DNA of 64,000 nucleotides from Phycisphaerae bacterium. GTDB lineage: Bacteria; Planctomycetota; Phycisphaerae; UBA1845. The DNA lies in the NCBI GenBank assembly GCA_029260075.1, contig JAJDDY010000087.1, forward strand, positions 1-64,000. The letters are read 5' to 3'. The position numbers and the translations under genes are program-made. The notes beneath the pieces were generated by a model. It searched no databases, was not told the origin of the DNA, and saw only the letters and a program-made list of their open reading frames with translations. Each line of letters opens with the position of its first letter. Position 1 is the stretch's first letter. This document shows positions 1 through 64,000 of the stretch, one piece after another.

Positions 1-212
1 ACACCTTCAGGACGAACAAAGCGGAACCCAAAGAACGACCCACTACGTCTCATACCGGCCTCCCGTATAAGATGCGCGAAGTCAACGGCTCATCGCAGCC
101 ACACCAAGTGTACGACATTTCCGGACCGAAAGTCAAGAATACTTTGGAATTGATCATACGTAATGCGGAGAAGCCGCAGGACGGCGAACAATACGCGTGT
201 CGGCGGCACCGA
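1..212. other. Non-coding edge segment downstream of the TlpA-like gene
   Basis: This stretch holds no gene I can support. Open frames here are antisense shadows of the thioredoxin-like gene that ends at 213. I see no terminator with a clear T-tract. Confidence 0.5.
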
Positions 213-2219
213 TCATTTTCCATTCTCGCCCAAGATTTTCTCAATCCGAGTTTCCAACTCACCACCGGAAAGATCAGTCGCGACGATTTTCCCTTGGCCG
301 TCGAGCACGAAGATTGCTGGAATACCGACAACGCCGAACTGTGTCGCAGCCTGCGGGGCGCCGCCGACTTCACCAAACACGTGTTTCCACGTCATCTTCT
401 GTTTCTTGATGAACGTCTTGAGGGCTTTCTCGTCGCCGTCCAAGCTGACGGAGATCATTACGAAATCTTTTCGCGCGCCGAACTTTTCGTGAACCTTCAA
501 CAGATGGGGGATTTCCGCCACGCACGGACCGCACCACGTCGCCCAGAAATCGAGCAACACGACTTTACCCTTGAGGTCTGCCATGGTGATCGACTCACCT
601 TCCAATGTCGTAAGCGACAAAGCCGTAACCACCTCACCAACTTTCATACCGCCATCGCCCGACGTATCCGTCGGCGCCCCTTCCAATATGAACTTGATCG
701 GGTCTGTGTTTCCGGCGCGCACGGTCTTGGTTACGGAAACGCCGCGTCCGCCCGACACCACGACGGTAAACTCATCACTCGGCGCACCCTCCATAGTAAA
801 CAGGCCGTCGCTATCCGTCATGGCAATCAACCCGAGCATCGTGTCGCCACGCCACTTGGTCGCTTCGACGTACGCATTGGAAATGCCGTCACCCTTGTCG
901 TTGACCACCAAACCCGTAAGCGTCTTTCCGGATTCAAGCTTGAAGTTCACATTCACCGTCTTACCCGCAACGACCGTGACCTTGGCCACGTCGGGTGCGT
1001 ATTCCGACGCATACACCGTCACCACCGCCGGTCCGGGCGGGACGGAGTGAATCGTGAACCGACCTTGATAGTCCGCCCAATCGCGGGGCGCCCCCTCGCC
1101 GTCCGCGTCCCCGGCTGTCACGCGGGCTCCGCCGAGGGGGTCGTCGGTCTCCTTGCTGACGATCAGACCGGATACGCGCCCGGCGCGGGGCATGACCAAC
1201 TTGTGCGTCGACTCAACTTCGTGCTCGGGGGTTATGACGTCGCGATCGAACTCGACGCTGGACACATAGTCTTCGTGCGACAGACGTAGTTCGATCCGCG
1301 CCGCGTCGAAGTGAACGCCACGCAACACCGCCGCCCCCTCCTTGTCGGTCATCACCGTTCGGAAATCGTCACGCGGTTGATCGAGGGCTTCGATGGTCAC
1401 CTTGGGAATCCCCACGCCACGGTCATCCACAATCACAAGGTGAACGATGCGCTCCGGTTTGATCTCAACAAGTAGCTCGCCAAAATCCTCAAGGCGCGCG
1501 ACGCGCTGTCGCTCGCGACCATAGCCTTTGGCTTCAACGACAAGCTCACCCGACCCCGGAACGACTTTCTCCAGCGTGAATTCGCCATCGTCGTTGGTCG
1601 TACCCTCCCACTTGTTGTCCTGAGAAGAGAGTGTGACGTCGGCGCCGGCTACCGGTTTGCTCGTGCGGGCGTCCACAACGCGCCCGATCACCACAAGATT
1701 GCCTTCGAGCGTTTCGGCCAGATATGGCGGCAGGTCATCATCGCCCATGCTCACCTCGCGGATCATTTCGGCGAACTGCTCTTTGGACAGTGTGACCACG
1801 AAGTCGCCGCGAACGGGCGTGTCGGAGCGCACCTCGAAATCGCCGAACGAGTCCGTCTTTGCTTCACCGAGCAATTCACCAGGCTTACCGTCGTCCCGCT
1901 TTCGTCGAACCGTCACCACGACGCCAACCTGACCGGCACCCATCTGATCCGTCACCTGCCCTTCGACAATAACGAACTTCTTCTTCGTAGAAGCCTCCTC
2001 GTCGGGGGCGGCCTTCGTGGCAGACACGTCCGTTCCCGGCTTGTCGACCACAGGTTTGTCCGTCGCTGAATCTGACGTGTCCGGTGTTTGAGCCGATACG
2101 ATTGAGATCGGCGCGATAAACGCGAGCAGCATGACAGCGATGACCCTCGCGTAACACCTGATGCGTCGGATCGAGCTCAGATCGATCGATCGAAGACGGT
2201 TTTTAGTACGGATTAACAT
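213..2219 (-). CDS. Secreted TlpA-like thioredoxin with carboxypeptidase-regulatory-like repeats
   Basis: This is an exported protein of 668 residues, probably acting in the periplasm. A hydrophobic signal segment near residues 25-45 ends in VSAQ. The middle (about 75-520) is a series of beta-sandwich repeats of the carboxypeptidase-regulatory-like type, seen as recurring G.V.D..G.P and T..DG.F motifs. The C-terminal 140 residues are a TlpA/AhpC-type thioredoxin domain with the redox motif WCGPC (Cys563 and Cys566) and a cis-proline loop GIPAIFV. TlpA-like domains usually reduce disulfides or mature cytochromes; the substrate here is unknown. An in-frame ATG lies 12 bases upstream, but its own codons contain the GGAGG ribosome-binding site that sits 5 bases before the ATG at 2219, so 2219 is preferred. 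It stands alone, divergent from the coiled-coil gene at 2739. Confidence 0.9.
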   Translation of the reverse strand: MLIRTKNRLRSIDLSSIRRIRCYARVIAVMLLAFIAPISIVSAQTPDTSDSATDKPVVDKPGTDVSATKAAPDEEASTKKKFVIVEGQVTDQMGAGQVGVVVTVRRKRDDGKPGELLGEAKTDSFGDFEVRSDTPVRGDFVVTLSKEQFAEMIREVSMGDDDLPPYLAETLEGNLVVIGRVVDARTSKPVAGADVTLSSQDNKWEGTTNDDGEFTLEKVVPGSGELVVEAKGYGRERQRVARLEDFGELLVEIKPERIVHLVIVDDRGVGIPKVTIEALDQPRDDFRTVMTDKEGAAVLRGVHFDAARIELRLSHEDYVSSVEFDRDVITPEHEVESTHKLVMPRAGRVSGLIVSKETDDPLGGARVTAGDADGEGAPRDWADYQGRFTIHSVPPGPAVVTVYASEYAPDVAKVTVVAGKTVNVNFKLESGKTLTGLVVNDKGDGISNAYVEATKWRGDTMLGLIAMTDSDGLFTMEGAPSDEFTVVVSGGRGVSVTKTVRAGNTDPIKFILEGAPTDTSGDGGMKVGEVVTALSLTTLEGESITMADLKGKVVLLDFWATWCGPCVAEIPHLLKVHEKFGARKDFVMISVSLDGDEKALKTFIKKQKMTWKHVFGEVGGAPQAATQFGVVGIPAIFVLDGQGKIVATDLSGGELETRIEKILGENGK

Positions 2220-2415
2220 GTCGACCTCCACACCGTCATAATACCGGCTACACGTGCGGGCCGTTCCAGATTCGGATCAGCCGCCTCGGGATGACTACGT
2301 CATGACTTGTGCTGACCCCAATACAGGCCCGGAACTCCAGAACATAGTTTCTGGAGGCCATGGAACCGCGTGTCGCCCATCGTGTCAAATCTTGTATGAA
2401 CCGTCTGGATCGGCT

Positions 2416-2632
2416 CAGGAGGCGTATGAGAAGAACCGCTGCAAACCGAGCCGCGACCGTAAGGGAGTGTTTTCGTGCCTCTGTTACGAACCGAGCCGCG
2501 ACCGTAAGGGAGTGTTTCTTCGCCTCTATTACGAACGGAGCGGCAACCGTGAGGGAGCGGTTTCCCTCATCGCACACGGTCCGCTTCCTTACGGTCGCGG
2601 CTCGGAAAGACCCTTTCCAGACACCCGCTCAG
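2416..2632. repeat. MITE-like element, family II (expanded copy)
   Basis: The core CCGAGCCGCGACCGTAAG occurs twice directly (2445-2473 and 2490-2518, 45 bases apart) and a third time degenerately (2533-2563). It is closed by an inverted copy at 2581-2605. The outer ends resemble the ends of the elements at 11744-11869 and 60171-60296, with a GCGTRTGAGAAG-like left end. This copy is about 90 bases longer than those because the left arm is repeated. Several spurious open frames on both strands arise from it. Confidence 0.75.
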
Positions 2633-2658
2633 AACGGTTGACGTTCTTCCGGGCCCAT

Positions 2659-2687
2659 TTGTCGCGGACCGGTGACGCCGATACTAT
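2659..2687 (+). promoter_or_regulatory. Candidate sigma-70 promoter for the coiled-coil/VWA/MoxR cluster
   Basis: A TTGTCG -35 box (2659-2664) is followed after 17 bases by TACTAT (2682-2687). Each matches the consensus at 4 of 6 positions. It lies 52 bases upstream of the start at 2739, between the repeat element and the gene. The call rests on spacing and hexamers only. Confidence 0.35.
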
Positions 2688-2738
2688 ATAGGATGGTAAG
2701 CGCTAACGACTGTTCGACCAGTTGATGAGGGCCAAGCG

Positions 2739-4511
2739 ATGACACAACTCCAACGTCAAATTCGTACAACGCAGCACCGCTTGTGGATCAATCGGTGGAT
2801 GAGTGCCGCCGCCCGATCGTTGACCATCGTGGTGGCTGTATTCGCGGCCGTCGTGCTTGTTCAACGAGCGTTCACCATTTCGATCCCCCTGATGACCACC
2901 GGACTTGGGCTTGCCGGCGCGGGGCTCATCGCGTCGATCGTCTGGACCCACGTGCATCGTGAAAACGAGTCGCACGCGGCGGCAGCGCTGGATCAAGCCG
3001 CCGGGTTGCGCGAGCGACTCAGCTCCGCGAGATATTGCCAAGACGGCGACGACCCCTTCGCCCAAGCCGTCGTGGCAGACGCCGAACACATCAGCGGGTC
3101 GCTCTCCGCCAGACAGCACATTCGCCTGACGGTCCCACAATCGTTGGGCCCCGCCGGATTCGCCGTCGCCATCGCCGCGCTGATGTTTCTTGTACCTTTG
3201 GGTTGGTTGACGAGCAGCGAAGCCGCAGAGATCGACGAGCAGGCAACGGCTGTGCGCGAGGCGCATGTGGCTGTCAAACGGCAGATGGACCGCGTCCGAG
3301 AAATCGTGGACAACACACCCTCGCTCGACGACATCAAATCGAAGCTCGACGGTCTTGAAAAACCGACCAGCGCACAAATGAATCGACCGGGCGATATTCG
3401 ACACGCCGCGTTGAAGAAGATCGACAACCTCTCCGACGCCGTCAAGCAGAAGCGTGACGACGCGCGCCACGACGCCGTCAACGAAATGCGCAAGATGCTT
3501 CGGAGCTTGAAGACGACGGAAACGCCGAACGCCCCCACGGAAAAACTCACCAAGGCGCTGCGCGCCGGAGATTTCAAGAAAGCCAAAGAAGAAGTCAACG
3601 CACTACGCGAACAGTTGGCCACGCTCAAGTTCGACAAGGACAAGGAGATGGTCAAGAAAATCACCAAGCAGCTTGAAGAACTCGCGAAGCAACTCGAATC
3701 GAAATCGAAGAGTAAGGAAGAGATGGCCAAGAAGCTCCGCGACGCCGGCTTGACCAAAGAGGAAGTCAAGCGGGCGCTCGAAGCCCTGAAGAAAAAGGAC
3801 TTCGATCAACTCAAGAAGGAACTGCAAGCCAAAGGCCTCAATAAGAAACAGTCTGACAAACTGACCAAAGAGCTAAAGAAAAAGCAGCAGGCCGGAGGTA
3901 TGGCGTCCAAACTCGCCAAGGGCATGAAGCAAGGCGCGAAGGGCGCAGCCGGTGGGAAAAGTGGCGACGCCATGGCTGGACTTTCGATGGCCGGTGAGCA
4001 ACTTGGCGAGCTGGAAAAACTCGAACAAGAAATGAAGGAGATGAACTCGACGCTGTCGGACCTGCAAGCCGCGCGCAACGACATCAGCAAGCCCTGCTCG
4101 AAATGCAATGGGGCCGGATGCAGCAAATGCAAGGGTGGCAACAAAGGTGGCATGGGCAAGAAAGGACAAGGACGCGGCAACTTGGCGTCAGAGCAACAAA
4201 CCTCGGTGGGGTTCAAGACGGAACGCGGCAAGGTTCCAACCGGGCGCGGCGCCATCATCGGCCAATTCCTCTTCGAGGGCGAACAGGTCAAGGGCGAAGT
4301 CTCGCATCAGTTCACTGAGATCGTCGCCGCAGCCGAGCACGACGCGAGCGATCGCGTCAACCGAAACCGCGTGCCTCGACAATACCACAAAGCCATCAGA
4401 AGCTATTTCTCCACCGTGCAGAAATCACTTGAGTCAGCCAAGGTGCGCGAGCCGGCACCATCCGCGACAGACGGTACCAAGAGCGACGGACAAAGCGGCG
4501 ACAAGCCGTAG
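2739..4511 (+). CDS. Membrane coiled-coil protein with DnaJ-like CxxCxGxG zinc motif
   Basis: This 590-residue protein has hydrophobic segments near residues 27-47, 50-70 and 145-165. A long, very Lys/Glu-rich coiled coil follows (about 170-400), then a Gly/Lys-rich region and a single zinc-binding cluster CSKCNGAGCSKCKGG (Cys453, 456, 461, 464). That cluster looks like half of a DnaJ zinc finger. The C-terminal 100 residues appear globular. I do not recognise a named family. It heads a cluster with an NHL protein, a VWA protein and a MoxR ATPase, where BatA-type systems carry accessory membrane proteins, so a chaperone-like or scaffold role in that complex is plausible but inferred. A GAGGG site lies 7 bases before the ATG. 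Confidence 0.8.
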   Translation: MTQLQRQIRTTQHRLWINRWMSAAARSLTIVVAVFAAVVLVQRAFTISIPLMTTGLGLAGAGLIASIVWTHVHRENESHAAAALDQAAGLRERLSSARYCQDGDDPFAQAVVADAEHISGSLSARQHIRLTVPQSLGPAGFAVAIAALMFLVPLGWLTSSEAAEIDEQATAVREAHVAVKRQMDRVREIVDNTPSLDDIKSKLDGLEKPTSAQMNRPGDIRHAALKKIDNLSDAVKQKRDDARHDAVNEMRKMLRSLKTTETPNAPTEKLTKALRAGDFKKAKEEVNALREQLATLKFDKDKEMVKKITKQLEELAKQLESKSKSKEEMAKKLRDAGLTKEEVKRALEALKKKDFDQLKKELQAKGLNKKQSDKLTKELKKKQQAGGMASKLAKGMKQGAKGAAGGKSGDAMAGLSMAGEQLGELEKLEQEMKEMNSTLSDLQAARNDISKPCSKCNGAGCSKCKGGNKGGMGKKGQGRGNLASEQQTSVGFKTERGKVPTGRGAIIGQFLFEGEQVKGEVSHQFTEIVAAAEHDASDRVNRNRVPRQYHKAIRSYFSTVQKSLESAKVREPAPSATDGTKSDGQSGDKP

Positions 4512-4521
4512 CCATCAGCGA

Positions 4522-4670
4522 GTGCGTTGTCACACATCGAATGATGGGTGTACCGAGCCGCGCCCGTTAGGAAGCGGATGCTTCAAATCCGGTCGTGATG
4601 ACTCGAAGGCGCTCCCTCACGGTCGCGGCTCGGATCGGACGAGTCCGCCACTTGAGTCGTGACAAGACAC
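4522..4670. repeat. MITE-like element, family I
   Basis: This is a 149-base imperfect palindrome starting GTGCGTTGTCACAC and ending GTGACAAGACAC. The shared core CCGAGCCGCG sits near 4553 and its inverted copy near 4623-4633. It lies in the 241-base gap between the coiled-coil gene and the NHL-repeat gene, so it interrupts what may be one transcription unit. Confidence 0.75.
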
Positions 4671-4752
4671 TGGGCGACCACGAATCAACGGCCGAAGGCT
4701 GCTAACGCTCGCTTTCGAAGGGCTGGGCGCACCACCGACAAGGACGAATCGG

Positions 4753-5739
4753 TTGAATCAAGACAGCCCAGCGCTACGCCGGTATCGATTCCTACCCGGC
4801 CTCAGCCTCTTGGTCGCCGTACTGCTTGTGGCCGCCCTTGCCTCAAGCCTCTTGGTCGCCGGCCGCACGCCCACCACGCTGACCCCCAACGGCGTCGTAG
4901 GTATCTTTGGCGACGTCGGTCTCGGTCATGGATCGTTCAGCTACCCACGGGCCATCACCGCCGACGCGGACAGCGTACTCGTGGTCGACAAGAGTGGGCG
5001 AATCCAACGCTTCGGTCTTGACGGTTCGTTCCAATCCGTCTTTCGCATGCCGGAAATCGAAAAGGGCAAGCCGGTCGGACTAACGGTTCACCCCGACGGG
5101 CGCATCTTCGTCGCCGACACCCACTACCATCGCGTCATGGTGCTCGACCGAGACGGATCGCTCATCACATCCTTCGGGCACGAGGGTAACGGTCCCGGCG
5201 AGTTCCAACTACCAACCGACGTCGCCGTCGACAACGACGGATTCATCTACGTGAGCGAATACCAGGGTAACGACCGCATCACGAAGTGGTCGTCCGATCT
5301 CAAGTTCGTCACCGCCATCGGAATGCAACCGGTCGACGGCGTACGTCTCAGCCGCCCAGCGGGAATCGACATCGACCGCGAGCAAACGCTATGGGTAGCC
5401 GACGCGTGCAACCACCGCATCGTGCGTTTTGATCTTGACGGCAACTTCCTCTCGACCTTCGGCGCGTTCGGAAGCAAGCCCGGCCAACTGCGCTATCCGT
5501 ATGACATTACGGTAGCACCAGACGGAACGATTATGGTTTGCGAGTACGAAGGCAACCGTCTACAGTGGTTCAGCAAGGACGGCCGTTCGCTACGCACCTG
5601 GGGTGAAAGCGGGCGACAACCGGGCCAACTCTTCGCCCCGTGGGGTGCGACATACGGAGCCGACGGTCGCGTTTTTGTCGTCGACTCGCTCAACAGCCGG
5701 ATCCAAATCATCAACGTAGCCCTCGGGGTTCGCTCATGA
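4753..5739 (+). CDS. Membrane-anchored NHL-repeat beta-propeller protein
   Basis: This 328-residue protein has an N-terminal signal anchor (about residues 14-37) and then about six NHL repeats. The repeats show as recurrent V....G.I.V.D....R...F...G and F...G..PGQ...P patterns, predicting a six-bladed propeller outside the cytoplasm. NHL propellers usually bind protein or nucleic-acid partners; some are lyases. The start is a TTG preceded by AAGGA at 8 bases; no in-frame ATG gives a signal anchor. The stop overlaps the ATG of the VWA gene (ATGA at 5736-5739), so the two are probably translationally coupled and the propeller is likely a partner of the VWA protein. Confidence 0.85.
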   Translation: MNQDSPALRRYRFLPGLSLLVAVLLVAALASSLLVAGRTPTTLTPNGVVGIFGDVGLGHGSFSYPRAITADADSVLVVDKSGRIQRFGLDGSFQSVFRMPEIEKGKPVGLTVHPDGRIFVADTHYHRVMVLDRDGSLITSFGHEGNGPGEFQLPTDVAVDNDGFIYVSEYQGNDRITKWSSDLKFVTAIGMQPVDGVRLSRPAGIDIDREQTLWVADACNHRIVRFDLDGNFLSTFGAFGSKPGQLRYPYDITVAPDGTIMVCEYEGNRLQWFSKDGRSLRTWGESGRQPGQLFAPWGATYGADGRVFVVDSLNSRIQIINVALGVRS

Positions 5740-8700
5740 CCGTGCTGGCCATCAGCCTTCCTTTTGACTTTGAACAACCGGGCTGGCTGTGGTTGTGCTT
5801 GCTGATCCCATTGCTCGTCGTCGCCTCGTACGGCAGCCTCTCCAGTCTCGAACCCATGCGCCGCGTGCTCGCGGTCACAATTCGTAGCGTCGTGGTCCTG
5901 CTCCTGGTCTTCTGCCTCGCGCGCATCCAATACATACGTCGCAGCGAAGACCTGACGGTGTTGTTCTTAATGGACCGGTCGCACAGCGTTGAATCTACGG
6001 AGAGCTATCAGGAAAAATTCGTTCGCGTTTCCGCCGAAGACACCCCGCCGGGAGATCGAACAGGCATGATCGACTTCGCGCGGAATTCCTATCTACAACA
6101 GCTTCCCATGCACGGGGGGTTCCACATCGAACCGGGCCGACTACCGGTGATGGCCAGCACCGATCGCACCAACATTGCGTCCGCCTTGCGCTTGGCGATG
6201 GCCATGTTCCCGCACGATACCGCCAAGCGCATCGTGCTCATGTCCGACGGCAACGACAACATGGGCGACCTGCTCGGTGAGGCGGAACGAGCCGGCGCCG
6301 ACGGCATCCCGATCGACATCGTTCCGCTTCGCTACCGCCATCGCAACGAAGTGTTCTTCGACCGAATGATCGCACCCAGCCACGCGGAACCGGGCGAGAT
6401 GGTTGGCATTCGCATGGTCGTCACAAGCAACGAAGCTGTCGACGGCACGCTGGAGATTTACCACAACGGCCGACTCGTTGCGCTCACCGCCGAGCAATCC
6501 CGCGTTCGCGTACAACCTGGCGACAACACGTTCTTCATAAAAATCCCGGTCGACACGCCGGGCGCCCACACCTTTGAAGCCACCTTTCGCCCCGACGACC
6601 AAACCCTGGACGCCACACCGCTCAACAACACCGCCAGCGCGTTCACCTTCGTTTCGGGCAAGGGTCGCGCCCTGCTCATCAGCAGCAACCCCGACCACGA
6701 CGCCGTCTTCGCCGATGCGTTGCGAAGTGAGAACGTCAAGATCGACATGATTTCGGTCGACAAGCTCGGCCGATTCGGACTGCTCGAAATGCTTGGCTAT
6801 TCCACAATCATTCTCTCCAACGTATCCGCCGCCGCGTTTACCGATCAACAGCAGGAGCAACTCGCGTCGTACGTTCGCGACATGGGCAGCGGTTTGATCA
6901 TGCTCGGCGGCGACGATGCGTTCGGCGCAGGCGGGTGGATCGGTAGTCCGGTCGAAGAAGTTATGCCCGTCACGTTCGAGATCAAACACAAACGCGTCAT
7001 CCCGCGCGGAGCGCTCGTCGTCATCATGCACAGTTGCGAAATGCCCCGTGGCAATTACTGGGGTAAGGAGATGACCAAGAAAAGCGTCGACACCATCAGT
7101 TCGCAAGACTATTTCGGCGTGATCACGTACACCGGGATCGGCGAAAGCTGGGAAGTCCCTCTTTCGCTCAACACCAACAAGGCGGCTGTCAAAGCCAAGA
7201 TCGACCGCATGGGCATCGGCGACATGCCGAGTTTCGCTACGCCGATGCAGATGGCCTACAAGACGCTCGTTAGCGGACGCGGACGTGACGCCGCGCAGAA
7301 GCACGTCATCATACTCAGCGATGGCGACGCCCAATCACCCTCACCGAAACTGCTCGGCGACTACAAGAAAGCCAAGATCACCGTAAGCACCATCGCGATC
7401 GGATGGGGCGCGCATGTCCACGCCCCCGTCTTGGCCCGAGTCGCCAAGACCACGGGCGGTAAGTTCTATCAAGCGAGAAACCCGAGACAGCTTCCGCAGA
7501 TTTTCGTAAAGGAATCCAAGGTCGTGCGCCGACCGCTCATCGTCGACGAACCGTTTCAACCGCAGATTCTCCACGCCCAAAGCGAACTGCTCGGCGGTAT
7601 CAGTACGCGGGCCGCACTACCGCAACTTGGTGGCATGGTGCTCACCTCGCCCAAGCAAAGCCCGCACGTGATGATCCCCATCATTCGCGCCACCGAAGAC
7701 GGCAACGACCCCGTCCTGGCCCACTGGCAATATGAACTGGGCAAGTCCGTCGTGTTCACAAGCGGGTATTGGCCACGATGGGGACAGGCGTGGACGCAGT
7801 GGTCCAAGTATGCCAAGTTCTGGGCACAGATCGTCCGCTGGACCATGCGCCAAGACGCACCCGCGAACTTCGACACCTATACAAGGGTGGAGGGCAGCCG
7901 CGCCATCATCGCCATCGACGCCCTCGACAAAGACGCCAGCTACCTCAACCTCTTGCAACTTCGATCCAACGTCATCGGTCCGGACAACAAACCCGTGGCC
8001 ATCGAATTCACGCAAACCGGACCGGGGCACTACGAAGCCGAGGTCGACATCGAACAGGCTGGACAATACCTCGCCAACGTGCAGGCGTTCAGCGCCAACG
8101 GCCAATCGCTCGGCGTCATCCGAACGGGACTGTCTGTGCCGTTCTCACCCGAGTACCGCGACCTGATGCCCAACGAACCGCTGCTCCGGCAGGTACAGGA
8201 AACCACGGGCGGGCGTTGGTTGGAGGGGGGATCGCCGAAAGATGCGGACGTCTTCAATCACGACCTTCCGCCAACCATCGCCCGGCGCCCAGCCTGGTCC
8301 TGGGTTCTGGCGTGGCTTCTACTTCCAATGTTCCTACTCGATGTCGCAGTGCGACGATTGGCGAGCTGGCTGGCGTTTTCCATCGCCGTTGAGTTGGTGA
8401 TGCTCGTGGTCCTGCTCGTTGGGTTCGACCTGGTGCATGGACCATGGTGGAGCGTATTCGGATGTTTCCTGCTCGCGGAAGTCGTCGGGTGGGCCATCCG
8501 CTTCCGCTACATCGGCCCGCTCTTTGACGTCATGACCCATACAGTGACTGCGCTGGGGCACACCGGTGAACGCAGCACCGCTGCACTAAAACAGCTCAAG
8601 ACCACGCGCGATAAAGTGCGCGACGAGATGGTCTCGAAACCGACAAGCGAAAACGAAGCGGACGCCTCAGCGCCAATTCCACTCGCCCACGCCAAACGAC

Positions 8701-8921
8701 GTTACGACGCGGGCGACGCGGAAGCGGATCAACCTTCCGGCGATCTGGCCGATGCACTCGGCGGCGCCAAGACCGGCGCGCTGACTCCGGAACCCACGCG
8801 ACGCCCGGGATCGACGGATTCGACCGAGGAAACCGAAGGAACCACTACGTCGCGACTCCTTCGCTCCAGACGTCGACCACAGCGGGATGCCAACAACGAT
8901 GATCCGAAGAACGACGAATAA
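5736..8921 (+). CDS. Giant VWA-domain membrane protein (BatA/BatB-like) with GATase-like domain
   Basis: This 1061-residue membrane protein has two N-terminal membrane helices (about 16-33 and 45-64). A first von Willebrand A domain (about 74-210) carries the metal site DRSHS (Asp80, Ser82, Ser84). Then come a beta-sandwich (about 220-310), a class I glutamine-amidotransferase-like domain (about 325-430, with the MLGGDDAFGAGGW segment) and a second VWA-like domain (about 435-580). The second domain's metal site is degenerate (MHSCE in place of DxSxS). A further beta region leads to three C-terminal helices (about 850-930) and a charged tail. Homologous VWA/GATase proteins occur beside MoxR ATPases in planctomycetes and are thought to act in envelope functions. 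The chosen ATG overlaps the NHL stop; a longer in-frame version would add 32 unlikely Arg-rich residues. Confidence 0.85.
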   Translation: MTVLAISLPFDFEQPGWLWLCLLIPLLVVASYGSLSSLEPMRRVLAVTIRSVVVLLLVFCLARIQYIRRSEDLTVLFLMDRSHSVESTESYQEKFVRVSAEDTPPGDRTGMIDFARNSYLQQLPMHGGFHIEPGRLPVMASTDRTNIASALRLAMAMFPHDTAKRIVLMSDGNDNMGDLLGEAERAGADGIPIDIVPLRYRHRNEVFFDRMIAPSHAEPGEMVGIRMVVTSNEAVDGTLEIYHNGRLVALTAEQSRVRVQPGDNTFFIKIPVDTPGAHTFEATFRPDDQTLDATPLNNTASAFTFVSGKGRALLISSNPDHDAVFADALRSENVKIDMISVDKLGRFGLLEMLGYSTIILSNVSAAAFTDQQQEQLASYVRDMGSGLIMLGGDDAFGAGGWIGSPVEEVMPVTFEIKHKRVIPRGALVVIMHSCEMPRGNYWGKEMTKKSVDTISSQDYFGVITYTGIGESWEVPLSLNTNKAAVKAKIDRMGIGDMPSFATPMQMAYKTLVSGRGRDAAQKHVIILSDGDAQSPSPKLLGDYKKAKITVSTIAIGWGAHVHAPVLARVAKTTGGKFYQARNPRQLPQIFVKESKVVRRPLIVDEPFQPQILHAQSELLGGISTRAALPQLGGMVLTSPKQSPHVMIPIIRATEDGNDPVLAHWQYELGKSVVFTSGYWPRWGQAWTQWSKYAKFWAQIVRWTMRQDAPANFDTYTRVEGSRAIIAIDALDKDASYLNLLQLRSNVIGPDNKPVAIEFTQTGPGHYEAEVDIEQAGQYLANVQAFSANGQSLGVIRTGLSVPFSPEYRDLMPNEPLLRQVQETTGGRWLEGGSPKDADVFNHDLPPTIARRPAWSWVLAWLLLPMFLLDVAVRRLASWLAFSIAVELVMLVVLLVGFDLVHGPWWSVFGCFLLAEVVGWAIRFRYIGPLFDVMTHTVTALGHTGERSTAALKQLKTTRDKVRDEMVSKPTSENEADASAPIPLAHAKRRYDAGDAEADQPSGDLADALGGAKTGALTPEPTRRPGSTDSTEETEGTTTSRLLRSRRRPQRDANNDDPKNDE

Positions 8922-9025
8922 GACCAAAATCACGGAGCGGCACGAGCATAGCCAGAACGCGCCGACCCAAAGGGCGACTAGCGCCCGTTTGTTTACGCCC
9001 ATGCGATCAGAAACGAGGAACCGAT

Positions 9026-10045
9026 ATGGCCACAAAGATTGATCCGGCGGTAGAAAAAGCGACAGAGGAATTCCGCAAGAAGTACCAGACGCTGCGCGAC
9101 GAAATCGGCAAGATGATCGTCGGCCACACGGACATCGTCGATGGCGTGCTGACCGCGCTGATGGTCGGCGGACATGTCCTGCTCGAAGGTGTGCCCGGTC
9201 TTGGCAAGACGCTGCTGATTCGAACACTGTCGCAGGCCGTCAACCTGAAGTTCTCGCGCATTCAGTTCACACCGGACCTGATGCCCGCTGACATCATCGG
9301 CACGACCATCATTTCCGACGACCCCAAGACCGGAAAACGAGCCTTCGAGTTCCAAAAGGGGCCGATCTTCGCGCAGATCGTACTCGCCGATGAAATCAAC
9401 CGTGCCACGCCCAAGACACAATCCGCCATGCTCGAAGCCATGCAGGAGCACAGCGTCACCGTCGGCGGAACCGCACACCACCTCGAAGAGCCGTTCTTCG
9501 TGATGGCCACACAAAACCCGATCGAGCAAGAGGGTACCTATCCACTACCCGAAGCCCAACTCGATCGGTTCATGTTCAAACTCGTGCTCGAGTATTCGAG
9601 TCGCGAAGAACTCATGACGGTTATGGAACGAACGACGACCGGATTCAAACCGTCGATCCAACCGGTGATGACCGGTGCGGAAATCATCGGCGCGCAAAAC
9701 CTCGTACGCCGCATCGTCATAGCGCCCCACGTTCAAGACTACGCGATTCGCCTGGCCATGGCGTCACACCCCGGCGGTCCCTTCGCCGTCGATGTTACGA
9801 ATCGCTTTATTCGCTGGGGCGCCAGCCCGCGTGCCGTGCAGACACTTGTACTCGGCGCCAAACTCAAAGCCATGCTCGACGGACGATTCAACGCAAGCTT
9901 CTCGGACGTCAAAGCCGTATATCTACCGGCCATGCGTCACCGAGTATTGCTGAACTTCGAAGGCGAAGCAGAAGGCGTGAGCGTCGATCGCGTGCTGAGC
10001 GAACTGATCGAAAAGACGCCAACCATGGCTGAAGCCGCCGCATAG
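9026..10045 (+). CDS. moxR: MoxR-family AAA ATPase
   Basis: This 339-residue cytoplasmic AAA+ ATPase of the MoxR family (AAA_3 plus lid domain) has Walker A GVPGLGKT at 55-62, Walker B IVLADE at 118-123, a sensor 1 segment with MATQNP, and the arginine-finger region EAQLDRF. MoxR proteins act as chaperones that activate or insert metal ions into partners bearing VWA domains. The partner here is very likely the large VWA protein encoded just upstream. Gene order is reversed from the common moxR-first arrangement. GAGGA lies 6 bases before the ATG. The gap from the VWA gene is 104 bases with no obvious terminator, so co-transcription is likely. Confidence 0.93.
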   Translation: MATKIDPAVEKATEEFRKKYQTLRDEIGKMIVGHTDIVDGVLTALMVGGHVLLEGVPGLGKTLLIRTLSQAVNLKFSRIQFTPDLMPADIIGTTIISDDPKTGKRAFEFQKGPIFAQIVLADEINRATPKTQSAMLEAMQEHSVTVGGTAHHLEEPFFVMATQNPIEQEGTYPLPEAQLDRFMFKLVLEYSSREELMTVMERTTTGFKPSIQPVMTGAEIIGAQNLVRRIVIAPHVQDYAIRLAMASHPGGPFAVDVTNRFIRWGASPRAVQTLVLGAKLKAMLDGRFNASFSDVKAVYLPAMRHRVLLNFEGEAEGVSVDRVLSELIEKTPTMAEAAA

Positions 10046-10089
10046 TTACACTTGACATCGCTGCGCGTGATGACCGCCTGTGACAAAGC

Positions 10090-10162
10090 GTGGCACCGGC
10101 TTCCTCTTCTTGTGTAGCACTGGCTTTCTTTTCTTGTGTGGCACCGGCTTCCAGCCGGTGAT
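10090..10162. repeat. GGCACCGGCTTCC / CCGGTG repeat cluster
   Basis: Three near-copies of GGCACCGGCTTCC separated by TTCTTGTGT lie in tandem. The last closes as the hairpin CACCGGCTTCCAGCCGGTG. The same family recurs at 60857-60875 and in weaker form at 40080-40103. It follows the moxR stop and may act in transcript ends, though it lacks a T-tract in the sense direction. Confidence 0.7.
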
Positions 10163-10485
10163 CCATTAGCGCTTTCCGCCTCATGGAAGGAACGTGGCCC
10201 CTTGTCACGCGCTGGTCCGCAGCAACGCGATTGAATACCGGCCTTGTGCAACAGGCTGATAAGTGGATACGCTTTCCCCGCGTACGTTGGAGGAGGGCGT
10301 ACGCAGATATTTCATTGACCATCACCGTTACGTTTGGAACGCATCAAGAACAACTTCCACGAAGCCCATCCACCCTATTCCACCTAGAGTTGCGTGGTTC
10401 ACGCCAAAAAGCGCGGACGTCCTAGCGGGCTTAGATTCGCGTATCGTCTTCGTACCTCCGAAAAAAACGTTATCGAAATCAGAAT

Positions 10486-10514
10486 TTGCCCGAAGGCAAT
10501 GAATGTGGTATACT
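10486..10514 (+). promoter_or_regulatory. Candidate sigma-70 promoter of the sigma-factor gene
   Basis: TTGCCC (10486-10491) and TATACT (10509-10514) are separated by exactly 17 bases. The -10 box matches the consensus at 5 of 6 positions. It lies about 240 bases upstream of the sigma-factor ATG at 10757, implying a long 5' leader. Confidence 0.5.
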
Positions 10515-10674
10515 CTTGATGGCAGTTGGTCCCCCCGCCGCCGGTAAGTCTCCCCCACGTAGACTGTGCATTTTGAAATCGAGCTGAATGTCCGTTTATG
10601 GGACGCAGCTTGTGGCTTCTTGCTTTTTTTGCGCTTGAAGTCGGTCGTCGTGCGCTGAGCGGCGTAAAGGAAAT

Positions 10675-10719
10675 GGGGCTTTTGATTATGGGTCCGCCAG
10701 GATGTCGGACCAAAGCCCC
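10675..10719 (+). promoter_or_regulatory. Structured 5' leader hairpin of the sigma-factor gene
   Basis: GGGGCTTT (10675-10682) pairs perfectly with AAAGCCCC (10712-10719). Nested inside, GGTCCG (10691-10696) pairs with CGGACC (10706-10711), leaving an 8-base bulge on the left side only. Fourteen GC-rich base pairs in total lie 38 bases before the sigma ATG and 22 bases before its GGGGAG ribosome-binding site. The lack of a T-tract argues against a terminator, so a regulatory RNA role is possible. Confidence 0.5.
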
Positions 10720-10756
10720 GAAGGTAACAGTACTTAGCTCGAAGGGGAGTAAGACG

Positions 10757-11746
10757 ATGGGGACTGAACTCATCCAGAAAGCGGTCAGAAAGTCGGCGAT
10801 ATTACCCACGGCCAGGCCGCCAAGCGAAGCGGTGATCTGTGCACTTCCGGCGGAAGACCAGGTACTGCTTACGAAGATGCTGACCGAGCCGTACGACTAC
10901 GTTAGCCACGAAGCTTTTGAATCGCCGGGCATCGAACAGAGAATGTTCGGATCAATCGCCAAGTTCGTCAATCGAACGTCCGCGCGGTTCGCCGACACTA
11001 ACGATCCGATTACAGCCCTCGCAACCTATGGTGAACGTCGTCCGGCGCTCTCCGCCGAACAAGAGCGCCACCTGTTCACGCGATACAACTTCGCGAGATG
11101 GCGGGCGGCGAAAATCCTGAACCAGTTCGCGGGGAAACGACTTACCGCACCGGCGACGCGCAGGCTTCTCGCCTGGGGTCATCGAATTCTTGCAACGCGC
11201 AGCGTCATCGTCCGCCTCAACATGCCACTCGTTCTTGCCATGGGGAAACGAACGCGCTTGACCCATATCGACTTCAACGAAATGGTCAGTGAAGGCAACA
11301 TGGCACTCCTGCGGAGCGTCGAAAAATTCGACTGCTCGCGCGGGTTCAAGTTCAGCACGTACTCGTGTCGAGCCATCCTCAAGGCCTTCTCACGCGTGGC
11401 GATGCGTGCGAGCCGATACCGAGGCCAGTTCCCCACCGAGTTCGATCCAGCCATGGAACGCAGCGACTATCTTGATCGCAAGCGCGTCGCCGTCGAAGAA
11501 GATTGCGTCGACGAACTCAAGCAAATCTTACTGATGAACTCGGCTGAGCTAAGCGAGGTGGAGACAACCGTCATTCGCGAACGGTTTGCACTGGGCATGG
11601 TTTACACCGGAAATTCGCGCATGGCCAAAACGCTTGAACAAGTAGGCTTGATCATCGGCGTGACCAAAGAACGTGTCCGCCAGATCCAAAACAACGCCCT
11701 CAAGAAAATCCGTTGCGCGCTCGAAGAGAGTTACCTGGCTGCGTAG
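10757..11746 (+). CDS. Sigma-70 family RNA polymerase sigma factor
   Basis: This 329-residue protein directs RNA polymerase to promoters. Region 2 is clear in the middle (about 150-210), with the segments LNMPLVLAMG, MVSEGNMALLRSVEKFD and RGFKFSTYSCRAI, matching the core-binding and -10 recognition parts of group 1/2 sigma factors. Region 4 at the C-terminus (about 270-325) ends in a helix-turn-helix, GVTKERVRQIQ, that would read the -35 box. The N-terminal 90 residues are not a standard region 1.1. It is probably an alternative rather than the main sigma factor, given its length. An in-frame open frame extends 53 codons upstream, but GGGGAG 7 bases before the ATG at 10757 fixes the start. 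A long structured leader precedes it. The TAG stop sits at the very end of a MITE-like repeat. Confidence 0.9.
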   Translation: MGTELIQKAVRKSAILPTARPPSEAVICALPAEDQVLLTKMLTEPYDYVSHEAFESPGIEQRMFGSIAKFVNRTSARFADTNDPITALATYGERRPALSAEQERHLFTRYNFARWRAAKILNQFAGKRLTAPATRRLLAWGHRILATRSVIVRLNMPLVLAMGKRTRLTHIDFNEMVSEGNMALLRSVEKFDCSRGFKFSTYSCRAILKAFSRVAMRASRYRGQFPTEFDPAMERSDYLDRKRVAVEEDCVDELKQILLMNSAELSEVETTVIRERFALGMVYTGNSRMAKTLEQVGLIIGVTKERVRQIQNNALKKIRCALEESYLAA

Positions 11747-11869
11747 GAGCGTGTTTGAGAAGAGTTGCTTTAATCCGAACCGCGAATGTCTGGGAGCGGT
11801 TTTCGCACTTGACAGCGGACCGCTTCCTTACGGGCGCGGCTACGAAAGAGACCTCTTCGGCACGTTCTA
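11744..11869. repeat. MITE-like element, family II
   Basis: This 126-base imperfect palindrome has a left end reading TAGGAGCGTGTTTGAGAAG and a right end GGCACGTTCTA, with degenerate core arms in between (near 11775-11800 and 11820-11845). Its first three bases are the stop codon of the sigma-factor gene. The element at 60171-60296 has the same length and the same relation to a stop codon. Confidence 0.7.
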
Positions 11870-11904
11870 AGACCGGCCGAGCCGATCCGCAACGCGAAGA
11901 AAAA

Positions 11905-11932
11905 GCGAGGCTCCTTGTTTGTGGAGTCTCGC
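11905..11932. terminator. Bidirectional intrinsic terminator
   Basis: A 10-base-pair stem (11905-11914 with 11923-11932, one G-U pair) has an 8-base loop. It is followed by CTTTCTT on the plus strand and TTTTTCTT on the minus strand. It lies between the convergent sigma-factor and TPR genes and can serve both. Confidence 0.8.
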
Positions 11933-11977
11933 CTTTCTTGTGGCCACTCAGCCGCGCGCTTGCGCGTGTCTTCAGTG

Positions 11978-14698
11978 CTACGGTGATGGCGCTCGCGGGG
12001 CCGCATCGTCCGACGTCGCCGCCAGATCACCCTTCACAGCCTCGACATAGCGCCGACACAGGTCGTCGGCGCATCGCTCTGCACAAAGGCCAACAAACAC
12101 GCTCGCACCATTGGCATTGCCGTTTGCAAGCAGCAGACGAGCAGTCAAACAGAACGTCCACGACACGTCCGGTTCGATCGAGTCGTACCGCTCCAACGCA
12201 CCGAGCAATCTGGCGCGAGCGTCGACACCCGCAGCGCCCGTAGTAGACAAACGGTCGACGTGCGCTACCGCTTCTTCGTGCTGCTGGTTAGCCAATTCCG
12301 AATACGCAAGGGAAGCCAACAGCAGCGGTGAGGTGGCACCAAACTCACCCATCGCACCAGCCGCAGCGTGAACAGCTACGCGATCACCGGCCAGCGCCTG
12401 CGACCAGATCAGCATCATTCTGGGCTCGGTGAATCGAGGGAACCGACTCGCGCACTCACTCCACAGCGTAACGCATTCACGATATCGCCCATGTCGAACG
12501 TAATGGTCGTGAACCGCCGTGGTCTGCTCGATCGTCAACGCCCAACTCTCCCGCGCCAACTCAAAATACCGACCGGCTCGCTCCACATCCCCCGCCGCTC
12601 GATAGAGTTGGGCAAGGTTCACCGCCGCCGTGCCGTGGCGCGGGTCAATGTCCAACGTATGCAAATACGACCGAATGGCCTCAGCGCTTCGGCCCTGCGT
12701 GTGTTGAACCACGCCGAGGTTGGTCCACGCCGCGACATTTTCCGGCATCCATTCCAGAACAGTGCGCAGACGCGTCGCAGCGCCGGCTAGCGATTCCGGC
12801 GTCGATCGCTCGATGTCCAACTCGACCAACCCCATGATCGCCGTCAAATCATACCGATTTGTTTCGAGGGCACGGAGGTATAGCTGTCGTGCGTCCTCCG
12901 GTCGATGCAAACGTCGTAGCAGACCGGCCAGCCGATTGATCGTCGGGTTGTGGTGTGGGGCGTCTTTGGCGGCGGCTTCATAAAAAGGCAGCGCCTCAGC
13001 CGGTCGGTCCAGTTCATCGTATGCGGTCGCCAGGCGGTACTTCGCCAGACCGTGATCCGGATCGATCTCCACGGCTTGATGCAAGAACTTCAGCGCCTGG
13101 TCACCGTCACCACGGCGCAACGCGCACATGCCGAGCAACTGGTAGGCGCCGCCGCGTACCATGGGCGCATCGTCGTTAATATCTTTCTTCGCACAGAAGA
13201 CCGCCTCGTCGAACATTTCCTCTTTGAGGTAGGACCAACCCAAACGTTCCCAGACGCGCGGGGCGTCGGGAAACAACTCCGTGATGCGCTGCGTCTTTCG
13301 GATCGGCGTGGCGTAGTACCACCCCACATGCCAGCAAACGCCGACAAACACAACGATGAGCACAACGAACAATCCGACCACCGCGCGACGCGCCCAACGC
13401 CCGCAACACGCTGCACCCCAACGCGTAAGCAAGGCATGACCACTGGCCACCACCGCCCAAAGCAAACCGATGATCGGTAGATACATGTATCGGTCCGCCG
13501 CCAGAATGTTGCGCGCCGGGACGATCGGCAATGTGGCGGCCAGAGTGGCGGCGAACCAAAGAAAACCGAGACGGGCCGCCCGAACACGAATCGCCGCCCA
13601 AATGCTTAGACACAGCGTCGGTATGAGGCCGGCCAGCACCACCACGGTACCAACGTTGGACCACGATACCTCCGGCGGTGTGGGGTAGTAGCTGGCCAGA
13701 CCGGACGGCCAAACGAATTTTCGAGCATAGAGCGAAAGCGCAAGCAGCACGCGAACCACGCGCGGTCCGTGTAGATGCTCCGCCGCGCCGGAGAAAAGAT
13801 CAGCCTCTGCCGTAGACGCCACGTTGATCACGACGAACGCGGCGGTCAGCGCAGCACAAATCAGCCAAGCCATGACCGCGCGCGGCCGCAACGGTATTCG
13901 CCCCGCAACCCACACAACGAAGAACAACACCGGAAGACCGATGCGTACCTTACTGAGACCGCACAAGAGCGTTGCCACGACGACCATGACCAACAACAAC
14001 GGTTTCGGGCGAACCAACCATGAAGCCCAGAGGAGCAACGACACGAGCGCAAACAACGTGGAGAGCAACATCATTCGACCGTTGGTCCACGCGACGACTT
14101 CGGTCTGCAACGGGTGCGCGGCGAACAACAACGCCACGACAGTTGCTGCCCACCAAGCGGCTCGACCGCACCGATCGTCGCGTAGCGATCCTTCGTTCGT
14201 CAGATCCCTCGACTCACTCTCGCCGCTGCCCCAGGCGTACAGGCGTCGCATCAACAGCCAAACGAGTACCGAGTTAACCGCATGAAGCAGGACATTGGTC
14301 AGGTGGAACAACCAGACGCCGCCCTCAACGCCGTTGTCAAACAGACCAAAAGTGTTGGCAATCGCAAACTCAGCTGAGAAGCTCAGCAAGGGTAGCGGTT
14401 GATACAAATCGCGGTGCGGAATGGTGAACAGCTTCCACGCATGTTCCCACGAAGGATGATTGACGTAGACGTGATTCAGCACGAGGCGGTGGTCGTCACC
14501 ACCGACGAACGACCCACCCAGCGTCGGCAAACCCATAGCCACCGCGACTACAACGACCGCCGCGAGCGGTAGCAACAACCGCCAACCAGTCAAGCTGGTG
14601 CAATCAGCGGCGTCGACTTCGCCGCGAGGGTGTTGTCCGGTTTGGTCCAACGTGGTTTCCTGTTCGCGAGGACTACTTGTCAAGAGCCCGCATTCCAC
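11978..14698 (-). CDS. Multi-pass membrane protein with C-terminal TPR repeats (TMTC-like)
   Basis: This 906-residue protein has an N-terminal half (about 40-450) with roughly ten membrane helices and a first extracytoplasmic loop containing GGDDHRLVLNH and YQPLPLLSFSAEF. That pattern resembles TMTC/O-mannosyltransferase-like GT-C proteins, where the acidic pair is catalytic. The C-terminal half (about 470-880) is a run of tetratricopeptide repeats (A..LG......A.......A...P). Such planctomycete proteins are annotated as TPR or putative glycosyltransferases; a transferase role is inferred. The start is uncertain. The longest frame begins with GTG at 14698 without a clear ribosome-binding site, and a TTG some 17 codons downstream has AGGA in front. 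It ends 46 bases from a bidirectional terminator. Confidence 0.8.
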   Translation of the reverse strand: MECGLLTSSPREQETTLDQTGQHPRGEVDAADCTSLTGWRLLLPLAAVVVVAVAMGLPTLGGSFVGGDDHRLVLNHVYVNHPSWEHAWKLFTIPHRDLYQPLPLLSFSAEFAIANTFGLFDNGVEGGVWLFHLTNVLLHAVNSVLVWLLMRRLYAWGSGESESRDLTNEGSLRDDRCGRAAWWAATVVALLFAAHPLQTEVVAWTNGRMMLLSTLFALVSLLLWASWLVRPKPLLLVMVVVATLLCGLSKVRIGLPVLFFVVWVAGRIPLRPRAVMAWLICAALTAAFVVINVASTAEADLFSGAAEHLHGPRVVRVLLALSLYARKFVWPSGLASYYPTPPEVSWSNVGTVVVLAGLIPTLCLSIWAAIRVRAARLGFLWFAATLAATLPIVPARNILAADRYMYLPIIGLLWAVVASGHALLTRWGAACCGRWARRAVVGLFVVLIVVFVGVCWHVGWYYATPIRKTQRITELFPDAPRVWERLGWSYLKEEMFDEAVFCAKKDINDDAPMVRGGAYQLLGMCALRRGDGDQALKFLHQAVEIDPDHGLAKYRLATAYDELDRPAEALPFYEAAAKDAPHHNPTINRLAGLLRRLHRPEDARQLYLRALETNRYDLTAIMGLVELDIERSTPESLAGAATRLRTVLEWMPENVAAWTNLGVVQHTQGRSAEAIRSYLHTLDIDPRHGTAAVNLAQLYRAAGDVERAGRYFELARESWALTIEQTTAVHDHYVRHGRYRECVTLWSECASRFPRFTEPRMMLIWSQALAGDRVAVHAAAGAMGEFGATSPLLLASLAYSELANQQHEEAVAHVDRLSTTGAAGVDARARLLGALERYDSIEPDVSWTFCLTARLLLANGNANGASVFVGLCAERCADDLCRRYVEAVKGDLAATSDDAAPRAPSP

Positions 14699-14836
14699 GA
14701 GATCGAGAACGCAGAACGCGACATGTCATAATATGGCCAGACGAAGCGCATCGCCACAAGACCCGCGTTCGCCCACAACACATTGGAGAAAACTCGACGC
14801 GATGCCGTCGCTCACACGACCGACCGCAACTTGGTG

Positions 14837-14914
14837 GGTGCCCCATTTTTCGCGTCACCACGTAACGCACCACACGGAAGCACAAGTGTCCCGTGACGCG
14901 AAGAATGGGGCACC
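14837..14914. repeat. Long inverted repeat with 22-base arms
   Basis: Arms 14837-14858 and 14893-14914 are inverted copies with one mismatch. Each carries GTGCCCCAT at its outer end and CGCGTCAC at its inner end, around a 34-base spacer. It lies in the divergent gap between the TPR and DinB-like genes. No T-tract adjoins it. It could be another short mobile palindrome or a cruciform or binding site. Confidence 0.75.
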
Positions 14915-14965
14915 GCACTTCCGCCATCGTGCGACGCCATACGGTCACCAACCGCCGCACAGAAC

Positions 14966-14995
14966 TTGCAGCCAAACGCGATTCACGCGTACAAT
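14966..14995 (+). promoter_or_regulatory. Candidate promoter upstream of the DinB-like gene
   Basis: TTGCAG (14966-14971) and TACAAT (14990-14995) are 18 bases apart. The -10 box matches the consensus at 5 of 6 positions. It lies 72 bases before the ATG at 15068. Confidence 0.4.
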
Positions 14996-15067
14996 GGCCA
15001 CACGCCGCAGGGGAACTCGGTCGACACCGCTTTCGCTGGGCCTCAAACCACTAACAGGATCAACACG

Positions 15068-15565
15068 ATGGCAAGCCCCAAGGACGTGATCACGGTTCAA
15101 CTGAACACGGGCAGCGAACTGATCGCCAAGTTCACCGCTGATCTGGCCGATGCGGAGTACTTCGTCGCACCCACGCCCGAACTCAATCACACAGGCTGGG
15201 TGCTCGGCCACCTGGCGTGTTCAGAAGATTGGGGCAGCGGACTCCTCTTAGGGCAAGACAAGCAGATCGACGACGCGACGCACGAAAAATTCGCGGGCGG
15301 CAAGCCCTGCACACAAGGCCCCGCCGGCTACCCCACGGCCGCAGAACTGCAAAAGATGTTTCAAGATACGCGAACGCGGCTGGTCAACGCCCTCGAAGGA
15401 TTCGACGACAACCGCTGGGACGAAGCCTCTCCCGAGGGTGCGCCGAAGGAACTCTGCCCGACGCTCGGAACGCTTTGGGGACTGATGGGCTTCCACCAGT
15501 TCTGGCACATCGGTCACATCACCGCGTGCAGGGCGGCGATGAAGAAAAAACCCGTACTATACTAG
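15068..15565 (+). CDS. DinB-like metal-binding four-helix protein
   Basis: This 165-residue cytoplasmic protein belongs to the DinB/YfiT-like superfamily. The spaced histidines typical of the divalent metal site are present: His48 in WVLGH, and His143, His147 and His150 in GFHQFWHIGH near the C-terminus. Members include damage-inducible proteins and metal-dependent thiol transferases; the substrate cannot be told from sequence. AGGAT lies 7 bases upstream of this ATG, which is why it is preferred over the in-frame TTG at 14966 that overlaps the candidate promoter. The next gene, a WYL regulator, begins 46 bases downstream in the same direction. Confidence 0.85.
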   Translation: MASPKDVITVQLNTGSELIAKFTADLADAEYFVAPTPELNHTGWVLGHLACSEDWGSGLLLGQDKQIDDATHEKFAGGKPCTQGPAGYPTAAELQKMFQDTRTRLVNALEGFDDNRWDEASPEGAPKELCPTLGTLWGLMGFHQFWHIGHITACRAAMKKKPVLY

Positions 15566-15611
15566 GTCGCTCCTCGGAGCGCCGTAACGCCAACGCAGCG
15601 GACGCAGAACT

Positions 15612-16601
15612 ATGGCCGCGACTCGACTTGAACGCCTGTTGAAGCTGATACGCGACCTGGAAACGGGTGAATCAAAAACCGTTGAGACCTTGGCTCGCGC
15701 GGGCGGCGTGTCTCGGCGCACCGTGTTTCGCGATCTAAAAATGTTGGACCGCGCCGGGCTTCGCTATACCTACGATCGACCGTCGAAACGATACAGCATT
15801 GAACACACAACTTTTCTCCCGCCGGTTTCGCTAACGCATAGTGAGGTGCTGGCGTTGCTGCTGATCACGCGAAACATGGAACACACCAGCGTGTCGCCCG
15901 ACGCCGCAGTTGCTGCGGCGGCCGGTCTGAAAATGGAGGGGCTGCTTCCGCCGAGTCTACTTGAGCACTGCGACCCCATCGTTGGCGGCATGGATGTTCG
16001 GATGGACCCCACTTCCGACGCCACGACGATCGTGGACACCATGGCCACGCTGCAATTCGCGGTAGCGGCCAAGCGCAAAGTTCGCATCTCGTACGATTCG
16101 TATTACGACGGCCGCGCCATCGACGACGTACTGCACATCCTCCGACTCGCCTTCATCCACCGCGGCTGGTACATGATCGCCATGGCCGAAAAAATCGGCG
16201 ACGTGCGCACGTTCAAGGTCGAGCGCATCCTCCGTCTCTCTGTGCTCGAAGACACGTACGCACCCGATCCCGAATTCACGCTAGACAAATACTTCGGCAA
16301 TGCATGGCTAATGATTCGCGGCGATGAAACATACACCGTCAAGATTCTCTTCTCGCCGAAGGTGGCGGGCAACGTCGAAGAAATCCGCTGGCACAAGACG
16401 CAACGCACGTCGTTCATGAGTGACGGAGGACTCATCTTCGAAGTCGACGTGGACGGGCTGGACGAGATTTCGTGGTGGATACTTGGCTATGGCGATCAAG
16501 CCGAGGTGCTCGAACCACCCGAGTTGCGCGACCTGATCGCCGAGCGCGCGCAACGTATGTACCTAATGTATCATCAATCCGAACCCACACGAAAGACCTG
16601 A
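15612..16601 (+). CDS. WYL-domain transcriptional regulator (YafY-like)
   Basis: This 329-residue protein has an N-terminal winged helix-turn-helix (about 5-60, with ARAGGVSRRTVFRDLKML as the recognition segment) and a WYL domain (about 145-230). The signature Trp-Tyr-Leu is Trp-Tyr-Met here, in RGWYMIAM. A C-terminal WCX-like extension follows. WYL domains bind nucleotides or other ligands and control DNA-binding activity, often in DNA damage or defence settings. The stop is only 4 bases before the dtd start, implying coupling. The regulator may control this small operon with the DinB-like gene, though no operator is evident. Confidence 0.9.
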   Translation: MAATRLERLLKLIRDLETGESKTVETLARAGGVSRRTVFRDLKMLDRAGLRYTYDRPSKRYSIEHTTFLPPVSLTHSEVLALLLITRNMEHTSVSPDAAVAAAAGLKMEGLLPPSLLEHCDPIVGGMDVRMDPTSDATTIVDTMATLQFAVAAKRKVRISYDSYYDGRAIDDVLHILRLAFIHRGWYMIAMAEKIGDVRTFKVERILRLSVLEDTYAPDPEFTLDKYFGNAWLMIRGDETYTVKILFSPKVAGNVEEIRWHKTQRTSFMSDGGLIFEVDVDGLDEISWWILGYGDQAEVLEPPELRDLIAERAQRMYLMYHQSEPTRKT

Positions 16602-16605
16602 GTCT

Positions 16606-17055
16606 ATGCGAGCGGTCGTTCAGCGCGTCACCAAAGCGAGCGTAACTGTAGGCGCCACGGTGTGCGGCGCCATCGAACATGGCCTGCTGATCTATCTCGG
16701 CGTCGCGATCGACGACACGGAAGCAGACGCTACTTGTCTCGCCGAAAAAATACGCTACCTCCGGGTCTTCGCCGACACCGACGGGAAGCTCAACCTCGAC
16801 GTCGTTCAGTCCGCCGGCGGCGTGCTGGTCGTCAGCGCCTTCAGCGTTCAAGCCGACGCGCGCAAGGGTCGACGCCCGTCATTCGCAGCGGCCGCACGTC
16901 CCGAAGACGCGGACACACTGTACGCATTGTTCTGCGCCTCGCTTCGAACACTCGATGTGACGGTAGAACAAGGATCATTCGGAGCGCAAATGACTGTCGA
17001 AGCAGCCAACGACGGGCCGATCTGCATTCTTCTCGATTCGAAGAAGGTGTTTTAG
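16606..17055 (+). CDS. dtd: D-aminoacyl-tRNA deacylase with variant signature motifs
   Basis: This 149-residue enzyme is of the usual Dtd length. It hydrolyses D-aminoacyl-tRNA (and Gly-tRNA(Ala)) to protect translation from D-amino acids. The N-terminus MRAVVQRVTKASVTV is diagnostic, as is ADARKGRRPSF. Both active-site motifs differ from the norm: the usual SQFT is SAFS at 77-80, and the usual NxGPxT is NDGPIC at 135-140. The Gly-Pro pair that reads chirality is kept. The start lies 4 bases after the WYL gene stop. The gene converges on ftsH with a 19-base gap. Confidence 0.92.
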   Translation: MRAVVQRVTKASVTVGATVCGAIEHGLLIYLGVAIDDTEADATCLAEKIRYLRVFADTDGKLNLDVVQSAGGVLVVSAFSVQADARKGRRPSFAAAARPEDADTLYALFCASLRTLDVTVEQGSFGAQMTVEAANDGPICILLDSKKVF

Positions 17056-17074
17056 CGCAGCGTCGCCGAGCACT

Positions 17075-19102
17075 TCAACTGCTGGGTTGAGGCACGGGGC
17101 CACCACCGAAATCAGGATCGGGCTCAGCGTCCATGGAAACCGGGCGGGCGGTGCCCACTTGGTCGGTGGCGGCGGCGGCGTCGAGCAAGTCGGAAACGGA
17201 CGGTCTGTTCAGCTCTTCACCACGAATCAACGCATTGACCTCTTCACCGGAAATGGTTTCAAACTTCATCAGCGCCTGGGCGATCACCTCGGTCTTGTCG
17301 CGATTGTCCAGAATGGTTTGTCTTGCAGCTTCGTAGGCGGTATCGACAATCAACTTAATCTCGGCGTCAATCGTTTCCGCGGTGCTGTCGGAATAGTCTC
17401 GGGGGCCCATGTCGATAAACCCGCTCTGGTTGTCGTTGTCGCCGTAGTAGACGAACCCGACCTTGTCGCCCATGCCCCACTCACGGACCATGGATCGCGC
17501 GACCTCCGTAGCCTGCTTGATGTCGGATGAAGCCCCGGTGCTGATGTCACCAAAAAAGATGTCCTCGGCAATCCGACCGCCGAACATCACGCGCATTGTC
17601 GCCAAAAGATAGCTTCGCGTATGCACCATGCGATCGCGCTCGGGCAGGGAGAACGTGGCCCCGCCCGCGTTGCCACGGGGGATGATACTGACCTTATGTA
17701 TCGGGTCAGCATCTTTTTCCAATGCCTGAATCAGCGCATGACCGGCCTCGTGGTAGGCTGTGATCTTGCGGTCCCGCTCATCGACCACGCGACTCTTCTT
17801 CGCGCGACCCCAGCGAATCTTGTCGCGCGCTTCGTCCAAGTCTTCCTGTTCCACAACGTCTTTATTGTTCAGCGTAGCCACCAACGCGGACTCATTGACC
17901 ATCGCGGCAAGCTCAGCACCGGTGAACATCGGCGTACCCCGAGCGCAGCGCCGCACGTCGACGTTGGGACCGAGCTTGATCTTGTGCATGTGTACTTTGA
18001 GTATTTCGTACCGCCCTTGTAGGTCCGGCATGGAAACGAACACCTGACGGTCGAAACGACCGGGGCGAATCAGCGCCGGGTCGAGCACGTCCGCCCGGTT
18101 GGTCGCCGCGACCACGATGACCTGAGAGTTCGTATCGAACCCGTCCATTTCGACGAGAATGGCGTTCAACGTTTGCTCGCGTTCGTCGTGCCCGCCACCG
18201 CCGAAATTGGCGCCGCGCTTCCGGCCAACCGCATCAATTTCATCCAAGAAAATGATGCAGGGGGAGTTTTCTTTAGCTTGCTTGAACAGATCGCGCACGC
18301 GCGACGCCCCCACGCCGACAAACATTTCCACGAAGTCCGAACCGCTAATTGAAAAGAACGGCACATCCGCCTCACCGGCGATGGCCTTGGCGAGCAGGGT
18401 CTTGCCGCATCCAGGCACACCGACCAGAAGCACACCGCGAGGGATTCGTCCGCCCAGTCGCTGGAACTTCTTGGGCGACTTCAGGAATTCGATGATCTCG
18501 TGGACTTCTTCCTTGGCTTCATCGATTCCCGCCACGTCGGCAAACGTCACGTTAGTATGCTCTTTGGGCGTCACGCGGTGGCGCGAACGTCCGAAGCTTC
18601 CGAGCATGCCGCCCGGTCCGCTAGCGCTTCGAATCTGCCGGAAGATGAAGAACCAGACAATCGCAAACAGAAACAGGTAGGGCAGCAGGCTCAGGAAAAC
18701 GAGCATGAATTGATTCGGGCGTTCCGAGCGAACCTCAGCTTCAGGAAGCGCCTCGACCATGCGATCGATGAATTTGCTGTCGATCGCCTCACGAGGGAAC
18801 ATCACCAGGAAACGCTGCGACGTATCGGGTCCGATTGCCTCCGGCTTGACAAACCCTTCGACCGTGCCGTCCTCGCGCAGCACGAGGCTCTGGATTTCCT
18901 GTTTGTCCACGAGTTGGTAGAACGAACTGATCGAAAGGGTCGTCGGCGCCACAAGCGAGTTGTTCAGCACACCCACCAGAATCATCGCGAGCGCGAGAAG
19001 GATGAGCCCGCTCACGACGTTGCGGGACATCTTCACGTTCGGTCCGTTCGGCCGCTTGGGGTCAGGCGTTGGTTTCGGCGGTGTCTCGTGGCCATCTGTC
19101 AT
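17075..19102 (-). CDS. ftsH: ATP-dependent zinc metalloprotease FtsH
   Basis: This 675-residue membrane protease degrades misassembled membrane proteins and short-lived regulators. Helices lie at about 28-48 and 133-155, flanking a small extracytoplasmic domain. The AAA+ domain has Walker A GVPGCGKT (228-235), Walker B IIFLDEID (283-290), a pore loop with FVGVG and the second region of homology [19 protein letters not shown]. The peptidase domain has the zinc site HEAGH at 451-455. All catalytic elements are intact and length is normal. It lies 160 bases downstream of the bamD/lptE-like pair on the same strand. No strong ribosome-binding site is seen before the ATG. Confidence 0.97.
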
Positions 19103-19262
19103 GGGTTATGGTCTCTACTTCGTCTCACAGTACGCAAGGCCAACGGAACGGTCAGGCGACATCGCCCACTACTATTCTAGCACACTACCGAAGAAATCCA
19201 TCTATTTAGCACCGCACCGGCCAACATCCCGTCGAAAACGGGGTCTACAGCACATCTGCCAC

Positions 19263-19805
19263 CTAGTCCACCGGCTGCCCTTGCGTTGACCAGTCGGATT
19301 CCATCGATTCAACAATCTGCTCCGCCATCCCGTCGAGCGCCCGGACCATGCCCGTCGCGAAGGTCTCGCCGACCGGTGGGATGTAGCTCGTCTGGTACAC
19401 GAAACGCGGACGGTCGATCAACACGGTGCCGGATCGGAGATCCTGAACACGAAACCGCACCGCGACGGTGCTCCCGATTTCGCGCGGACGATCGGTATTG
19501 AACTCGTCACCGAACGTCTGATTCCGGACCGAGAGAATCTCGCCCGTCAGGACCGCGTCGGCTGAAGCCCGCGGCGCGATGCGATAGGGCGTGTCCATCT
19601 CGATCCGCTTAACGATCGATTCGGTCAGTCGAAACTCCAACTCGCGTCGAAACTCGCGAGATTGAAGGATTTCCACGTGCATCGTTTGAATATCGGTCGG
19701 AAACGGGCGGGCGGTCGAATAGCCACATCCGGTAACACACGGAACAATCAGCACTACGGCCAGACAAACGCTTGACCATTTGCGGTTGGCAACCATCAAG
19801 TTCAT
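19263..19805 (-). CDS. LptE-like outer-membrane lipoprotein
   Basis: This 180-residue lipoprotein has a signal peptide ending in the lipobox VTGC (Cys27), directly followed by GYS, which is typical of LptE-family proteins. The rest is a small alpha/beta fold with the LptE-like stretch FRRELEFRLTESIVKRIE. LptE plugs the LptD barrel to deliver lipopolysaccharide to the outer leaflet, so its presence points to a diderm envelope. Its ATG overlaps the stop of the BamD-like gene (ATGA at 19802-19805), so the two are coupled. Homology is called by pattern and context, not by search. Confidence 0.75.
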   Translation of the reverse strand: MNLMVANRKWSSVCLAVVLIVPCVTGCGYSTARPFPTDIQTMHVEILQSREFRRELEFRLTESIVKRIEMDTPYRIAPRASADAVLTGEILSVRNQTFGDEFNTDRPREIGSTVAVRFRVQDLRSGTVLIDRPRFVYQTSYIPPVGETFATGMVRALDGMAEQIVESMESDWSTQGQPVD

Positions 19806-20896
19806 CTCCCGTTTCCCTTGACGCTCGACCGGTCGGGCGACGCGGCGTTCGGCTCATTGGCCGGCGCGCCCAACATGTCCAATCGCGCAGACGCCTTGGC
19901 CGCCGCGATCGTTTCCGGCCAATTCCTGACCACCGAACGGTAGTACATTACGGCCGAACTCAAGTGTTCCGTTCGCTCGTAGTATCGGGCCACGGCGAAT
20001 TCCTTTTCTGCTCGCTTCGCGCGGATGTCTTCGAGAATGAGCGGGATGCGTTCGCTTTTCGCTTGCGCTGGATACTGACGGCTGTAGTCGTCGAATCGCT
20101 CCTCCGCCTCAATCAGCGCAGCCTCGTCGTACTCGATACCACCGAAGCTAGCCAAGGCGGCGTCAGCCGATCGGCGCAGCGCGAACTGGTGATAACGACT
20201 TCGAGGATACTCTCGGATCAACCGGCCATACTCCATCTCAGCCAAAGCATGATCGCCCGCATCAAACATGCGATCGGCCTTGGTCTTGATCGCCAATTCT
20301 GCCAACCCGGCTTCGGGATGATCCGTTGAGATTTCATCCAAAATCGTGAAACCAAGATCCTTCCCGGACAACAAACGCACGCCCCAGATCTTGCGCTTCA
20401 CGCCAGCCAGGAAGTTCTCCGCGATCACAAACTCCAGACGCAACGCCTCCTGCGTCAGCGACATGCCGCTGTACGCACCGAGAAACTCCTGCAACACGAC
20501 GTGCGCTTTTTGATAGTCGCGCCGCCCGATGAGCGCCTTCGCTTTGGCGATCAACATGTTCGGATGAAACTCGTGATCACCGCCGTACTTCTTCATGTAC
20601 TTCTTAATGGCCGACAAGGCGCGCCGATGATCGCCGTTCTTGATCTGCACCTCGATCGCGTGAAGGTCACCCTCGGCCGTTCCCACCGGTGCGGGCGGCG
20701 ACTCGGTCCACGTCTTGCCGTCATACTTCAGCGTGCGAATGCGCTGCTCTTGACCGACGGCCATGGAATCACACGCAAACGCCGTAGCGACAACAGCTAC
20801 GAACATCCACAGATGGGTACGTCGCGCAAACGAACGTGATCGACCGCAGTCGGCCAAGACACGTCCAGCCGAAGGCCTAGCTGTCAGTTGTCTCAT
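19802..20896 (-). CDS. BamD-like outer-membrane assembly TPR protein
   Basis: This 364-residue exported protein has a hydrophobic segment (about 28-45) followed by TPR-like helix pairs (about 75-345). Features such as AIKKYMKKYGGDHEF, LIREYPRSRYHQFALRRSADA and FDDYSRQYPAQAKSE match the BamD/YfiO pattern, in which repeats end in YP. BamD is part of the machine inserting barrels into the outer membrane. The usual lipobox is not clear (TAFAC is a poor match), so anchoring may differ. GGTGG lies 6 bases before the ATG. It is translationally coupled to the LptE-like gene, consistent with a shared envelope-biogenesis job. Confidence 0.72.
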   Translation of the reverse strand: MRQLTARPSAGRVLADCGRSRSFARRTHLWMFVAVVATAFACDSMAVGQEQRIRTLKYDGKTWTESPPAPVGTAEGDLHAIEVQIKNGDHRRALSAIKKYMKKYGGDHEFHPNMLIAKAKALIGRRDYQKAHVVLQEFLGAYSGMSLTQEALRLEFVIAENFLAGVKRKIWGVRLLSGKDLGFTILDEISTDHPEAGLAELAIKTKADRMFDAGDHALAEMEYGRLIREYPRSRYHQFALRRSADAALASFGGIEYDEAALIEAEERFDDYSRQYPAQAKSERIPLILEDIRAKRAEKEFAVARYYERTEHLSSAVMYYRSVVRNWPETIAAAKASARLDMLGAPANEPNAASPDRSSVKGNGR

Positions 20897-21267
20897 GCCA
20901 GTCCACCCTGTTCAAGCATCGCGAAACCTAAGCCCTCGTCCTCAATCGCTGCATCGCCCGTCCGGTAATGCGTGCGCAAGCCACGCACATACCGCCACAC
21001 AGGCTACCTCGCCTGACGCGTCCCGTCGAGTCCGCCACCGATTTCACAGGCCCTGCCCCTCCGCAAGGACCGACATCGAAGTTCCTTCAGCGCCCCAGTG
21101 TTAGGCCCCGATGAGACGTGTTGACGCGGGGCTCGCAAGCTGATATTTGCGATCCTGGCGTGGCGAGGTCATGTCGCCGGAACGGTCGCGAACCCCGGCG
21201 GACCCGAACACCGCCAATTGGTCGGACAACTTCCGACCGTTCCGCCGTACGCCCAAGGACGCATGTA
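20897..21267. other. Divergent intergenic region, nothing recognised
   Basis: These 371 bases separate the divergent BamD-like and alcohol dehydrogenase genes. Promoters for both should lie here, but I see no convincing hexamer pair. Open frames in it are Arg/Pro/His-rich and look spurious. Confidence 0.4.
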
Positions 21268-22236
21268 TTGAGAGCCGTCGTATTTGACAGCACCCTCCGG
21301 TTCGACCCCCACCACCGCGACCCGTCTATCGAAGAGGGTGAATGCCTGATCCGCCCCTCGCTCGCCGGAATCTGCGCGACGGATTTGCATCTGACGCGTG
21401 GCTACATGAACTTCACCGGCATCCTCGGCCACGAAATGGTCGGCGTGGTCGTGGACGGACCCAAGGATTGGCGCGGGAAACGCGTCGCCGCCGAGATCAA
21501 CTGTGTCTGCCGTCGCTGCCCGATGTGTACGGCTGGACTGTCTACCCACTGCCCCAACCGCACCGTCATGGGCATCGACGGGCGCAATGGCTGTTTCGCG
21601 GACCTGATTGCCCTGCCGCATCAAAACTTGCACGCCGTACCCGACCGTCTTACCGATGAGCAGGCCGTTTTTGTCGAACCGCTGGCCGCCGCCTACCAAG
21701 TGCTGGTTCAATGCCCCATCGACAAACGCATGACCGTCAGCGTCGTCGGCACGGGACGTCTTGGCCTACTCGTGCTTCAGGTGCTCAAGACCACCGGCTG
21801 TCAACTGACGGCCATCGGTCGCAACCACAAGACGCTCCTACTCTGCGAAAAGATGGGCATACAACCGATTCATGTAGACGACCTCGTCGCCCAACCGGAC
21901 CGCCACGTGGTCGTCGAATGCACGGGATCACCGGACGGATTGGACCTCGCCTTGCGCTTGGTACAACCACGTGGTACCGTAGTCCTCAAGAGTACGTACG
22001 CCGGCGACGCCGTGCCGAACCTCGCCCCCGTCGTGGTCAACGAAGTCAACATTGTCGGCAGTCGCTGCGGCCCATTCGGCGAAGCCCTCAACGCCCTCGC
22101 ACGCGAGGCTGTCGAAGTGCGATCGATGATTTCACGTACCTTCTCAATCGAACGAGCACTCGAAGCCTTCGACGCCGCCGCACGCCCGGACAACGTCAAG
22201 GTGCTCTTGAAGATCGGTTCACCGAAAAACGCCTGA
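21268..22236 (+). CDS. Zinc-dependent alcohol dehydrogenase-like (MDR) protein
   Basis: This 322-residue cytoplasmic oxidoreductase of the medium-chain dehydrogenase/reductase superfamily has the catalytic zinc region GICATDLHLTRG and GHEMVG, the four-cysteine structural zinc lobe NCVCRRCPMC...HC, and a Rossmann segment VSVVGTGRLGLLVLQVLK. It probably uses NAD(P) to oxidise an alcohol or polyol; the substrate is unknown. The start is a TTG preceded by AAGGA at 8 bases. The longer frame from 21118 adds 50 Arg-rich residues that do not fit the fold. It is slightly short for the family (usually about 340 residues). Confidence 0.87.
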   Translation: MRAVVFDSTLRFDPHHRDPSIEEGECLIRPSLAGICATDLHLTRGYMNFTGILGHEMVGVVVDGPKDWRGKRVAAEINCVCRRCPMCTAGLSTHCPNRTVMGIDGRNGCFADLIALPHQNLHAVPDRLTDEQAVFVEPLAAAYQVLVQCPIDKRMTVSVVGTGRLGLLVLQVLKTTGCQLTAIGRNHKTLLLCEKMGIQPIHVDDLVAQPDRHVVVECTGSPDGLDLALRLVQPRGTVVLKSTYAGDAVPNLAPVVVNEVNIVGSRCGPFGEALNALAREAVEVRSMISRTFSIERALEAFDAAARPDNVKVLLKIGSPKNA

Positions 22237-22369
22237 CCTAACGCGACGCCGCAGGTTTCGCTGACCGCCACGATCTGCCTATTTCAGACGATATGATCGG
22301 ACGTCGATAGACGTGTTAGACGCAACCGGTGCGCACGCTACGAAATAGCGCCGCCGAGAGGAATCAGCC

Positions 22370-23758
22370 ATGCAACGGACGCTAACAACACACTTGCGCA
22401 AGAGGTCGGTACGCGGCGCATACCATGCGCGGATGGGCATCGTCGCGTTGGTGCTGATCGTTGGCTCAACCGGCTGTCGGCGCGGTACTGAACCGAACCA
22501 AGTGACTCAAGGTGACACCGCGTCGAACGCTCGTCCTAACTTCATCGTGATTTCGCTGGACACGCTCGGGGCGAATCGACTGGGGTGCTACGGCTATGAA
22601 CGCGCCACGACGCCGGCGATGGATCGGTTCGCAGATCGTGGCGTTCGGTTCGCTGCGACGTTCACGCAAAGTACGTGGACAGCTCCGGCGCACATGTCGC
22701 TCTTCACCGGTCTCTACCCGACGACGCACGGCGTGACGGCGCCGGGAACTTTCGTATCCCGCACCATCGCAACGTTTCCGGAGTTGTTTCAAGAGCACGG
22801 CTATCGATCGTTTGCCTACATGGGCGGTTCGCCGCTTAGCAAGTACGCCGGATTCGCGCGGGGTTTTGAACGCTTCTGCTTCACCGGCACCAACGGACTC
22901 GAACTCGCCGTCGACATGGCCGAGGAGCAAATCGAAGAACTCGGCGATCAAGAACCGTACCTGATCTTCCTCCACGGTTTCGATCTACAAGCACCCTACG
23001 AAACACCCGGTCGGTACGCCACAATGTTTCAATCACCGGGCGCGGAACCGTTCGACCGAACGACCCGGCGGGAGATGGAAGGCGGCGACGTCCCGGACGA
23101 CATGACGCCCGGTCACTTGCGGTATCTTTCGGACGTATACGACGGCGCCATCCGTCGCGCCGATGGACTGCTCGATTCGTTCTTCAACTTCCTCGAACAA
23201 CGCGACGAGCTTGAGCACACGTTCGTCGTTCTGCTTGCAGTCAACGGTGAATCGTTCGGAGCGAATGGCCGGCTGGGACACCTGGGACGGTTGGACCGGG
23301 AATGCCTGCACGTGCCGCTTCTGTTGGCCGGTCCGGGTGTCGATCGCGGCGTCATCAACACAAACGTCGGACTCGTCGATTTGTTCCCGACGCTTCTCGA
23401 ACTGGCCGGCATATCGCGACCGTCTGTTCATGGTCGCTCGTTGGCGACCACGCTTCATGGTGGTGGGTTGTTGGCCCGCCCGGTCTTCAGCGAAATCGAC
23501 TTCGGCGGTCACTATAGAAGTCTGATCTCCGGCGACTGGCAACTGCTCGTACGAGCCTATGACGACACGCCGCAACTCTTCGACGTCCAACGAATTGCCC
23601 CGGAACGAACGAACGTCGCGGCGGACAACTCTAGTGTCGCCGCCGAGTTGCTTGCGCTGATGCCCAACCCGCCCACGGACATCTTGGATCATGACGTGTT
23701 CGGTAATGCACCAACGCCACAGCAAGAGAGTCTTAGCAGTGCCTACACACAACCATAG
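22370..23758 (+). CDS. Sulfatase-like lipoprotein, probably catalytically inactive
   Basis: This 462-residue protein of the alkaline phosphatase/sulfatase superfamily has a lipoprotein signal ending at Cys36 (GSTGC). It has the fold landmarks ISLDTLGANRLGCYGY and TWTAPAHMSLFTGLYP. The formylglycine CxPxR motif is replaced by Thr104-x-Pro-x-His108, as in other Thr-nucleophile relatives. The conserved metal-binding SDHGEEFGEHG of its neighbour is AVNGESFGANG here: Asp-His become Val291-Asn292. The RAD Asp is Asn69. Only Asp64 of the expected ligands remains, so hydrolysis is unlikely. AGGA sits 7 bases before the ATG. It is a tandem paralogue of the gene at 23919 and may serve as a binding or regulatory pseudoenzyme. 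Confidence 0.85.
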   Translation: MQRTLTTHLRKRSVRGAYHARMGIVALVLIVGSTGCRRGTEPNQVTQGDTASNARPNFIVISLDTLGANRLGCYGYERATTPAMDRFADRGVRFAATFTQSTWTAPAHMSLFTGLYPTTHGVTAPGTFVSRTIATFPELFQEHGYRSFAYMGGSPLSKYAGFARGFERFCFTGTNGLELAVDMAEEQIEELGDQEPYLIFLHGFDLQAPYETPGRYATMFQSPGAEPFDRTTRREMEGGDVPDDMTPGHLRYLSDVYDGAIRRADGLLDSFFNFLEQRDELEHTFVVLLAVNGESFGANGRLGHLGRLDRECLHVPLLLAGPGVDRGVINTNVGLVDLFPTLLELAGISRPSVHGRSLATTLHGGGLLARPVFSEIDFGGHYRSLISGDWQLLVRAYDDTPQLFDVQRIAPERTNVAADNSSVAAELLALMPNPPTDILDHDVFGNAPTPQQESLSSAYTQP

Positions 23759-23918
23759 CATTCCTAAGGCAAGACCGACGCCGCATAGCGATTCCGCCCC
23801 GCCGGCGACGATGGATAGACGTGTGGCCGCCCAACACGACCGGCCTGCGATCCTTCGTTCCGACCGAAGGCGCGAGCAGGCCGGTAGTCGATGTATCCGT
23901 CCTCGAATCGTCAAACCA

Positions 23919-25286
23919 ATGCGCAGTTTGCGAATCATCCCGCTGTTTGTTTTTGCTGCCACGGCGCTGGCACTCGCGCCGGGCGGTTGCCGTTCCGACA
24001 AGACCGAACCTACATCCGCCGCAAACCAACAGTCCGGTCGATGGAACGTCATCCTCATATCGCTCGATACGCTCCGCGCCGACCGACTCAGCTGCTACGG
24101 TTACGCCCGTAGCACGAGCCCATCCATCGACGCATTCGCGAGTCGGGGCGTTCGCTTTGCCAACGTAGTGTCGGAGACCAGTTGGACGCTGCCGTCGCAC
24201 ATGACCATGTTTACCGGGCTCTATCCAACAACGCACGGCGTCACGGCGCCGGGGATGGTCTTGACGCGAAACGTCACGACGCTGGCTGAGCGATTCAAAC
24301 AGCACGCCTACCGAACGTTCGCCTATACTGGCGGCGGGTTCGTCGATCGAAAGTTCGGGTTCGATCGCGGGTTCGAGGAATACCACGGTAACGGTCTGAA
24401 CGGACTCAAGGGCGCGCTGGAAATGGCGCAGCATCAGATCGAATCGTTCGATGAAGACGAACGGCACTTCATTTTCCTACACGCATTCGACATCCACGCC
24501 CCCTACACCGACGAAGAACCGTACGCGACCATGTTCCAATCGCCCGATGCCGAGTCGCCAAGCGATGCTGGTTGGAACTTCGGTACCACACTTCGCCACG
24601 CCGTCGAACTTAAGGAGGAGGGACGGCGCCTGTCTCCGGGAAACATTCGATATCTCTCCGATCGATACGACGGCGGCATTCGCCGGGCTGACGACCTCGT
24701 TGGGCGATTCCTCGACTTCCTGAAGCGTCGCGGAGCGTTCGAGAACACGATCATCGCGATAGTTTCCGACCACGGCGAGGAATTCGGTGAACACGGTTGG
24801 GTGGGTCACACCGGCACGATGTTTCCCGAATGTTTGCACCCGCCAATGATCATCTTTACTCCTGAAGGCCAACCGGCTGTGGTGTCAACGGGCGTCGGAC
24901 TTATGGATCTCGCGCCAACTTTGCTCGATCTCGCGGGCGTACCAACCATTCCATGCCAAGGGCGATCGCTCGTCGGGCTGATGCGCGGCGAGACCGTGAC
25001 ACCCAAACCCCTGCTCAGTGAAATCGACTACACCGCACACTACCGCAGCGTTATTTGGAACGGTTGGCAGCTAATCCGCAGACCCTATGCGGACACGCCT
25101 CGCCTGTTTCACCTCGAAGCCGACCCCACGGCGCAAACCGACTTGGCCAAGGCGCATCCACAAAAGGTGCTGGCGATGCTCGAAGTCATGCCTGACCCGC
25201 CGGTCGGCACTGACGCGCTGAAGACCGTCTACAACCTCGACGTAGACCTGCTCCGCTCGCTCGGGTATATCGGTTCCACCGATTGA
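23919..25286 (+). CDS. Sulfatase-like lipoprotein hydrolase (Thr-nucleophile type)
   Basis: This 455-residue lipoprotein has its lipobox at APGGC (Cys24). It is a sulfatase-superfamily hydrolase with ISLDTLRADRLSCYGY (Asp50, Asp55), SWTLPSHMTMFTGLYP with Thr90 in the nucleophile position, and an intact metal site IVSDHGEEFGEHG (Asp284, His285). Because Cys/Ser is absent at the nucleophile, formylglycine is not expected. By analogy with LtaS and phosphonate-ester hydrolases, Thr may attack a phosphate or sulfate ester. The ATG at 23919 gives a perfect lipoprotein signal; the longer frame from 23691 overlaps the previous gene and adds a basic stretch. No clear ribosome-binding site precedes it. 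It is a tandem duplicate of the preceding gene. Confidence 0.85.
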   Translation: MRSLRIIPLFVFAATALALAPGGCRSDKTEPTSAANQQSGRWNVILISLDTLRADRLSCYGYARSTSPSIDAFASRGVRFANVVSETSWTLPSHMTMFTGLYPTTHGVTAPGMVLTRNVTTLAERFKQHAYRTFAYTGGGFVDRKFGFDRGFEEYHGNGLNGLKGALEMAQHQIESFDEDERHFIFLHAFDIHAPYTDEEPYATMFQSPDAESPSDAGWNFGTTLRHAVELKEEGRRLSPGNIRYLSDRYDGGIRRADDLVGRFLDFLKRRGAFENTIIAIVSDHGEEFGEHGWVGHTGTMFPECLHPPMIIFTPEGQPAVVSTGVGLMDLAPTLLDLAGVPTIPCQGRSLVGLMRGETVTPKPLLSEIDYTAHYRSVIWNGWQLIRRPYADTPRLFHLEADPTAQTDLAKAHPQKVLAMLEVMPDPPVGTDALKTVYNLDVDLLRSLGYIGSTD

Positions 25287-25334
25287 CGTCGCCGGTTCGC
25301 GCCGGCCAAGCATCTGGACGCTGCGCGCATTACT

Positions 25335-25460
25335 CAGAACGTGTTGGAGACGTCTCTTTCAGAGCCACGGTCGTAAGGAAGCGGTCCGATCGAAACGCGG
25401 CAATCGATCCAGGAAGGTCGCGGCTTGGTTCGTGGCGACCCTTCTTGAACACGCGCTCAA
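25335..25460. repeat. MITE-like element, family II (degenerate)
   Basis: The left end CTCAGAACGTGTTGGAGACG-like and the right end CTTCTTGAACACGCGCTCAA are inverted relative to each other, with degraded core arms (near 25360-25380 and 25412-25430). Its length matches the 126-base copies at 11744 and 60171. It lies between the sulfatase-like and hydrolase genes. Confidence 0.55.
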
Positions 25461-25548
25461 TAGAAATAGTGAAGACCAGAACGAAATAATTGACGTGTGC
25501 AGTCGATTGTCGAATTGGACAAAACGCGAAGAAGGGAGGGGCTGACCA

Positions 25549-26982
25549 GTGAACAAGATCGAACCAAGATTGAACACCTGCCGAGTCTTCGTGCGTCCCC
25601 GATCGCTCCGTGCCGCCATGGTGACTGCTATCGCGTGCGGCCACGCTGGGGCGCTCCCAACTTCGGGCGACGAGCCGGCCATCGTCGTGGCCATCGGCGC
25701 CTACTTCTCGACGGATGATCCCGACGAACGCGAAACCCTGGTTCGAAGAATTGAGCAAGACCCAGAGTACGATCGCACGAAAGTTTCCGAGTGGCTTCAT
25801 GCTGCGTCGAAGTTCGACCCGATCAAGCGCAGCACGTTGGTGATGCGCATTCCGATCGGGCACAAGAAGCTCCGTACGGTCCGGCTTCGACTGCCGAAGG
25901 GTTATGACGCGGGTCGTGCGTGGCCGCTGCTCATGGTCTACCACGGTAGCGGCGGCAGCGCCAAAAACTTCCTGCGGTTCGTCGAGCGACTGCTCGGTCC
26001 GCGCGTGGATGAGTTCATCATCGCGGCGCCGCACGACTACCGGAACACGATCGTCGATCTTCCCGGTCCGCCGTCGGCCGAACACCCCATGGTGTGGCGT
26101 GCCATCAAGAAAAGGGTTCACGTCGACAGCGACCGCATGTACGCCCTCGGGTATTCACTCGGCGGCTACGCCACCTGGACCTACGCGACGCTATACGCCG
26201 ACCGCTTTGCCGGTGCCATTGCTTTGGCATGTACTTACAGCTTTCCCTCGGAGGGACAGCTTTGGGAGGCCATGTTGCCCAATCTCAACCACGTCCCGAT
26301 CCTGCACGTATGGGGCGACCAAGACCCGCTACCCTGCCCGGGATTCGGCGGTCGTCGCGCACGCATGACGATTTCACAATTGAATCGGCGATTCACGGCG
26401 CTACTGCCCAAGATCGACGCCGACGTTACAAGTCGCATGCTCCCGGGGATCGCCCATAACGGGGTAGTTCCGCCGCCGGATCAACTCCAGCGAATACTCG
26501 CGAAGCGCAGGGTTCGAAGTCCCAAGCGTGTCGAGCACACCTTTCGCAATCTTCACCAAGGTCAAGCGTATTGGCTGGAGGCAGAAACGTGGCTCGGCGA
26601 CAAGTGGGACGAAGCGTTCCATCAACACGTCAATGACGAACTGAACGCTGATGACGATTCTGACGACGCGGTTATGCAACAGGTCGTGGAACGCATGGGC
26701 CACCTCGCCGGATCACTGAAAGGGCAATCCATTTCGGTTCAGCGCCGGCACGTCGGCGACCTCGTCGTCTGGTTTTCGAATGAGATGATCGACTGGACAA
26801 AGCCCATCAAAGTCGTGGTTGACGACGCCAACGTCTTCGAGGGCCGAATCATGCCAAGCCTGCACGTATGCCTCGAACAGGCTGGGCGCTCGTCGGACTT
26901 CGAGCGCCTGCGGTGGGCCGGCCTGCGCGTCAACCAGGACGGGCGGGTACAATTTATTACATACACCAATCCCTCACCGTAA
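25549..26982 (+). CDS. Alpha/beta-hydrolase (esterase/depolymerase-like)
   Basis: This 477-residue protein has a central alpha/beta-hydrolase domain (about 105-320). The nucleophile elbow is GYSLGGY with Ser203. The acid is probably Asp257 or Asp259 in WGDQDP, and His303 in GIAHNG completes the triad. The oxyanion segment is VYHGSGGSAKNF. This pattern fits PHB-depolymerase/feruloyl-esterase-like families that cleave ester bonds. An N-terminal hydrophobic stretch (about 20-40) is a weak signal peptide, so export is possible. The C-terminal 150 residues have no recognised motif. The start is GTG with GGGAGGGG 8 bases upstream. Confidence 0.85.
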   Translation: MNKIEPRLNTCRVFVRPRSLRAAMVTAIACGHAGALPTSGDEPAIVVAIGAYFSTDDPDERETLVRRIEQDPEYDRTKVSEWLHAASKFDPIKRSTLVMRIPIGHKKLRTVRLRLPKGYDAGRAWPLLMVYHGSGGSAKNFLRFVERLLGPRVDEFIIAAPHDYRNTIVDLPGPPSAEHPMVWRAIKKRVHVDSDRMYALGYSLGGYATWTYATLYADRFAGAIALACTYSFPSEGQLWEAMLPNLNHVPILHVWGDQDPLPCPGFGGRRARMTISQLNRRFTALLPKIDADVTSRMLPGIAHNGVVPPPDQLQRILAKRRVRSPKRVEHTFRNLHQGQAYWLEAETWLGDKWDEAFHQHVNDELNADDDSDDAVMQQVVERMGHLAGSLKGQSISVQRRHVGDLVVWFSNEMIDWTKPIKVVVDDANVFEGRIMPSLHVCLEQAGRSSDFERLRWAGLRVNQDGRVQFITYTNPSP

Positions 26983-27401
26983 CCGCCGACCAGCAAAAAC
27001 AAGCAAGACTACAGTCTGAGTCCACAAGTTGTTCACGCGCGGATCTTTTACCCGAAAGCCCAAGCTGCATTAAGCCGGGCACGCTCTACTTATCGGGCGC
27101 CTCCATCTCGTATAGAGACACTAGAACTCACGCTACAGATTGGACCGAAAAAGTACTGGAATTCAGCACGCACGTAGGGTATCATGCGGGCCTGTTGTTT
27201 GCGCGGTGTCGGAAGGCGTAGAACGACGATCACGGGGGCGTCCCATTGAACTAACTGCGTGCTGCGGCTGCGCCGATGGTCTTGGACCGCGCACGCCGTT
27301 ACGCACAATGGCATTGTAACCGGCCGGGGCCGACAAGCGGGCTTCGCAGGGATATCGGGCGAGCGACCCGCAACTTTCTATTCAATGGATGGAGAAGCAG
27401 T
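26983..27401. other. Intergenic leader of the secreted protein gene
   Basis: These 419 bases hold no supported gene. An in-frame extension of the downstream gene back to 27276 exists, but it would bury the signal peptide, so it is treated as leader. No palindromic repeat of the other families is present. Confidence 0.4.
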
Positions 27402-30239
27402 ATGACCGTTGATCGTATTCGACGAAATTCAATCAATCTGATGGGTGTCTTGATCATCGCAGGAATCGGCGTGTCGTTCGCGCGGGCCGAATCGGGCGAT
27501 GGTGCGGTGGGCGCACTCGTACCCGACCACGTGCACGGTCCGGCTGACGGGGCGACGATCTGCGGCTATCGTAGTCCCGAGAAGGCGATGGCCGAGTTTC
27601 AGTTGGCCATCGACCGCGGCGAAATCGTCGACCCTAAGACCAAAAAGCTCCCGCAATTTGCGCCGCGCGTGCAACAGGCAGGCGGCCCTCTTTGTGTACC
27701 CACGCCGACCACAAATGATTTCTTTCCGTTTGAAGATTCGGCTGGCACTCTGCTCACGAACTTTTCCGACGGGCAGTTGACCAATATCATGGTCGATGCG
27801 ACGAATGCGCTGCTCACTGCGGAAGGGGACAACTTCGACTTCGTCGCATTCTGGGTCAACTTCACGCCCGACCACACAATCGGCGCCGCCTTCTATCAAG
27901 GATTGGAGAACACGAACAACGGAATCGGACAAGGCACGTTTAATCAGCGCGCGGGGTTCGGTGTCGGCGGCGTCAATGTCGAAGGCTGGGTGATGATGTG
28001 GAACATCAACTCCAGTTTCTGGCAACCGGGAACCGGGTCGAATGCAGATTTTACACGTTTGGTTCTTGGCCAGGAGTTCGAGCATCGCTGGGCGATGTTC
28101 TTACCACCGCTCGCCGACGGCCGGCAACTCCAGGGGAATAACGGATCCTGCGGTCGCGGCGCCCACTGGAATTTCAAGGTCGACGGACAAGGTTCCGGCA
28201 TGGAAATCCGCGAGTGGATCGGATCGAACCCAGCCATTCGATTTGGCGGATCGCTGACCTACAATCAAGACATCGATCCGGCCAACGCAGTGTTCAGCTA
28301 CACCGACCTCTATCTGATGGGTTATGTAACCCCGGCCGAGATGGACGCCGGAAACAGCGAACTCCGGTACCTCAACGACAACAACAGTTGCACGAGCAAC
28401 TACAACGGCACCATCACGGGTTTTACGGCCTCCGACATCGTCGCCACGGCTGGAACCCGCACACCGGCGTCGCCTATATCGCAGAGACATTTTCGCACCG
28501 GCTGGATCATCCTCCACCAACCGGGCGACCTGCCATCGGCTGCAGAACTCAACAAAGCCACCGGGATCACGTCGCAGTGGACCGACAACTGGAACCTCAG
28601 CACGCTCGGTCGTGGAACCATGAACAACAGCTTCCGCGCCAGTTGCTCTCCGGACATCGAGTGGACGCCCGTCAGCGCCGACATGGCCAATACAATTTCG
28701 GGTAACAATATCACGGTCGCCGCCGGTGGTGCACAGGTTACGTTAGAAATGAACGTCGCCAATTGGACACCAAATCTGCTTCTTAACTACCAGGGGCAGG
28801 TCGATTCCGCCGGATACACCAGCGGCGACACCGGGTCGCTTAGTCCCCTGACGGCACCGAACGCTTCCGCCGGCGCGTTTATCGATACGGCGCGGGGCGA
28901 CTACGTGTTCAACGGGGTGGCGAACTTGGATGCCGTGGACACATCCTCCCTGAATTACCGGTGGGGCGCCACGTTGCTCAATGCAGGAGACTCGGTCAGC
29001 GACACCGGGCCTAAGTACGCCGGAACGCTCGTGCTCGATGTCTCCCCCGACGCGCAAGGAACGTTTACCGTTGGGTTCAATCCGGATCCCAACCAGTCCT
29101 TTCTCACCGACAACAATTTCCAGCCAATCGCGCCGGTCAATCTGACGCCCGCCACGATCTCGATCGTTCCGGCCAATACCATGTGCTCCGGGGCTAACGC
29201 AATTACCTGCGACACGTCGGTAACATTCGATAACTCCAGCATCAGCGGCGGACCGAGTCCGTCCTACGCGTGCGGTTTCGGCACGGCCCACGACGGCACC
29301 TTGTGGTTCAAGTTCACCGCCACCGACACGTCGGCACGGATTTCGTCGTGCAATAGCATCGCTCAGGATTCGACGTTTGCCATCTACGACGGTGGCTGCG
29401 GCGTACTCAACCAACTTGCATGCAGCGAGGACGATTGCGGCGCGAGCGGCTTCCTGGGCGATCAAACGATCACAGGCCTCACCATCGGCAACGAATACCT
29501 CATTCAGTTCTCCGCGTTCGACTCATCGACGCGCGGCACCTACACGATCGACTTGTCGTGTGCCGTCATACAAGCCAGTGCGCCTGCCGAAGACCCAGCC
29601 GTACCCGACGGTTCCAACGGAACGGCCAACCGCTATCTTTCGTTCCTCGCCGGTGACGCCGGTCGTCAGCAGGTCGTCGAGGTCACGTTCGTAAGTATGC
29701 CGCCGGGATTCGAGGGCTTGGTGGGTCAGACCATGTGGCTTGGCAACCCCGTTAGCGTTTCCGAAAACTCGGGCATCGTAGACCCAGCGAACGCACCGGC
29801 GTTCCCGTCGTTTACGGCCGTACCTCTCTCGTGTAGCCCGACCGCAGCCGACTGGAGTCAACTCGGCGCTCTTCGCGTGTTCGGCGAAGCCATTGTTCCG
29901 GGGGCCACATACGAACTCCGCGTCGTCGACGCGAACCAAGTCGGCAACCCCGCCGCCACGTCCAGCCCGTTCACAATACGAACGAGTATTTGGGGCGACC
30001 TCGTGCAGGACTGTGCGACCATCCCATGCGGGCCACCAAACGGTATCGTGGGCGTGCCGACGGATGTCGTCGCGGTGCTTGACAAGTTTTCCAACTTGGC
30101 ATCGGGACCGATCAAGGCCCGGATCGACGTCGATCCCGCGGTGCCCGACCGAATCATCAACGTCGGCGATACCGGTCGAGTGCTAGACTCCTTCAGCGGG
30201 GCCAGCTACCCGTTCGCCGCACCGACACCGTGCCCGTAG
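27402..30239 (+). CDS. Large secreted protein with degenerate metalloprotease-like and PPC-like domains
   Basis: This 945-residue exported protein has a signal peptide ending near ARAES (about residue 31). The N-terminal half (about 100-390) resembles secreted metalloprotease-like proteins with a HEFGHRW helix and a YxxLDLYLMG motif. Here the helix reads GQEFEHRW, so the first zinc His is Gln, while FSYTDLYLMGY is kept. A cohesin-like beta domain follows (about 450-590, with DYVFNGVANLDAVDTS and YAGTLVLDVSPDAQGTF), then a PPC-like domain (about 595-725). A C-terminal region of about 220 residues ends in SYPFAAPTPCP. That end is shared with the giant protein at 48337-53550. GGAG lies 8 bases before the ATG. 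Probably surface-bound or released. Confidence 0.78.
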   Translation: MTVDRIRRNSINLMGVLIIAGIGVSFARAESGDGAVGALVPDHVHGPADGATICGYRSPEKAMAEFQLAIDRGEIVDPKTKKLPQFAPRVQQAGGPLCVPTPTTNDFFPFEDSAGTLLTNFSDGQLTNIMVDATNALLTAEGDNFDFVAFWVNFTPDHTIGAAFYQGLENTNNGIGQGTFNQRAGFGVGGVNVEGWVMMWNINSSFWQPGTGSNADFTRLVLGQEFEHRWAMFLPPLADGRQLQGNNGSCGRGAHWNFKVDGQGSGMEIREWIGSNPAIRFGGSLTYNQDIDPANAVFSYTDLYLMGYVTPAEMDAGNSELRYLNDNNSCTSNYNGTITGFTASDIVATAGTRTPASPISQRHFRTGWIILHQPGDLPSAAELNKATGITSQWTDNWNLSTLGRGTMNNSFRASCSPDIEWTPVSADMANTISGNNITVAAGGAQVTLEMNVANWTPNLLLNYQGQVDSAGYTSGDTGSLSPLTAPNASAGAFIDTARGDYVFNGVANLDAVDTSSLNYRWGATLLNAGDSVSDTGPKYAGTLVLDVSPDAQGTFTVGFNPDPNQSFLTDNNFQPIAPVNLTPATISIVPANTMCSGANAITCDTSVTFDNSSISGGPSPSYACGFGTAHDGTLWFKFTATDTSARISSCNSIAQDSTFAIYDGGCGVLNQLACSEDDCGASGFLGDQTITGLTIGNEYLIQFSAFDSSTRGTYTIDLSCAVIQASAPAEDPAVPDGSNGTANRYLSFLAGDAGRQQVVEVTFVSMPPGFEGLVGQTMWLGNPVSVSENSGIVDPANAPAFPSFTAVPLSCSPTAADWSQLGALRVFGEAIVPGATYELRVVDANQVGNPAATSSPFTIRTSIWGDLVQDCATIPCGPPNGIVGVPTDVVAVLDKFSNLASGPIKARIDVDPAVPDRIINVGDTGRVLDSFSGASYPFAAPTPCP

Positions 30240-30251
30240 GGTATTGAGGGA

Positions 30252-30268
30252 CCCGGAGTCGCTCCGGG
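30252..30268 (+). other. GC-rich hairpin just after a stop codon
   Basis: CCCGGAG (30252-30258) and CTCCGGG (30262-30268) form a perfect 7-base-pair stem with a 3-base loop, 12 bases after the stop at 30239. No T-tract follows, so it is at best a rho-assisted end or an mRNA-stabilising stem. The rest of the gap to 30575 shows nothing recognisable. Confidence 0.45.
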
Positions 30269-30575
30269 GGCGCAGGTGTTCGGCACAGCCCGTCGCGACC
30301 GTGGTCGCCGGGGACGAAACGGAGCCCGTCTTAAAGTAGTGCTTGACGAGAGGCGCGGCGGACGTGCTCGGGAGTTATTTGCAAAGGATTGGGTTTATCT
30401 TCCTTGCATTTGGCTGTCGAGATGACGACAATGGACACCGGATTTGTGGAGCAGCTTAAGCCCGGCGAATCATGCGTGGCGGTGTTATGCGACTTCGCGG
30501 CTGGCCCATTCTCGAAGGATGGACCGGCGCCAACACACCTGACTTGCCGGTCGTATTTTCGAAAGGAACAGGACA

Positions 30576-31529
30576 ATGGGAAAGGTACGAATTCTAACCA
30601 TCGGAGCGGCGTTGACGTTCGCGGTCGTGAGCGCGACGCCAGGCTTTGCACAGCGCGGCGGCAAGCGTTCGGCGCAGATCGACGTTCGACTTGCCGCGTT
30701 GAATCCGACCGTCGGTTTTGAACAGACGAGTCTCGGTCGGGACGGGAAGATTTACATCTCCTCCAAGTCCGGTCTCGGCAACGACGAGATCGTGAGCGTG
30801 GAAGCCCTTGCGATTCGCGGCGCAAGCGATCTTCAGTTCTCTGTGACCAATGTGGCCGCAATGCGACTTTCCATGTTGATGAAGCAGACGAAGTCGGACG
30901 CACTCGCCGTCTACCAACACGGTCAACTGATCGCAGCCGGTTCCGCTCAAGTGAACACTACGCAGAGTCGAGTGACGATTGAGGGGCTCGCCAGCGAGAC
31001 CGCCACCCGTTTGGTGACTGCGATTGGGCAAAGAAGCGCCACGCGAATGGGTCCAGCCATGCTCGTCGTTCCGTCGGACAGCACGGTCGAACCCGGCGGC
31101 GTTGTCGGCTTCGATGTGTACTTGACCGGCAAGGTTTCCGACCTTCGCGCGTTCCAAGTCACACTCGCCCCAGACGCCGCCTCGAAAGACAAGGTGTCGC
31201 TCAAGGATGTGACCATGGACACAGAGCGTGACGACTTCGTGTTCTTGGGCATGCGCAAGCTCGACGCCGTGGACAAATTCGGCGGTCGGATCACGGCCAC
31301 GCTGTTCAAGGGTGGTCTTGAAGTATCCGGACAAAACAAGAACTACTTGGGAAGCTACCAGTTCCAGGTAGCGCCCGATGCGTCGGGATCCTTCCGGATA
31401 GAAATTCAGTCCGCGCCGGCCGAGTCGACATTGCTGAACTCCACGAACTATCCCATCGGGTTCGCCTTGGCCTCGACGGCGACAGTTGAAATCGTCGGAA
31501 CGCGCGTGCGGACACCCTCCGGGCGCTAG
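30576..31529 (+). CDS. Secreted cohesin-like beta-domain protein
   Basis: This 317-residue exported protein has a clear signal peptide (GAALTFAVVSATPGFAQ). The C-terminal half (about 155-310) is a beta-rich domain with DSTVEPGGVVGFDVYLTG, DDFVFLGMRKLDAVDKFG and YLGSYQFQVAPDASGSFRIE. These segments line up with the domain at about 450-590 of the protein encoded just upstream and with part of the 1211-residue protein at 44372. The pattern resembles cohesin-type modules that bind dockerins, though this is inferred from motif spacing. AAGGA lies 8 bases before the ATG. An intrinsic terminator follows at 31581-31616. Confidence 0.8.
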   Translation: MGKVRILTIGAALTFAVVSATPGFAQRGGKRSAQIDVRLAALNPTVGFEQTSLGRDGKIYISSKSGLGNDEIVSVEALAIRGASDLQFSVTNVAAMRLSMLMKQTKSDALAVYQHGQLIAAGSAQVNTTQSRVTIEGLASETATRLVTAIGQRSATRMGPAMLVVPSDSTVEPGGVVGFDVYLTGKVSDLRAFQVTLAPDAASKDKVSLKDVTMDTERDDFVFLGMRKLDAVDKFGGRITATLFKGGLEVSGQNKNYLGSYQFQVAPDASGSFRIEIQSAPAESTLLNSTNYPIGFALASTATVEIVGTRVRTPSGR

Positions 31530-31580
31530 TATTCGACGATCGTCCGCAGCGAATCGCGGGCTGCTGATCTTGCTTCATGC

Positions 31581-31616
31581 GGGTCGCCCTTTTTCTGGGG
31601 CGGCCCGTTTTTTCTT
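31581..31616 (+). terminator. Intrinsic terminator
   Basis: GGGTCGCCC (31581-31589) pairs with GGGCGGCCC (31598-31606), with one G-U pair and an 8-base loop. A GTTTTTTCTT tail follows. It lies 52 bases after the cohesin-like gene. Confidence 0.85.
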
Positions 31617-31689
31617 GCCCGATGTCGGGAAGGGGACGCGTCTCCTCGTCGTACGGGACGTAAACCCTTTTCGCAGATTCCACGTTTCG

Positions 31690-31718
31690 TTGACGCCATC
31701 CGTGGCCGCGGATAGCAT
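31690..31718 (+). promoter_or_regulatory. Candidate sigma-70 promoter of icd
   Basis: TTGACG (31690-31695) and TAGCAT (31713-31718) are separated by 17 bases. The -35 box matches at 5 of 6 positions. It lies between the terminator at 31581 and the icd start at 31830. Confidence 0.45.
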
Positions 31719-31829
31719 CACGGCCCGCTTCACAACGTCGACCGCCATGATGTTAGTAGACGCTGGTTGCGGTGGCAGGCCTGTTATCGATCGGCTGATC
31801 GACGAATCTTCATGGAGATACGCACCCAA

Positions 31830-33137
<1,308 letters not shown>

Positions 33138-33332
33138 CAGCTCGCGCCTACCACGAAGGCAGAACCACTCGCGACGTGCTATGGCCGTGGACTGATACCC
33201 ATTTATCGGAAGCTCGCGATTGCCAGCCGCAGCATCTGTCGACCGCCGGTGACAACCTCACACGCCTGAGGCGTCTCGGCGCGCGGACACGCCATCTCGT
33301 CCGCTCGAACCCAAGGTCCGAATACACACAAC

Positions 33333-33368
33333 GGCCCATGTTCGCGTCACGTCTATGCAACATGGGCC
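33333..33368. repeat. Inverted repeat GGCCCATGTT
   Basis: Perfect 10-base arms (33333-33342 and 33359-33368) surround a 16-base spacer containing CGCGTCAC, the same octamer that ends the arms at 14837-14914. It is the only structure in the 381-base gap between icd and the next gene. Confidence 0.6.
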
Positions 33369-33518
33369 CTGGATGCGCGATACGGTCTGGTCTAGCGCTG
33401 CTGAATCCTGCTAGAATGCGGGTGTGGCGCCGTACCAAAGACGACGGCGAAACATCACGATTGCCCTGGACGTACCGACGATAACGGTAGAAAACGGTCG
33501 AACCGAACGGAGCTTCCC

Positions 33519-34334
33519 ATGCATCTGCTTATCGCGACGTGTGCCTTGTTTCTTCTGGGTCCACAAGACAAACCGGCCACCGCCCCGATTTATCGCAATA
33601 GCCTGATGATCCCCGAGGACGGCTCGTGGGTTGCGGCGGCGTATCAGGAAAAAGGTTATCCGCCGATCGATCGACCGTGGGTCAAAGCTGACTACGTACA
33701 GGCGGTCAAGGTACTCAAAGACATCACCTACATGGTGAACTACATGCTCCCTCGCCACAACGGAGCCGACTCCGGTCCGGTCTTCGCCCGACTGGTAAGT
33801 GACGAAAATATGGCATTTCTATCAGACAAGTCGATTCCCGGCGGGGAGCGGATAAAGCGCCTGAACGGGTTGATCACCGGAATCCGAAAGATACAACCGG
33901 TCTATCAGGTTTGGGAGAAGAAGAAAAACTACCTGGGGCCGGGGTGGATTTTCGATGAGGAATTGACCGAGTTCGTCGGATTTCGATTGAGGACATCGGT
34001 GGCGACGCTGAATCTCGTGTCCGACATGGTCGCCAGCTTTCCCGCCGGTTCAGACAAGAAGATCGCATGGCAAAAGAAGTTGGACAAGCAGCGTCAACTC
34101 AACGCGCAAACAGCCAGCGGGCTGATGCATCAGCTCAAACGAGAAAACGACTTCCGCAAGAAGGCGCGGCGCCGTATGGCTCGATACTTTCTTGAACAAG
34201 TTCCTCGGATCTACGAGAAGTGCGTTGACGCCCAAAGAAAACTTCTCAGGGATCGCATCGACGAAATCGCCGGCGGGCTTCGCGACACGGAAATGAAGAA
34301 GACACTCGCGGAGCTACGCGCCAGACTCAAGTAA
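33519..34334 (+). CDS. Exported protein of unknown function, helical and basic
   Basis: This 271-residue protein has a short hydrophobic N-terminus (MHLLIATCALFLLG) that may be a signal peptide. The remainder is predicted mostly helical. The C-terminal 100 residues are strongly basic and coiled-coil-like (QKKLDKQRQL, RKKARRRMARYFLEQ, RKLLRDRIDEIAGG). No known domain or catalytic motif is visible, so I assign no function. GGAG lies 6 bases before the ATG. The gene converges with the PP2C gene after a 17-base gap, with no terminator seen between them. Confidence 0.75.
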   Translation: MHLLIATCALFLLGPQDKPATAPIYRNSLMIPEDGSWVAAAYQEKGYPPIDRPWVKADYVQAVKVLKDITYMVNYMLPRHNGADSGPVFARLVSDENMAFLSDKSIPGGERIKRLNGLITGIRKIQPVYQVWEKKKNYLGPGWIFDEELTEFVGFRLRTSVATLNLVSDMVASFPAGSDKKIAWQKKLDKQRQLNAQTASGLMHQLKRENDFRKKARRRMARYFLEQVPRIYEKCVDAQRKLLRDRIDEIAGGLRDTEMKKTLAELRARLK

Positions 34335-34351
34335 CCGCGAACGCACGGCGA

Positions 34352-36157
34352 TCACAACACCTTGACGACGACGATCGTAATGTCGTCAGACTGAGGCGTA
34401 AGCCCGACGAATCGACGCACGTCCCATAGAATTTGCTGGGCAAGCTGGCTGGCTTCCAAGTCGATGTGTTTGCGGATGGACGCAATCATGCGGCGGCGCG
34501 TATACAACTGCCCTTCAAAACTCATCGCTTCGAACACGCCATCGGTCGTGAAGACAAGGACGTCCCCCGGACAAAGTGACACAGTACCACAATCGAACGG
34601 GGTCTCGGGGTCGACGCCGATGACCATTCCGCCCTCGCTCAGTTTCATCAGTTCATCGCCACGGAACATTAGCGGCGGATCGTGCCCGGCGTTGCTGTAC
34701 GTGAACTTTCGCGCGTCGCGAGAAAACACACCGTACACAAGCGTAGCGAACTCACTGGTCAGCGTATCGCGGTACATCTGCCGGTTGGTCATGGCTACCA
34801 CAACGTCCGGCGCTTGATACTGTTCCGCGTAACTGCGGAGTGACGATCTCACCGACGCCATCATCAGTGCAGCCGGAAGCCCTTTGCCCACGACGTCGGC
34901 GATACACAGACCAATTCCACGATCGCGATCGCCAAGGAAGTCGTAAAAATCACCACTGAGCTCGAGCGACGGATCATACACACATCCAAAGGCCAGCCCC
35001 GTGTCATCCGGCGGATCGACGGGCAACATCCGCCGCTGAACCTCGCTGGCGATTCCAACCTGTCGCTGGACCCGCTCAGCCTCCGCATGTTCGCGGTGCA
35101 GTCGACCCGTGATGACCGCAGCCGCGCCCTGCGAGGCGATGGATCGCAACAACAACCGCTCGGAGTCGGCGAACGCCTGGCGCTTCTCTGTATACACGCG
35201 TAGCACGCCGACGCAGTCCCCGCGATAGACCATCGGTACGCATAGTCCGCTGACGATGCCCTCGCGCCGCGCGTTTTCGGGATAGCGCATACGCGGATCG
35301 TTGGCTGCGTCTTCGATGTAGACGGTCTCACCATCGAACGCGGCGCCGTCGATCGCGTTCTCATGGATTAGGACCGGACCTTTTTGAAGGTACTCGTCCG
35401 AAAGGTTGTGGACGGCTTTGACGACAAGCTCACCGGTAGCCTGATCCAGCAACCTGATGCAACATGCTTTGACGTTGAGCACTTCGACGACGCGGCGAAC
35501 CGTTCGGTCGAGGATATCCTGAAGATCGTGCGTGCCAGCCAACATTTCGGAAAGCACATGCACGGTGTCGAGATCGGCGACTTGGTTTTCGATTCGCCTC
35601 GCTTGGCCGTAAAGCGCGCCGATCATTTCCGCAAGCACATCCGCGAACCGCTGCGTCGCATCCTCTGGTCCCGATACGTAACGCGTAAGCGCCGAGGCCG
35701 CACTCCACAGGTCATCGAAATCGATGGCATAGCGCTTCGCGACCCGACCCACGGATGGGCGATCTGGCGCACGCCGCACGCGCGCCCCCACGATGATCGT
35801 CGCCAAGTGTTCCCCGCGATATCGGATGGGCGTCGCATAAAGACTCAACCCTTCGTGACAAACAGAAGGTACGCTTGCGGACAATTCGGAGGTACACACC
35901 TTGACCGCATCGAGCAACGCGACCCGCCCCTGTTCGGACATACCGATCAGTTTCGAGTAGTGCGATCCCCACGTCGGCGGAGTGATCAGTCTGGCCTCGG
36001 GCGTGCATAGGCAGACCGTCACCTCCCCCAACGCCGTGAATTGGGCTTGAATACGGCGAAGAGTGTCGTGGGGAACGAGTCGGGTCAGCTTGGTGTCTGT
36101 GGCCAGATGATTCGACCAGGCTTCTTCGGTGCGGAGATCGTTCACGGGCGGCGTCAC
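34352..36157 (-). CDS. PocR-GAF-SpoIIE/PP2C sensor phosphatase (RsbU-like)
   Basis: This 601-residue cytoplasmic signalling protein has, in order, a PocR-like ligand-binding domain (about 28-145, with TPEARLITPPTW and CHEGLSLYATPIRYRGEHLATIIVG-like segments), a GAF domain (about 205-345) and a PP2C-type SpoIIE phosphatase domain (about 385-600). The phosphatase has the metal-site segments LSGDFYDFL, IADVVGKGLPAALMM and FTTDGVFEA. RsbU-type phosphatases dephosphorylate anti-anti-sigma proteins in partner-switching pathways. No partner kinase or antagonist is in the window. The GTG start overlaps the stop of the M42 peptidase gene (GTGA at 36154-36157), so the two are coupled. Confidence 0.9.
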   Translation of the reverse strand: MTPPVNDLRTEEAWSNHLATDTKLTRLVPHDTLRRIQAQFTALGEVTVCLCTPEARLITPPTWGSHYSKLIGMSEQGRVALLDAVKVCTSELSASVPSVCHEGLSLYATPIRYRGEHLATIIVGARVRRAPDRPSVGRVAKRYAIDFDDLWSAASALTRYVSGPEDATQRFADVLAEMIGALYGQARRIENQVADLDTVHVLSEMLAGTHDLQDILDRTVRRVVEVLNVKACCIRLLDQATGELVVKAVHNLSDEYLQKGPVLIHENAIDGAAFDGETVYIEDAANDPRMRYPENARREGIVSGLCVPMVYRGDCVGVLRVYTEKRQAFADSERLLLRSIASQGAAAVITGRLHREHAEAERVQRQVGIASEVQRRMLPVDPPDDTGLAFGCVYDPSLELSGDFYDFLGDRDRGIGLCIADVVGKGLPAALMMASVRSSLRSYAEQYQAPDVVVAMTNRQMYRDTLTSEFATLVYGVFSRDARKFTYSNAGHDPPLMFRGDELMKLSEGGMVIGVDPETPFDCGTVSLCPGDVLVFTTDGVFEAMSFEGQLYTRRRMIASIRKHIDLEASQLAQQILWDVRRFVGLTPQSDDITIVVVKVL

Positions 36158-37215
36158 TTGGGTATGAAGTTCGTCTTCGGCCCGATGGCAGCGACGGTCT
36201 CGGCGATCAACTTCGCCGCCACTTCCAGATCGGTCAGGCTGACTACCTCGACGGGCGTGTGCATGTATCGATTAGGAATGCTCACCAGCGCCGCCGCCAC
36301 GCCGGACCGCGTCAACTGAATCGCGTTGGCGTCGGTACCAGTACCCGATGGTGCAGCCTCCATCTGATAGGCAAGCCGCTTCGCTTTGGCCGTCTTCACC
36401 AACAGCGCCTCCAGCGGCGGATTGACATTCGCGCCTCGGGATATGGTGGGACCGGCGCCGATCTTGATGTCGCCGTTAACGCGTTTGTCGATGTCGGGAT
36501 AGTCCGTGGCGTGCGTGACGTCCACGGCGATTCCGACGTGCGGATCGACGCCATAGCAGGACGTCTTCGCCCCGCGTAGCCCAATCTCTTCCTGAACGGT
36601 ACTGACGGCATACAAGGCGCACTTCAGCCGCTTCGTCGCACACAAGCGCAGCGCCTCCATCACGACGAAGGTTCCGGATTTGTTATCCAGCGCTGGCGAC
36701 GTAACACATTCACGGCCGAGGGCGACCATCTCAAGGCGAAACGTGATCGGATCGCCGATGCCCACGAGGTGTTGCGACTCCTTGCGATCTTTGGCGCCAA
36801 TGTCGACCCACAACTCGCGCAGCGTCACCTTGGCCCCGCGTTCTTCGGGTTTCATGACATGCACAGGACGACGACCGATGATGCCGTCGATCGCCCCGTG
36901 ACGCGTGTGGACCACGACGCGCGATCCCGGCAGCACCGACGCATCGATGCCGCCGATGGGTACGAAAAACAAAAATCCGTTGTCGTCGATATAGCTGACC
37001 ATCATGCCGATTTGGTCGCAATGTCCTGCGAGCATGACGCGCGGCGATCCCTTCGGGTTAATACAGACAATCACGTTGCCGTGAACGTCTGTCTCAATTG
37101 TGTCAGCCAGGGGCTTCATGCGTGCGCGCACCAGGCGCTGAACCGGTTGCTCGAACCCGGAGGGCGATGGTGTTTCCTGGATCTTCTTGAAAAAGTTGTA
37201 CGATTCCTTCCGCAC
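36154..37215 (-). CDS. M42 family aminopeptidase (FrvX/PepA-like)
   Basis: This 353-residue cytoplasmic dinuclear zinc aminopeptidase forms large tetrahedral dodecamers in known relatives. All expected ligands and catalytic residues are visible: His65 and Asp67 in AGHCDQIG, bridging Asp177 in SPALDNKSG, Glu209/Glu210 in TVQEEIGLRG, Asp232 in VDVTHATD and His319 in RYMHTPVE. It probably trims N-terminal residues from peptides. Length is standard. The start is GTG with GAGG 7 bases upstream. It is translationally coupled to the downstream PP2C sensor phosphatase. Confidence 0.95.
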   Translation of the reverse strand: MRKESYNFFKKIQETPSPSGFEQPVQRLVRARMKPLADTIETDVHGNVIVCINPKGSPRVMLAGHCDQIGMMVSYIDDNGFLFFVPIGGIDASVLPGSRVVVHTRHGAIDGIIGRRPVHVMKPEERGAKVTLRELWVDIGAKDRKESQHLVGIGDPITFRLEMVALGRECVTSPALDNKSGTFVVMEALRLCATKRLKCALYAVSTVQEEIGLRGAKTSCYGVDPHVGIAVDVTHATDYPDIDKRVNGDIKIGAGPTISRGANVNPPLEALLVKTAKAKRLAYQMEAAPSGTGTDANAIQLTRSGVAAALVSIPNRYMHTPVEVVSLTDLEVAAKLIAETVAAIGPKTNFIPK

Positions 37216-37384
37216 GTCGCTGCCTCACTTTCGGATCAAACACTGAATGGCAAGACGCCGACACTGCGTCTGTGATCGCCGTCCCGATGTCGTCAAGACA
37301 CCACCATACTGTAGACGTACGGGGGGCATTGCTCAACCGGGGCGCGGTGGGATTAAATCCTCGGATCGCAGAACAGAGCCCGCG

Positions 37385-38965
37385 TCAATCGCCCTCGCTT
37401 TCTTCTGCGAACTCTTCCGGATGGGCCCGCTCGTAGGCTTCCTCGGTTACGCGGGCCTCCAAGCGGTCGGCTCGTGCTCTGAGCCATCGCCGGGCGAGAA
37501 GGTTCATCACGATGCAGCCCGCGATGCCCCAAACGCTAAGATGGTAAACAGCGAGCGTGATGCAGAAACTGGCGACGACCGCGATCAGCGCGGATAGGAT
37601 CCAACTGGTGATGATCCAGATCGACCGACCGAGCTTGAGTTCGGCGTCGCCTCGTTGGAAAATTCGGTCGGCCAATCCTGTCGCGAGCAAGGCCGCAAAT
37701 GAGACGTACGTAGTGGATACCGGGAGCGCCATGCTGCTGGCGGTGGCGATGACGCTAGCAGAAACCGACATGATCACACAGGCGCGGAGGGTGTCGAGAT
37801 GCAGCGTCTTGCCAGCTGGCGTCCAACCCGCGCGCGGCGCCAACGCTGGCGTCGTGCCTCGGAAACGCAGCAGGTAGCTCGCCAAACGAACGCACCAACG
37901 GGGTGCCCAGAGCGCCACGTGATCACCCATGCTGGCCGAGGAAACGACGGCCTTGGTAACCCGCTGGGCGTTCTTAGTCGTCATGCCCGCAAAGAGCAAG
38001 ATGCCGCAACCGAACAGCCAATACCATTCGATCTTCACCTTGCTGCCGAGTTCGAGATCACCGGCGTCAAGCAGCTTTAGCGCCGACAAGCCCGGCGATG
38101 CGCAGTTGGCCAGATCGTTCTGTCCAAACGCAAACGACATCGCGATCATGCCCAAGACCGCCAGCGCTGGGAAGAGCAATTTGGCAGCCCGTTTGCGAAA
38201 CACGACCAACGCCATGTGAATCAGAATGGAAAAGCCGCCCCACAGCAGGACGATTAACATGGCCGTCGTTACGTCAGCCCCCAACCGCTCGTCGATGCTC
38301 TTGAGCCAAGCGTTGAACGATTTGATAACGCCGACGTTTTTCATGCCCTTGAGAAGCAGGAAGTAGCACAGCCCTGTAGCCATCCCGCCGCCGATCCAAC
38401 CTCCATGCAGCAGCAGCGTAGCCAGACTTGTGGCGCGATCGCGAATGGCACCGCGTGCGGCCCGTTGGACGAGAAACGCCGCGAAGCCGGAAAGCACGAT
38501 CGAGCAAAAGATCCCCGCCATGACGACCCCGGCTTTGCCCCAATGGACAGCGGCCACGTTGATCGCCATGGCCGCACCGAGCAACTCAAACACCAGACAC
38601 GCCGTGGTACTTACCGGCATGCCGAACGCGGAATAGCCATAGAGCAAGACGGTGTCGACAATGTAGACCGAAGTGTAGACTGCAAGCGCCGCCTCGAGCG
38701 TTCCTAGCTCAAGCGGGTTAAAGATGCCCTTCCGGGCGGTATCGACGACGTCGGAGCTGAGCGCCGCACCGGCCACAACCGCTAGACCCGCGATGATAAT
38801 CGCCGTACGTCGTTCCAGAACGCGCGCGCCGAAGACGGCGTTGACGAGGTTGGCGCCGTCGTTCCTACCCACCTCGATGGTGTCCAAGAGCAGCATGCCG
38901 ATGGCAAGCAGAAGGCATGCCCATCGAAACGCGTCGAGCGAACTGAGGTCGAGTGAAGCGATCAT
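37385..38965 (-). CDS. Pit-family inorganic phosphate transporter
   Basis: This 526-residue integral membrane protein of the PiT family takes up phosphate (as metal-phosphate) using a cation gradient. The duplicated signature appears first as GRNDGANLVNAVFGARVL near residue 35 and again as FGQNDLANCASPG in the C-terminal half. About ten to twelve helices surround a central hydrophilic loop, and the STT motif FGMPVSTTACL is kept. The DUF47 partner lies upstream on the same strand, but a MITE-like repeat occupies the 334-base gap, so joint transcription is uncertain. No clear ribosome-binding site is seen. Confidence 0.93.
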   Translation of the reverse strand: MIASLDLSSLDAFRWACLLLAIGMLLLDTIEVGRNDGANLVNAVFGARVLERRTAIIIAGLAVVAGAALSSDVVDTARKGIFNPLELGTLEAALAVYTSVYIVDTVLLYGYSAFGMPVSTTACLVFELLGAAMAINVAAVHWGKAGVVMAGIFCSIVLSGFAAFLVQRAARGAIRDRATSLATLLLHGGWIGGGMATGLCYFLLLKGMKNVGVIKSFNAWLKSIDERLGADVTTAMLIVLLWGGFSILIHMALVVFRKRAAKLLFPALAVLGMIAMSFAFGQNDLANCASPGLSALKLLDAGDLELGSKVKIEWYWLFGCGILLFAGMTTKNAQRVTKAVVSSASMGDHVALWAPRWCVRLASYLLRFRGTTPALAPRAGWTPAGKTLHLDTLRACVIMSVSASVIATASSMALPVSTTYVSFAALLATGLADRIFQRGDAELKLGRSIWIITSWILSALIAVVASFCITLAVYHLSVWGIAGCIVMNLLARRWLRARADRLEARVTEEAYERAHPEEFAEESEGD

Positions 38966-39029
38966 GTTAAGACGCCACGGGCGAATAGGGTTTCCATCAC
39001 AACAACGAATCGTTCCATGCGACGCATCT

Positions 39030-39057
39030 GGTGGCCCATGGCTTTAGCTGTGGGGGG
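39030..39057. repeat. GGTGGCCCATGG...TTTAGC short palindromic repeat
   Basis: GTGGCCCATGGCTTTAGC followed by TGTGGGG is a degenerate relative of the inverted repeat at 43948-43979. It is too worn to fold well here. Confidence 0.4.
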
Positions 39058-39109
39058 AGTCGAATCGACTCCGCGCTACCTGCAGCATCTACACGGACGG
39101 ACGACTATT

Positions 39110-39256
39110 GCTCTGTCAGACATCGAATTAAGGGTTTACCGAGCCGCGCCCGTAAGGAAGCAGATGGTTGAAATCCGCTCGTAACGACCAAATGATGCTC
39201 CCTCACGGTCGCGGCTCGGATCGGACGAACCCGTCATCCGATGTGTGACAGAGCAC
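39110..39256. repeat. MITE-like element, family I
   Basis: This 147-base imperfect palindrome starts GCTCTGTCAGACATCGAAT and ends GTGTGACAGAGCAC, so the two ends are inverted copies. The shared core arms are near 39138-39160 and 39200-39219. It lies between the DUF47 and Pit genes. Confidence 0.78.
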
Positions 39257-39299
39257 AAGTATGCTTCTTCACGCGACGTCGCATGCGCCAAGAACAAAG

Positions 39300-39971
39300 C
39301 TATGTAGACAGCATGCGTCGAAGGCGGTCGCCGGTCTTCTCGGCGAAGTTGGCAAGCTGTCCGAGCTCGCCGAACACGCGAAACCAAAGGAAAATATCCG
39401 TGGCCTTTATCTCGTCCTCGAGGGCGAAGAGCTGCTGCGACAGCGCATATTGAAGACGGTCTGCTTCCCATTCCAGCTTTTCTACGCCTGCGATCATTTC
39501 GAGTGCCCGGTCCGCGTCAGCGCCCACCATTTCGCCTTCGACCAAGGTCGGCAAGTAATCCGCTATTGTCCGCGTCTGCCGACATACATCTTCGATCTTC
39601 GTTACGTATCCAAACGTCAACTCGACGAGCGCGTCGGGCAACGCCAGGTTCTTGATCGTAAGCAGCACCGCGATGTCCTCGACCGAGTCGGCCATGTCAT
39701 CTTGAAGCTTGAGGTAGCCGAGCAAATCGCCGCGGTACACGGGTAGAAAGAATCGCTTGGGAATCGTTCGGCGAATGTCATCCTTGATGATGTCCGCCTC
39801 ATGCTCCGTCTTGAACACCTTCGTCGCCAGGACGTGGAGTACGTCGTACTGCTTATCACGAACGGCCTCAAACATCGGCCGAACGAAATCAACACATTCC
39901 ATCACCGTCTTCAGGTGGTAGCGGAGCGGTTCAAACGGCGACTCACGAAAGAGTTTCGAAATCATCGACAC
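39300..39971 (-). CDS. DUF47 / PhoU-like Pit accessory protein
   Basis: This 223-residue cytoplasmic all-helical protein of the DUF47 (TIGR00153, PhoU-like) family has the characteristic internal pattern of EHEAD, QDDMADSVEDIA and ADRLQYALSQQLF metal-binding acidic clusters. Such proteins are almost always encoded next to pit genes and are thought to regulate phosphate uptake. That is the arrangement here, with the transporter immediately downstream. The start is GTG with GGAGG 6 bases upstream; an ATG two codons further in is the alternative. Confidence 0.92.
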   Translation of the reverse strand: MSMISKLFRESPFEPLRYHLKTVMECVDFVRPMFEAVRDKQYDVLHVLATKVFKTEHEADIIKDDIRRTIPKRFFLPVYRGDLLGYLKLQDDMADSVEDIAVLLTIKNLALPDALVELTFGYVTKIEDVCRQTRTIADYLPTLVEGEMVGADADRALEMIAGVEKLEWEADRLQYALSQQLFALEDEIKATDIFLWFRVFGELGQLANFAEKTGDRLRRMLST

Positions 39972-40079
39972 GGTTCACCTCCTCGAACGTTTCTCAGCAC
40001 AACGCGGCGCCGCGTAGGCTGTTGCAAGCGTAACGAACACTTCCAGACTGCGCACTCACACTCGTCAAGAGCGTTGAAA

Positions 40080-40103
40080 CACACCGGTTGGAAACCGGCT
40101 CCA
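40080..40103. repeat. Degenerate CACCGG...CCGG repeat
   Basis: CACCGGTTGGAAACCGGCTCC is a worn copy of the CCGGCTGGAAGCCGG family seen at 10090-10162 and 60822-60875. Confidence 0.45.
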
Positions 40104-40271
40104 CGCGAGGACGCCAGCGGCGTTCAACAGAATACTGAACTTGATCAGCAATCTCTCGAACGCGCACCTTCATGAGGCGCGCACACTATACGAACCCGAA
40201 GAATCGATGCAACGGATAATGTGATGCCCGATTCGTTTTTCTTGGAGACTGGGAAGCAACGCGAAACCCCG

Positions 40272-40417
40272 GTGCGTTGTCACGACTCAGGCGACGGGTT
40301 CACTCGAACCGAGCCGCGACCGCAAGGGAGCGTTCAAGCTGTCACGACCGGATTTCAAGCGTCCGTTTCCTTGCGGGCGCGGCTCCGTAAACCCGTTATC
40401 GAGGTGTGACAGAGCAC
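40272..40417. repeat. MITE-like element, family I
   Basis: This 146-base imperfect palindrome starts GTGCGTTGTCACGAC and ends GTGTGACAGAGCAC. Core arms CCGAGCCGCGACCGCAAG (from 40309) and their inverted copy (to 40386) lie inside. It ends 40 bases from the stop of the S9 peptidase gene. Confidence 0.78.
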
Positions 40418-40457
40418 TACTCGATCGACCGCGACACCGGGCGCGGCGACGTCGACG

Positions 40458-42557
40458 CTATCGCGTGCTGCCCGGATCGCTTTCATCCGCCTCCGGCGAT
40501 GCCGTCGATCCGAGGTATCGATCGAACCAAGCCAGATCCCACGCCATCTTGGCCTTGCGGTGGTCGTACGTCGTCAGACCGTGGCCCTCGCCGGGGTAGA
40601 CGATCAACTCGACCGGTACGTGGAGATAGTGTCGCAGGGCTCGATAGAGCGTCTTGGCGTGTGCGGACGGAACCCGCGCGTCCCCCTCGCCCACATGAAT
40701 CAGGGTCGGCGTGCTGACTTTTCCCAGATTGAACAGCGGCGACCCGGACCGATAGGCGCCCGGCAGATCCCACGGCAGCCCCTTCATATAGTTGATCACA
40801 TGACCCGGCGTGTCCTCGACTCCCCATTGGATCACCTGATCAAGCACGCCGGCGCCAGAGCTGGCTGCACGGAAGCGATTCGTCTTGGCGATCAAGCAGT
40901 TCGTCAGAAACCCGCCGTTGCTCCAGCCCATCACCCCTAACCGCTCGGGATCGGCGATCCCTTTGGCTACCATAGCGTCGACGCCTTTCAGAATGTCCTC
41001 GACCTCGATGTCGTTCTCGCGACCGACCAGATCGACCATGAACTTGTCACCATACCCCGTCGATCCGCGATAGTTGGGGCTGAGCAGCGCGTAGCCCTTC
41101 GACGCCAACAGCGCACGGCCATAAATCCAGAAGCGGAAGCTGTACGTGGACGCAGACGTTGGCCCGCCATGAATCTCGACAATCATCGGAAGTGGCGTGC
41201 CCGGCGTGTGGTCGCGCGGCAGTTCGAGAATACCGTCCACATCATCGCCGCCAGCCCCCTTCCACCGAACAATGGAAATCTTCGGCAGCTTCCACGTGTC
41301 GACCTGCGGATTGATACGCGTGAGACGCTGCGGCGTGCTGCCACCAGCCGCAAGAAAAATGTCGGGGGGATGCTGCGTCGTACCCATCACCATCGCCAGC
41401 GCACCGCTCGACCGCACGAAATCGAACCCGCCGACAACGAAATCACCTGTGGTCAGGGTGCGAACAACGCCCTGACGCCCGAGCTGAATATTGTTGAGAC
41501 TATACACACGCGCCCGGGCGTGATCTTCACCGATGAACGCGAGTGCTCGCGTTCCGGGTTGCCACTTCATCGTCCCGCCCATAATCGTAATTCCACGCGG
41601 ACGCCCTAGTTCTCGCAGCGTCGCACCGGCGCCGCTATCCCACTCGGCCACGAACAACTGCGTGGGATAGCCGTCGAAGGAAAGGGTAAACGCCAACGAT
41701 CCGCCATCGGAAGACCAGGCTACGCCGTCGATCCATCCGTACGGTGAGGCATGACCATCGCGCCAGCCGTCCGCCGTGACCGTCGTCACCTTCTTCGTAG
41801 TGGCGTCATAGACATCAACACGTGAACGCCCCTCGTTGAAGATCAATTCTTCATCCGGTGTTGTCAACATGGCAATGCGGCGCTGATCGGCCGACACCTT
41901 CATCGCGCCGATGACGCGATCTTCGTCAACGATTTTCTCCGCACGCCAACTCGCCAGATCCAGCTTCCAAATCTGCGAGAAGTTCGTCACGCCGTGGGCG
42001 TAGTTCAGCTTCTTGTACTCGCCGCGCAAATCTTTCCACTCGTCCTCCGTCGCCTCGCGCTCGGTGGTGTAGTAGAGCGTGCGGCCATCAGCCGACAACT
42101 CGTACATCCCGATCCCATCCTTGACGCGTGTCACCGCGGTCGGCGTGCTTGCGCCCCCGTCTACCGCGATCCGCCAAACCTGTCGCTTGCCGCCGAACGG
42201 AGGATCCTTGTCATCCCCGCGCTTGCGACTACTCGTGAAGTAGATGAACTGCGAATCGGGACTCCAAACCGGCGACCGATCGCCACTGCGGTCGAACGTC
42301 AGACGTCGAACCTGCTGCGTCTCCGTTTCCACGACCCATAGATCGGTGTTCCGCTTGTCGCGAGGCGGCTCCCACCGCGTTTCCGTATAAGCCACATACT
42401 TCCCATCCGGCGAAGCGGCTATTTGACCGATCGCACCGATCGTAAAGTAGTCGTCGAGTACGATGTCATGATCACGGACCGGCGTGTCCTGAGCGACCGC
42501 TGCGCCGACCCCGACGAGCATTGTGCCAACCAAACCTATCACTGGAAATCGTTTCAA
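40458..42557 (-). CDS. Exported S9-family prolyl oligopeptidase-like peptidase
   Basis: This 699-residue protein has a signal peptide (GTMLVGVGAAVAQ, about residues 10-22). A WD40-like beta-propeller (about 35-430) carries repeats of the SPDGKYVAYT and SPDSQFIYFTSSR kind. A C-terminal alpha/beta-hydrolase peptidase domain (about 440-690) has an intact triad: Ser546 in GWSNGG, Asp626 in GEGDARVP and His659 in GEGHGL. It fits dipeptidyl-peptidase or acylaminoacyl-peptidase relatives that cleave peptides outside the cytoplasm. The start is TTG with GAGGT 5-6 bases upstream. Confidence 0.93.
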   Translation of the reverse strand: MKRFPVIGLVGTMLVGVGAAVAQDTPVRDHDIVLDDYFTIGAIGQIAASPDGKYVAYTETRWEPPRDKRNTDLWVVETETQQVRRLTFDRSGDRSPVWSPDSQFIYFTSSRKRGDDKDPPFGGKRQVWRIAVDGGASTPTAVTRVKDGIGMYELSADGRTLYYTTEREATEDEWKDLRGEYKKLNYAHGVTNFSQIWKLDLASWRAEKIVDEDRVIGAMKVSADQRRIAMLTTPDEELIFNEGRSRVDVYDATTKKVTTVTADGWRDGHASPYGWIDGVAWSSDGGSLAFTLSFDGYPTQLFVAEWDSGAGATLRELGRPRGITIMGGTMKWQPGTRALAFIGEDHARARVYSLNNIQLGRQGVVRTLTTGDFVVGGFDFVRSSGALAMVMGTTQHPPDIFLAAGGSTPQRLTRINPQVDTWKLPKISIVRWKGAGGDDVDGILELPRDHTPGTPLPMIVEIHGGPTSASTYSFRFWIYGRALLASKGYALLSPNYRGSTGYGDKFMVDLVGRENDIEVEDILKGVDAMVAKGIADPERLGVMGWSNGGFLTNCLIAKTNRFRAASSGAGVLDQVIQWGVEDTPGHVINYMKGLPWDLPGAYRSGSPLFNLGKVSTPTLIHVGEGDARVPSAHAKTLYRALRHYLHVPVELIVYPGEGHGLTTYDHRKAKMAWDLAWFDRYLGSTASPEADESDPGSTR

Positions 42558-42850
42558 CGTACACCTCGCTGTATTGTTGTTTGACTCATGATCAATGTCG
42601 ATTCACTCCGACGGAGCCAACGCGCGCCCCACGAAGAACGGTTCGTTTGGCAGCAATTGTCTACGAGACGGGTATGTAAGCAAGCGTCGCACAATTGACG
42701 ATGACTGCGGCGTTCCAACCGCGACCATGTCTCACCGGAATCGCTGGCAGAATCGTCGTCGAAACAACCGCGCATTGACGTGGGCATGGGTAGCGCGAGC
42801 GAGATCGCAACCGTGAAATGAAGAAGAATTTCCGGTGTGAAAACGGGTCG
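42558..42850. other. Intergenic region, nothing recognised
   Basis: These 293 bases lie between the S9 peptidase start and the stop of the secreted dockerin-like gene. I see no gene and no member of the repeat families. Confidence 0.4.
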
Positions 42851-43639
42851 TTACGGCGCGGAAAAAAGCGTCTGAAGAACAGCCACATCACGCAAGTCTA
42901 CAGTGCCATTGCTGTCGGTGTCACCAATCTGACAAGCTGCGTTAACCGGCGCCACCGCCGGGCCGGTCACGCATACAGCCAACGATGAATAGTCGGTGCT
43001 GGCCACCACGCAGTCGTTGTCGAAATCGCCCTGCGAACCGCACCCGCCGACAGATACCAACGTACTGCGAAGCTCGCCCGTCACCTCGACGAATCCACCC
43101 TCGACGAACGACACGACGCGGCTGAACGAGAACAACCCCGCCTCACGTTCCGACGATACCTTCGAAAGCGCCGCAGGAGCCAGGACATCGAAAACGAACG
43201 TCGTCACCACGACACCGTCGCCCGTAGCCACAGGAATTTCGTCCGCGAACAGCACGACAGCTTGGTAAGCCGCCAGGCCATCGTTAAAGGGAACACCCGA
43301 ATAGGACGCGCAAAACTCCGTCGGGGAACAATCCGCATTGAGCCCGTCGAGTGACGAATCATTGGGAAAGTAAGAGAGCGACCACGCGAACGCGCCCACC
43401 TGATCCACACCGACCAGCGCCAACACGTCCGGATCCCATGCCAACACCACATCGAGCCCTGCGAATGGCTGAGCGGTCCCGTCACTCGACTTGGCGAGCA
43501 GTGCTACGCGTAACGTATCACCTGTGATCACAGGCGACGGAGCCGCGCGCAACTCAAGGTCAACCGCCGCAGCATACACTGGCACGGTCAACAACTGCAC
43601 GACGATCAGTGATAAGGCCAATACGGCGGTACGCATCAT
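42851..43639 (-). CDS. Secreted cohesin-like domain with C-terminal dockerin repeats
   Basis: This 262-residue protein has a signal peptide (ALSLIVVQLLTVPVYA). A beta-sandwich domain (about 27-195) looks cohesin-like: VITGDTLRVALLAKS, LDVVLAWDPDVLALVGV and VVTTFVFDVLAPA match the DxxxL.W.P..L pattern of that fold. The C-terminus (about 200-262) has two dockerin/EF-hand-like calcium loops, GDFDNDCVVASTDYSSL and GDTDSNGTVDLRDVAVLQ. Cohesin and dockerin modules mediate calcium-dependent binding between secreted proteins. It may be part of an extracellular assembly with the other secreted proteins here. The ribosome-binding site is weak. Confidence 0.85.
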   Translation of the reverse strand: MMRTAVLALSLIVVQLLTVPVYAAAVDLELRAAPSPVITGDTLRVALLAKSSDGTAQPFAGLDVVLAWDPDVLALVGVDQVGAFAWSLSYFPNDSSLDGLNADCSPTEFCASYSGVPFNDGLAAYQAVVLFADEIPVATGDGVVVTTFVFDVLAPAALSKVSSEREAGLFSFSRVVSFVEGGFVEVTGELRSTLVSVGGCGSQGDFDNDCVVASTDYSSLAVCVTGPAVAPVNAACQIGDTDSNGTVDLRDVAVLQTLFSAP

Positions 43640-43947
43640 AATATCAATTCACCCCAACGCCCCACGTTATATGAACCGCCCCCGGATCTGCCTCACTCGA
43701 GCGAAGACATGCGCGGCCGCGACAGCTATCCGATCCGTAACCCGAAACGGACCAACACCAACCCGCCGCGAAACGCCTCGCCCACAGTCGGCCCCCCGAT
43801 TCTAGCGCCCCGCGCAAGCGAAGGCCACGACTGCGAAAAGGCAACCCGAAAACGAACATGACCACTGCGTCCGATAGAACAAACACTGAGGTCGCAAGAC
43901 CCCCTTCAATATGCACGAGCGCTCTGTCAGCGGTCGACAGGCGGGTT

Positions 43948-43979
43948 GGGTAGCCCATGCTTTTAGCCTTGGGCCACCC
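43948..43979. repeat. GGGTAGCCCATGC hairpin repeat
   Basis: GGGTAGCCCAT (43948-43958) and TTGGGCCACCC (43969-43979) form a near-perfect 11-base inverted repeat around GCTTTTAGCC. A GCTCTGTCAG resembling the family I left end lies just upstream at 43921, suggesting nested or chimeric insertions. Confidence 0.6.
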
Positions 43980-44021
43980 AGTTCAACTGCAAGCCCTCAA
44001 TGCAAGACTGACAAGGCCCTT

Positions 44022-44164
44022 GTGCAGCGTCACAGCTAGAATGACGGGTTTACCGAGCCGCGACCGTGAGGGAGTGTTTTCAAGCTGTCGCGACCGGCGT
44101 TCGAACGTCCGCTTCGTTACGGGCGCGGCTCGGTGAACCCTTCTATCGATGTATAACAGAGCAC
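44022..44164. repeat. MITE-like element, family I
   Basis: This 143-base imperfect palindrome starts GTGCAGCGTCACAG and ends TATAACAGAGCAC. Core arms CCGAGCCGCGACCGTGAG (from 44053) and an inverted copy ending at 44132 are well kept. Confidence 0.76.
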
Positions 44165-44276
44165 TAGCCATCCGCCACATCCGCGACCGTACGGCAAAGA
44201 CGATCCGGCCGGGGCGCCGGATCAGACACGCCGGTATATCGCCCATTGACTGCACCTACGGAACGCCAATAAGAAA

Positions 44277-44309
44277 GGCGGCGTATGACCATTACAGCCA
44301 TACGCCGCC
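44277..44309 (-). terminator. Intrinsic terminator of the large secreted protein gene
   Basis: A perfect 11-base-pair stem (44277-44287 with 44299-44309) has an 11-base loop. On the minus strand it is followed by TTTCTTATT. It lies about 60 bases past the stop at 44372. Confidence 0.88.
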
Positions 44310-44371
44310 GTTTGTTGCCGTTACCAAGATCGGTTACCCGATCTGGTTTCGATCAGCGCTATCCTTAGCGC

Positions 44372-47300
44372 TTATCGACGGGCGCCAGAGCCCTGGCGGG
44401 CCTTGGGACGAACTTGCTTGACCGGACGAGTTCCGGCGGTGTACGCGGCCATGTCGGCCTCGTTCAGAACGCCGTCGTTGTTCAGGTCAGCAACCGCAAG
44501 GTCACCCATACCCATCGCACGAAGCTCGCGCACCGAGATTTCGGTACGAGCAACCGTGTTACCCAGCGTGGCGACAGAACCACAGCAGCAAGCCTTGCTG
44601 CTCGACAGGAAGTTCTGCGACACGTACGAGAAGTCCAAACCGTTGACAAAGCCGTCGCCGTTGATATCGGCGTTGGCAGCGTCAAAGCCACCAGCTTGCG
44701 TACATGGCGTATTCGCACTGGTAACGGTGCCGAAATTGGCAACGAACTGACCGAAGTCAGTGATGTCAATCACGTCTTGGCTGGCCTCAGGATTACCCTT
44801 CTTCCATCCGTCGAGGTTACCACCAACGAGCCAGTTGCCACCGAAGAAGGGATCACCCTTGAACGTGGCGCCGTACGAACCACCTGCACACGTCAGGAAG
44901 TCACACGCACGGAGCGTGTGGAGCTGATCGCGGGCCGTGATGCAAATGTACTGACCGATCGGAGCCTTGATCGAATCAACGAAGTGTCCCAGGTGCTGGA
45001 AGTTGCCACCGAAGAACAACGTACGCTCGATCATCGTCGGAGGCGTCACGCAGTCGGCATACAGCCCGAACTTGATGCAGCGGGTCACATCGCCAACGAT
45101 CAGCGGGGACAACTGCACTGTGACGTCGATGCTCTGAGCATCGCTGACCGTGATCGACCAGCTATGGCTAGCCGACTTGCCGCCCGGGCACCAGTTGCTG
45201 GTGGCCGTGCATGAGCAATTGGTCGTGCCGACGGGGAAGACGCCGCTGCCATTCGAGCAGGCCGCGTCCATGTTTTCGCCGTTCGGGCCAACGCCCGTGC
45301 AGGCGATCGTGACCGGACCACACGAGCTCGACGCCGTGACGGTGTCGAAGCTGATCGCTGCGGTCGGGTTGTCGCAGTCGGCGTTCGACGTAACGTCGCC
45401 GGAGCCGCTGATCGTCACGTTGTCGTTGTCACGAATGACATCGCTGCACGTCGGGGTCACGCCGACCGACTGGCCGTCGCAATCACTGGCACGTACTTCA
45501 CTCGGGTTCGTGCCACCAAAGCATAGGTTGCACTCGTTGCAGCTACCAATTTTGGTGAAGCTGTAACTCGCGAGGGTATCCGTACCCGCCGAGCAGGTGC
45601 TACCGAACGCATCGACACCAACCGCCACGAAGATTTCGCCTGGTGTCGAGTCATCGAGACCGAGCGTCGTAACGTAAGGAGCGATACCGGTCGTGACGCT
45701 GTTGAGCTGCAGACAGGTCGGGTCATAGAAACTCGTCCACTGCACACCGGCGATGTTCTGGCCGGCCAGCTTAACCACGTCAACAACAACCTTCGAACCT
45801 TCAGCAGCGCACGTGCCGCCACCGATCACATACGTGAGGTCGATGTCGAGCTTGCACTCGCAGAACGCACCATCACAACCGGTCGCACCCGCCGGGCAAT
45901 CGGCCAGCGTCGTGCACGCGAATGTGCTGATTTCGTCGTTCGAGATAATGCCAGTCGCGGAATCGCAACTGTCGAAGGTGCACGGGCTGCCGTCGTCGAT
46001 AACCACAGGCGTATTCGTCACGCCAGTGGCTTCGGTGCAGGCATCCGTGGTGCAGCCGTCGCCGTCGTCCACGTTCGTCGCGGGGTTCGCGCAACCGGTG
46101 GCCGAATCACAGACATCGTCCGTGCAGACCAGGCCGTCCGAGCAGTCGGTCGGAACCGAGTTGTCGCATGTCGAGTCCACCGCACAGGTATCAACCGTGC
46201 AGGCATCGCCATCGTCACAGTCACTGTCTTGGACACAACCGCAGGCGTCGGCGCATGTCAACGCAGAGTTGAACACGCCACCGACTGCGTCGCACGAGGC
46301 CTTGGTGCCATCGTCGTTCAGGCAGACAAAGTTACCCGCACCACCGGAGAGATCGCAGCACTGGCCAACCTCGACGGTGATCTTGCCGGGGTTGAAGCCG
46401 ATAAGCGGAATGAACTGGTTGTTTTGGTCAACCAGAACACTCTTGGGAACGCCAAGGAACGGCACGGTGAACGTACCGGCAGCACCCGCCGAGACGGAAA
46501 GCTGCAGCGAACCAAGATAGGCCGGGAAGGTTGCCGACGAAGACGGCAACGGGGCGACGGTCGTGGCACTTGCATAGCGATAGCTTTGCGTGCTCACGTC
46601 GACGGCCGGAAGATCGCCACCAGCCTGCTTGAAGACGTAATCCGCCAAACCGGTGAAGATGTAACCAGGCGCGCACTGTCCGCCGACTCCCGTCGGGAAC
46701 GAGCAGGTCGAGCCACTGCAACCTTCGATGTTACCCAGCGGGCAGTCCGGAACCGCAGATAGGCACGGACCGGCTGTGATACCACAAACACCGCCGAAGA
46801 TCGCCTTGCAGTCGCTATCGGACGCACACGCAGGGGCGGTCGGGGTAAGCGTACCCGCGAGAGCCGACGTGTAACCCGACGAATCAATGTCAGCTTCCCA
46901 CGCCTTGAGCAGTGTGCCATTGGCGTTCGGATCGAAGTTGCTGATGCGAACTTCCATCGAGACATCAACGCCGCCGGCGGTCAGGATGACCTCGGAGGCG
47001 CCCGTGCCAGCTTCTACCAGGTCCATCGTGACCGCGGCAGGAGCATACACATTCCAGAGATAGTTCGAGCAGCTGTCCGTAGCATTGTCGCCAGTGCACG
47101 GTCCGCCGAACGAGAAGATAAACGCGCCGTCGGCATCGCCGTCGTCACAGAGAACACCTTCGCCTGTGGGGCCACAAACGCCGCCCGCACCAGCGCACAC
47201 CGTGCCGCGATCGCCACAGCAACTCAAGGGCAGATCCCCCGCCTGGTTGTCGAACTGATTCTCCCAGATGTCGCCGGGATCGTCGTTACCGACGGTCGGC

Positions 47301-48007
47301 TTCACGAGCGTGAGAATGAAGAACAAGCGGCAGGACGAAGGATTGGCGCCCTGGCTCGCACTCAACGTACCCCAGAAACGGTTGGCCGGGTTTGTGGCGC
47401 CCGAGCCCTTGGGAAGTGTGTGCGAAAGGAGAAAGTTTCCGTTCGCCGGGAGGGTGAAGTCGCCACCCGAGCCAGCCACTTCGCCGCCGGCGTAGCCGAG
47501 CGTATCGATCGAAGCAAGCGGATCGCCATCCCACAGCGCGATATGCAGATCGGTCGCGAGTCCGAGACCGGTAAGCGGATCGTTGGCGCTGCGGAAGACG
47601 GCCATCTCATAGCGAGTGATGAGACCGACGTAGCCGCCCTCAAGACCCAAGTTGTCCGCGTTCAGCGTGCCCGGAAAGAGCAAACCGGTGGTCGGCGTGT
47701 AGTTGTCGATGACACCAAAACCACTGTCCACACCATTCTGGTAAACGACAGCTTCACCAATGTTACCGGTGGCCGTGATACCGGCAGCAAGGTTCTGATT
47801 GCTGACGACTACCTGCGACGGACCGAACAACGCCTGCTCGGCGCTAATATCCTTGACCGTCTGACGGGGCGAAAGCTCGCCCGTCTTAGTATCGATCACT
47901 TTGATATCGCGCGAAACCTGCGCTTGCACCGACACCGAGAGCAACATCACGCTCAGTGTCGCAGCACCCGTGGCGAAACGCCACCTCTTACAACATTCTT
48001 TCGACAT
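44372..48007 (-). CDS. Giant secreted Cys-rich protein with cohesin-like and dockerin-like modules
   Basis: This 1211-residue exported protein has a signal peptide (TGAATLSVMLLSVSVQAQ). After a beta-rich N-terminal domain (about 40-340) comes a cohesin-like segment (about 360-560). A Cys-rich array follows (about 570-740) with repeats such as DSDCDDGDACTVDTC and CSDGLVCTDDVCDSATGC, resembling myxobacterial/plancto Cys-rich repeats. Next are another cohesin-like beta domain (about 745-850) and an HYR-like region. Near the end are dockerin-type repeats (DVIDITDFGQFVANFG, ADINGDGFVNGLDFSYV) and a final EF-hand-like DLNNDGVLNEADMAAY. AGGAGG lies 8 bases before the ATG at 48007; a longer frame from 48073 would precede the signal peptide with 22 extra residues. 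It is likely a cell-surface or matrix protein. Confidence 0.82.
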   Translation of the reverse strand: MSKECCKRWRFATGAATLSVMLLSVSVQAQVSRDIKVIDTKTGELSPRQTVKDISAEQALFGPSQVVVSNQNLAAGITATGNIGEAVVYQNGVDSGFGVIDNYTPTTGLLFPGTLNADNLGLEGGYVGLITRYEMAVFRSANDPLTGLGLATDLHIALWDGDPLASIDTLGYAGGEVAGSGGDFTLPANGNFLLSHTLPKGSGATNPANRFWGTLSASQGANPSSCRLFFILTLVKPTVGNDDPGDIWENQFDNQAGDLPLSCCGDRGTVCAGAGGVCGPTGEGVLCDDGDADGAFIFSFGGPCTGDNATDSCSNYLWNVYAPAAVTMDLVEAGTGASEVILTAGGVDVSMEVRISNFDPNANGTLLKAWEADIDSSGYTSALAGTLTPTAPACASDSDCKAIFGGVCGITAGPCLSAVPDCPLGNIEGCSGSTCSFPTGVGGQCAPGYIFTGLADYVFKQAGGDLPAVDVSTQSYRYASATTVAPLPSSSATFPAYLGSLQLSVSAGAAGTFTVPFLGVPKSVLVDQNNQFIPLIGFNPGKITVEVGQCCDLSGGAGNFVCLNDDGTKASCDAVGGVFNSALTCADACGCVQDSDCDDGDACTVDTCAVDSTCDNSVPTDCSDGLVCTDDVCDSATGCANPATNVDDGDGCTTDACTEATGVTNTPVVIDDGSPCTFDSCDSATGIISNDEISTFACTTLADCPAGATGCDGAFCECKLDIDLTYVIGGGTCAAEGSKVVVDVVKLAGQNIAGVQWTSFYDPTCLQLNSVTTGIAPYVTTLGLDDSTPGEIFVAVGVDAFGSTCSAGTDTLASYSFTKIGSCNECNLCFGGTNPSEVRASDCDGQSVGVTPTCSDVIRDNDNVTISGSGDVTSNADCDNPTAAISFDTVTASSSCGPVTIACTGVGPNGENMDAACSNGSGVFPVGTTNCSCTATSNWCPGGKSASHSWSITVSDAQSIDVTVQLSPLIVGDVTRCIKFGLYADCVTPPTMIERTLFFGGNFQHLGHFVDSIKAPIGQYICITARDQLHTLRACDFLTCAGGSYGATFKGDPFFGGNWLVGGNLDGWKKGNPEASQDVIDITDFGQFVANFGTVTSANTPCTQAGGFDAANADINGDGFVNGLDFSYVSQNFLSSSKACCCGSVATLGNTVARTEISVRELRAMGMGDLAVADLNNDGVLNEADMAAYTAGTRPVKQVRPKARQGSGARR

Positions 48008-48288
48008 CTTCCATGCCTCCTCTTGGGGACCATACCCACTATCAAACCAAAACCATTTACGATTCATACGCATTGCGTTTCCTACCCTTTATGAAACCTC
48101 CACACCACGTACACGACAACGAGAACCAATTTACGCCGAGAGCAAACCACTCTCGCTCAGCCTATCATGAGCCACAAAACCACGCACGAATTCGGTCAGC
48201 ACACGCCAAGAAAACGAAACGACCGACCCCACACGCTGTGGACCCTGTTCAATCCTCTAGCCGAACAACGGACAACCCGTTGACCGGA

Positions 48289-48316
48289 GGGCGGGCGGAC
48301 TCAGTCGAGCCCGCCC
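48289..48316 (-). terminator. GC-rich hairpin after the giant protein gene
   Basis: GGGCGGGC (48289-48296) pairs perfectly with GCCCGCCC (48309-48316) around a 12-base loop. It lies just past the stop at 48337 on the minus strand. It lacks a T-tract, so termination would need a factor. The rest of the gap to 48007 shows nothing else. Confidence 0.5.
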
Positions 48317-48336
48317 GCGTCACCGAATAGCAATCA

Positions 48337-51300
48337 TTACGGACAGAGCGTACTCGACGACGGCGCGAACGGATAAATCGCTCCGCCGAAGGAATCCACT
48401 TCCACGACAATCTCGGCGGCACCAATGACCCCGTCGAGATCAGGCTCCGGACCAGTACCGAAACCGAGCATGTCCACTCGAACCTTGATCGGCGTACCGC
48501 CGGAACCCGGCGTTCCACCCAAGCCCGCAAACTTCTGCAGGATGAACAGGAAGTCGAAACTTCCAACTGTATCGTCAGCCGCAACCTCGATACCACCTGT
48601 CAACGAACCGATGTCGCCCCACCCGGCGGTGCTCATCGGAAGCGGAACACTGAAGTTCGCGAGATTGTTCGAATCACACGTGCTATCGATCAGCGAGACG
48701 TCGTACATAGCGACGGAAGACAAACCACCACCGCCAGCCTGGATCCTACTGGGCACGATCATCTCACCGCGAATCCAGATCGGCTCGGTGCCAAACTGGG
48801 TCCAATCGGTCTCGAACTTATTGCACGCCAACCGGGCCGATAGGAACGTATCCTCACCACCCAACACTGGTGGTACGGCCCCGAGACCACGACCCGGGAG
48901 TTCACTGAACGCGCTCGGAACCTGAACGAACATGGACTGGCCATTCCAAACCTCAAACGGTGATGGCAAACTCACAGCCGTTACTCGCATGGCCTGCTTA
49001 TGACCGGCATCCGCACTGCTTCCAAGAACGCCAATCACGCGGGCGTTGCGGGCATCCGTGAGGCCAGCGGCGGCGGCGTTTAACACCTGAGCCGCTGTCG
49101 GCGTGGCTGACGGGAAGCATTCGACCGCAGTACAGGAAATACTCACGATACCGCGACCACGCGAAGCCTGATCGATGGGGGAACCAACAGTAAGGAAGCC
49201 ACCGACGCGAACCAACCATTGCTCACCCGGGAAGGTGATCTGACTGACCGCACCGGCACCGGCATCGGAAATACCGTCGCACGATTCATCACCGGCACCA
49301 CCATTGGCACCCGCAACCTGCAGCGGACTTACGCCTAGCGTAATCCCCGGGCACGGTGCCACTGTGGGGTTGGAGAAATCGTGATAGAGTCCGATCGCAC
49401 TGTCGACGTTTGTACCAGCGCCGAAACCATTCTGATTGAAGCCGGTTTGTGTGGCACAGAGGTTGGCGTTCAAACTTCCCGTGCAGTTGGCCGTGTACAG
49501 ATACCAGATGTCACCGCCAAGCGCGATATCTCCAATGTCCGTGTCAACAACCAAGGGGCCGTCGTTCGTCGCACAGGCGGTTTCCCACTTGAACAACCCA
49601 CCATTTGGCGGAACGATCAGGGCACCGTCACCTGGAGGCACCGCTGCAGGCGTACACTCAAGCAAACAGCTCGAGTCGCAACCGTCCAGGTCTACCAGGT
49701 TTCCGTCGTCACATTGCTCGCCTGCATCGACAACACTGTTTCCACACAGGCCCGAGGCCGCAATGACGCCTGTGGACGCAAGTGGCCCCTGACAGGTGTC
49801 GTTCGGCAGCGCGGGGATCAGACCGAGGCAGAATTCGTCTTCACGACTCCAGGCACCGCCCGCTTCCGTGCAGTCGAGTAGCGTAGACGACGCCGTCGTC
49901 GTAACACCATCGCAGTCGAAACAGCAACCAAGCGGCGGATCAGGCACAGTGATGTTCGCTGGAGCACCACCGGAACCAAGGCAGAACGCCAAGTCGACTC
50001 CACCGCGAGCACTACCATCGACGTACGACGATACACCTTCCAACAACCCGTTCACTACACCGGGATTCGACCCGGGACTGATGCCGGACGCACAGTAGGC
50101 CGGACCGGCACTGGCCAAGTCTGGGATATGCTGCGCCCAATGCCAGTTACACGTGTTCGAAGTGACCGAGGGTTCGACGAACGTAGCGTTCGCTACTTCA
50201 AGCCAGACCCGCACACCGGTCGGCAGACCAGCCAGCGGAGTATCTAGTGTCAGGGTATAGCCCTGAACTTCGGGCCAGGCCGGATTTCCGAACCCGGTGA
50301 AGAACAGGCCCTGCTCCGGACCCCTGCCCACGTTGCCGCCGGTGACTTCAGACTCACCCAAAACGGTGCCGCCATCCGGAAGACCGTTCAGGTCGGCCAT
50401 GATACGTACGCGGAAGCGGTCAGGGATACCGTCACCAATGCAGCTCCAGTTGCCGGTTCCAGGGTCGGTCGGATCAAGATAGACGCCCCATACACACACC
50501 GTGTCGAGCGTTGAAGCTTCCAGGACCACGTCATCGGCGGAGACGATGCCGTTCTCACCGAAGGCCGAAAGATCACTCATGTACATGAGCCCGTTCGGCG
50601 GGAGCTGACAGTTGCTCTCCCCGATCGCCGTGCAGGCTGGACATGGGACGATCGGATTGTCACAAAGCGAACCGCCAACGAACACGCCGTTGGCAGAATC
50701 ACAATCAGGCTTAGTCAAGGGTTGACCTTGCACCACGTCGATGCACGTACCCGGACCGGTACAACAGGAACCCGAGTCACAGATGCCACCAATGCAACTG
50801 ACCGTCGGATTGGTTGTCAACGGAATGTTGCCGAAACCATTGTAGAACCCAGTAACGGCGTCACAGTCGAGCTCATTAACCAGAGCGCAATTACCGCATG
50901 AGACGCCAGCGCCCGCAGTAACGCAATCCGAGTCAAGGGTACACGGTGTGGCCGTTCCGACACCATCTACGATGCCGGCGATTTTTCCGTCCTGGGCTGC
51001 AGTGAGACAGACGCCAGTGGTTACTGCGTCCTGAGCGTCTATGCAGCAGGCAGCGACAGGACATGCCTCCGCAGTGATATGCAACTGGTAGTCACCAAAC
51101 GAACCGTTTGGCGTCGAGAGCACAGGAACCCAGTAAACGCCACCAGGCAGCGGACCATAGGTCCCCCAGAGGTCGTCGCCAGCACAGAACGGCGAACCGC
51201 GATCGCCAGAGGCCGTGGTCGTACCGACACCGTTACCGACGATGCTCGTAGCCACGGTCGTGACGCAAGGATTACATGTATCCCATAGGTTGGCCCACTG

Positions 51301-53550
51301 CGGCTTCTTCGGCTCACCGGCACGCTCTTCCGTACAACAGAAGTCGATGCGAATGTTGGCACAGCTATCCGTCGTGAATGCGTGCCACCAACCGCGGTCT
51401 TGCCCACCGGCCGGACTGAAGATACCCAACTGGCAGGTGTTGAACGTGGGATCCACGCCGACGTTGTTGTCGTTGTAGCTCGCGTTCAAACTGTTACCGG
51501 AAATCGTGGCCACGAAAGGCGGATCACCAGGAATGGGCACAGGAATAGTGATCAAGTTCGCCGGCAATGCGGCTTCGACGCATGTATCGTAACCACCCTC
51601 GCCGACGTTCCCGGGGGGTTGAGTGCAGCAGTTCGGCGTGCAGTTCGTGCCGAAACCTAGCCCGGTCGTACCAATCGGGCACGAGTTGCCGGGAAGCACT
51701 TCGATACAAGCACCATTGGCGTTATCGCAACAGGCTTGAGCGCCACACGATTGCGGCTCTGCATTACAGGCCGCAGACCCGGCCGTACAAACGCCAGTGT
51801 CACAATCACTGTCCGGGCTACACGCCACATTCGGGGTATCGCCGCCTACACAAAGAAGGTTTGTGCAAACGCCTCCGCCGGGGCAGTCAGTGTTCACATC
51901 GCAGGTGACGCCGGGGTTATTGCCGCCGACACACGCCGGGCAATCCGCCGCCGTCGTACACGGCTGGGCGTCGTTATTGGCGCAGACCTGGCAAAAGCTT
52001 CCGATTCCCTGGGCGAAGTCGCCATTCTTCTGGCAAATCCAGGGCAACTCGCGAGTGCAGGAACCGTTAGCTGAGTTGCAGCACGCACCCAGCGGGGACG
52101 ACGCGACGCTTCCCACGAGCTCAAACGCCAACGCGCGAGCGCCAAGGGCCGGAATATCAGCCTCAGCAGGCGAAGTGGCGTCGATGATCGCACCGTTCTT
52201 CCAGAACAGATCGAGGTCGTTTGAACCAGTATCGATGGCTCCAGCCACACCAACCGTCCCCTTACCGAACGGCGAGAACTTCCCGGCGGTCGCGAATACG
52301 ACAAAACCGGTGCAGGGCACGCGCGGCTTCTCATCAAACACGAAGGTATTCAAACGCAAGTCGCCACCGGAGACCGGGTTCGTGATCGTGTCTTCAATGA
52401 AATTACCGGTAGCGTCATAGAAGGACACAAGAATCCGGGACACACTGCCCGGGATACCGTCGGTCTGGAATGAGCGAACGACGCGTACGGTCGTAATCTC
52501 ATAGAAGTCGCCAGCACCGGCATCGCAGCCTGCGATGGTGTAGTCGTCACCGACTTCCTGCACGGCATTGCACGCAGCCACACCGAACTTGCCTACTTCT
52601 CCCGTCACGTTGGAAGGAACGACGCCAGCCGAATAACCCGGACAGCCAAAGTCCTCGCCAGGGAAAGTACCCGTTTCGGGAGCCGGCACATCGCAATCGC
52701 CCTGATCGAGCGGAACGTCCGGATCGTCGCCGATTTCGAGCCACCGACCGGTGCAGGCGTCTTTCGTCGTACGCGAACAAGTCAGGAAGTCGCCGCTGCC
52801 GTTATCGTTGCAGCACCGACCGAAGAGTGAACACGTCTGGCCACCCTCGTCGCATCCTTGAGTCGAGAATGTACCACACGGGAAGCCCTGGCTTCGACAC
52901 AAGCCACCGACACAAATTTCAACACCGGTGCAAAACAAACCATCGTTGCAGTCGGCATCAATAGCACATGCGTCGACGCATGCGCCTTTGTTCTGGTCAC
53001 CACCGAGCGGGTCGCAGACTTTCGGCGCTTGACCCGCACAACCGTCGGCAGGGACGGCATCGCGGCAGACACCAAGGTCGTCGCAGATTTCCTGGCCGTC
53101 GCAGAAGTCGCCATTGGTGCAACTATTGCACAGTCCGAGGGTTGCGTTCGTGCAGAAACCCTCGATCACGCCCGGCGTCTGCGGAACGTTGCAAACGTCC
53201 GTGGTGCAGGGGTTGCAGTCGTCACAATCGACGTTCTTTCGACACGTTACGGTGGCGAGCGCCGTGAGCGGATCACCATCCCAGAGCCTTGTCCTGGTCG
53301 CCGTACCGTAGGAAACATCGAGACTGCCCTGTCCTTCGCGAGACAGGACGGTATCCAAACGGAACGCCATGACCGGAGGAGCCTTCGGAATCTGGTTGAT
53401 TACCGGATACCCCTGCCAACCTTCGACCCTTTGCTGCCGCGCCGAATCGTTCGGCGGGGAGCCGAACAGACCGGCCGTACACGCCAGCAAACCAACCGCC
53501 AGCACGCCTGCTACAGGCAACCGACTCTTATTCAAGGAACACCAATTCAT
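48337..53550 (-). CDS. Giant secreted cysteine-rich repeat protein
   Basis: This 1737-residue protein has a signal peptide (AGVLAVGLLACTAGLFG). It is extremely Cys-rich: runs such as CNDGLFCTGVEICVGGLC and ACCDNANGACIEVLPGNSC recur, and a classical Myxococcus-type Cys-rich repeat CGNSVVDAGEQCDDGNLVDLDGCDSSC is visible in pieces near residue 1380. Several PPC-like beta domains (with VDSAIGLYHDF and DLWGTYGPLPGGVYWVPV segments) lie between them. The last 220 residues are homologous to the C-terminus of the protein at 27402-30239 and also end in YPF...CP. GGAGGT lies 8 bases before this ATG, preferred over the frame start at 53595. No catalytic motif is seen. An adhesive or structural surface role is inferred. 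Confidence 0.8.
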   Translation of the reverse strand: MNWCSLNKSRLPVAGVLAVGLLACTAGLFGSPPNDSARQQRVEGWQGYPVINQIPKAPPVMAFRLDTVLSREGQGSLDVSYGTATRTRLWDGDPLTALATVTCRKNVDCDDCNPCTTDVCNVPQTPGVIEGFCTNATLGLCNSCTNGDFCDGQEICDDLGVCRDAVPADGCAGQAPKVCDPLGGDQNKGACVDACAIDADCNDGLFCTGVEICVGGLCRSQGFPCGTFSTQGCDEGGQTCSLFGRCCNDNGSGDFLTCSRTTKDACTGRWLEIGDDPDVPLDQGDCDVPAPETGTFPGEDFGCPGYSAGVVPSNVTGEVGKFGVAACNAVQEVGDDYTIAGCDAGAGDFYEITTVRVVRSFQTDGIPGSVSRILVSFYDATGNFIEDTITNPVSGGDLRLNTFVFDEKPRVPCTGFVVFATAGKFSPFGKGTVGVAGAIDTGSNDLDLFWKNGAIIDATSPAEADIPALGARALAFELVGSVASSPLGACCNSANGSCTRELPWICQKNGDFAQGIGSFCQVCANNDAQPCTTAADCPACVGGNNPGVTCDVNTDCPGGGVCTNLLCVGGDTPNVACSPDSDCDTGVCTAGSAACNAEPQSCGAQACCDNANGACIEVLPGNSCPIGTTGLGFGTNCTPNCCTQPPGNVGEGGYDTCVEAALPANLITIPVPIPGDPPFVATISGNSLNASYNDNNVGVDPTFNTCQLGIFSPAGGQDRGWWHAFTTDSCANIRIDFCCTEERAGEPKKPQWANLWDTCNPCVTTVATSIVGNGVGTTTASGDRGSPFCAGDDLWGTYGPLPGGVYWVPVLSTPNGSFGDYQLHITAEACPVAACCIDAQDAVTTGVCLTAAQDGKIAGIVDGVGTATPCTLDSDCVTAGAGVSCGNCALVNELDCDAVTGFYNGFGNIPLTTNPTVSCIGGICDSGSCCTGPGTCIDVVQGQPLTKPDCDSANGVFVGGSLCDNPIVPCPACTAIGESNCQLPPNGLMYMSDLSAFGENGIVSADDVVLEASTLDTVCVWGVYLDPTDPGTGNWSCIGDGIPDRFRVRIMADLNGLPDGGTVLGESEVTGGNVGRGPEQGLFFTGFGNPAWPEVQGYTLTLDTPLAGLPTGVRVWLEVANATFVEPSVTSNTCNWHWAQHIPDLASAGPAYCASGISPGSNPGVVNGLLEGVSSYVDGSARGGVDLAFCLGSGGAPANITVPDPPLGCCFDCDGVTTTASSTLLDCTEAGGAWSREDEFCLGLIPALPNDTCQGPLASTGVIAASGLCGNSVVDAGEQCDDGNLVDLDGCDSSCLLECTPAAVPPGDGALIVPPNGGLFKWETACATNDGPLVVDTDIGDIALGGDIWYLYTANCTGSLNANLCATQTGFNQNGFGAGTNVDSAIGLYHDFSNPTVAPCPGITLGVSPLQVAGANGGAGDESCDGISDAGAGAVSQITFPGEQWLVRVGGFLTVGSPIDQASRGRGIVSISCTAVECFPSATPTAAQVLNAAAAGLTDARNARVIGVLGSSADAGHKQAMRVTAVSLPSPFEVWNGQSMFVQVPSAFSELPGRGLGAVPPVLGGEDTFLSARLACNKFETDWTQFGTEPIWIRGEMIVPSRIQAGGGGLSSVAMYDVSLIDSTCDSNNLANFSVPLPMSTAGWGDIGSLTGGIEVAADDTVGSFDFLFILQKFAGLGGTPGSGGTPIKVRVDMLGFGTGPEPDLDGVIGAAEIVVEVDSFGGAIYPFAPSSSTLCP

Positions 53551-54672
53551 CAAACCGTACCTCCACGTTGATAACGCTAGTTCCGTCTCCACCACCCAGT
53601 CCGCCGGATTACTCCGACGGTGACACTGCTACCTCATTGTTCTAAGACGCACCACGAGCGACCCACCGCCCCCTGTGGCCGGCGGCAACTCCTGGAAAAC
53701 ACGAGCACGCGAATCTCTAGCCGGCCAAGACACTTCTCAGGACGAAGCGAAACGACAGCCCCGGCTACAACACCTGAACCCAATACGCCGGAAAACCAAC
53801 GTACGAGAGAAAAATCGGACCGTCGTACGATGCCGCAATGAAGCTGCGACCGAACATCTCGAAATGCAGACCTTGGGAAGCGACCAGCTCGTCCGAACTC
53901 GTCGGACGAAGCGGCTGTTCTACCAAGATCCCTGCAACGCACTGCATGAAGTGCTTCCTTACACCCTTGCGACGGCTTCAGCCGACGACAGCCTTCAAAC
54001 CGGGGCACGCCTGCCGAGCATGGTGCAAACCAAAAACGACAAGAGCACACACTTCCGGATCGAAACCACGAGCCAACGAGGACCGTACAAACAATGCGGC
54101 ACCTACGCGCCGCCGAATTGCGTCAACTCCGCCGCGTCCCCATCGGGGCCGATATTACCAGATTGGGACGAACCGAGTCAACCTGTTTTTCCAAAACTTC
54201 TCGCCCGGATTGCAGCCAATGACGGCCATTTGTCCGCCCACGGTACCTTAATTCGTGCGGCACGCGAAATGCGATCAGCATCGCCACTTGGCAACGTCCG
54301 AAAACAAAATATCACAGGGTTTGGAACCGGTGAAACCGGCTCTCAGTGCTGGCAGCACGCACACATCATGCGACCAGTGTAGCGGCTATGGCGGATCGCT
54401 GGCTTGACTGCGCCGCCGAACAAAATGCCACAACCATGGCACTTTAAGAGAAATCTTCGCATGACGGTGCCGGCCAAAATGATCACGAGTGATCCCATTT
54501 CGGAAACTTCGCGGACGGCAACATGGACGACATCACGCGCAGCGGAAGCGGTTTGGGCTCGGAGCCGGTTCCGAGTATCCTGGACGGCGGGGATCACCGC
54601 TCGAACTACTTGAATAGTCGACACCGCAATCGATTTCGGTGGGCTATCTAAGCCACGGAAAACCGGAAAGCG
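53551..54672. other. 1.1 kb region with no supported gene
   Basis: The longest frame (53675-54382, +) has low-complexity basic composition, no domain and no ribosome-binding site. A 60-codon minus-strand frame (53765-53947) looks more protein-like, but lacks a start signal and could be a gene remnant. No intact member of the repeat families is present. The region may hold divergent promoters for the giant protein gene and the EamA gene. Confidence 0.45.
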
Positions 54673-55680
54673 ATGACAGACCACGACAGCACCCGCCGGC
54701 CAGCGACGTCCTCAATCATCGCCGCCTTCGCGGCCGTGTACGTCATATGGGGATCCACCTACCTGGCGATTCGCGTCGGTGTCGAGACGCTGCCACCGTT
54801 TATGCTCGCGAGCACGCGATTCCTTGTGGCCGGGCTGACGCTCTACGCTTGGGCACGCCTGCGTGGCGCCTCGGGAGCATCCTTTCGGCAGTGGGTCAAT
54901 GCCGCTGTGGTCGGCGTATTACTTCTCGCTGCGGGCAACGGTAGCGTCGTATGGGCGGAGCAAACGGTCGATTCGAGCACCACCGCCCTACTGGTAGCCA
55001 CCGTACCGCTGTGGATGGTACTGATGGAGTGGGTTCGACCCGGCGGCACCTGGCCGGGGACGATCGTCGCCCTCGGAATTGCACTGGGGTTTTGCGGCGT
55101 AGCAATACTGGCGTACCCGTCGACATCGCACTCAGCCAAGCACGTGGACGTACTCGGGGCGATCGCGCTGATCGGTGCGGCGATGTTCTGGGCGGCAGGC
55201 TCCATTTACTCCCGTCACGCAGATTTGCCGCGTTCGCCTTGGCTGTCCACGTCCATGCAAATGCTTTCGGGGGGCGCGGCGCTGTTTCTAATGAGCCAAT
55301 ACCAGGGAGAATGGCGAACGTTCGACCCGACCGCGGTACCGATGCGAGCCTGGCTTAGTTTGGCTTATCTGATCGTATTCGGTTCGCTGGTCGCTTTCAC
55401 GGCGTACGTGTGGCTGCTCCGTGTATCTACACCCGCCCGCGTCTCGACATACGCCTACGTCAATCCCGCCGTGGCGGTGCTGCTTGGCTGGGCCATCCTC
55501 TCGGAGCGGGTTTCGACGCGCACGTTTATCGCCATGACCTTCATCATCGGCGCCGTGATCTTAATCACTACCAAGAGACGTAACCGAACGTCAAAACAAC
55601 CAGAGCAAACAAGTGCAAGGAAACCGATCGACGACGTCGACCCCGCCTGCGCGAAAGCCCCGTGCGAGGCATCGACATGA
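54673..55680 (+). CDS. EamA/DMT-family transporter
   Basis: This 335-residue integral membrane protein of the drug/metabolite transporter superfamily has two EamA halves with about ten helices. The first half holds FAAVYVIWGSTYLAIRVGVETLPP and the second VAFTAYVWLLRVSTPARVSTYAYVNP in parts, both characteristic of the YedA/RhaT-like group. These export or import small metabolites such as amino acids; the substrate cannot be told. GGAAAG precedes the ATG. Its stop overlaps the cupin start (ATGA at 55677-55680), suggesting that the cupin protein works on or senses the transported compound. Confidence 0.93.
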   Translation: MTDHDSTRRPATSSIIAAFAAVYVIWGSTYLAIRVGVETLPPFMLASTRFLVAGLTLYAWARLRGASGASFRQWVNAAVVGVLLLAAGNGSVVWAEQTVDSSTTALLVATVPLWMVLMEWVRPGGTWPGTIVALGIALGFCGVAILAYPSTSHSAKHVDVLGAIALIGAAMFWAAGSIYSRHADLPRSPWLSTSMQMLSGGAALFLMSQYQGEWRTFDPTAVPMRAWLSLAYLIVFGSLVAFTAYVWLLRVSTPARVSTYAYVNPAVAVLLGWAILSERVSTRTFIAMTFIIGAVILITTKRRNRTSKQPEQTSARKPIDDVDPACAKAPCEAST

Positions 55681-56030
55681 TCGGTTCGAAGGACGATCCC
55701 GGATTGGCGACGTGGCCGAAACTCCTGGCCGATCAGAAACGGTGCGGCCATCCATACTTCGAGTTCTTACGCACGGCATCCATGAGTTGTGGACTGTACG
55801 TGCTTCCGGCAGGCGCGATCGACGACCAAGAACCGCACACCGAGGACGAGGTCTACCACGTCGTCCGTGGCCGGGCGATGATTCGCGTGGGCACCGAAGA
55901 CCTCCCGGTCGAACCCGGCTCGATTGTGTTTGTTCCGGCGGGCGTGGACCATCGCTTCCACTCGATCGAGCAATCGATGGAAGTGCTCGTGGTGTTCGCC
56001 CCGGCGGAAGGGTCGCAATCCGCGCCCTGA
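55677..56030 (+). CDS. Small cupin-domain protein
   Basis: This 117-residue single-domain cupin has motif 1 PHTEDEVYHVVRGRAMI and motif 2 PGSIVFVPAGVDHRFHSI, giving the usual His/Glu metal ligands (one His of the HxH pair is replaced). Small cupins of this kind are isomerases, dioxygenases or metabolite-binding proteins. The ATG at 55677 overlaps the stop of the EamA gene and has GAGG 7 bases upstream. An in-frame GTG at 55662 is the alternative. It ends just where a cluster of palindromic repeats begins. Confidence 0.88.
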   Translation: MIGSKDDPGLATWPKLLADQKRCGHPYFEFLRTASMSCGLYVLPAGAIDDQEPHTEDEVYHVVRGRAMIRVGTEDLPVEPGSIVFVPAGVDHRFHSIEQSMEVLVVFAPAEGSQSAP

Positions 56031-56090
56031 GAGGGCGACGTGAGCATAACGAAGCCACTCACGTGCGGTTGCGGTGGGCCGCGAACCCTT

Positions 56091-56669
56091 AGATCGCCCC
56101 TTCAGGGCTTTGATAGAAGACCGTCCGCTATCCCCAGGGTTTCACCCTCGTTGTTCTACACAAGTATCTATCGGGTTCGCGCGGTAGATGTGGGCGACGA
56201 TGCGCTGATGCGAACAAGATCCCATGGCGCATTGAGATGATCGAAATCCTGAACCGGAAGTGCAGCGATCCTTGCCCTGAAGGGGCCAAAATAGCTCAGC
56301 CCAGGGTGAAACCCTGGGGATGGGCGGACGGGCATTGAACCAAGCCCTGAAGGGGCGCGATAAGTATTCGAGGCACGCCGCAACCGTGTGTAGTTGGTTC
56401 CGCCGTGTTTATGCCGCCCCTGCAGGGCTCGTTCGCTCGGATCACGCAAACCCCAGGGTTTCACCCTGGGCTCTGCTATTGCGCCCCGTTGGGGCTACGC
56501 TGTAGAGACGCACTGTCGCTGCGAAATCGCACTCCGGTGGGGTTGTGTCCATCGTCGATTCAAACCACTCGTGGCTGGTCGTGCCCAACCGTCTAGGACT
56601 GAATCGGACTTGTGTAGAACAACGAGGGTTTCACCCCGGGCTGAGCTATTTTGGCCCCTTCAGGGCAAG
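56091..56669. repeat. Cluster of GCCCCTTCAGGGC and CCCAGGGTTTCACCCTGGG palindromes
   Basis: Alternating copies of two palindromes fill this stretch. GCCCCTTCAGGGC-type units lie near 56096, 56273 (inverted), 56344 (inverted), 56415, 56481 and 56655. CCCAGGGTTTCACCCTGGG-type units lie near 56132, 56300 (inverted), 56451 and 56624. Pairs are linked by CTGAGCTATTTTGG-like spacers. No gene is supported in 56031-56837. The cluster is flanked by the cupin gene and the HNH gene. Confidence 0.8.
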
Positions 56670-56837
56670 ATCGCTATCCCGTTCCTGTCGCTCCTGTCGT
56701 TCAGCCTCCACGATGCGTTCCATTGGCCCGAACTAATCGAGTCGGTACACTGGCCGGTCGAATGACCCAGAGCGTTGATCGTGCAGTCAGGAAGAATTGG
56801 TTTCAATTATCCGATTCCACGCCTACACTGCGCACCA

Positions 56838-57773
56838 ATGAGCAAGAAACAATTCAAGCGTAGGACGCTATTTGATCTTTACAGTGGTAACCTGGAAATC
56901 CACCGACCCTCTCTCAAGGGGCGGTTCTTGTGTCCGATCTGCCTCGCCGAGTTTTCCAAGGCCGCGTTGGATGCGGATAACCCGTTGGTCGACTTGGCAC
57001 ATGTATTGCCGAAATCGATTGGTGGCAGCGTTGTCACGTTGGAATGTCGCGATTGCAATAACCGGCTGGGCGCAAGGTATGACAGCCACAGGATTATGGA
57101 ACGCAAGGATCGTGAGTGGGCGAGTGGGAGCATTCCCAAAAGAGCAGTTATGAAGCTCGGAGGAGATCGAATCGCGGTCGATTGGTTGAGAACCGACGAC
57201 GGGCCCCATTTTACCATCAGGGAGGGTCAGTTTCGCCCCGGTGTCGACAAAGATCTTCTAGGCTTGCTTGCCCACAAGGGAAGCGTTGAAGTTCAAGCGA
57301 GATTTGCGAATCCTCGATCCGTCGCTGCTTCTTCGGTTCATACCGCGATGTTGTTCATGTTTTGGCGATTCGGCTACGAATGGATCTTGGAAAGCAACGC
57401 AGATCAGATTCGCCAAGGGCTGCGCGATGGCCCCCGCCGGTTTGATTTTCGAAAAATCGTCGGGCATGTAAAATCCCATGATGGCGCGCTCGACAACACA
57501 ACGGTTGCGTTGAACATACGTTCGGATTCCGCTGATAAGAGATGCTTCATAGTCACCGTTCCGAGCGAACGTCCGGAGGTGGTGATGCACGTTGTTATTC
57601 TTCCCGGTTTTGGAGCCGAGGGCCTTGAGTGCTTTGAGAGAGCGATCGAGATCGCCGCCGAGGTCAGGCCGTGGAAGGGGCGCGGTTTTCTTATTTCTGA
57701 TTCTCCTGAAGTACTGCTTCGCGAGCCAGGGGCTGCGTCAAGTGCAAGGGATATTTGGAACAAGTTCCGTTGA
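56838..57773 (+). CDS. HNH-type nuclease-like protein
   Basis: This 311-residue protein has an HNH/zinc-finger core at its N-terminus: Cys32-x2-Cys35 in CPIC, then DLAHVLPKSIGG with His55, then Cys70-x2-Cys73-Asn74 in CRDCNN. That order fits the HNH_5-like beta-beta-alpha-metal nuclease fold, which cuts DNA in restriction, homing or defence systems. The remaining 200 residues have no recognised domain. It uses more AT-rich codons than its neighbours and sits next to a dense repeat cluster, suggesting recent transfer. The ATG at 56838 gives the best protein; the frame from 56775 adds 21 unlikely residues. No clear ribosome-binding site is seen. Confidence 0.78.
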   Translation: MSKKQFKRRTLFDLYSGNLEIHRPSLKGRFLCPICLAEFSKAALDADNPLVDLAHVLPKSIGGSVVTLECRDCNNRLGARYDSHRIMERKDREWASGSIPKRAVMKLGGDRIAVDWLRTDDGPHFTIREGQFRPGVDKDLLGLLAHKGSVEVQARFANPRSVAASSVHTAMLFMFWRFGYEWILESNADQIRQGLRDGPRRFDFRKIVGHVKSHDGALDNTTVALNIRSDSADKRCFIVTVPSERPEVVMHVVILPGFGAEGLECFERAIEIAAEVRPWKGRGFLISDSPEVLLREPGAASSARDIWNKFR

Positions 57774-57803
57774 TTGCCGCATGATTCCGCTCGCAAATAT
57801 TTC

Positions 57804-58172
57804 ATGAATTGCCCGCACTGCAACTCGCCCGACAACCATCGTATCATGTGGAGTTCGCGCAACCTGTGCGTCGCGATGGGAAACATCGTTTGGTGCTTGG
57901 TACAAATATCTCTGTTCTGGGTAAGTGAAGACGGCTGGCCTCTCAGGCGAACGTGCCGTGCTTGTGGCCACCAGTTTTACCGCCCGAAACGCAAGTTGCC
58001 GAAGCCGAACTTCGACGAGTGCCCTGGCTGCGGGTACAACTTGACCGGTAATACGTCCGGGCAATGTTCGGAGTGCGGCTGGAAGCTGCCACGGCGGTAT
58101 CGGGCGTGGCGAAAGCGGACGGACCGAGCGCTTCACAGGTCGAACCGCACCGATGGCGCTCCGGATGCGTAG
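57804..58172 (+). CDS. Small zinc-ribbon protein with a hydrophobic insert
   Basis: This 122-residue protein has three paired-Cys knuckles: CPHC at 3-6, CRAC at 51-54, and a complete ribbon CPGCGYNL...CSECG (Cys73, 76, 88, 91). The last is a motif I associate with planctomycete proteins. A hydrophobic stretch (about 24-40) could be a membrane helix between the first and second knuckles. Function is unknown; such ribbons often bind nucleic acid or a partner protein. The ATG at 57804 is favoured because it starts directly at MNCPHC. A TTG at 57774 is possible. It lies 30 bases after the HNH gene. Confidence 0.75.
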   Translation: MNCPHCNSPDNHRIMWSSRNLCVAMGNIVWCLVQISLFWVSEDGWPLRRTCRACGHQFYRPKRKLPKPNFDECPGCGYNLTGNTSGQCSECGWKLPRRYRAWRKRTDRALHRSNRTDGAPDA

Positions 58173-58205
58173 CATGGTGATGACGCCACGGACCACGCGA
58201 CCCGC

Positions 58206-60173
58206 ATGAATCTCCAGCAGCCCCAACCTCGCCGTACCGAGTGCATCTTGCTGGGGGGCATCGTCGTCCTGTTTGCGGTGCTGTCGATCATTGGGATTAC
58301 ATGGGGTCTGCCCAGCCGGAGCATCGACAAGTACCTTTTCGGCGGGGACGAACCCTGGTCGGGCGAGAAGATTTATCGGCTGGCGGAGGGTGCGAAGAAG
58401 TTCGACGCGCGGCGCGGGGCTGATGTCGATGTCGATCCGCTGGCTGATGGGGCAGCCGGTGGCGTGCCCATTCTGCTGACCGAAACCGACGAGGACGTCG
58501 CCCGGATTTACCTCCGCTACCGTCTCTACACCCATCAGCCGGACGAGATGATCACCATGATGGCGCTGGCGGGCATGAAGCCGCGCCAGTTGCAGCTTGA
58601 TCCGCGACTCTATCAATATGGCGGGCTGTTTATCTATCCGGTCGGCGGGCTGATCGGGGCGTGTGGTTTGGTCGGGCTGATCGATGTGCGTAGCGACGTG
58701 CCCTATTACCTCGACAACCCCGACGAGTTCGGCAAGTTTTACGTGGTCGCGCGGGCGTACTCCGCCATGTGGGGAATGATCGGCGTGCTGGTGGTGTTCG
58801 CGATCGCTCGACGGTTGACCGCGTCGGTCGTGCCGGGGTTGTTGGCTGCACTCTTGTTCACGTTGATGCCGGTGGTGGTGTGCATGGCCCACGAGGGTAA
58901 GCCGCATCTACCGGGTGCGGTGTTGATGTTGATGGCGGTCTATTTCTCGATGCGGTGGCTTGCGGCGCTATCTGCGCCCCCCCCCGAACCCCCCCTTGGC
59001 ATGAGGGAGAGCCTTGACGCGGACGGCGAGGGTTCTACTCGAAGTGCGCGAGGTTCGGCGGTGTTGGGCAAGCGGCGCGATTGGTGGTTGATGTGCGTTT
59101 GCTGTGGTGCGGCGTTTGGCATGGTGCTTTCGTCCGGGCCGATCTTTGTGTTGATACCGCTTACGGTCTGGTTGGGCGCGCGACAGGCGCGACCACAGCA
59201 AACGGCAAGCCTCTGGTCGCTGCTTATGCGTACGACGATCGGTGTGACCGTGGCCGTTGGTGTCTATCTGATCACCAATCCCTACATCGTGATCAACGCG
59301 ATCACTAACCGCGAGGTATTGACCAGCAACTTCGGCAACTCGCTGGCGATGTATCAGATCGACCGAGTCGGCGAGGGGCTGTGGCGCGTGCTGGAGCTGA
59401 CGATAGAAGGTGTGACGCTTCCGGTGGTGGTGCTGGGGTTGATCGCGCTCGTGGTTGTCTCGGTCCGCGGGTTCGCTCACGCCCGGTCGAACGGTACGGA
59501 CCAGAGTAGCGTCGGACAACGCAGCCTGTTCGTGGCCATGCTCCCGCTTGTCGTACCGGCCGCGGTGTTCTTCTTGCAATTCGTCCTGATCGGAGCGGGA
59601 AAGCCTGCGGAGTATGGGCGTTTTGGTGTGTTCACGAACACGGCGTTGGCGATCGGAGCGGCCTGTCTACTTGCTCGCCCGTGGACCAAACTGCGCGCTG
59701 TCGTGAACTGGGTTCCGGCGGTGCTCGTTGTGATGTGGATGGCTGGTTGCGGGGCGGCGTATCTTCGCAATTTCATTGTGGACGTCCAAGACGAGGCCAG
59801 TCTTGAAGTTGTGGACGAGTTTCTCGATAAGCAATTGGGTTCTGCTGACGTGCGGTTCGCCGTCCTCGCCGATCCGGCGCCCTACAACTTTCCTCCGATC
59901 AGTTTTTCAAAGTCATCCGTGGAGCGTCTTGGCTCGGTCGAGAATTACTGCCTGGCGGCGTCGGCGGATCGCAAGACCGGTTTTCTGGTTTTTCCTTCGG
60001 ATTTGCCAGGCATCAAAGCGGAATCCGACCAAATGAGGATTCCGAAAACAAAATATGAACTGTCCAAAGGTTATTGCATTCCTCCTCTTGTTAGCGAGTT
60101 CGACTGGCCTGATACGCCCATCAGTTGGGCCAACAAGCCGCTTGTGATGGTGGGGCGGTGTTGCCGTCCTTAG
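58206..60173 (+). CDS. Multi-pass GT-C-like membrane protein
   Basis: This 655-residue protein has about ten membrane helices (first at about 14-35) and a large first loop that includes GGDEPWSGEKIYRLAEG, HQPDEMITMMALAGM and LDPRLYQYGGLFIYP. Acidic residues in such loops are typical of GT-C glycosyltransferases (ArnT/PMT-like), which move sugars from lipid carriers. The C-terminal 150 residues are soluble. A cytoplasmic loop (about 255-290) is encoded by two poly-C tracts, 58977-58985 and 58989-58995, and has a disordered, Pro/Gly/Ser-rich sequence. The TAG stop is the first triplet of a MITE-like element. Transferase activity is inferred. Confidence 0.78.
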   Translation: MNLQQPQPRRTECILLGGIVVLFAVLSIIGITWGLPSRSIDKYLFGGDEPWSGEKIYRLAEGAKKFDARRGADVDVDPLADGAAGGVPILLTETDEDVARIYLRYRLYTHQPDEMITMMALAGMKPRQLQLDPRLYQYGGLFIYPVGGLIGACGLVGLIDVRSDVPYYLDNPDEFGKFYVVARAYSAMWGMIGVLVVFAIARRLTASVVPGLLAALLFTLMPVVVCMAHEGKPHLPGAVLMLMAVYFSMRWLAALSAPPPEPPLGMRESLDADGEGSTRSARGSAVLGKRRDWWLMCVCCGAAFGMVLSSGPIFVLIPLTVWLGARQARPQQTASLWSLLMRTTIGVTVAVGVYLITNPYIVINAITNREVLTSNFGNSLAMYQIDRVGEGLWRVLELTIEGVTLPVVVLGLIALVVVSVRGFAHARSNGTDQSSVGQRSLFVAMLPLVVPAAVFFLQFVLIGAGKPAEYGRFGVFTNTALAIGAACLLARPWTKLRAVVNWVPAVLVVMWMAGCGAAYLRNFIVDVQDEASLEVVDEFLDKQLGSADVRFAVLADPAPYNFPPISFSKSSVERLGSVENYCLAASADRKTGFLVFPSDLPGIKAESDQMRIPKTKYELSKGYCIPPLVSEFDWPDTPISWANKPLVMVGRCCRP

Positions 60174-60296
60174 AGCGTGTTTGATAAGGGCCGCTTCCGA
60201 ACCGAGCCGCGACCGTAAGGGAGCGGTTTCCCACGGGAAAGTCGCACCGCTCCCTTACGGTCGCGGCTCGGAAAGGACTTCTTAGACGCGATCCTA
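60171..60296. repeat. MITE-like element, family II
   Basis: This 126-base palindrome starts TAGAGCGTGTTTGATAAG and ends AGACGCGATCCTA. Core arms CCGAGCCGCGACCGTAAG (from 60202) and its inverted copy (to 60270) are the best kept in the window. Its first triplet is the stop codon of the GT-C-like gene. Confidence 0.82.
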
Positions 60297-60446
60297 GGCC
60301 GCTAGTCGTCGGCATTAGTGATCGGAGCGGAATGCAAGTCTGATTCCAAAACGAAGGTCCGGAAATCGCCGATAGATGACTAGCGCCTCCTTGCGTCGGT
60401 GGATCGTACGCAGGGTGTCGTGGACCTTACGACAGGGAGAACCGAC

Positions 60447-60800
60447 GTGCCCAACCCGCTTTGCCATTTTGAATTGATGACCACCGATCCGAAACGGTGC
60501 CAGGACTTCTACGGCAACGTGTTCGATTGGCAGTTCGACCACGACACCATGCCGGGCTATTCGCTGATCAGCGTAGGCGGCGAGGTGACGGGGGCGGCGT
60601 TCACGAAACCGGTCGACGCGCCCGGCGTGTGCATGAACACCTATTTTCAGGTGGCGGACATTGACGCCACGCTGGCGAAGGTAACGGATCGCGGTGGTAA
60701 CGTGCTCGTGCCCAAGACGGAGATTCCGGGCACCGGACACATGGCCATGTTTACCGATCCGGAGGGGGTTCCGATCGGCATCATGCAGCCGACGGCGTAG
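60447..60800 (+). CDS. VOC-family (glyoxalase-like) protein
   Basis: This 117-residue small cytoplasmic protein has the vicinal-oxygen-chelate fold. It shows FELMTTDPKRCQDFYGNVFDWQF at the start, in the usual beta-alpha-beta order, then YFQVADIDATLAKVTDRGGNVL and MAMFTDPEGVPIGIMQP at the end. Members are metal enzymes (glyoxalase, dioxygenase, resistance proteins) or binding proteins; the exact role is unknown. The start is GTG with GGGAG 7 bases upstream. The longer frame from 60399 lacks this signal. It is followed by a dense repeat region. Confidence 0.88.
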   Translation: MPNPLCHFELMTTDPKRCQDFYGNVFDWQFDHDTMPGYSLISVGGEVTGAAFTKPVDAPGVCMNTYFQVADIDATLAKVTDRGGNVLVPKTEIPGTGHMAMFTDPEGVPIGIMQPTA

Positions 60801-60821
60801 GAAACCTCTTGCGGAGTCTGC

Positions 60822-60875
60822 ATTGGCTGGAAGCCAATGCGGCATGGTGATATCAACACCGGCTGGAAGCCGGTG
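60822..60875. repeat. GGCTGGAAGCC hairpin pair
   Basis: ATTGGCTGGAAGCCAAT (60822-60838) and CACCGGCTGGAAGCCGGTG (60857-60875) are two perfect hairpins sharing the GGCTGGAAGCC centre, lying in tandem just after the VOC gene. The second matches the family at 10090-10162 in inverted orientation. Confidence 0.75.
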
Positions 60876-60915
60876 CCACAGAAGAGTGCCACTTCGGCGG
60901 CATGCAACCGCCAAG

Positions 60916-60998
60916 TTGGGACGTGATTCCTATCTCGCTGGGACGTGATTCCTATCTCGTCCCCTCCCTTAGGCCGCTGGGACGTGATTCCTATCTCG
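60916..60998. repeat. Three 22-base direct repeats TGGGACGTGATTCCTATCTCG
   Basis: Copies lie at 60916-60937, 60938-60959 (abutting) and 60977-60998, differing at one base. Each also forms a weak palindrome, since GGGACG at one end pairs with CGTCCC after the copy. Three copies with one short spacer do not make a CRISPR array. Confidence 0.8.
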
Positions 60999-61044
60999 TC
61001 CCTCTTCCCAAGCAGGATTCTTCTCTTGCGTCTCGTGTACCTAG

Positions 61045-61172
61045 CGACGCACCGGAAAGGATTTTGCCGACGTGGGTGCGAGAAAGGATTCACGCACCAG
61101 CGGTAAGGGATTCGCGCGCGTGGGTGCGAGAAAAGTTTCACGCACCAGCGAGAAAGGATTCACGCACCAGCG
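61045..61172. repeat. GTGCGAGAAAGGATTCACGCACC repeat cluster
   Basis: Alternating direct and inverted copies of a GTGGGTGCGAGAAAGG / TTCACGCACCAGCG unit occur (near 61071-61102, 61119-61150 and 61150-61172), with a weaker copy from 61045. Each pair can form a hairpin of GGTGCG with CGCACC. The whole gap 60801-61209 is repeats. Confidence 0.72.
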
Positions 61173-61209
61173 GCTCCACACTTCTACCCTAGCCTTGTTC
61201 GGCGGACGA

Positions 61210-62550
61210 CTACGCCAGCCCCATCAAGTCCAGCATGATTCGTTTGATGTCCGTGTCGCGGTGGGTCGTACCGGATTCCATGAACCCTGTGTCGGCAGAA
61301 CAGATCAACGCCGTCCGGTGCCGTGGTTGTGTCACCGGTACGCCGTGCGAGCCTTTCACTAGCGAGGCGTCTAGCGGAATGCTCTTGGTGCTTGCGTCGA
61401 AGAACAGCTCGACCGGGTCGTAGCTGGGTTTGCGGTGTATGTCGACGGTTCGCGCGAACGGCGGTGCCACCGCATCGTCACCCCACCAGTAGTATGCGAA
61501 CCAGTGATCGTCCTCAGCCACAAGAACAACGTCGCCGCTACGCTCATGGTCCAATCCAATCTCTCGCCGCCGCCGACCGGCGTAGGCGCCGGCTACGCCC
61601 GGAAGACCCTCGAAAGTCTTGGCGATTTCCGCCGCGCGGCTGACGTCGCCGGGTTGCACGAAAACGTGGGCCAATTGATGATCGACCATGGCGAAGGCGA
61701 CGCTGCTTGCGAGGTCGACGTATTCGTGGCCATCTTGGTTGCGTACACTCAGCAAGCCGGCCTCGCGCAGTACGCGGTTGGGATACACGACACCCGTCAC
61801 ATCGGTCAGAGCGTATTCACCGGCCACTAGATACACCACGTCGTCGCCTGATGGCGTGTTCCCCACACCGTTCGACCATTCGCCCAACAATTGGTCGAGC
61901 TCGACGAGTGCGGTTTGGGCTTCGGCGCTGTTGGGGCCATGCTTCTGCGCCGCGTAGTCGAGGTGCGGGATGTAAATCCAGTGCAAGTTCGGCGCGCTGC
62001 GCTCGATGAGGCGCTGGGCGGCGCGAAGAATCCACCGCGTCGACTCGATGTTGGCCAGTGGTCCCCAGTAGTGTTGCAGTGGGAAATGCCCGAGATCGTC
62101 GAGCAGCTCTTGGTAGAACCCTTCCGGTTTGGAATAACACCAGAGCTTCATCGTACCGTCGTCTTCATGGATCGGCGCCGGGGTTACGATGAAATCCGCG
62201 CCGCATCCTTTGATGTTCTGAGCGTGCCACACGGCCGACGTAAGCTCCGGTCGACGGGTGCGCAGTTCGTCCCAGATTTGGTCGCCGGCGATGACGTCGT
62301 TATGGGCCACCCAAAACTCGACCTCATGCCGCGCGCGGTCGTAGAAGCCGTTGGCGATCACGCCGTGCGCTTGTGGATCGTCACCGGTCCAGAACGTGGC
62401 TTGAACCGTCGACGTCACACACGGAAACGTCGGAATCATTTCGGCGATAGCGCCTCGGTTTGCCCAGCCGAAAAGGGTCGGCGTGGATGACGCGCTGATG
62501 TCACTAGATCGCAAACCGGGAATCGAAAGGAAGATTAGATGATTCGTCAT
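61210..62550 (-). CDS. Alkaline-phosphatase-superfamily phosphodiesterase (EboF-like)
   Basis: This 446-residue protein is of the nucleotide pyrophosphatase/phosphodiesterase type. The nucleophile region reads TFPCVTSTVQATFWTG with Thr46 as the likely nucleophile, followed by DPQAHGVIANGFYD. The C-terminal metal site appears as KGSHGVPV. The first metal ligand, usually an Asp near the N-terminus, is not obvious (LSIPGLRSSD). The stretch VTSTVQATFWTG with the later GDQIWDELR strongly recalls EboF proteins of the ebo gene cluster. Its ATG overlaps the stop of the TIM-barrel gene (ATGA at 62547-62550), so they are coupled. Confidence 0.83.
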   Translation of the reverse strand: MTNHLIFLSIPGLRSSDISASSTPTLFGWANRGAIAEMIPTFPCVTSTVQATFWTGDDPQAHGVIANGFYDRARHEVEFWVAHNDVIAGDQIWDELRTRRPELTSAVWHAQNIKGCGADFIVTPAPIHEDDGTMKLWCYSKPEGFYQELLDDLGHFPLQHYWGPLANIESTRWILRAAQRLIERSAPNLHWIYIPHLDYAAQKHGPNSAEAQTALVELDQLLGEWSNGVGNTPSGDDVVYLVAGEYALTDVTGVVYPNRVLREAGLLSVRNQDGHEYVDLASSVAFAMVDHQLAHVFVQPGDVSRAAEIAKTFEGLPGVAGAYAGRRRREIGLDHERSGDVVLVAEDDHWFAYYWWGDDAVAPPFARTVDIHRKPSYDPVELFFDASTKSIPLDASLVKGSHGVPVTQPRHRTALICSADTGFMESGTTHRDTDIKRIMLDLMGLA

Positions 62551-63452
62551 GCGTTCGTCTCACGGCTGACGGCGTCCGGTGTGTCGACACGGGTCAGGTA
62601 GGGTTGGAGAAAATCATAAGCCCGCCGGGCGGTCTCGACGGCGTTGTGGCTATGGCGCGACAGTTCGACGTGAACGGTTCCGCCGTACGCCACGTCGCGC
62701 AGGGCGGCGAAAATGGGCTCGAAGTCCACTTCGCCTTCCCCGAACATGAGGTGTTCATGTCGACCCTTGTTCATGTCTTCGATGTGTACGTTCCACAATC
62801 GTGCCGACCACTGGCGGATATGTTCCGCGACGTCGCCGTCGTCCAAACACCACACGTGGCCGGTGTCGAGGGTAAGGCCTAGCAAGGGGTGATCCAGGGT
62901 GCGCGTCAACTTGTCGAAGTCGGACATTGTTGAAATGAACATCCCCGGTTCCGGCTCGAAGGCGATCCGCACGCCGCACGATTCGGCATGTCGTAGCACT
63001 TCGGAGAGTCCGTCGATCAACCGGTCCCAAAGTCGCTCGGAGTTCGCAGCGTCGTCGGCTGTTCCGGACCAGAGCGAAACGCAGTCCGCATCGATCGACG
63101 AAGCCACATCGACTGCGGCTTTGAGAAAACCGATGCGGAGGTCTCGGTCCGCGCGATTGGCACTGATGAGTGTAGGCTGGTGCTTTCGGCGGGGGTCGAG
63201 AAGGAAGCGCGATCCAGTTTCGATCGTGACGCGAAGGTTTCGCTTGTCCAACGCCGCGCGCAACATGCCCGTACACCGAGCCACACCGTGACGGTTTGGC
63301 GGGTCGAGGTGCTCGGATTCCAACGTGGTCGCCACGGCGCGATAACCGATCTCGTCGAGAACGTCGACAGCGTCGGCCAACCGGTGGTAGGCCATTCCGT
63401 TGGTGTTGTACCCAAGCGCGAGCGCACTGCAGTTTGTTCGACCGTAGATCAT
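62547..63452 (-). CDS. Sugar-phosphate isomerase/epimerase-like TIM barrel (EboE-like)
   Basis: This 301-residue protein is of the xylose-isomerase-like TIM-barrel (AP endonuclease 2) family. Metal ligands expected at the barrel mouth are visible: Glu in FEPEPG, Asp/His in LTLDTGHVWCL, His in NVHIEDMNKGRHEH and Glu in VHVELSRHSHNA. These enzymes act on sugars or related polyols; the substrate is not known. It is translationally coupled to the EboF-like gene. In ebo clusters an EboE TIM barrel accompanies EboF, so the pair could be a reduced ebo module. The ATG lacks a good ribosome-binding site. Confidence 0.85.
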   Translation of the reverse strand: MIYGRTNCSALALGYNTNGMAYHRLADAVDVLDEIGYRAVATTLESEHLDPPNRHGVARCTGMLRAALDKRNLRVTIETGSRFLLDPRRKHQPTLISANRADRDLRIGFLKAAVDVASSIDADCVSLWSGTADDAANSERLWDRLIDGLSEVLRHAESCGVRIAFEPEPGMFISTMSDFDKLTRTLDHPLLGLTLDTGHVWCLDDGDVAEHIRQWSARLWNVHIEDMNKGRHEHLMFGEGEVDFEPIFAALRDVAYGGTVHVELSRHSHNAVETARRAYDFLQPYLTRVDTPDAVSRETNA

Positions 63453-63544
63453 CGCCGACGATTATGGGCGATGAGCGGTGTCAACGCGAGCGCGGCGGGC
63501 TGCGCCGAAGTCACGTGGTGCATGACAGAATCGGCGGTCACTTA

Positions 63545-63640
63545 TCAGAGCATAGGGCGCGAGCCCTGTGACCGGTCTGGTATCGAAGAAGGGCGGTGCT
63601 CGTTCGTATCATGTCCGTGGGCTTGCGCCCACAGCTCTGA
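63545..63640. repeat. Imperfect inverted repeat with 28-base arms
   Basis: The left arm (63545-63572) contains the hairpin AGGGCGCGAGCCCT. The right arm (63613-63640) contains GTGGGCTTGCGCCCAC and is an inverted imperfect copy with shared TCAGAGC ends. It lies upstream of the TIM-barrel gene and resembles the other small mobile palindromes in structure. Confidence 0.65.
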
Positions 63641-63724
63641 CTGGACGTGCCGCCTTCAAACGTTGTTGCACGACCCACCGAATCAGTCACACACCCAATT
63701 TACGTGGTCCGACCCGCCGACGCA

Positions 63725-63994
63725 TCAAGTAGTCGCCGTGACGAACTCTCGAATGCGACGGCGCAATGTGCGTCTCGACGCTTTCGGTTTTTCGAAATTG
63801 AGCACAACGGTGGCGCTTCGACCCGCGTCAGCCGCAGCCGATGGCGCGTAGGGCTGCCAGCATTGCCGACAACGTCGCAATCGCTCGCTGTGCGCCGGAT
63901 GGACGATCGTCGGAAATGCGCAATGTGGGCAATGGATATATAGCGGTAGCACGAAATTCCCCCTCCCCCCGTGGATCGTCCCCTCGATCCACAC
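63725..63994 (-). CDS. Small Cys4 zinc-ribbon protein, possibly partial
   Basis: This frame of 89 residues has two Cys pairs, CPHC and CRQC, 16 residues apart in a zinc-ribbon arrangement, followed by an Ala/Arg-rich tail ending in RRRIREFVTATT. The fit to a real ribbon suggests a genuine small gene. The start is uncertain: the first codon in view is GTG at 63994 and the frame may continue past the window edge. Function unknown. Confidence 0.5.
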   Translation of the reverse strand: MWIEGTIHGGRGNFVLPLYIHCPHCAFPTIVHPAHSERLRRCRQCWQPYAPSAAADAGRSATVVLNFEKPKASRRTLRRRIREFVTATT

Positions 63995-64000
63995 GATCCC

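Follow-up and report, generated by a model that had tools for sequence, protein, structure and literature searches.

SpAS1, SpAS2 and the phosphonate monoester hydrolases (4upi, 4upl, 2vqr, 2w8s) share the sulfatase fold of the alkaline phosphatase superfamily and use a formylglycine derived from Cys. In LtaS, EptA and YejM the nucleophile is a Thr (PMC7576196), and according to SulfAtlas Thr occupies the formylglycine position in 30 of 59 PF00884 seed proteins (PMC5066984). SulfAtlas also notes putatively inactive planctomycete and lentisphaeral sulfatases, in which the catalytic Arg is lost (PMC5066984). YejM (PbgA/LapC) offers a precedent, being an envelope protein of the sulfatase fold whose site is altered and which has a regulatory role. 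Here we describe two adjacent genes of this fold in the window, the whole 64,000-nucleotide stretch of Phycisphaerae DNA that was analysed. An earlier note, made from the letters of the DNA, had read them as tandem sulfatase-like lipoproteins, one of them an apparent pseudoenzyme.

Two sulfatase-fold genes in tandem

The following features were assigned at the locus:

22355..22369, + strand: SD-like GAGG before the P0001 start, read by eye
22370..23758, + strand: P0001, 462 aa, sulfatase-fold protein with a degenerate active site and an N-terminal signal bearing a lipobox-like STGC, probable pseudoenzyme (profile, alignment, model, motif check)
23919..25286, + strand: P0002, 455 aa, intact Thr-type sulfatase-fold protein with an N-terminal signal (profile, motif table, model)

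The listed ORF of P0002 (23691-25286) begins within the P0001 gene; a signal peptide is obtained from the ATG at 23919, which is therefore the likely start. The two genes are same-strand paralogues as described before, with 47% identity over the aligned part, and are mutual best matches within their own genome. A profile search found full-length PF00884 matches in both (P0001 129.2 bits, P0002 144.4 bits, cut-off 25 bits).

The claim that both copies keep the same fold was borne out by PF00884 matching end to end and by structure matches at Z about 44.7. AlphaFold2 models had a mean pLDDT of 83.7 for P0001 and 85.1 for P0002, with core blocks above 90. The top structure match of both models was 4upl (SpAS2), with Z 44.6, rmsd 2.7 and 369 aligned for P0001 and Z 44.8, rmsd 3.0 and 370 aligned for P0002. 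Hits whose Z differs by no more than one unit count as ties, and both models had the twin's own alignment as input; the match therefore demonstrates a common fold and not activity.

A lipobox had been ascribed to both copies as well, but only P0001 matches the PROSITE-like pattern (IVGSTG followed by C). The N-terminus of P0002 (LAPGG followed by C) fails it because of the Pro at -3. Among the close relatives, L016 matches the pattern and L033 has no Cys there. Judging from their N-terminal hydrophobic segments, both proteins look exported, but the case for a lipid anchor on both is insecure.

Just upstream of the pair, on the minus strand, genes for FtsH, an LptE-like lipoprotein (PF04390) and a BamD/YfiO-like TPR protein are grouped (17075-20896). 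A link to these genes by analogy with YejM-LapB-FtsH was rejected since it is not conserved around the homologues: the one in G031 adjoins DXS, polyprenyl synthase, adenylate kinase and PPIase genes, the one in L033 peptidase and transporter genes. Directly downstream, on the plus strand, lies an esterase-like alpha/beta hydrolase gene with weak PHA depolymerase-like matches (25549-26982). A role in anti-phage defence was dismissed, there being no PADLOC match.

Thr as the nucleophile

The Thr of P0002 had been regarded as a departure from the Cys or Ser of formylglycine enzymes. This reading does not hold: Thr is the usual nucleophile here, and its column is invariant in 27-row alignments and in a motif table of 66 domains. 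Both proteins carry it, P0001 as T104. The motif C/S-x-P-x-R of type I sulfatases (SulfAtlas S1) is not present in the pair, WTAPAH and WTLPSH standing in its place. Since Thr is the rule in this branch and also the nucleophile of LtaS, EptA and YejM, P0002 is a normal Thr-type member. Searches against the named families of LtaS, EptA and YejM stayed below the curated NCBIfam cut-offs, for example with 33 vs 500 bits for the pEtN transferase domain model. For P0002, the Thr chemistry suggests transfer or hydrolysis of phospho- rather than sulfo-esters. In PF00884 proteins, a Thr at the formylglycine position thus marks the Thr-nucleophile type and should not be taken as a lesion.

The formylglycine motif CxP[SA][RH] is absent from all 13 PF00884 proteins of the genome. 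Despite this, the same genome has ten FGE-sulfatase (PF03781) matches on contigs C58, C16 and C7, several of them within one 2508-residue frame.

Loss of active-site residues in P0001

As the earlier note had stated, the metal site of P0002 is intact, with the Asp-His pair D284-H285 in place; the further site residues are D50, T90, H94, H193 and H297. Asp50, His193, Asp284 and His285 align to the motifs of 4upi, and by its residues P0002 looks intact. Opposite the Asp-His pair P0001 has V291-N292, and opposite D55, the Asp of the RAD motif, it has N69; both had been read exactly. Further losses had been missed, namely R67 to Gly, the His of HxPY to Q207, E298 to Ala and H299 to Asn. In total, P0001 has lost seven of 13 active-site positions picked from the motifs of AtsA, LtaS and phosphonate monoester hydrolases (G67, N69, Q207, V291, N292, A298, N299), and it retains D64, T104, H108, E294 and H304. 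No intact replacement ligands for a metal are visible elsewhere in the aligned P0001 sequence.

In the other rows, 29 columns reach a conservation of at least 90%; P0001 deviates at seven of them and P0002 at two. Five of the seven P0001 deviations fall on active-site positions. Among all other aligned homologues, only L056 from Binatota has a disrupted Asp-His pair. This distant homologue (ORF from 5101) has GHG for DHG and RSPP for HxPY and is a second possible pseudo-sulfatase. L075 was considered as a second dead sulfatase of the own genome and rejected, as it is LtaS-like and retains GDH.

These losses could alternatively reflect an enzyme of altered chemistry, working with a different metal or none through Asp64, Thr104, His108, Asn292 and His304. 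In line with this, P0001 retains the Thr of the nucleophile position, the N-terminal Asp and the histidines of PxH and GH. Asn292 alone is unremarkable, because formylglycine sulfatases use Asn at the second ligand position in 61% of cases, with His and Gln as the usual alternatives (PMC5066984), and activity has been reported for YejM, in which Arg451 takes the place of LtaS His476 (PMC7576196). However, Val291 replaces an Asp whose conservation is 99% among formylglycine sulfatases (PMC5066984) and 98% among the rows aligned here, and the His of HxPY, R67 and the GEH motif have gone along with it. We therefore consider an altered enzyme quite unlikely, the least probable of the readings weighed here. 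P0001 combines lost catalytic residues with a kept fold and frame, as a pseudoenzyme does; very probably it is a folded protein that has no catalytic activity.

Decay or constraint

We also assessed whether P0001 is merely a duplicate on its way out, which has lost catalysis and is under relaxed constraint while its frame is still unbroken. Partial relaxation would give a longer branch, and that of P0001 is about 2.5 times that of P0002 (0.87 vs 0.35). P0001 occurs in one genome only, and some conserved positions beyond the active site have changed as well (F198L, D409I). Against this, the frame is open, with no stop and no frameshift, GC by codon position resembles that of the neighbouring genes, the SD-like GAGG still precedes the gene, and the fold model is confident. 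In a codon model, a shared omega of 0.09 gave lnL -5457.4 compared with -5491.1 when omega was set to 1 on the P0001 branch, which is 33.7 log units worse, omega being a whole-branch average at saturated synonymous sites. Pairwise dN/dS was discarded since synonymous sites are saturated.

When neutral change was simulated until seven of the 13 active-site residues had changed, less than 1% of runs were still free of stops and the frame was broken in >99% (indels ignored; active-site codons assumed to change at the neutral rate). If these codons had changed faster by selection, function would be implied. The proposed dN/dS and decay check on the first copy found neither frame damage nor a neutral signature in the one genome that carries it. 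Simple decay is unlikely, given the intact frame and codon usage, the confident fold, the rejection of omega = 1 and the stops arising in the neutral simulation. We regard the dying duplicate as an improbable explanation, though less so than an enzyme of altered chemistry.

Homologues and their distribution

Close homologues turned up only as single genes with intact sites, one in G031 (L016) and one in G089, both of which belong to a single sister genus within the family. G089 and L033 (Planctomycetota CSMAG_2921) are apparently one genome. The pair and its close homologues form a clade with 100/100 support. Within it, a grouping of P0001 with P0002 is compatible with the data (p-AU 0.104); support for the alternative order is only 52/15. 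The pair was found in no other genome among 114 of the order and a sample of 397 of the class, nor by a contig scan; only single intact homologues were recovered. As no other searched genome holds P0001, we infer selection after the loss rather than observe it.

Each of the three lineages has a different gene neighbourhood, and no conserved neighbours point to a pathway. Loci with two or more sulfatase-like genes are common in related genomes (L024, L046, L047, L048, L052, L059), so tandem duplication itself is ordinary. Two fused sulfatase-like domains are present in L025 and L038; the second domains are divergent, that of L038 having PAF for PSH. They were considered as natural active/dead pairs and set aside, since Asp-His is kept in both domains.

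A possible role for the probable pseudoenzyme

This distribution bears on the idea that P0001 is a stand-alone ligand-binding or scaffold protein unrelated to P0002, as close homologues occur singly in other genomes and the pair lacks co-conservation. Adjacency and 47% identity favour a common ligand or partner instead, and we give the stand-alone protein about the same low probability as the dying duplicate.

We rather favour, with moderate confidence, that P0001 is a lineage-restricted pseudoenzyme that was duplicated within the Thr-nucleophile branch and kept, presumably, because it partners P0002 in binding or regulation. Duplication within this branch of the sulfatase fold would have given rise to P0001. 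Its sequence shows that the fold, Asp64, Thr104 and His108 are kept and that one half of the metal site (Asp-His), the His of HxPY and neighbouring charged pocket residues are lost. With no Asp at 291 and no His at 207 it would be unable to hold a metal and activate Thr104, and hence would not turn over substrate. P0002 would be active as an exported enzyme that hydrolyses or transfers phospho- or sulfo-esters. In the weakest step of the proposal, P0001 would be kept because it binds the ligand of P0002, or because the two pair up outside the cytoplasm and P0001 tunes or tethers its twin.

A heterodimer of P0001 and P0002 is conceivable because the closest solved structures, SpAS2 and SpAS1, are described as dimeric, which is a hint only. 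In such a complex outside the cytoplasm the dead subunit might, through Asp64, Thr104 and His108, capture substrate or allosterically control its twin. This specific arrangement is a tentative suggestion, rather doubtful as it stands, to which we give slightly more weight than to the stand-alone protein.

Comparison with known systems

SpAS1, SpAS2 and the phosphonate monoester hydrolases have the fold of the pair and are its best structure and sequence matches. They differ in using formylglycine from Cys where the pair has Thr, and P0001 in addition lacks the Asp-His pair. LtaS, EptA/MCR and YejM resemble the pair in their Thr nucleophile and exported domain, and P0002 in their Asp/His metal site. 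Unlike them, the pair has no multi-span membrane domain, its NCBIfam scores lie far under the cut-offs, and its homologues have no link to FtsH around them. The putatively inactive sulfatases of SulfAtlas are like P0001 in that an essential active-site residue is lost from a sulfatase-fold protein. There it is the Arg of a formylglycine site, whereas P0001 is of the Thr type, has lost the metal Asp-His and the His of HxPY and lies beside an intact twin. In the literature searched we found no direct precedent for a described sulfatase-fold pseudoenzyme pair. Tandem duplicates of an enzyme and a pseudoenzyme are a known kind; a gene pair of this sort is uncommon, though not unprecedented. Dead paralogues retained beside live ones are natural tests of the non-catalytic roles of an enzyme fold.
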